Source: a virus. Taken from it: a stretch of 27,366 bases of DNA. The translations under genes were made by a program, and so were the position numbers. Position 1 is the stretch's first letter. Each line of letters begins with the position of its first letter. Of this stretch, positions 1-27,366 are shown one piece after another. Below the pieces are notes generated by a model, which worked only from the letters and a program-made list of their open reading frames with translations, searched no databases and was not told the origin of the DNA. The DNA lies in the IMG/VR virus record IMGVR_UViG_3300021961_000498, positions 1-27,366 of that record; one strand, given 5' to 3'.

Positions 1-782
1 GGTGTTACACTTGGAGTGACAGAAACTGAAATCGAAGGTGTTGTAGAAACACCTGGAGTCTGACTAACCGAAATAGATGGTGTTACACTTACTGATGGTG
101 TTGCACTAATTGAAACAGATGGTGTAGAACTAACAGATGGTGTTACACTTGGAGTCTTAGTAGGAGTTGGAGTATTTGTAGGAGTCAATCCTGGTGTTGA
201 CGATGGTGTTGGTGTTGGTGTCGGAGTTACACCGTCACAACCAATTGGTAGATTTTCTGTGGCTAATGTTTGTAATTCATTTACAAACGCTGTATAATAA
301 GTTCCATTTATATACCAAATGACCGCCGTCTCACCTGGTTGGATTTGTTGTTCATCAACAAAATAGTTATCAGAAAATCTGTTATATGATACAACGGCAA
401 TCTTGGTGGATATGTTTTTTATAGTTCTTTTAGTACCATAACATTCTGAAATTAACACATTTGGTGGTGCTGCAGCAAGAGATGAAACAGATGAAGTAGA
501 TGATGCAGGTATAATACTTGGACTCAATCCTGGTGTTGGAGTAGGGGTAGGAGTAATAGGAACTTCGTCACAACCTACCGGTAAATTGGATATTGAGATG
601 GTTTGAAACGAATTTGGGAATGCCGTCCTAAAAGTATTATTTACATAAAAAAGTGTTGCAGTGGTACCTGCATCAATAACTAATTCATTAACGTCCGCAC
701 CATCGGAGAACTTTTTGTAACTTACCGATGCGGAAAATTGTGATACGTTAGATATAACGTGTTTTTTACCTGTACAAGCCAT
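1..782 (-). CDS. Partial fibre/adhesin-like protein: two homologous Cys-bounded domains plus Thr-Pro-Ser repeat tail
   Basis: The frame is open from an ATG at 780-782 to the window edge (260 codons, no stop), so the C-terminus is missing. The product starts MACTGKKHVI. Residues 3-72 and 114-183 are two copies of one domain: both start at a Cys, end GCD, have the same length and align without gaps at an offset of 111 residues; I count 32 identities in 70. A PTPTPTPTP linker lies between them, and after residue 184 the chain becomes a Thr/Pro/Ser repeat (TPSVTPSVS, TPSISVSQTPGVS). It is the last gene of a tail-protein run and shares its repeat with the two genes before it. I infer a virion surface or fibre-tip protein. 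The family is not one I can name; the reading frame is certain, the role is inference from context. Confidence 0.8.
   Translation of the reverse strand, partial: MACTGKKHVISNVSQFSASVSYKKFSDGADVNELVIDAGTTATLFYVNNTFRTAFPNSFQTISISNLPVGCDEVPITPTPTPTPGLSPSIIPASSTSSVSSLAAAPPNVLISECYGTKRTIKNISTKIAVVSYNRFSDNYFVDEQQIQPGETAVIWYINGTYYTAFVNELQTLATENLPIGCDGVTPTPTPTPSSTPGLTPTNTPTPTKTPSVTPSVSSTPSVSISATPSVSVTPSISVSQTPGVSTTPSISVSVTPSVT
3..230 (-). repeat. Degenerate Thr-Pro-Ser coding repeat, copy in the partial gene
   Basis: This DNA encodes residues 185-260 of the partial fibre-like protein as short units of the type TPSV, TPSISVS and TPTPTP. A 40-base segment at 52-91 matches 1294-1333 in the neighbouring gene at 38 of 40 positions, so the similarity exists at DNA level as well as protein level. 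The array continues past the window edge. Confidence 0.85.
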
Positions 783-783
783 C

Positions 784-799
784 TATGAAATATTTCATA
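784..799. promoter_or_regulatory. Perfect 16-bp palindrome just upstream of a start codon
   Basis: TATGAAATATTTCATA is its own reverse complement and ends one base before the ATG at 780-782. It could be an operator-like site or a hairpin covering the translation start. AT-rich DNA produces palindromes by chance, so function is unproven. Just upstream (800-808) lies TATTTATGA on the minus strand, a motif also seen in two other gaps. Confidence 0.35.
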
Positions 800-846
800 T
801 CATAAATATTTGTTTTTTTAGAAAATAAGGGATGGTCATTGATTAT

Positions 847-874
847 TTTTGATTTTTAATAAAAAAAATCAAAA
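847..874 (-). terminator. Possible weak AT-only hairpin terminator
   Basis: On the minus strand TTTTGATTTTT and AAAAATCAAAA form a perfect 11-bp stem with a 6-base loop, starting seven bases after the stop codon of the upstream gene (882-884). The stem has one G-C pair and is not followed by a clean U run, so it is at best a weak terminator or a processing or 3'-end stabilising structure. Confidence 0.35.
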
Positions 875-881
875 TCTTATT

Positions 882-1718
882 TTAGCAACAACATGTAACA
901 GGAGTTGAGGTACCACATTCACCTGTAATTATATCATCAAATAATGGTCCTGTGGCAGTTCCAATTATTTTTCCAACACAGTTACTAATAGGTAAGGTTG
1001 AAACAGTAACAAAAGTATTTATCGGTAATGAATTAGAGCTCTTGACAATATAAATAGACCCATCCACACTACCATTGGTACAGTTACTGACTTGCCTTAT
1101 TTGATAGTAATAAGAAGTTGCTTCAGATAAACTTGGTGTGATTGATATACTTGGCGTGGGACTCAGACTTATTGATGGAGTTACACTTGGGGTAATACTC
1201 AAACTAATAGATGGTGTTAGGGATATACTCGGTGTTACACTCAAACTAATAGATGGTGTTGTGCTTATACTGATAGAAGGTGTTGATGACACTCCTGGAG
1301 TTTGACTAACAGAAATAGATGGTGTTACACTTATTGAAATGGATGGAGTAACACTCGGAGTGGATGATATAGATATTGAAGGAGTATTACTCACCGATGG
1401 TGTTACACTTATTGAAATGGATGGAGTAACCGATGGTGTTACAGCCAATGATGATGTCACAGATGGTGTAACACTTGGTGTTGGGAATACAGGCAAGCAT
1501 TCCAATATCTTAAATTCTTCACATCCATTTGCATCAATTAAAGTAACCATAACAGATGGTGCAGAATTAAATACTGCAGGTAATGTATACAACTGAGGTA
1601 ATGATAACGCATTTACTATGGTACCCAAAAAACTTGAGTTATTACCAAAGGCATCTGCAACATACACATCAACGGGATATGTACCTGTAATATTTGTTAT
1701 TTCAATCTGTGCCGACAT
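882..1718 (-). CDS. Fibre/adhesin-like protein with Thr-Pro-Ser repeat core
   Basis: This 278-residue protein has three parts. Residues 1-78 are a compact beta-rich-looking domain (TYPVDVYVADAFGNN, then VMVTLIDANGCEEF). Residues 79-198 are a Thr/Pro/Ser repeat (TPSVTPSISISVTPSVS and similar). Residues 199-278 are a Cys-containing C-terminal domain ending TCCC. There is no signal peptide or membrane segment. Its ATG overlaps the stop of the upstream gene in a TAATG (1716-1720), indicating translational coupling. The repeat looks like an extended, possibly O-modified stalk between two globular ends; that is inference. Its place at the end of the tail operon suggests a virion surface or receptor-contact protein. 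I do not recognise a named family for either end domain. Confidence 0.85.
   Translation of the reverse strand: MSAQIEITNITGTYPVDVYVADAFGNNSSFLGTIVNALSLPQLYTLPAVFNSAPSVMVTLIDANGCEEFKILECLPVFPTPSVTPSVTSSLAVTPSVTPSISISVTPSVSNTPSISISSTPSVTPSISISVTPSISVSQTPGVSSTPSISISTTPSISLSVTPSISLTPSISLSITPSVTPSISLSPTPSISITPSLSEATSYYYQIRQVSNCTNGSVDGSIYIVKSSNSLPINTFVTVSTLPISNCVGKIIGTATGPLFDDIITGECGTSTPVTCCC
1125..1484 (-). repeat. Degenerate Thr-Pro-Ser coding repeat, middle gene copy
   Basis: This stretch encodes residues 79-198 of the 278-residue protein as about two dozen short units of TPSV, TPSISIS and TPSISLS type. It contains an exact 35-base direct repeat (1318-1352 and 1396-1430) offset by 78 bases, i.e. 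26 codons in frame. It also carries the 1294-1333 block nearly identical to 52-91 in the next gene. Confidence 0.9.
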
Positions 1719-4700
1719 TAGCTAACGCAATCTATATCATAATCGATTATGAGTTCAATCACAATTTCCTCAGCAGATAAAGAACCGTCCGTAGAAATTA
1801 TTATCTCAGATGTTGTACTATCAATAGTTACCCCCGTAATACCAGGTATTGATAATAAAATAGATTCAACCTCATTGAAGTATTGTTGGTCTGTTGGAAT
1901 ATCCAATAATGAAGTACTATTATAGAATGGAACCAACGGAGATGGATATGTTGTACCACTCACGGTAACCTGAACACTAAAGGTTGCTGCAGATAATAAA
2001 CAATCCGTATGTCCTGAAGTTAAGTCTCTATAACCCTCATTGTACATTTGTAATATCCCCCTCTTTGTTCCTGAAGTATAGACGAAATCACTACTACACA
2101 TTTCATAAACCATATAGGTAGAGATAATCTCTGAACAACTAATGGTAGTCTCTCTTGTTTGGGTACATCCATTATCATCTACTATCGTCAAAGAGTATGT
2201 ACCCCCTGTCAATCCACTTACATAGATATTCTGTGGGTTACCACTAACATTACTTGACCATGTAAAGGTAAATGGGGGTTGTCCTGAGTTTATAAGGGCT
2301 GTTATGGTTCCACCACTACCTGAAAGACCACAAGATGTCGGAAATAAAGAGAATTCCACATTTCCTTCAGAGAGTACAGATACATTTCCTGTTTGAGTAC
2401 ATCCTGTGGAATCAACAATCGTATAGAGGTACTGTCCTGCGGCTAAACCTCCGAAGGTTGCAAATAAATTTCCTGTCGTAGTTGTGTTTCCATTATCTAA
2501 AGAATAGGTATATGGACTGGTTCCACCTGATGTTATCATCAATGTTATAGAACCATTCTCCAATCCACATGAAGAAGTAGTTCCTGATGTTGTAACAATA
2601 TACGAAGGATTATTGTTGACAGTTACGGAATTGGTATACACACAACTTCCACCATCAGTGATGGTAAGGTCGTAGGTTTGTGAAGTTAGATTGGTAAATT
2701 GGTAAGACGTAGAGATTGTCGTTCCCGATTGATTAACTCCGACACCAGAAAGTGAATAAGTATAGGGGGGTGAACCTTGTTGTACATTTACTTGTATTGA
2801 ACCACCATTATTTGAACATTCAGAGTCTATAACAGAAATAGATTGGACATTGAATGTACCGGGGGTTAGTAACGTTGTTCCGAATGTAACTTTACAAAGA
2901 GCGGCATCGGTAACCTCAACAAAATAATTGCCGGCTGGTAAACTCGTGAAGGTATAACTTGGTGAATAACTAATTGCTGTTGTTCCATTAGAACCTGAAT
3001 AATAATATGGTCCTGTACCTCCTGTTATGGTAAGTGTAAGTGAACCATCAGATGCAAAACAACTTGGGTTGACGGCACTCCATGAACCAAGACCTATAGA
3101 TGGTACCAACTCTACCAGGGCAACTTTACTAACAGAACATCCAAGAGAATCTGTTACAGTTACTTCATAAGTTCCTTGTGTAAGACCGGTAATTGAAGTA
3201 CCTGTATATCCATTATACCACAAATAGGTGAATGGTCCATTTCCTGTTGTTCCTGTGATGTATACTTTTCCTGATGGGCTGGCACATTGGGTATCATTGA
3301 TTATGTAAAATCCAAAATCTACAGTATCTGATGAATAGATATGGAAGTTACCTGTTGTGGCGCTACATCCCGCCTCATTTTGTGCAATAATATTATAAAT
3401 TCCTGGTGCTAAATTATCAAATACCGCAGAAAAACTCGTAGTATTTACAAACTCTAAAACTGTACTCCCTGAATATAAAGAAAATGTAATATCTGAATAG
3501 TCGGAAAGTGCCGTGACAGTTACACTTCCGTTATCTAAGTCACAAGTAGTATTTGATACGGATGTAACATCTACTGTCATACCTGAAGAAATACTGACAT
3601 TAATATTCAAGAAGTTATTGACAGGCATTGTGGAGTCATTGAGTTGGACTTGGTATATACCAGCACTCAACCCTGTTTTTGTTTCACCATAACCCAATAG
3701 AGGATTTGACCAATAAACCGTGTAAGGAGGAGTACCTCCTGAAGGAGAAATTGTTGCCGCGCCTGTTGGATTTTCACATGTACCTGTAATGAATACATTA
3801 TAACCCATTGTTCCTGCAGCCGAAGATGGACATGTGGTTGTAGACGTAACAACACCAGCACCTCCGGTAATTTCAAACACTGTAATCAAATCCACTGTGT
3901 AGTCTATATACCAACCATCAGGTGCTACAACACAAGAGCTACAACCCCCAAGATATAAAACATTTCCAACATCGAGAGTTCCAGACAAATTTGTAAAACT
4001 AAATTGGTCATAGAATGGAGATACACAAACCGTATTCAAACTTACAGTGCTATATTGGAATACTCTACTAAAACAAGGTGTCGGTACTCCATCACAAGGT
4101 GTTGATGGAGAAACAGGTGGTGTTACACTGATTGAAGGAGTAACAGGAACAGGTGTTATGGATGGAGTAACCGATGGAGTAACAGGAGGAGGTGTTATGG
4201 ATGGAGTAACCGAAGGTGTCGGTGAAGGTCCACAAGGGTCATCTGAACATGTTGAAATGAATGTTGCATTAACTTCTCCATTTGGTGGTCCGATAAATAA
4301 TGGGTCAAATGGGTAGGTATTTCCGGTAAACAAAGTAGAAGCAACAGTAATCGAGGTGGTTATTGATTGTCCCGACAATGAACAGATATTGAAAACCAAG
4401 TTGGATGAAGTTCCTGTCACTTGAGTTGGGGTTCCATCACATGCAGTGTAGTCAACATATACATTTCCATCGTCCGCAAAAATTGGCAAAGAAGACCCGA
4501 TTTCCATCTCGGTACATTCACAACATGGAAAATTCAAAAGACACGGTGCGGAACCGTCATATGTAATCAGAAGTTCAGGTCCACCCAGCCCTCCCAATGA
4601 ACTAACGCTATAACATGTGTCATTATAAACGGTAACGGTACCAATGACGGGTACTCCAGCGCCTATAATTGTAGCATTTAAAGTATCTGTGGGGTCACAA

Positions 4701-5017
4701 CAATTGACCAAAACCACATTAGTAGAACCTGTGGTTACAAGGCAAGCACCACCATAATCGAGTTGACATTGGTCACAGTCGGCAGTCCCGTTTGTAATTG
4801 TACCAAAACCAGGGGGAGTGTAATCTACTAACGAACCCACTTGAGTGGTTGTTGCCGACCAACAAATATCACCGTTTGTGGTATCACCTGTTGACACGTA
4901 GGTTAGTCCAATAACGAATGAACCAACAGAACCATCAATTACAGGGTTGCATGGTTGAATCGAGAAACTACCATCTCCATAACAACAAGTTAGATATAAT
5001 GAATTCGAACAAGCCAT
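1718..5017 (-). CDS. Large Cys-rich tail fibre/adhesin-like protein with seven SprB-type repeats
   Basis: This protein has 1099 residues and about 42 cysteines. Residues 1-262 form a Cys-rich N-terminal region (MACSNSLYLTCCYGDGS; CCECTE at 165-170). Residues 265-306 are a Thr-Pro-Ser/Val linker, and 307-410 a further domain. From about 414 to 957 there are seven imperfect repeats of about 70-80 residues with the pattern Cys...G.I...GG..PYTY.W..G......GL..G.Y...V.D..GC (e.g. GPFTYLWYNGYTGTSITGL, then GTYEVTVTDSLGCS). This pattern fits the SprB repeat family of Bacteroidota surface adhesins. Residues 1005-1099 form a C-terminal module resembling the end of the upstream 984-residue protein. I see no signal peptide. 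The context after baseplate genes suggests a fibre or tip protein for host attachment; that role is inferred. Confidence 0.9.
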   Translation of the reverse strand: MACSNSLYLTCCYGDGSFSIQPCNPVIDGSVGSFVIGLTYVSTGDTTNGDICWSATTTQVGSLVDYTPPGFGTITNGTADCDQCQLDYGGACLVTTGSTNVVLVNCCDPTDTLNATIIGAGVPVIGTVTVYNDTCYSVSSLGGLGGPELLITYDGSAPCLLNFPCCECTEMEIGSSLPIFADDGNVYVDYTACDGTPTQVTGTSSNLVFNICSLSGQSITTSITVASTLFTGNTYPFDPLFIGPPNGEVNATFISTCSDDPCGPSPTPSVTPSITPPPVTPSVTPSITPVPVTPSISVTPPVSPSTPCDGVPTPCFSRVFQYSTVSLNTVCVSPFYDQFSFTNLSGTLDVGNVLYLGGCSSCVVAPDGWYIDYTVDLITVFEITGGAGVVTSTTTCPSSAAGTMGYNVFITGTCENPTGAATISPSGGTPPYTVYWSNPLLGYGETKTGLSAGIYQVQLNDSTMPVNNFLNINVSISSGMTVDVTSVSNTTCDLDNGSVTVTALSDYSDITFSLYSGSTVLEFVNTTSFSAVFDNLAPGIYNIIAQNEAGCSATTGNFHIYSSDTVDFGFYIINDTQCASPSGKVYITGTTGNGPFTYLWYNGYTGTSITGLTQGTYEVTVTDSLGCSVSKVALVELVPSIGLGSWSAVNPSCFASDGSLTLTITGGTGPYYYSGSNGTTAISYSPSYTFTSLPAGNYFVEVTDAALCKVTFGTTLLTPGTFNVQSISVIDSECSNNGGSIQVNVQQGSPPYTYSLSGVGVNQSGTTISTSYQFTNLTSQTYDLTITDGGSCVYTNSVTVNNNPSYIVTTSGTTSSCGLENGSITLMITSGGTSPYTYSLDNGNTTTTGNLFATFGGLAAGQYLYTIVDSTGCTQTGNVSVLSEGNVEFSLFPTSCGLSGSGGTITALINSGQPPFTFTWSSNVSGNPQNIYVSGLTGGTYSLTIVDDNGCTQTRETTISCSEIISTYMVYEMCSSDFVYTSGTKRGILQMYNEGYRDLTSGHTDCLLSAATFSVQVTVSGTTYPSPLVPFYNSTSLLDIPTDQQYFNEVESILLSIPGITGVTIDSTTSEIIISTDGSLSAEEIVIELIIDYDIDCVS
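2147..3778 (-). repeat. Seven tandem SprB-like protein repeats
   Basis: The units lie at approximate residues 414-475, 484-556, 571-638, 648-717, 727-800, 808-882 and 890-957 of the 1099-residue protein. Each has an early Cys followed by a Gly/Ser turn, a PYTY/PFTY strand, an L-x-x-G-x-Y strand and usually a closing GC or LC. They are diverged at DNA level, so this is an old array rather than a recent duplication. The family call is from recognition of the pattern, not from a search. Confidence 0.7.
4100..4225 (-). repeat. Thr-Pro-Ser/Val linker repeat, largest fibre gene
   Basis: This encodes residues 265-306 with units such as TPSVTPSITPPPV. It holds an exact 24-base direct repeat (4151-4174 and 4190-4213) offset by 39 bases, i.e. 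13 codons in frame. It is the third copy of this repeat type in three consecutive genes. Confidence 0.85.
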
Positions 5018-5022
5018 TACTC

Positions 5023-7977
5023 TTAGTTACAATTTATATTTATATTTATTCCAACATTGATTTCCAACGTATTGGATTGTTCACCATCCGCACATGCCAA
5101 ATTGTAAACAGTAACCGTGTTACCATTGATTGAGAAATAATATCCATCATTTATCAATTGAGCCAAATTCAAAATAAGTGCATTTCTCCATTGATTGTTT
5201 GTAGGAACTTGAGCTGGTCCGAATCCTGTGAAAAAAGAACTTTGAATCACTGTATTTCCACTTATTGCAACGTCCACATACCATGTGGACACTAAAGATG
5301 ATAATGCACAGTCTCCAAGTGTCAACCCTTGAGAAGTAAGATAAGTATTTAGTACTGAATATAATATTTCTTGGAATGAATTTACCGATGATGTTCCTCC
5401 AACCCAAGGATAGATAGAACAAGTGGCACTTTCTAATGTACAATCCCAAGCAAATAAATTTCCAATTGCCAAACATGGGTCATTTTCAACAGGAATAATC
5501 TGACATCCTCTTTGTCTTCTATATACAAACTTTTGTCTTTGTAAGGATGAGTTTTCATATTTAACACCTGTATTCCAAATGGTCGACGCAGGAATCATTT
5601 GTTGTGTTAATCTAATCCAATATGGTCCTAATCCTTCAACATATTCAATTAACTTTTTATAAGTGAAATTATCGTTAGGGATTCCAACAGTTTGATTGGA
5701 TAACAAATAATTGTAATAGATATTGAGTAAGTTTGGATATCCACCGGTCTTACCGTCCGTAGAATACCATCTATCCCTAACATTTATCGTTTGATTTATA
5801 AATGTTTGAGCAAACTCAAAGAAAGTTTTCTTATTGGCTTGTGGATTTATAAAACTCCAATCATAAGAACCTAAACTTGGATATGCCGGAGTCATACCTG
5901 AATTAGGAATAGGATAGTTGAAATTTCTGGACATTGTCCATACATCATATAAAATTCCTTGAGAAGGATTGATGAATAAATCGATGTTCTTTGCGTTCAA
6001 TATTAATTTCTCGTCCGATGCATAATAAAATGCCTCATATCCCGCATCTCGAGCAAGACGATAATCTTGGTCAACCCAACTCTTTTTGTTATCTGAAATA
6101 TATTTCAAATTAAAACCAAGATTCATATATGGGAATTGACGGAATTTGTCAAAATAAAGTTGACCATAAGTGAACGGTTGTAATGAAGTCTGAACTGTTG
6201 GATTATTTCCTGTGAACACAGATAGTGAATCATTAACTTCTTCAGGACTTCTGTGTTGAGGTGTTGATTCAAACCATCCAGCACCTTTCTCAAAGAAATA
6301 TTCTTCAGTCTGTAATGGAGCTTCAGGATAACCAAATCTATCAACAGGATAATCAACTCTTGTTTGGTCTACTAAATAAACTTGAGTCGAAGAAGTAAAT
6401 CCAGTATATGGAACCCCTAAAATAGTAAAGACGTTATTTTGATTGAATACTGTACTCTCATCAAGATATGTTCCTCCAGATATTTGAACAAATTGTTGTT
6501 CAAATTGTCTCATGTTTATTCTTTGGTCTGCAAGATAAACATGTTCATTAAATTCAATCAAAGCATCAGGAGCTCCCGCCAATCGAAGTGTAAACTCAAT
6601 TGAACGTCTTGTTCCTTTTGATTTGAATAAGTAAGCCGAATTCAATATCAAATTTCTATAGAATTGATAATTCAATTCAGTTGGCGTTAATTCTCTCGAA
6701 AAACCTGCATATTGTGTGACACCTGAAGATGCATAAACAGAATTCAAAAATCCTTCGTTTGTTATCGGAGAAATATTTGTACTCCAACCCAATGTCATTG
6801 CCAAATTTTTCAACAACATTGATGGTATGTCATTACCAGGATTGTAGTTCACTGAATTCATAAATGCTAAAGCATCAATGAATTGTTTTACTTGGTCAAA
6901 ACTTCTACCATAGATTTGTAAAATTTTATTTACCTTATGGTCAGGAGTATCAAACTCTAACAAAGAATCTGTAACCAAGAATCTCGCAATAAGGTTTGTT
7001 TTGTAACTATCAAATTCCTGAGCGATTTCTCCAAGTTGTTCAAGATAACGATTGTAGTTATTTGTTCGGATATCTAAATTCCAAATACCATCTTTAAACC
7101 ATGTGACACTTTTACTGACACTTGCAATTAGGTTATTATTTGTTTCAGTCGGAACATTGAAAGTTGCCGTATAAATTGGAAGTGCTAATCTATTGAGTAG
7201 GAATTTCTCAACCTCATCAAAATCTTCAGTAAAAGATTTTTCAGTATAATAATCGTTAGGTTTAATTAACAGAGTATCATAGGTGATGCTCTGTCCTGAG
7301 AACGGATTTCCAATAACAATCAATTCTATTGTACCAACACTCAAACTTTGAGATGGTGTAAAATCAACAATTGTATAAGGTATTCCATTATGATATAAAG
7401 CATAATCTCTATATCGGTTTGTAACGTCTCGTATTGGAGAAAATTCCTGTTCTCTATTTTGGAGATTTATTGCCGAGTTTGAACTGTAGTCTAATTCGAA
7501 TGGGTTTTTAATTCTGGCAACATTGATTGTCAATGTTGTTTCATTTTCCAAAGAATCATATGAAATGTTATATGCCGTTGAACCTGTTGAATAATCATAA
7601 TACGTTTCATCAATTTCCAATCCCGCAGGAAAAAAATTGATAATTTTTTGTACTGAAACTTCAAGTCTTTTCTTTAGTGAACCATATATTGTGAAGTTAG
7701 TAACCTCAGATAAATCATAATTTGGATATACTCGGAATTCTTTAGCAAGAAGTTCTCTTGATTGAATTACCGAATCCAAATCTAAATCTTGAAGACTGAT
7801 TGGATTTTGGAAAACACCAATATTGAAAGTTCGAGTTACCTTTTCACTCAAACTATATTGGAATTCAAAATTACCCTGAGTTAGTCCACCACCACGCACA
7901 GTCTGAAGACCTACGATATTATCGAAAGGGGTTCCCGCTCCGGAAGCTGCTGTATTTGGAATGAACTTTTTAGCCAT
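5023..7977 (-). CDS. Putative baseplate wedge protein with P2 gpI-like motif (possible T4 gp7 equivalent)
   Basis: This protein has 984 residues. Around residues 340-480 there is a region resembling the P2 gpI / phage tail protein family: a helical stretch, then an RN...Y.FKSKGTRRSIEFTLRL motif at about 441-466. In simple contractile tails gpI pairs with gpJ (gp6-like) and gpW (gp25-like) as the wedge, and in T4 that position is held by gp7, which is 1032 residues long. Size, motif and the presence of gp25/gp6 relatives in the same operon therefore suggest a gp7-type wedge arm. Against this, it is six genes downstream of gp6, not adjacent. Residues 889-984 form a module similar to the C-terminus of the next gene product. 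The gap to the upstream gene is 3 bp. Confidence 0.85.
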   Translation of the reverse strand: MAKKFIPNTAASGAGTPFDNIVGLQTVRGGGLTQGNFEFQYSLSEKVTRTFNIGVFQNPISLQDLDLDSVIQSRELLAKEFRVYPNYDLSEVTNFTIYGSLKKRLEVSVQKIINFFPAGLEIDETYYDYSTGSTAYNISYDSLENETTLTINVARIKNPFELDYSSNSAINLQNREQEFSPIRDVTNRYRDYALYHNGIPYTIVDFTPSQSLSVGTIELIVIGNPFSGQSITYDTLLIKPNDYYTEKSFTEDFDEVEKFLLNRLALPIYTATFNVPTETNNNLIASVSKSVTWFKDGIWNLDIRTNNYNRYLEQLGEIAQEFDSYKTNLIARFLVTDSLLEFDTPDHKVNKILQIYGRSFDQVKQFIDALAFMNSVNYNPGNDIPSMLLKNLAMTLGWSTNISPITNEGFLNSVYASSGVTQYAGFSRELTPTELNYQFYRNLILNSAYLFKSKGTRRSIEFTLRLAGAPDALIEFNEHVYLADQRINMRQFEQQFVQISGGTYLDESTVFNQNNVFTILGVPYTGFTSSTQVYLVDQTRVDYPVDRFGYPEAPLQTEEYFFEKGAGWFESTPQHRSPEEVNDSLSVFTGNNPTVQTSLQPFTYGQLYFDKFRQFPYMNLGFNLKYISDNKKSWVDQDYRLARDAGYEAFYYASDEKLILNAKNIDLFINPSQGILYDVWTMSRNFNYPIPNSGMTPAYPSLGSYDWSFINPQANKKTFFEFAQTFINQTINVRDRWYSTDGKTGGYPNLLNIYYNYLLSNQTVGIPNDNFTYKKLIEYVEGLGPYWIRLTQQMIPASTIWNTGVKYENSSLQRQKFVYRRQRGCQIIPVENDPCLAIGNLFAWDCTLESATCSIYPWVGGTSSVNSFQEILYSVLNTYLTSQGLTLGDCALSSLVSTWYVDVAISGNTVIQSSFFTGFGPAQVPTNNQWRNALILNLAQLINDGYYFSINGNTVTVYNLACADGEQSNTLEINVGINININCN
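5037..5044 (-). promoter_or_regulatory. TATAAATA box, possible T4-like late promoter
   Basis: The minus strand reads TATAAATA, the T4 late promoter core, ending 19 bases upstream of the ATG at 5015-5017. It also lies inside the 3' end of the upstream coding sequence, where ATA-AAT codons encode an Ile-Asn run (INININ), so the match may be a by-product of that protein sequence. Confidence 0.25.
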
Positions 7978-7980
7978 TTT

Positions 7981-8889
7981 TTATTGTTGAGTGATATTTG
8001 CAAAATTCTTACTAAAGTCAATATTTTCACCTCTATTCTGTTTGACCTCATACAATAGATTATTGAAGTCATCCTTAATTTCATAAAGATTGAATTGTTG
8101 ATAGATGTTATTTTGTGCGTCGTAAATTGTGTATATACCATCTTCAATTGATTTGGTCTGATTTCCGTAAAGAGCAATACCGAGAGTATCGATGTCGTAT
8201 TGAGAAACTTGAACCTCCAAAGTCAATGGATTGAAGAATGTGTTTGATATGATGATGTTCTGCGCAGGTTGTCCAATGAACGGAGTTGCGTTTGGTTTGT
8301 TTGTCGGAGCTGAACTCGGTGACAAAGTACAGAACACCAAATTAGTTTGTCCTTCTGTATATCTATATCTAACAGCTTTCTGTTGAGTGTTATTTAAATT
8401 TTGAATAATTGGTTCACAATAAAAATTGGATGTGATGATTCTAAAGAAATTTGGAATTTTACTTCCATCCGAATTCAAATATTCAACTCTAAAACCAACT
8501 AAACCTTGGGCAACAAACTTGTTTACAAATTGGCTCGGAACATTTGATAAATCAATAACAAGACCTTTTACGTTCGGAAGTGCAGATAACACACCACAAT
8601 CCGTAATTGAAGTACGAATCTCAGCAGGACGGATATACAAAGTGTAAATCCCCAATTGAGTGAATGTATCAGAAGGGAGTCTCAAATTATAGAGACCACC
8701 CAAAATCTCATTTGTATTCCCACCCGTTGCATTGTTGTTAAAGTAAGGGCGAAGAATCTGCGTCGCATCGAGTTGTGTCAGAACAAAATTATCTGTTACG
8801 TCCCTCGATGGAGTATAATTCATAATGATTTGAACGTCTTCGGGAGATACATCTGCCGGTCTAATCGTTCCGTAAGTTCCTGTTGCCAT
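7981..8889 (-). CDS. Unassigned tail/baseplate-module protein
   Basis: This 302-residue protein has no motif I recognise. It is soluble, Asn/Thr/Gln-rich, with alternating hydrophobic residues suggesting beta structure (GIYTLYIRPAE; LVFCTLSPSSAP) and a C-terminal polar tail (GENIDFSKNFANITQQ). No signal peptide, membrane span or catalytic motif is visible. It sits 1 bp after the PKD-containing gene and 3 bp before the putative wedge gene, so it is almost certainly co-transcribed and co-regulated with virion genes. A structural role in baseplate or tail tip is inferred from context only. Confidence 0.85.
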   Translation of the reverse strand: MATGTYGTIRPADVSPEDVQIIMNYTPSRDVTDNFVLTQLDATQILRPYFNNNATGGNTNEILGGLYNLRLPSDTFTQLGIYTLYIRPAEIRTSITDCGVLSALPNVKGLVIDLSNVPSQFVNKFVAQGLVGFRVEYLNSDGSKIPNFFRIITSNFYCEPIIQNLNNTQQKAVRYRYTEGQTNLVFCTLSPSSAPTNKPNATPFIGQPAQNIIISNTFFNPLTLEVQVSQYDIDTLGIALYGNQTKSIEDGIYTIYDAQNNIYQQFNLYEIKDDFNNLLYEVKQNRGENIDFSKNFANITQQ

Positions 8890-8890
8890 G

Positions 8891-9970
8891 TTAGGTTACG
8901 TTAAAGAATCTATATCCATATTTTATTAGGTCCCCCAGATTATCAACCTCTCCAATTCTTTGGATTCGTTCATACGCTGAGTTTTTCCCTCTTTCAATAA
9001 ATACATTTGATTGTATTTCTGCTTGACCCGAAACACCAAGTAATAATTCATCCTTTACTAATGGTTGTTGGACCATCCAATCTGCCACCAATCCCGAAGA
9101 TTGTAATGAGTATATTGTCACCCCATTTGGGTAGTCGATATAATCAATATCTTGGATTGTATAGGCACTATAAGATAAATTCATGTCGGTGACAATTCCA
9201 TAATCAACACCATCCCTTTGGATAGGAACCATGAGTTGGAATTTAGTCGGACCATATTGTGTTAGCTCATTCAACCTTGACTTGGTAAGACCCGTAACGG
9301 TAAAAGGTACCGTAGTCCATGTTGATGATACTTGTGCATTGACTTCATTTACACTATCCCCTGTGAAGATATAATCATAAGAAATAGGTGTGGCTGTCCA
9401 TCCCCCAACATTAGGAGTAAAAAATGCGGTTCCACTCGGATTGAAGTTCGGAACATCTACATAAGGAACTTGTATATCTTTTTGGATAATATTATTTCCC
9501 CATGGAGTGGTGGCTGACATGGTAATGGTATATTCGTTTGGTGTCGGAGGATAGTTGTGACTTAGGGAATTCGGAGCAAACGAAGTGATAACCTGAGGTG
9601 TACTACCATCACCCCAATCTAATGTATAGGATGACATAGAGAGGAACGCGTTGAACTCAACCTCTGAGGTATTATATACATTCCATAGATAAGGATTGGC
9701 CGTTGTGGATGAGAAGATAAAATTATTTACAACATTTTGTTGCAAGATAGCCCCATCAAAAACAGAATAATATCCCAAGTCTATCGTATTTTGTGTCAAC
9801 AAAATCGGAATCGTCAAACCTGTAAGAGTAGAATTTCCATTGGTACCACCCGTAAGAGTTTGAGTCATAGATGAATATACCCCCACCAAAGTATTGTCAT
9901 AAGAGATATCATGGATAATTGTATCCAACACCTCAGGAGATATTTTTACCTTGAAAATATTTGTTTCCAT
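8891..9970 (-). CDS. Tail/baseplate-module protein with PKD-like domain
   Basis: This protein has 359 residues. At about 91-170 there is a PKD-type immunoglobulin fold signature: YTLDWGDGS (115-123), then SHNYP and NEYTITMSATTPWGNN, matching the usual W-G-D-G ... H-x-Y ... Y-T-I/V-x-x pattern. PKD domains are common in Bacteroidota surface proteins and in phage tail proteins, where they act as spacers or in carbohydrate or protein contact. The C-terminus (ERIQRIGEVDNLGDLIKYGY, then RFFNV) looks like a conserved structural motif, but I cannot name it. The start codon overlaps the stop of the upstream gene (TAATG at 9968-9972). A virion role is inferred from the operon. Confidence 0.87.
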   Translation of the reverse strand: METNIFKVKISPEVLDTIIHDISYDNTLVGVYSSMTQTLTGGTNGNSTLTGLTIPILLTQNTIDLGYYSVFDGAILQQNVVNNFIFSSTTANPYLWNVYNTSEVEFNAFLSMSSYTLDWGDGSTPQVITSFAPNSLSHNYPPTPNEYTITMSATTPWGNNIIQKDIQVPYVDVPNFNPSGTAFFTPNVGGWTATPISYDYIFTGDSVNEVNAQVSSTWTTVPFTVTGLTKSRLNELTQYGPTKFQLMVPIQRDGVDYGIVTDMNLSYSAYTIQDIDYIDYPNGVTIYSLQSSGLVADWMVQQPLVKDELLLGVSGQAEIQSNVFIERGKNSAYERIQRIGEVDNLGDLIKYGYRFFNVT

Positions 9971-10743
9971 TATGGATTTACATATTCATACCATTTTATG
10001 GGATTTGCCGTTGTTCCCGCTCTTACCAACCCCGGGTAAGTTAATAATTCATAATTCTGCGTCGGATAATCTAACTTCACCTTATAATAAAAATACTCAT
10101 CCTGAGGAAAATCATATAAATTAGACAACGAAGTTTGGGGGACATTCATCATCTTGGTGAATTGACCCGTTCCACCATTGAAGAATTTCGCCGTCATATA
10201 AAAAGTATCAATGTTCAAGAAATTTCTTTTCTTCAACCAATAAATAAAGAACCCTTCTTTATCTCCAATATAATCCAATGAATATTTTGGTTTCTTTATA
10301 TCAACAGTCGTAGTCCCATTAAGAACCGATGACTCCACCATCCCCTGTTGCACCGGAATGATGATTGTAATATATGGTTGTTGGTCCCTAATCTGGGGGC
10401 TGTCATATAAATCCAATTTCCAAAAGGATTTACTAAACGGATTTCCATAATAATAGATTACTGACGTATCAAATTTTGGTAGATACGAATTTTGATAAGT
10501 ACTCAATGCAGTATCCCAAAGATAAAACTCATAGTTAGCAGAACTCTGAGTATTATTGTAGATTGCGTGTTCAAATCTACTAACCTCAAAATCCTCATCT
10601 CCATTAAGTATTTCTTCCAATATTGAAAGTTCATATTTCTCAATCGCTTGTTGTTCACCTGAAAAATCCCATATTTGTTCAACGGGTAAAATCAATTCAA
10701 CCTCACTGTTGGATATTGGTATTCTAAATTTATTCACAGTCAT
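9970..10743 (-). CDS. Unassigned tail/baseplate-module protein
   Basis: This protein has 257 residues, is rich in aromatic residues (many Tyr, Phe and Trp) and has no recognisable motif. The N-terminus is MTVNKFRIPISNSEVELILP, followed by an acidic helical stretch (EKYELSILEEILNGDEDFEV) and then likely beta structure. There is no signal peptide or membrane segment. Its start overlaps the end of the upstream 575-residue gene by 14 bases and its stop overlaps the next ATG by one base, so translation is probably coupled on both sides. This implies a stoichiometric structural partner of its neighbours, probably in the baseplate; that is inference. Confidence 0.85.
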   Translation of the reverse strand: MTVNKFRIPISNSEVELILPVEQIWDFSGEQQAIEKYELSILEEILNGDEDFEVSRFEHAIYNNTQSSANYEFYLWDTALSTYQNSYLPKFDTSVIYYYGNPFSKSFWKLDLYDSPQIRDQQPYITIIIPVQQGMVESSVLNGTTTVDIKKPKYSLDYIGDKEGFFIYWLKKRNFLNIDTFYMTAKFFNGGTGQFTKMMNVPQTSLSNLYDFPQDEYFYYKVKLDYPTQNYELLTYPGLVRAGTTANPIKWYEYVNP

Positions 10744-12457
10744 CGATAATTGGGTCTATTACAAAACCGGTAAAGGTTTGATTTATGTCAAATGACACAG
10801 ATTCAGAGAATAATCTGAAAGGAATATTTGTAAAAGGATAATGACAATCATTCAAGAAAGGATAATCAACCCCAACATTGTCAATGTCCACGAACCCATA
10901 TGGATATAAATCTCTCCATCTCCATTGTTGGTCATTTGTACTGAAATAAGACCAATAAGGAACCTCATTTACAGAATTGTTAGGTGCATTTTCAATATAG
11001 TTTGAAAAAGCCTTTAACGTAATTGGGTAATGTACTTGATAAAAATACCCATTTGGATTTGTTGTTTGGGTACCCATTACATTAAAACCTTTTTGATAAT
11101 AAGTTAGTTTATTTATGTAATTAGAAATCACACGTTCCTTTTGTTCGTAATCATTCCATTCACACCAATCTCCATACATAGTATCACCACTTTGACGTGG
11201 TAAGTTGACAGTAAAATCATAACAATCTCTTCCAATACACGGTGAGTTACCTTGAACATCTTTCGTGAAAGTACTTGTTTGATTATCTTCTACCGCATTG
11301 CCATTTGTCAAATCCCACCAAGGGTTTGTTTGACCAGAAATAACATTGAATTCCCACCCTCGTCTTAATTTATTGAAGTACCCAAAATAACCAACATTTT
11401 GAAATGTTGCAAAAATCTGTGTGAGTGGTTTTTTATTATTATCAAGTTGATTTGTAATTTCTAAATCATGAGCAAACGTCACATTATATGTGTTTGAACT
11501 TTGATATTTGGCAACTCTACTGATATTATTTGGTGTCAGCGATGAGAACTGAAATCCAGAACCGTCTTTGAATGGATTAAGCTCAAAACCATTTCTTGTA
11601 ATAATACTATCAACTGGATTTGTAATGATTTTATGTTTTCTGACATAATAAACTGACCTTGTCTCCGCAGAATTTGTTATATCGATAATTCTTTTGAAAA
11701 TACCTTCTTGACCTGAATTAAATGTTGTACCAGTATATCCAACATCATCAATATTGAAAATGTATTCATCCGAACCAAATTCTCCATTACCTAAACTATT
11801 AACTTGGAATGTTGTAATACCTGAATAATCGAAACTTAACTCCACATATTCTCCAATAGACAGTCCATGATTTACAGGGCAGACAAATTGAATTGTTGGC
11901 ATTCCATTAAATGAGGTATTTTCAATATAGAACGGTATACCATCACCCGAAACCCAAGGTTGTAATGAAGAACTATTAGTAAAAAAGTATTCCATAGGAA
12001 CCGAATAATCATTTTCATATGGATATGATAATGTTATAGACCAGTTATATGAGGAAGCACTTTTTGTTACAAAATTTAATTGTTGTGTATCAATATCTGT
12101 TCTAATAAATTCAAATTCTTGATATGACGGCAAACCACTCCAAATCCCATTTCCACCTAACAAAGGTGAAGAAAGTTCAGCGTTTACATAATACAAATTA
12201 TTTCTTAAGATTTCATATTCTGTTGAACCGACCAAATTGTTTTCATAAATGTATGATATTTTGATAGTTGGTCTAAAAACTTTTGACTTTTGTCTTTCAC
12301 CATCAAACAATGTTGCTAAGTTGACAGTCACAGTTCTATCATAATCAACCATGTCTACTTGTGTTTGTTGTAGACTTGTATTGATGTTAATATCTGCCTC
12401 AGGTGCCGATTTATATTGGTCTTCAGGTTTTACTACTATGTAAGAATTTTCGTTCAT
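10730..12457 (-). CDS. Unassigned large tail/baseplate-module protein
   Basis: This 575-residue protein is soluble, Asn/Tyr/Phe-rich and apparently beta-rich. It has no family motif I recognise. It has a small Cys set (CPVNHG; CIGRDCYDF; DWCEWNDYEQ; C-terminal DDCE) and a Trp-rich segment near the C-terminus (QQWRWRDLYPYGF). Its ATG overlaps the TGA of the 1700-residue gene in an ATGA junction (12454-12457), a strong sign of coupled translation. It probably assembles with that giant protein. No enzymatic motif is visible. Confidence 0.87.
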   Translation of the reverse strand: MNENSYIVVKPEDQYKSAPEADININTSLQQTQVDMVDYDRTVTVNLATLFDGERQKSKVFRPTIKISYIYENNLVGSTEYEILRNNLYYVNAELSSPLLGGNGIWSGLPSYQEFEFIRTDIDTQQLNFVTKSASSYNWSITLSYPYENDYSVPMEYFFTNSSSLQPWVSGDGIPFYIENTSFNGMPTIQFVCPVNHGLSIGEYVELSFDYSGITTFQVNSLGNGEFGSDEYIFNIDDVGYTGTTFNSGQEGIFKRIIDITNSAETRSVYYVRKHKIITNPVDSIITRNGFELNPFKDGSGFQFSSLTPNNISRVAKYQSSNTYNVTFAHDLEITNQLDNNKKPLTQIFATFQNVGYFGYFNKLRRGWEFNVISGQTNPWWDLTNGNAVEDNQTSTFTKDVQGNSPCIGRDCYDFTVNLPRQSGDTMYGDWCEWNDYEQKERVISNYINKLTYYQKGFNVMGTQTTNPNGYFYQVHYPITLKAFSNYIENAPNNSVNEVPYWSYFSTNDQQWRWRDLYPYGFVDIDNVGVDYPFLNDCHYPFTNIPFRLFSESVSFDINQTFTGFVIDPIIDDCE

Positions 12458-15400
12458 TCTTCTCCAATGTATAATTGTCTGAATTTATCCATAGCGTTTG
12501 CACCAACTTTCAATCCGAAATAGAAATACCATGGGGCACTTGTGAGAGTTTCATAGTTCTGTGAACCAGTGCTCGATGGGTCATACTGTCCTGAACCATC
12601 TCTTTGGAAAATATAACCTGTAGTATTTTCAATGAGCGTGTTGTTACCTATGAAGAAAGGTGCATTCAATCTATCCAAACTCTGATACTTGTCTGTAATA
12701 ATGTTAGAACCTTTTCTTGTAAATTGATTGTACTGAGTACCCCACGTATTTTTATCATTACCAAAAATTGAAGATTGCGCGGTTGGTCCCCACCCATTAT
12801 TCCTCCAAGGGTAAAAAGGAACCTCTTGCGATTTTGTTCCCAAATAATCTGAAATCAATATAGGTCCTGTAGTATTTCTGTCTATTCTTCTTGGACTAAC
12901 TAAATCTCTACTTGAAGGATAAGATGAATAAAATACTCCAAATACTGGATTACCGTCGCTGTCTGAAGTAATATAAATTGGGTTATCACCAAGTACAGAT
13001 GGGTCATCCACATAATTTCCACTATTCAAAGGAGAAATACCATACTGAGAATTAATTTGTAACATCTGTGCATAATCACCATCAACTCGTTGACCTGTTC
13101 TACTGAAATATCCACTTAGGGCGGCATCACCACTACTGAAGATACTCTCGATAAAATTAATATTGACCAATCTAGAAATTGTGAATAACTGAATTAGGTT
13201 TGTCACATCGTTCCAAGAGGTTGCTCCAAAATTATCCATTTGATATCCATAATAATTTGGTGTCTGATTAAGTTCATATGACCAATAATATTTTGGACCC
13301 ATATCCAAGATTGTTGTAGGGAACATCAAATTATATGTGTTCATTACCGTCATCGGTAATCCTCCAACGATGGTATTTGTTGAGGTTGGTGATTTTTTTC
13401 CTATAAATTCAGTTCCATTCCAAGGACTTGAACGATAGTAAAAATTATTTGAAGATTCTTCGAAAACAATTGTATCACCACAGAAAGTGTAATCAACATA
13501 ACTTACTGGTCCGATTTGTTTGATTTGTCTAACCTGTAATTTATTATTTATATCAAATACTGGTTTGTTTGTAAATGGGAATGCATATAAAGAACCATTT
13601 ACCCATGAGTTGACAAATATGTGTGAGAATACTCCTCTACAAATTGCGAATGTTAATCGGAACCTTTGAGCCCACTCAAAGTAATTTTGAATAGCAGGTA
13701 CTATTGTTCTGAGATAATTCCCTCTTTCGTCCGCAGATAATAAATCATAACAACCGTCCTGAACTCGTAATGGATTTTCGTTGTAACGACATGGGTCTAA
13801 TATTTCTAATTCACCATTAGCATTTATACTATAACATTTTAAAGGTACCATTCCTGCACAACTGAAGGTATTCAAAACCATATCAAAATTATTATCTAAA
13901 CCACTTGGTTCATATTGATTACCAAGACCCAAATCAATAGCAAATGGACTTAGTTGAGTAGATTGACCATTCTCTGCAACTGTATAAATTACAAAATTAT
14001 CATTTTGGTGTAACATCATCGTGTTACCACCATTCATATACTTGTCCCAACTTGTTATTTGGAATCCATCAGAACTTGGTAATCTGTCGGACCTCATAAC
14101 TAATTTCGCATTATTGATAGCACCAATAAACCCAATATTTACAGGTGGTAATTGTGGAAAAACTCGATAAGATGGGGAGTATAATCTACTATCCATATTA
14201 GTCATAAGTTCTTGAGTTTGAACCTTAGATGAACCAATTAGGGTACCTCCTTCAACAACACCTTGATAATCAGAGTTGAAGAATTTCATTTTTTGTTGTC
14301 CAACACCTGAGTCAGACATATTAGAATTTAAAAATTGTCCTAAACTTTTATCTCCATTGTATGGTCGGAAATTAGTAATGGACGCATCTAATGAAGAATA
14401 GAATCTTGGTTGATATGTTTGTACAGATGTAAAGGTGTTAGAATCGGGTACAAAGTTATATGGTGAGAAAAATATTTTAGAAGTACTGTATGGAACTCCG
14501 TGTGATTCAGGTGTTTTATAATTAGTATACCATGAACCTGAACCACTATTTTCTTGTATGGGGACATTAATAAAATATTCTCCAGTAGTTGCAATTGTTT
14601 GACTATTCATTGCATAACCATATAACTTTGATAAATCATAAGTTATTTCTTGTTTTTCAGTCCAAGGGTCAACACCTCTAGTCAAAAACACAATTTGATA
14701 ATCTTTCCACGTATCTCCTATCGAAAAAAATGAATCCAAAGTAACGTTACGTACGCTTCCATTTGACTTAATGTAGGTGACTTGTTGTTGTTTATCAAAA
14801 AGATATTTTCGTAACAACGAAGAGTTTGGACTCAAACTATTATATACGGATTCTGCCGTGTCAGTTGCAATAACTTGGAAGTATTCAAGACCTGTCTTAT
14901 AATTGTAAGTTCTATCTTGGTCAATACAATTTAAAAACACTTGAGCTGTAGATGAAACCCCATTAGGTTGGATATAGGTTACATTAGTAGAAATATTTAC
15001 ACCAGAAACTGATGTTCCAGTAATTGAATTAGTTCCAAACTGATTTTGAGATTGTCCTGAATAATTCAAATCATCTTGGATATCAGGGTTTCTGAATGTT
15101 AGTAGACTTCCCGGAGTTAGTAATGTACCTGGTTGACATACCAATATTAATGGCATATCAGTAAACGATTGTGAATTTGTTGTTGAAGGATTGATGGTTG
15201 TTGATATTATATTACTACTTTCAAAATACCTTTCTCTTAAATTCATAAGATTCAAAGATTGTGATAAAGGAATGTCTCTACCAACAATACCTTTTTTTTC
15301 ACTATTAGAATATGTTCTAACAACAGGTGTTCGAGCAACCTTTCCTCTATCATATTCATTATTACTTGTAGAGTTATTATTACTAGGAGTAACGTATAAT

Positions 15401-17556
15401 GGGTCAACAATAGGATAACCAGCAAGTCCATAACGAAAACCGGTTAAATCTGCAGTATATTTATTCTGTCGTCTGTTTGTAGTTCCAGTTGAGTAATCAT
15501 CAGGGTCAATTCCAACCGGCTCTGAGTCAGTAGGGTCACCGCCTAATTCACCCCACAAACTTTCCATATTGGAACTTATAAGTGATGATGAACTTTGCGT
15601 GGAATATACTAAAACACTATTTGTAGTAGAGATTCTTAATTTTAGAGCATTAGTTGTACTATTTCCACCAAAGGGATTTCCAGTAATTATAGGTAAATCA
15701 AGGTCTTCATTTGAACATTCACATGCATCACAAGTTGGATAAGACAACATCGGTAGTTGAAATCTTTTCAGATTAAAGTTAACTACAAGAGGTGCTACCG
15801 TTGCTATAAAGAACCCTGTCGCAATAGCCCATATAATACCCTGGGCAACCATCAAGTAACCCCAAATACCGATTCCAGCAGTGTTGGCAATACTCACAAC
15901 ACCATTTATTGTGTATATAATTGCATTATAACCGAGCCAAGCAGAGACAAAAATGGTAAGGAACCATTTGGCAATAGGCCAAAATTGAGCCAGCAAATGT
16001 AATATTGGTATAAGAACAACGGCAATTGGTGAAAATATTACCAATAACAAATTAACAATGAAAAACAAAAAGTCAAAATTTCTAACACCATCGGTAGCAG
16101 GAAATTTATAATTCTCAGTGGCACAGGTACTATCAGTAATTTCCTTAACACCAGTGAAGTTTCCTCGGTTCAAACCACGATAGTATTGGTCAATCAATCC
16201 TGAAACAGTATAGACTTTGTTATACTGAAATTCATAAAATGTATCTTTACAATCAATTGCATCTTGTGGATTTACATAACCACTCCAATCCAATCCAAAA
16301 TAATATGATTTTTGGAAATCTTGGTACGCAGATGATGATGGGAACAAATTATAAGCTGGGTCTACATCTGATGTAGTCCAACCATATTCCTTGACGTTTG
16401 GAACCAAAAAATATGCTCTTCTATTTTCAGATAATTCTAAAGATGGTGATTGATTATATTTTATTTTAAATCTGTACTTAGCCTTTGTTGGAACTCCAAT
16501 TCTTGGGTCGTTACTTAACACTTGTTCACCAAATTCATTTGTTGTAACATAATCTAAATTCATCGGAACCTCGGTAACCCAAGCACCATCTTGGTCTATT
16601 ACTTTACCTCCCTGTGGTAAAGGAGCTTGTTCTAAAATTGGCAATCCATTAGTATCTTGAAATATAGTTTGACGAATTGCTATAATATCACCCGGTCCTG
16701 TGGTCATATTACATATATCACCCATCTCTGATGGTGGCTGACAATTGGCTGAAATCGCTTTATCATTGACATTTGTCAATAAAGAACCCATAAAAGTTGC
16801 GGTTGGTTGTATTGTTATACCAACCTCACCAAGATTAAAATCTTCGCGAGCGATACTAATTTGACAAATTTCAGGCTGACCCCAAAAAGGCTGAACATTT
16901 ATAGATTTTACCAAATTTACAATTTGTGGTAGGCTACCCAAATCCGAAGATTGTGGAAAATTGACTCCATCTAGTTGGTCCGTAGTTGCTCTACCAATTC
17001 TAACTAAGTCTTGTGGTGACATAGAGAAAGGTCCCATATCGGACAAATCTAAATCCATCACTAGATTATAACTTCCAACAGGTACCCCCATAATCATGAA
17101 GTCACCACTACCATTTGTTTTTACTGTAAATTTATAATATTTGTCATAAACCTCTATCCATGCGGGATTTGTGAGAACCTCATTTCTACTTGGGAAAGTT
17201 CCAACAGGGATGTGTCCGCTATGTTGTGGTTCATTGGGAAGAAGATTATATCTATAACCGTCTACATTTAAATCAGACTCAGAGGTGTATGGATATAAAT
17301 CAGAAATTATTTCATTATCAGCATCGACATCTGATAATGGAACAAAAATAGAAAGTCTAGCATTTGGAATTCCAAAACCACCATTTGTGAATATACGTCC
17401 GACAACGACCCCGTAATCAGCACACATTCTCGTATACACCTCTTCACTTCGAACTTTGAGAGATAAAATTTCTAAAGATTCAAAGTCTTGGTCTATCTGT
17501 ACGTTGATTTCTTTATCAACCCCAACTTGGGTGCGTATTCTTACGGATTTCGACAT
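12454..17556 (-). CDS. Giant baseplate-module protein with carboxypeptidase-regulatory-like N-terminus and internal membrane-spanning block
   Basis: This protein has 1700 residues. At about 45-170 the pattern VVGRIFTNGGFGIPNARLSI ... NGSGDFMIMGVPVGSYNLVM resembles the beta-sandwich of carboxypeptidase regulatory-like / Cna-B domains (GKV.d..G.PI.nA.V ... d..G.F.i..vp.G.Y.l). Residues 495-593 are almost purely hydrophobic and hold three or four membrane segments, followed by a Cys cluster (CDACEC at 609-614) and a long, polar, beta-rich remainder. It lies directly after gp6, where T4 encodes gp7, and before six more tail-module genes, the first overlapping it by 4 bp. It could be a baseplate component, a host-membrane-contacting protein, or a tape-measure analogue; none is proven. 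It is one of only two genes here ending in TGA. Confidence 0.9.
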   Translation of the reverse strand: MSKSVRIRTQVGVDKEINVQIDQDFESLEILSLKVRSEEVYTRMCADYGVVVGRIFTNGGFGIPNARLSIFVPLSDVDADNEIISDLYPYTSESDLNVDGYRYNLLPNEPQHSGHIPVGTFPSRNEVLTNPAWIEVYDKYYKFTVKTNGSGDFMIMGVPVGSYNLVMDLDLSDMGPFSMSPQDLVRIGRATTDQLDGVNFPQSSDLGSLPQIVNLVKSINVQPFWGQPEICQISIAREDFNLGEVGITIQPTATFMGSLLTNVNDKAISANCQPPSEMGDICNMTTGPGDIIAIRQTIFQDTNGLPILEQAPLPQGGKVIDQDGAWVTEVPMNLDYVTTNEFGEQVLSNDPRIGVPTKAKYRFKIKYNQSPSLELSENRRAYFLVPNVKEYGWTTSDVDPAYNLFPSSSAYQDFQKSYYFGLDWSGYVNPQDAIDCKDTFYEFQYNKVYTVSGLIDQYYRGLNRGNFTGVKEITDSTCATENYKFPATDGVRNFDFLFFIVNLLLVIFSPIAVVLIPILHLLAQFWPIAKWFLTIFVSAWLGYNAIIYTINGVVSIANTAGIGIWGYLMVAQGIIWAIATGFFIATVAPLVVNFNLKRFQLPMLSYPTCDACECSNEDLDLPIITGNPFGGNSTTNALKLRISTTNSVLVYSTQSSSSLISSNMESLWGELGGDPTDSEPVGIDPDDYSTGTTNRRQNKYTADLTGFRYGLAGYPIVDPLYVTPSNNNSTSNNEYDRGKVARTPVVRTYSNSEKKGIVGRDIPLSQSLNLMNLRERYFESSNIISTTINPSTTNSQSFTDMPLILVCQPGTLLTPGSLLTFRNPDIQDDLNYSGQSQNQFGTNSITGTSVSGVNISTNVTYIQPNGVSSTAQVFLNCIDQDRTYNYKTGLEYFQVIATDTAESVYNSLSPNSSLLRKYLFDKQQQVTYIKSNGSVRNVTLDSFFSIGDTWKDYQIVFLTRGVDPWTEKQEITYDLSKLYGYAMNSQTIATTGEYFINVPIQENSGSGSWYTNYKTPESHGVPYSTSKIFFSPYNFVPDSNTFTSVQTYQPRFYSSLDASITNFRPYNGDKSLGQFLNSNMSDSGVGQQKMKFFNSDYQGVVEGGTLIGSSKVQTQELMTNMDSRLYSPSYRVFPQLPPVNIGFIGAINNAKLVMRSDRLPSSDGFQITSWDKYMNGGNTMMLHQNDNFVIYTVAENGQSTQLSPFAIDLGLGNQYEPSGLDNNFDMVLNTFSCAGMVPLKCYSINANGELEILDPCRYNENPLRVQDGCYDLLSADERGNYLRTIVPAIQNYFEWAQRFRLTFAICRGVFSHIFVNSWVNGSLYAFPFTNKPVFDINNKLQVRQIKQIGPVSYVDYTFCGDTIVFEESSNNFYYRSSPWNGTEFIGKKSPTSTNTIVGGLPMTVMNTYNLMFPTTILDMGPKYYWSYELNQTPNYYGYQMDNFGATSWNDVTNLIQLFTISRLVNINFIESIFSSGDAALSGYFSRTGQRVDGDYAQMLQINSQYGISPLNSGNYVDDPSVLGDNPIYITSDSDGNPVFGVFYSSYPSSRDLVSPRRIDRNTTGPILISDYLGTKSQEVPFYPWRNNGWGPTAQSSIFGNDKNTWGTQYNQFTRKGSNIITDKYQSLDRLNAPFFIGNNTLIENTTGYIFQRDGSGQYDPSSTGSQNYETLTSAPWYFYFGLKVGANAMDKFRQLYIGEE
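15778..16074 (-). other. Membrane-spanning block inside the 1700-residue protein
   Basis: Residues 495-593 contain approximate hydrophobic segments 495-523 (FDFLFFIVNLLLVIFSPIAV ...), 527-552 (WFLTIFVSAWLGYNAIIYTI) and 560-592 (GYLMVAQGIIWAIATGFFIA ...), separated by short Pro/Lys or Gly/Asn turns. The first and third are long enough to be one long helix or a bent pair each. The flanking chain is strongly polar. Confidence 0.85.
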
Positions 17557-17560
17557 TAGT

Positions 17561-17610
17561 ATAAACTTTCTATGATAAATAGTTTATGGACTATTTTATA
17601 AAAAGTAGTC
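17561..17610. promoter_or_regulatory. Two hairpins and a TATTTATCA motif in the gap before the giant gene
   Basis: The 78-bp gap holds a 7-bp inverted repeat (ATAAACT at 17561-17567, AGTTTAT at 17581-17587) and an imperfect hairpin with GACTA/TAGTC arms (17589-17610). Between the first arms, minus-strand TATTTATCA (17573-17581) resembles motifs in the gaps at 800-808 and 19946-19954. A promoter for the giant-gene transcript or a processing site is plausible but unproven. Confidence 0.3.
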
Positions 17611-17634
17611 GAACAATTAGTAAAATAAATGAGC

Positions 17635-19476
17635 TTATGAGAAGTTTGTTGTCTGATAATTCTTAACCCTTACAGTTATATCTTTTTGAGGGAACTTAAT
17701 CTGATAAATTTGGTTTGGCTCCGCAAAAATGGTATTGTCAACAAGTGCAATTTTTTTCGTTGCACTATCTGAATATGGCATAGATGTTTGTGCCGAACTA
17801 TACTGTCCACCAACTTTATTGTATATTGACAATTCACCAACACTCACAACTCCGTTTTCGGATTGTATAATTCTGTTTAGTTCTGAAACTAAAATATTTT
17901 CTCCCAATCCTCTGAGAGTAGAACTGAAGAATGTGGTAATTCTATCAATGATACTTGAGATAACCACACCTTGATTTTGGGTCGCATCCAACACCACCTG
18001 TACATCGACACCTAAATCGATTACCTGAGCAGAACCTATAGACACATAATCATTCAACATCCTATAATTTGAAAGGTACGTTGCAAGATTTTGTTTCAAT
18101 GTTTGTGAAACATCTGAAGTAAGATTTCCTGTAGGGTCATACGATAGAATATTTACGTTGATTTTGTTGTTGTTTTCTGTGATGGATACTTTAGCAGGTG
18201 CACCAAACTGTCCTGGCATATTTCTAATAATTGCCTCGTAATCATTCACGGTTACTGCTCTGTTTTGAGCAGCAAAGTTGAAGGTTACATAATTTCTAAC
18301 TTCTTCTGTTGATGGATATCCTGCACCACCAATAGCCGCGGTTACGTTGTTACATGCTAATGAATTAATAACAGATGTGTTAAGTAAGTCAGAAGGACCA
18401 TTGACAAAGAAATCAACTGCACCAATTTGGTTGATAACATTAACACCTAAATTAGTTGCTAAACCACCACCAATTCTATATTGAATGAACATGGTTGTAT
18501 TTGCTTGTGGTGTGTTACCCAATGACATTGAATTATTCTGATATCTCTGAATCTTCAATGGAACATCAAAACTTGTAAACTCTCTAAGTTGGTCTTCTGC
18601 AGTATTTGTACCACCACCAAATGTAATTTTTTGAAATCCTTCAGGTGTAAATTCAGTGACAAATCTATTTTGAGTCTGAATATATTTTCCAACTTTTATT
18701 GATGGATTGTCAGATGGTTTTGTTGGGTCTTCGATAAAAACTCTATCATCGGCTAAAGCTGACACTTCATACCATCTTCCTTGTGCCCCAAGAAATTCTT
18801 GAGCTGTAGGCACGTTTGCGTAAGAAGTCCCATCTCTTTGGATAATCGATGTGACACCCAAAACATTTTTTTCTGGTAGGAAGAATTCAAAAAATGGTCT
18901 GACATCATTTGGTGTAATAACTCTTTTGAATACCTTTGTAATTCCATTAACTACTGGTTCTCTTTTAGTGATTGTATAGTTTACCAAGTTACCATTAGAA
19001 TCAAAATTCGGTATCTTAAGTCTATTTGGGAAACCATCTTGATTGAATGGTGATGCAAAATTGATATCTTGTGTATTTTCAAAAACTTGACCAGCTCCTA
19101 AAATTTGACTACCTCTTCTTAAAATACCCAAGTATCTCTCATCTTCTTTATCACCAAATGCCGGTACTGTGATTGAAAAATCAACCAACGCAATTGAAGG
19201 TCTTTGACCAGGAATCTTCAAACCATAAGTTCTTGCAATATTATAAATGGAAGAACGTTGTTGAGCATATTGAAGTACAGTTTCTTGAATACTTCTATCA
19301 ATGTGATAATGTAAGTTATCGGCAACAGCAGCATTCAAATCCAAGAATACCGAGAATAATGACGCATCATTGAAATTATCAATGAGGTCTGGATAATAAG
19401 TCTTTGTATAATTTATTAACTCCTGACGAATTGATTGGAAATCACGGACTGTATAGGAAATTCTTCTCTCTGCCAT
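17635..19476 (-). CDS. 6: Baseplate wedge protein, T4 gp6-like (baseplate J family)
   Basis: This protein has 613 residues; T4 gp6 has 660. The N-terminus (RRISYTVRDFQSIRQELINY ... YYPDLIDNFNDASLFSVFLD) and the later EEVRNYVTFNFAAQNRAVTV with DYEAIIRNMPGQFGAPAKVS are typical of the gp6/gpJ wedge family, in which the DYE..I...PG segment follows a helical stretch. The protein forms the inner ring of the baseplate together with gp25- and gp7-type partners. It follows the gp25-like gene by only 4 bp, the same order as in T4. A 78-bp gap separates it from the giant downstream gene. Assignment is from recognised motifs plus synteny. Confidence 0.92.
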   Translation of the reverse strand: MAERRISYTVRDFQSIRQELINYTKTYYPDLIDNFNDASLFSVFLDLNAAVADNLHYHIDRSIQETVLQYAQQRSSIYNIARTYGLKIPGQRPSIALVDFSITVPAFGDKEDERYLGILRRGSQILGAGQVFENTQDINFASPFNQDGFPNRLKIPNFDSNGNLVNYTITKREPVVNGITKVFKRVITPNDVRPFFEFFLPEKNVLGVTSIIQRDGTSYANVPTAQEFLGAQGRWYEVSALADDRVFIEDPTKPSDNPSIKVGKYIQTQNRFVTEFTPEGFQKITFGGGTNTAEDQLREFTSFDVPLKIQRYQNNSMSLGNTPQANTTMFIQYRIGGGLATNLGVNVINQIGAVDFFVNGPSDLLNTSVINSLACNNVTAAIGGAGYPSTEEVRNYVTFNFAAQNRAVTVNDYEAIIRNMPGQFGAPAKVSITENNNKINVNILSYDPTGNLTSDVSQTLKQNLATYLSNYRMLNDYVSIGSAQVIDLGVDVQVVLDATQNQGVVISSIIDRITTFFSSTLRGLGENILVSELNRIIQSENGVVSVGELSIYNKVGGQYSSAQTSMPYSDSATKKIALVDNTIFAEPNQIYQIKFPQKDITVRVKNYQTTNFS

Positions 19477-19480
19477 ATTC

Positions 19481-19942
19481 TTAAATATTGATTATAACAA
19501 AATCTTTTGTGTTGAACACATCATTTGTTATTGAGTAATCTATTCTTACTGTAGCTGTATATTCCCCAACGTCTTGGTTGTACCTTCTCACCCCTGGGTC
19601 AATAACGTTTCCTGCTTCAGTTGCGGTCAAACCTGCCTCTTCACCGGTAGGTGCAGTAATAGATATGTTTGTTAATTGTAAATTTGGCATGTATTTCTCA
19701 ACAGAATCCCTTATCTCAGCCTCAATACTTTTGAAGGTTGGTCCATCAAGTGGTTCAAAAATATATTCCAATAATGCAGTTCCAAAATCAGGTAGAAAGT
19801 ATCTTGAACCTTTTCTCGTCAAAAGTAAGTGAATTAAATTAGCTCTTATCTCTTCTGCGGTATATTGGGTTAACTCCATATACTTTCCCGTTTGTGAATC
19901 TACGAAAGGAAATTGAATACCATATGTTTTTCCGTTTGCCAT
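19481..19942 (-). CDS. 25: Baseplate wedge protein, gp25/gpW-like
   Basis: This protein has 153 residues; T4 gp25 has 132. The core LTRKGSRYFLPDFGTALLEY at 41-60, followed by IFEPLD, matches the gp25/GpW family: an L-t-x-x-GeR-x-f-P-x-f-G-x-x-L-x-x-x-l-F-e-P pattern. Residues 67-100 hold the usual helix plus beta strand (IEAEIRDSVEKYMPNLQLTN). This protein sits between sheath and gp6 in contractile baseplates. It is the first gene after a strong terminator, so it likely starts a new transcript, presumably late. The ATG at 19940-19942 has a TATTTATGA motif 3 bases upstream and no clear Shine-Dalgarno sequence. Confidence 0.93.
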   Translation of the reverse strand: MANGKTYGIQFPFVDSQTGKYMELTQYTAEEIRANLIHLLLTRKGSRYFLPDFGTALLEYIFEPLDGPTFKSIEAEIRDSVEKYMPNLQLTNISITAPTGEEAGLTATEAGNVIDPGVRRYNQDVGEYTATVRIDYSITNDVFNTKDFVIINI

Positions 19943-19945
19943 ATC

Positions 19946-19954
19946 TCATAAATA
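19946..19954 (-). promoter_or_regulatory. AT-rich motif TATTTATGA upstream of the gp25-like gene
   Basis: The same nonamer (one base variable) is found in the gaps before the giant gene (17573-17581) and before the last gene (800-808). Here it is only 3 bases from the ATG, against 16-17 bases in the other two, which weakens a simple promoter reading. Confidence 0.25.
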
Positions 19955-19975
19955 TATTCGGAGATTTTTTTTTCG

Positions 19976-20008
19976 AAATAAAAAAACCCGACACATAATG
20001 TCGGGTTT
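19976..20008 (-). terminator. Strong rho-independent terminator after nrdA
   Basis: On the minus strand a perfect 10-bp stem (AAACCCGACA / TGTCGGGTTT, arms 19984-19993 and 19999-20008) with a 5-base loop is followed by TTTTATTT. It lies about 40 bases after the nrdA stop codon and separates the replication/dNTP module from the tail module. Confidence 0.93.
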
Positions 20009-20047
20009 ATCATTCATTATCCTATAAAATGATACTTAATGATGATT

Positions 20048-21754
20048 TTATCCTTCACAAGCAACACATTGTAGGTCATTCAAATTCAGTTTCTTTCTTG
20101 CGAATGCCTGAGCTGAATTCATTGAGTGCTGGTAATACAGAGTTTTTACACCCAACATCCAAGAATCAATCAACAATTTATTGACATCTTTTGTTGGCAT
20201 ATCAGGTGAAATCATCAAATTCAACGATTGGGATTGGTCAATGTAATCTTGACGAACCGCAGCTTGATTTATAATTGATGCCTGATTCACTTCCGCAAAT
20301 GTTCTAAAAACCTCTTTTTGTTCATCACTCAAGAAATCAAGGTGTTGTACTGAACCATCATTTTTCTTAATACTGTCCCATGTAGTCTTAGTATCTTTTC
20401 CTAGTGTTTTCAACAATTCTTTCAACACTGGATTCTTAATTGTCACTTTTAATTTAGCAACATCTTTTACATAACAATTTGACCAAATAGGTTCAATTGA
20501 CTGTGAAACTTGACCTAAAATAAAAGCTGAAGATGTTGTTGGTGCAATTGCATTCAATGTCACATTTCTTCTTCCATAACCTTTAAGAGTTTCGGGTTCA
20601 CCGAATAATTCAGCTAACATCTCAGATGCTTTGTAAGATTTATCCTGAATTAATTTGAATACCTCAACATTCAACCTTGCAGTTTCTCTACTATCAAACG
20701 GGAGATTCTTAGATTGTAGAAGAGAGTGCCATCCAAGAACACCTAATCCCAAAGCTCTTTGTCTTGTTGCAAAATTGTAAGCCTTTTCAAGGTAGAAAAA
20801 TGCTCTTTGTCCTTCAATAGTTCCATTGTGTCTCAAAGAATCAATCTTACTAATAAACTCTGTTACAACAGCATCCAAGAAATAAACCATAATCTCAACC
20901 GCATCGGTGTCTTTCCACTCATCATAATGTAATAAATTCATGGAAGATAAAACACAAACAAATGACTCTTCCTCAGAGTTATGAAGTGCAATCTCAGAAC
21001 AAAGATTTGAATTATAAATTTTCATGTCCTTATCTCTATACACCTCAGGTGCTTTCTTGTTCATTGTATCGGTGAACATAATATATGGGTATCCAATTTC
21101 ACCTCTACGTTGAATTACTTTAGCCCAAATAGCTCTTTTTTGTTTATCACCAGCAATCATCTCATTCATAAACTCATCTGTTACTGTAACCGCGTGTGTC
21201 AAATCTTGAATGGGGAAACCTTCAGTTCCAATCTCTAAGAACTCCATGATGTCCGGATGTTCAACTGGTAAATATGGTGAGAATCTACCTCTACGAGTTG
21301 ACCCCTGAGAGATGTTATCAACAACACTTTGGAATAAGTTCATAAAATGTACTGAACCAGGTGCGTGACCATTATCAGTAATTTCTGCACCTCTTCCACG
21401 AATGTTGCCAAAATAACCTGATGTTCCTCCACCCATTTTACTCATTTCACCAACCTCTGCTTGTGTATATAAAATTGATTCAATATTATCTCCAATGTTT
21501 GAACCAAAACAACTTACCGGTAAACCTCTTTTTTTACCAAAGTTAGCCCAAACAGGTGAAGACAATGAATACCATCCTTTACCCATATAATCGTAAAACT
21601 TATCTGCAAACCCCTCAATACCTAAAATCTTTTCAGCATGGTCTGCAATTATTCTAATTCGCTCTAAAGGTTCTTCACCTTCACTCAAATATCCTCTACG
21701 TAAAAAAGTAATGGATTCATCATTTATCCAATCAAATGGTTCTCTGTTGTTCAT
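20048..21754 (-). CDS. nrdA: Ribonucleotide reductase class I catalytic subunit, lacking an N-terminal ATP-cone
   Basis: This 568-residue protein reduces ribonucleoside diphosphates for phage DNA synthesis with the NrdB encoded 9 bp upstream. Visible catalytic features are: redox Cys82 (LPVSCFGS), the N250-L-C252-S-E254 radical triad (NLCSEIALH), the second redox Cys267 (FVCVLSSMNL), the Tyr pair Y540-Y541 (TLYYQHS) that relays the radical, and a C-terminal CVACEG Cys pair for re-reduction. It is shorter than E. coli NrdA (761 residues) and begins directly in the alpha-helical domain; the usual N-terminal ATP-cone is absent, having been found instead on NrdB. A strong terminator follows, so it ends the replication transcript. 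Confidence 0.96.
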   Translation of the reverse strand: MNNREPFDWINDESITFLRRGYLSEGEEPLERIRIIADHAEKILGIEGFADKFYDYMGKGWYSLSSPVWANFGKKRGLPVSCFGSNIGDNIESILYTQAEVGEMSKMGGGTSGYFGNIRGRGAEITDNGHAPGSVHFMNLFQSVVDNISQGSTRRGRFSPYLPVEHPDIMEFLEIGTEGFPIQDLTHAVTVTDEFMNEMIAGDKQKRAIWAKVIQRRGEIGYPYIMFTDTMNKKAPEVYRDKDMKIYNSNLCSEIALHNSEEESFVCVLSSMNLLHYDEWKDTDAVEIMVYFLDAVVTEFISKIDSLRHNGTIEGQRAFFYLEKAYNFATRQRALGLGVLGWHSLLQSKNLPFDSRETARLNVEVFKLIQDKSYKASEMLAELFGEPETLKGYGRRNVTLNAIAPTTSSAFILGQVSQSIEPIWSNCYVKDVAKLKVTIKNPVLKELLKTLGKDTKTTWDSIKKNDGSVQHLDFLSDEQKEVFRTFAEVNQASIINQAAVRQDYIDQSQSLNLMISPDMPTKDVNKLLIDSWMLGVKTLYYQHSMNSAQAFARKKLNLNDLQCVACEG

Positions 21755-21763
21755 AATATATAA

Positions 21764-23044
21764 TTAAAATAGGTCGTTTAAAGTAATAGATTTGGATTTT
21801 TTACTGTAATTGATACTTCTCTTATTGAAGAAATCTGTATGTTTTGTTGTTAAAATTTCATCATCAAACCACTCAGTAGTTTCTAACACTTTATGGTTTA
21901 TTGTGAAGATATTATCAATTCCAATAGAGTTCAAAGATAGGTTGAATCTGTGTTTAATAAACTCCAAAGTTTGTTCTTTTGTTAGAAAACTTAAATCACC
22001 TGCCTCAAAAATCCAATCAACAATTTCAGATTCTGCATCAAAAGCATTCTTAGTTTCAATAATGATATCTTCAACTAATTCTGGTGTCCACCAATTTGGA
22101 TTTTCCCCTTTGATAAGATTTACCAAATCAAAACCAAATTCAGCATGGATATTTTCTTCTTTTGAAGTCGCTTCTACAGCATTACTAATACCCTTCAATA
22201 CATTCTTGTGTTTGTTAAATGACATGATAACCAAAAATTGTGAAAATAATGAAACATTTTCAACAAACATTGAGAATAGAATTACAGATTCAAAGTAATC
22301 CTGATTTTCAATAGATTTTACGTTTGATATTGCTTTCTCCAAATACTTAATTCTTCGTCTAATTGCTGGAACTTCCAATAAACTTTCAAACTCTGAATTC
22401 AACCCTAATAATTGAATCAAATGTGAGTAAGCATCCGCGTGTCTTACTTCAGATTCTGCGAATGTTGCACCAACGTTTCCAATCTCAGGTTTTGGTAATT
22501 TTTTATAGATGTCACCCCAAAATGTTTTTACCGCAATTTCAATCTGAGAAATTGCCAACATAGCTCTTTGAACCGCACTTTTTTCTTTGTCATTCAAATG
22601 AACTTTAAAGTCCTGAATATCAGAAGTAAAATTAAATTCGGTATGAACCCAATAAGAATGTCTAATTGCATCTACGTACTCACCCAATTCAGGATACTCA
22701 TAAGGTTTCAAATTAGTTCTTTTTGAGAAGATATTAGGTCTGTGTTTAGAACGGTAAATAATGTATTCTTTAGCCACATCATTCAAACCATTATCCATTA
22801 ATTTATTTTCAACCATATCGTGAACCTCATCAACATGAGGAATACGATGTTTATCCCCTCTGAATAAACTTTTTTTAGTTAATCTTGCAACTTTTTCCGC
22901 CATTTCGATATCAATAGTACCGACACTTTCCATCGCCTTTAAAACTGCATTTTTTATTTTGTCTTGTTCAAATATAACAGTATCCCCACTTCGTTTTACA
23001 ACATATTGTGAGTCACTAGATATAAGATTTAACAAATCATCCAT
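21764..23044 (-). CDS. nrdB: Ribonucleotide reductase class I radical-generating subunit with N-terminal ATP-cone
   Basis: This 426-residue protein combines two domains. Residues about 13-102 are an ATP-cone (VVKRSGDTVIFEQDKIKNAV ... HVDEVHDMVENKLM ... AKEYIIYRSKHR), the allosteric activity switch that normally sits on NrdA. The rest is the ferritin-like beta subunit with probable metal ligands E169, E199, H202 (ESEVRHADAY), E262, E297 and H300 (EENIHAEF), and the radical-forming Tyr in the standard place (Y206, four residues after H202). This fusion is known from Leeuwenhoekiella blandensis NrdB, where ATP promotes active dimers and dATP inactive tetramers. The same dATP feedback is expected here. 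A helicase gene lies 21 bp upstream. Confidence 0.95.
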   Translation of the reverse strand: MDDLLNLISSDSQYVVKRSGDTVIFEQDKIKNAVLKAMESVGTIDIEMAEKVARLTKKSLFRGDKHRIPHVDEVHDMVENKLMDNGLNDVAKEYIIYRSKHRPNIFSKRTNLKPYEYPELGEYVDAIRHSYWVHTEFNFTSDIQDFKVHLNDKEKSAVQRAMLAISQIEIAVKTFWGDIYKKLPKPEIGNVGATFAESEVRHADAYSHLIQLLGLNSEFESLLEVPAIRRRIKYLEKAISNVKSIENQDYFESVILFSMFVENVSLFSQFLVIMSFNKHKNVLKGISNAVEATSKEENIHAEFGFDLVNLIKGENPNWWTPELVEDIIIETKNAFDAESEIVDWIFEAGDLSFLTKEQTLEFIKHRFNLSLNSIGIDNIFTINHKVLETTEWFDDEILTTKHTDFFNKRSINYSKKSKSITLNDLF

Positions 23045-23065
23045 AACAAATATTTTTTTTTAGAT

Positions 23066-24442
23066 TTAATTTTGTTGTTCTCTTTGTTTTTTCTTGTTCA
23101 TAAGTTCTTTGATTCTGTCTCTTCTTTCGTCTTCCTTCTTTTCTTCGAATCCAAGGAATGTAACGGAAGATTCAGTATCAATTTCTAACAGTTCGTTATT
23201 GAACTTACAGTTTTCGAAAATAACACCATCTTTTCCAACACGAGATTTTGTAATAGCGATGGTCGCCAAGTTCATTTCTTTTTGCTGCAATGTTTTAGCC
23301 ACAGAAATGATAACGTGACCTACTTGAGCTTTCTTAATAGAACCACCCATCTGGTCGGTGGTGACAACCTCAGAAGATATAGAGCTTCTGTTACCCTGAG
23401 TTGCAGTCCAACCCGCAACACCTAATTCATGACACATCGCCTCATACCCTCTCATCACTGAACCTTCGCTTTTCCATTCATCACCTAAGTTTCTGTCAGG
23501 TAAAACACAATCGATATAATCCAAAACGATTAAGTCAATTTTGTTACCATCCGCAACCATTTTTCTAACCATATTCTTAATTTGATTCATGGTATGTTGG
23601 TCTGAGGGAAGTTTTTTCATGAACAATTTATTGGTCATTTCTTCTCTAACAACACGAGCCTTTTCCAAAACTTCTTCCCTGTGAAATGGAAGGTCGTCAG
23701 GAGCAATACCCGTCCACATTGTAAAGTGTTTTCGTTGAATCACCTTAGGGTTGTCTTCAAAGAATATTTGTAAAACATTGTATCCATTATTGAATGCAGT
23801 GTTGGCAATTTTAGATAGGATTGTGGTTTTACCTACACCAGTTGGTGCAAGAATTACACCCAATTCTCCTTTAGCAAGACCACCTTTCAACATTCTATCA
23901 ATCCCACTAATTCCGAGAGGGATTGGATGTCTAAAATCTTCGTTTAGTACATCTTCTAAATTGTTGAATACATCCTCAATTTTGTTTCCTCCTTCACCAA
24001 TTTGTATTGCCGCTCTGAAGAGTTCTTCAAGTTTTTCGTAGTTTTCAAATTCACCATTATCCAAAATCTTTTGAGACTTTTGGATAGCCTTTTGAAGTTC
24101 TTGTTGTTTACAGAATTTGAGCGCTTTTTCTTGTACAAAACTCGCACCTTCAATGGGTGCATCTTGAATCTGCTTGATAGTATCATTCAAGATTTTCAAC
24201 ATGAGTTCTTGTGGGAACTCGCTTTTAACAATTTGTCCTAAAGTTTCATAAGAAGGTGTACACTCATATTTCAGATAATATTCCTTCACTAATTGAAGGA
24301 TGGTTTTGAAATATTTGTTTTCAAAGTGAGTTGGTTCAATTACGTCAATAATTGAGTGCGAAAAGTCTTTATCTAATATGATTTGGTTAAGTAACTGTAA
24401 TTGAAAAGTATTCCCGAGATATTCGAAATTTCTATTTGACAT
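23066..24442 (-). CDS. 41: Replicative DNA helicase, DnaB/T4 gp41-like
   Basis: This protein has 458 residues, against 475 in T4 gp41. The RecA-like motor domain starts near residue 174: IPLGISGIDRMLKGGLAKGE, Walker A APTGVGKTT at 199-207, Walker B LIVLDYID at 304-311, and a downstream QGNRSS / SVAKT region. Residues 1-160 form the helical N-terminal domain used for hexamer formation and primase contact. It unwinds DNA 5'-3' at the phage fork. No intein or insertion is seen. A 37-bp gap separates it from the upstream unknown gene and contains TATTTATAT on the minus strand. The helicase loader and primase are not in this window. Confidence 0.93.
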   Translation of the reverse strand: MSNRNFEYLGNTFQLQLLNQIILDKDFSHSIIDVIEPTHFENKYFKTILQLVKEYYLKYECTPSYETLGQIVKSEFPQELMLKILNDTIKQIQDAPIEGASFVQEKALKFCKQQELQKAIQKSQKILDNGEFENYEKLEELFRAAIQIGEGGNKIEDVFNNLEDVLNEDFRHPIPLGISGIDRMLKGGLAKGELGVILAPTGVGKTTILSKIANTAFNNGYNVLQIFFEDNPKVIQRKHFTMWTGIAPDDLPFHREEVLEKARVVREEMTNKLFMKKLPSDQHTMNQIKNMVRKMVADGNKIDLIVLDYIDCVLPDRNLGDEWKSEGSVMRGYEAMCHELGVAGWTATQGNRSSISSEVVTTDQMGGSIKKAQVGHVIISVAKTLQQKEMNLATIAITKSRVGKDGVIFENCKFNNELLEIDTESSVTFLGFEEKKEDERRDRIKELMNKKKQREQQN

Positions 24443-24479
24443 AATTTATTTTTCCTTTTTGTGTAAGATATAAATACAA

Positions 24480-24929
24480 TCACACAAGGTTATAATCCAT
24501 CCACACCGTGTTAAATTTTTCACCTGAAAAGATGTCAGTTAGACCTCTTAACACATTTTTAGCGTGCTGGCGAATATCTACGGTGTATCTTATTTTAGGT
24601 GGGAAAATTTTTCCATCAAGTACTCTATGACAAATTGTCTGTTCCCCGATTTTAACATAAAAATTAAAATTTTCTGGACCATCAGTGTTATCTGTATCCA
24701 ATACAGATGGGTCCTCGCTAATTTCAAATTGGTTTTCCAACATGTATACAACAGTTCTCATTTTTTGAGTCTGCTCAAAAGCACTGACTAACTCTTTCAT
24801 GTAGTCGTAAAATTCCATTGAGTATCTTGCCGTGTTGTTGTAACCACGGACATTGAAGTAACGCTGAATCACAATGTTATTGTTCAACGTAATAAGAAAT
24901 TCCATCTTAACGATATCCTGTTCTTTCAT
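24480..24929 (-). CDS. Conserved-looking unknown protein in the replication operon
   Basis: This 149-residue protein begins MKEQDIVKMEFLITLNNNIV and ends in IRYTVDIRQHAKNVLRGLTD ... WMDYNLV. There is no membrane segment, signal or metal motif. The N-terminal strand-rich half and C-terminal basic helix resemble, from memory, small unknown proteins encoded beside recombination and replication genes in marine T4-like phages; I cannot assign a function. It lies 3 bp after the 5' nuclease gene and 37 bp before the helicase gene, so it is likely expressed with them. It ends in TGA. Confidence 0.85.
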   Translation of the reverse strand: MKEQDIVKMEFLITLNNNIVIQRYFNVRGYNNTARYSMEFYDYMKELVSAFEQTQKMRTVVYMLENQFEISEDPSVLDTDNTDGPENFNFYVKIGEQTICHRVLDGKIFPPKIRYTVDIRQHAKNVLRGLTDIFSGEKFNTVWMDYNLV

Positions 24930-24932
24930 AAA

Positions 24933-25943
24933 TTATAAATTTGATTGATTTTTAAAGTTTCTTTTTTCTTTTCTTGTGAGTTTCATAAACGGTCTGATAA
25001 AGTTCAAAAACGCTTCATCAGTTTTTGGTAGGAATTTGAAGAACCCATCGTCCATCATCATTCTAATTAGGTTTTTCGACCCCCTACCTTCAGGGTCTAA
25101 ACTTTCTCTGTAATATAATTCAACAATCTCTTTTCCTTCATCAGTTATCATAGGATTACTCAAATCTACGATTTTTTTATTGATATCGAAAAATGAATCC
25201 CCCAACTCACCTTCTTTTGTTTTACCTATCAATAAATTTTCGAGAGCTTTGTTTTTTCCATGTTCCTGAATTATCTCTTTTGTTCTTGTTAAAATATCGT
25301 CAACACTTAGGGGGGTGTCAACTATCTCGGGGAAAAACTTCAAAAATGTTTTATCTCCCAACTGACTAATACCATCTATGTTATCACTTTTATCACCCAT
25401 GATGATTTTGATTGTCATAACATTTTCAGGGATAATCTCAGTACCCAATAACTTTACCTTGTCACCTATTTTGAACATCTCCTTGATGATTGGAGAGTAT
25501 ATTGATGTAGTTGGGTCAATGAGTTGGAATAAGTCTTTGTCAGAAGAAAAAATCACTTTTTGTTCATCCGTTGCAATTTTACAATAGAAAGCAATTAGGT
25601 CGTCAGATTCATTATTATCAACACGAAGTTGTCGCACAAAACATTCTTCCAAGTATTCTTTTACTCGTTCTTTCTGAATTTGATATGATTCGAATTTGAA
25701 TTCGTTCATATCTTGTCTTCGATTTAGTTTGTACTTGGGATATATTGCACGTCTACTCGACGCGTTGCTGTCGCCGTCCCAAAAGACGATGACTTTATCG
25801 TACTGGTTGTCGTCCAGTTGTTTTCTGATGGTATTGAGGAAGTGGTACACTCCCCCAATATGACTTCCATCAACATAAAATTCTCTGACTCCGTGGAATC
25901 CGATTTTAAATAAATTATCTCCATCGATAAGTAAGGTTTTCAC
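24933..25943 (-). CDS. 5'-3' exonuclease / flap endonuclease, T4 RNase H-like
   Basis: This 336-residue protein has the full set of FEN-family acidic motifs: LLIDGDN (D7, D9), VFWDGD (D56, D58), RRAIYPKYKLNR for the arch, NESDDLIAFY (E112, D114, D115), SSDKDLFQL (D135, D137) and the helix-hairpin-helix approach GDKSDNIDGI (D184, D187). These residues bind the two metals that cut RNA or DNA flaps from 5' ends. The likely role is removal of Okazaki primers and 5' tails in recombination, as for T4 Rnh (305 residues). No polymerase domain is attached. It sits 11 bp after the recombinase gene. The C-terminus is basic (KLTRKEKRNFKNQSNL), which may aid DNA or SSB contact. Confidence 0.93.
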   Translation of the reverse strand: MKTLLIDGDNLFKIGFHGVREFYVDGSHIGGVYHFLNTIRKQLDDNQYDKVIVFWDGDSNASSRRAIYPKYKLNRRQDMNEFKFESYQIQKERVKEYLEECFVRQLRVDNNESDDLIAFYCKIATDEQKVIFSSDKDLFQLIDPTTSIYSPIIKEMFKIGDKVKLLGTEIIPENVMTIKIIMGDKSDNIDGISQLGDKTFLKFFPEIVDTPLSVDDILTRTKEIIQEHGKNKALENLLIGKTKEGELGDSFFDINKKIVDLSNPMITDEGKEIVELYYRESLDPEGRGSKNLIRMMMDDGFFKFLPKTDEAFLNFIRPFMKLTRKEKRNFKNQSNL

Positions 25944-25954
25944 ACATATTGTGT

Positions 25955-26965
25955 TTAGAAGGTTTCTGTTTCTCTTTCTTCGACCAAAGCAAAGTCACCA
26001 TCTGAGCCGATGATTTCTTTCCAATAATCAGCATGTTCTTTCTTGTACTGTTCGATAGATTTCTTTTCTTCAGCGGTATCTTTTCCTGCCAAGAATCCGT
26101 GAGGTGTTACGATGATTCTACCATCTTCATAACCCAAACCATTGATGTGGTTTTTCATCACAGATACTTTTGTACGAACGGCAAACTTTACAGTTCTCTT
26201 ATCTTTTGTTGCGGTAATTTTTGTGGTACCCGCACCTTTTTGGTTACCGAACAAGAATACTAAAGATGAGTTCAACCAAATTGCTTCACCACCTTTTGCT
26301 TTGATTTTAGGTTGTCCAAATGGATTGTCAGGAAGTTCTACCCAAGGTTGGTTTACAATTACCAAAGTATTTTCATACTTGGAATCTGATTTACGAGAAC
26401 CTGAAATTCTTTGGTTGATACCCATACCAATCTTATCTGCCAAAACAGCTGCGTTATGTTGTTTACCACCTTTACCTTCAAAAGTCATTTTACAGGGAAC
26501 AGAACCGACAGAATCCCAAAGGAATAACAAATCATATTCAAGTTCTCCTTTAGATTGAGCATCCAAAAGTTCATTGATATACTCTGTGATTTGTTCAATG
26601 TATTCAAAGTTATTGTTGAAGATGAAAAAACCATCCCAATCCAATTCACCTGTTTCCTCATCAACAACTTCCTCACAGTCGAAACCCATCAACTTAGCGT
26701 GTTCAAATGACCACTTTTGTTCTGTAATTATAAAAACAGGTAAGATACCTTGTTTTTGAGCTGAAATTGCCGTTTTAACCAAAGCAGTTGTTTTTCCTGT
26801 GTCTGAGTGACCCAAAAACATATTCAAGTGACCAATTGCCGGGCCAGGTAATCCGACCGCATCCAAAAAGTCACCACCCAAATCAAGGAACCTCTGTGGT
26901 TTGTATTTCGCCGAAGTAGAATACTTCTTTTTTAGTGACGAAAAATCGTTTTTCTTGAGTGCCAT
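25955..26965 (-). CDS. uvsX: RecA/UvsX-type strand-exchange recombinase
   Basis: This protein has 336 residues from the preferred start. Walker A is GHSDTGKTT (52-60), Walker B LLFLWDS (146-152), a catalytic-type Glu lies in IITEQKW (E82), and a loop NQPWVELPDNPFGQPKIKAK (205-224) matches the DNA-binding L2 region. The protein coats single-stranded DNA and drives recombination-dependent replication and repair. An in-frame ATG seven codons upstream (26984-26986) would give 343 residues. I prefer 26963-26965 because its ATG overlaps the upstream stop as TAATG, the same junction type seen at 9968-9972 and 1716-1720. The C-terminal end is acidic (DGDFALVEERETETF), as often in RecA-family proteins. 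Confidence 0.93.
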   Translation of the reverse strand: MALKKNDFSSLKKKYSTSAKYKPQRFLDLGGDFLDAVGLPGPAIGHLNMFLGHSDTGKTTALVKTAISAQKQGILPVFIITEQKWSFEHAKLMGFDCEEVVDEETGELDWDGFFIFNNNFEYIEQITEYINELLDAQSKGELEYDLLFLWDSVGSVPCKMTFEGKGGKQHNAAVLADKIGMGINQRISGSRKSDSKYENTLVIVNQPWVELPDNPFGQPKIKAKGGEAIWLNSSLVFLFGNQKGAGTTKITATKDKRTVKFAVRTKVSVMKNHINGLGYEDGRIIVTPHGFLAGKDTAEEKKSIEQYKKEHADYWKEIIGSDGDFALVEERETETF

Positions 26966-27177
26966 TACTTCTGATTGTATTTCCAAAATTCCTGAAGAAC
27001 TTCTTTCTTATCCTTAGCATCAGTAAGTTGTGTCACAAACTTATCCATTTCTTCTAAGTGTTGTGGATGTTCACCAATACCAACTGAGTTAGTAAAGTAG
27101 ATTTCAAGAGTCGCTTCAGCCTCAGCAGTCTGTGCTTCGTATTTTTTGACTAACGCGTCATAAAGTCTTTTATTCAT
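26965..27177 (-). CDS. Small helical protein encoded between SSB and recombinase
   Basis: This 70-residue, charged, mostly helical protein starts MNKRLYDALVKKYEAQTAEA and contains NSVGIGEHPQHLEEMDKF, then a second helix ending FWKYNQK. A helix, a short Gly-rich VGIGEHP turn and a second helix suggest a helical hairpin. I recall similar small VGIGEHP proteins near recombination genes of marine T4-like phages, but no function is known to me. Its stop overlaps the preferred recombinase ATG by one base, so it likely couples translation of the recombinase. It follows a terminator and a possible promoter, so it may be the first gene of this transcript. Confidence 0.85.
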   Translation of the reverse strand: MNKRLYDALVKKYEAQTAEAEATLEIYFTNSVGIGEHPQHLEEMDKFVTQLTDAKDKKEVLQEFWKYNQK

Positions 27178-27191
27178 ATTATTTTAATTTA

Positions 27192-27199
27192 CAAAGTTA
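27192..27199 (-). promoter_or_regulatory. Possible Bacteroidota-type promoter -7 box
   Basis: The minus strand reads TAACTTTG, matching TAnnTTTG, the -7 consensus of the Bacteroidota primary sigma factor. It lies 14 bases upstream of the ATG at 27175-27177 and directly after the SSB terminator. I see no matching TTG at the -33 position, where terminator bases lie, so this is tentative. Confidence 0.35.
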
Positions 27200-27231
27200 A
27201 AAAAGAAGGTGCGGACATGAGCCCGCACCTT
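27199..27231 (-). terminator. Rho-independent terminator after the SSB gene
   Basis: On the minus strand a perfect 9-bp stem AAGGTGCGG / CCGCACCTT (arms 27223-27231 and 27206-27214) with an 8-base loop is followed by CTTTTTT. It begins five bases after the SSB stop codon. It likely insulates highly expressed SSB from the recombination genes. Confidence 0.93.
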
Positions 27232-27235
27232 TTGA

Positions 27236-27366
27236 TTAGAATGGAAGGTCCTCGTCAGGAGTAGACAACGCCTGTGGGTCTGTGATTTCAGATGTTTTTC
27301 CACCACCCATAGAAATCATTGCTGAATCACCAAAGACATATTTTCCTGTTTCAGAATCCCAACGGG
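27236..27366 (-). CDS. ssb: Single-stranded DNA-binding protein, C-terminal fragment
   Basis: Only the last 42 residues are in the window; the gene continues upstream beyond 27366. The frame reads RWDSETGKYVFGDSAMISMG, then a flexible linker, and ends PDEDLPF before TAA. An acidic tail closing in DLPF is the protein-interaction tip of bacterial-type SSB proteins, used to recruit replication and recombination partners. The beta-rich run before it could be the end of the OB fold. The terminator that follows immediately and the recombinase and helicase downstream fit this assignment. A gp32-type SSB with a convergent tail is not excluded. Confidence 0.75.
   Translation of the reverse strand, partial: RWDSETGKYVFGDSAMISMGGGKTSEITDPQALSTPDEDLPF

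Follow-up and report, generated by a model that had tools for sequence, protein, structure and literature searches.

A conserved hydrophobic block in a tail-module protein encoded next to gp6 in uncultured myophages

The 27,366-base window, a complete IMG/VR contig, encodes a 1700-residue tail-module protein (P0001) with a hydrophobic block. Our analysis supports the view that this block is universal and under selection, in a conserved tail-module gene adjacent to gp6. The block is membrane-like in energy and composition, and its hydrophobicity, which is conserved, is sufficient for membrane insertion. We tentatively propose, as a reading that falls somewhat short of probable, that P0001 belongs to the baseplate and that its block forms a membrane-inserting hairpin, which assumes part of the role that tape-measure membrane segments have in other phages.

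Gene neighbourhood and predicted structure of P0001

All tail genes of the window are located on the minus strand, comprising the gp25-like gene, the gp6-like gene, P0001, P0002, and further tail genes that run down after P0002 to P/T/S-rich, fibre-like proteins. The stop of P0001 and the start of the next gene overlap by 4 bases.

19481 to 19942, minus strand: gp25-like baseplate wedge protein / sheath initiator
17635 to 19476, minus strand: P0010, gp6-like baseplate wedge protein (Baseplate_J; hhalign to T4 gp6, 95.6%), upstream neighbour of P0001
12454 to 17556, minus strand: P0001, 1700-aa tail-module protein with the hydrophobic block (from the ORF and its translation, relatives, and synteny)
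10730 to 12457, minus strand: P0002, conserved downstream neighbour of P0001 (139 of 144 loci), no assigned function
5023 to 7977, minus strand: P0006, corresponding to a large gene located downstream of gp6 in both immuto and Mel-JY01 (hhalign 96.1%, 191 columns)

A gp6 gene was found directly upstream of P0001 in 204 of 208 loci, and P0002 followed it with the frequency given above. Judging by this synteny and by the co-translation geometry, P0001 appears to be a structural baseplate-module protein of contractile-tailed phages. The sequence-only reading had likewise placed the block in a structural tail protein, and this agrees with a gene that is conserved next to gp6 and a block that is universal in its relatives.

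Two side observations concern other genes of the contig. P0012 (20048-21754, minus strand) occupies a reductase large-subunit slot between the helicase and gp25 genes; in other members this slot holds a distant homologue (L008:5094-7526, about 24% identity), so the gene seems to have been exchanged in place. P0008 and P0009 (3-1718, minus strand) contain long PSVTPSIS / TPTP low-complexity repeats, and a 177-kb relative encodes a 1754-aa T/P-rich protein (L164:13469-18733) with 37% Thr and 19% Pro.

Within P0001, the following features were delimited, in the order of the protein:

16810 to 17424, minus strand: first beta sandwich, predicted to be transthyretin / carboxypeptidase-regulatory-like, residues 45-249 (pLDDT about 90)
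16177 to 16809, minus strand: further beta-rich region, broadly similar in type to the first, residues 250-460 (AlphaFold2, fold search)
16123 to 16125, minus strand: Cys478, just before the block, conserved with the CxxCxC motif
15778 to 16071, minus strand: hydrophobic block, residues 496-593 (hydropathy; AlphaFold2 helices 496-558 and 564-593)
16009 to 16071, minus strand: first strong membrane-type segment, residues 496-516 (Kyte-Doolittle (KD) 2.86; lowest insertion-energy sum, -1.57)
15997 to 15999, minus strand: His520, inside the hydrophobic core, in 78 of 84 sequences
15781 to 15861, minus strand: second membrane-type segment, residues 566-592, the variable half of the block (KD 2.26)
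15715 to 15732, minus strand: CDACEC (CxxCxC), residues 609-614, clade-specific (101 of 144 non-redundant relatives)
15457 to 15714, minus strand: predicted disordered linker, residues 615-700 (pLDDT under 50)
12457 to 15324, minus strand: predicted mixed beta/alpha C-terminal half, residues 745-1700, without a recognised relative

The hydrophobic stretch of about 100 residues that had been reported at 15778-16074 was thereby confirmed, as was the CDACEC cluster near it. The 19-residue KD peaks of P0001 were 2.86 (residues 498-516) and 2.26 (residues 574-592), and its best 85-residue mean hydropathy was 1.62, whereas none of 1000 shuffled versions of P0001 exceeded 1.36. The core of the block (residues 494-530) begins with the first segment, spans 34-38 residues in every aligned relative, and has a mean KD of 2.07 (37 residues) with low hydrophobic moments of about 0.06-0.34. 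Only two windows of P0001 reached membrane-like insertion energy, the stretch between them being amphipathic; on the approximate per-residue scale used, the lowest 19-residue sum was the -1.57 of the first segment, and the family median was -1.8. Among the 155 predicted proteins of the 177-kb relative, the P0001 orthologue had the most hydrophobic 35-residue window (3.0; next 1.64), and in the tail region of that genome it was the sole tail gene with such a block.

AlphaFold2 modeling of residues 1-700 with 84 sequences (pLDDT 78, pTM 0.63) predicted two beta-sandwich regions, the two helices of the block (pLDDT mostly 78-92), and then a disordered stretch. The block is therefore modeled as two consecutive helices forming a hairpin; with two helices and two insertion-grade windows, the three or four helices suggested earlier were too many. 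Residues 45-249 matched many TTR-like folds with VIA Z scores of 5.5-7.5, a middling range that the tool calls common (best Z 7.5, rmsd 2.2 over 80 residues), and a Pfam fn3_3 match was below its cut-off (E 0.045). Searches of P0001 against Pfam and PHROGs yielded nothing usable, and sequence profiles of both halves had no match among solved structures. For the model of the C-terminal half (pLDDT 71), the fold search returned no match worth naming, which does not amount to evidence of a new fold.

Cys478 and all three cysteines of CxxCxC occurred together in 80 of the 84 aligned sequences. The motif is a possible metal or disulfide site bracketing the block, and together with Cys478 it could tie both ends of the hairpin together. 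We dropped CxxCxC as a universal partner of the block, given that it was present in only 27 of 63 distant relatives; since many of these lack it, the block is the more general feature. A second conserved cysteine cluster (positions 1233, 1241, 1256, 1269, and 1306; 13639-13860, minus strand) lies in the C-terminal half and is possibly a metal or disulfide site as well.

Conservation of the block and comparison with wedge proteins

When relatives were made non-redundant at 90% identity (n=144), a 19-residue KD peak above 1.6 was found at the same place in all 144. This single-window test was too lax, being passed somewhere by 72 of 200 gp6 orthologues, and 30-residue windows with KD >1.4 were used instead; these occurred in 124 of 126 P0001 orthologues versus 0 of 152 for gp6, 1 of 112 for P0002, and 0 of 22 for P0006. 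In the 84 aligned sequences, no other part of the N-terminal half was as poorly conserved as the block, yet the block stayed hydrophobic and charge-poor. Median pairwise identity was 0.22 for the block, 0.32 for its first 37 residues (the core), and 0.57-0.63 for the flanks. Among close pairs, pN was lower than pS throughout, with the block more relaxed than its flanks. Hydrophobicity kept despite sequence drift, together with pN<pS, indicates that a physical property is selected and not particular residues, except for His520.

These patterns bear on the main competing view, which we consider somewhat unlikely: that the block forms a hydrophobic core of helices, for example three or six packed hairpins, which is buried within the assembled baseplate and never meets lipid. 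A buried interface usually keeps its residues, whereas here mainly hydrophobicity is conserved; length and helix number vary widely among relatives (1 to 5 KD peaks); and the mean KD and low moments of the core make it more uniform than amphipathic bundles. On the other hand, one AlphaFold2 helix of 63 residues is longer than a bilayer, His520 is conserved inside the core, and core bundles of wedge-subunit helix-turn-helix arms are standard in contractile tails (PMC10457771; PMC10996793). The variable number of helices and the amphipathic middle of the block in this protein also speak against a membrane hairpin.

A precedent for burial is T4 gp7. It had been claimed that T4 wedge proteins have no such block, and this was overstated in that gp7 has one strong segment (residues 886-904, KD 2.07) whose energy sum of -0.17 counts as inserting on the scale used. 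The GenBank record of gp7 describes its C-terminus as a 'predicted integral membrane domain', and the protein is present in the solved baseplates 5IV5 and 5HX2, a soluble particle. A segment that scores as inserting yet sits in a soluble baseplate is the strongest caution against the insertion reading of P0001. Like P0001, gp7 is large, is encoded right after gp6, and has one strongly hydrophobic segment; unlike in P0001, this segment is near the C-terminus, and homology was not detectable (hmmsearch E 0.99, hhalign probability 0.1). The P0001 profile matched none of the T4 wedge proteins. Membership of P0001 in the gp7 family was thus rejected for lack of homology, although its gene directly follows gp6. 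P0006, which matches the large gene of immuto, Mel-JY01, and LR756508, would be a better gp7 candidate by gene correspondence, though it had no detectable match to T4 gp7 itself.

Separate tape-measure genes and their membrane segments

The sequence-only reading had also raised the option that P0001 combines baseplate and tape-measure roles. Its large size and a membrane block as found in many tape measures fit this option, but we regard it as very improbable, because P0001 is largely beta and the search for a separate tape-measure gene yielded a helical candidate of 599-1132 aa in 33 relatives. Of 20 main-clade genomes, 19 had the candidate, and a wider profile detected it in 11 of the 21 distant genomes. 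In the 177-kb relative, the sheath, tube, and hub genes are followed by a strongly helical 645-aa protein; immuto shows the same gene order, and its gene in that place is annotated as a tape-measure protein. The helix index was -0.093 for P0001 versus 0.106 for T4 gp29 and 0.112 for the tape-measure candidate P0019. With this index, the beta-rich N-terminal model, and the separate candidate gene, P0001 was rejected as the tape measure.

In 24 of the 33 relatives having P0001, the tape-measure candidate was without any 19-residue segment of KD >1.6. Two or more segments were found in G028, G029, G011, and G012, all 844 aa or longer, and a single borderline one in G031 (816 aa); the remaining four had one weak segment or a near-identical copy of it. 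In G010 and G012, both genes are likely from one phage, which is not certain because P0001 and the tape measure are on different contigs of one assembly. The long tape measures of immuto and Mel-JY01 contain 8 and 6 hydrophobic segments, and the P0001 profile found no match in either phage (a Flavobacterium and a Microcystis phage, respectively). T4 gp29 has one segment with KD >1.6, and no tape measure was identified in LR756508.

Across the 33 relatives, the hydrophobic extents of tape measure and P0001 were negatively correlated (Spearman -0.40, nominal p 0.02, shared descent ignored). The gp6 tree had long branches and few starred forks, so the correlation was left without correction for descent; because of shared descent it is only suggestive. 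The exchange is not strict, with G028 having both and G042 little of either, and the independent changes are few. A block that is universal in P0001, with a tape measure usually without one, suggests the baseplate, in these phages, as the carrier of the membrane-inserting step of DNA entry and strengthens the membrane-insertion reading, which is plausible.

Phage group, hosts, and a proposed mechanism

Two IMG/VR profile scans returned at least 598 and at least 582 relatives, in each case among 600 candidate stretches, and the P0001 family comprises more than 580 loci from uncultured myophages. A scan of species genomes added 3 loci. Two of them are on Bacteroidota MAGs; the third (L161) is a P0001-type phage contig in the Prochlorococcus single-cell assembly AG-409-L21 and may reflect a cyanobacterial host for one branch or co-sorted particles. 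Searches of named phages by tblastn with five family queries found no family member and so no cultured phage with P0001; the only hit of the L060 query, a ribonucleotide reductase, was at chance level (E 3). BFVD contained one likely member, the uncharacterised A0A8S5LA66 of Myoviridae sp. ctPuP5 (39% identity over 458 columns, Foldseek E 2.7e-49), a probable relative that was absent from the phage collection searched.

The nearest named gp6 relatives belong to phages of Flavobacterium (immuto) and Microcystis, and also to an uncultured 484-kb phage. P0007 (1718-5017, minus strand; 1099 aa) carries SprB repeats (Pfam E 1.1e-24), which are best known from gliding adhesins of Flavobacterium, and is possibly an adhesin-mimicking tail fibre. 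The ribonucleotide reductase small subunit P0013 (21764-23044, minus strand) carries an ATP-cone domain at its N-terminus (Pfam E 6.6e-19); the same architecture has been described for Leeuwenhoekiella blandensis, a member of the Bacteroidota (PMC5794259). A host among the Bacteroidota is therefore likely.

After the punch of a contractile tail, the usual candidate for taking DNA across the inner membrane is the tape-measure protein, which is currently credited with the membrane step (PMC9022992). The diffocin tape measure has predicted membrane helices (PMC10996793), and PMC11948020 cites a proposal that links the hydrophobic stretch of T4 gp29 to this step. P0001 shares with the tape measures that have membrane segments (diffocin CD1366, Pam3 gp16, phiCD508 gp59, T4 gp29, immuto, and Mel-JY01) hydrophobic helices in a large contractile-system tail protein and a proposed membrane conduit; unlike them, it is beta-rich and encoded next to gp6, and the candidate tape measure is another gene. 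A second precedent, compared by description, is Cis13 of a thylakoid-anchored contractile injection system, which is baseplate-bound and has a membrane helix (PMC8894136). In Cis13 this is one C-terminal helix that anchors the machine in the producer cell, whereas P0001 is much longer and has an internal hairpin. The reading that needs the fewest assumptions is that the membrane-contacting element of the baseplate comes from P0001.

Under the membrane-hairpin proposal, we infer a virion location, wedge contact, shielding, insertion, and a DNA-entry role for P0001. The N-terminal half of the protein would be attached to the gp25/gp6 wedge through the two beta-sandwich regions, and the hairpin between the halves would stay covered in the virion. 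Upon opening of the baseplate, the hairpin would insert into the host membrane and anchor or open it for the tube and DNA, so that P0001 would take over at least part of the role of tape-measure membrane segments in this phage group. The membrane concerned might instead be the inner membrane of the producer cell, to which the block would anchor the assembling baseplate or a non-virion form of the protein. The membrane-type composition of the block, the tethering of related systems by the helix of Cis13 (PMC8894136), and the fit of the data to either membrane agree with such an anchor, which we judge improbable, as the structural tail-module synteny favours a part of the virion; an additional role in assembly would be compatible with it.

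A broader and rather doubtful extension of the host-membrane hairpin proposal is that, in a large group of uncultured, probably Bacteroidota myophages, the membrane-spanning element for DNA entry has shifted from the tape measure to a dedicated baseplate protein, and that the host membrane is opened or gripped by several hairpins, which are bound to the baseplate and surround the tube, and not by an ejected tape measure. A wedge neighbour that always has membrane segments, in phages whose tape measure mostly has none, provides a natural test of the tape-measure idea, and P0001 serves as a marker gene for this large uncultured phage group.
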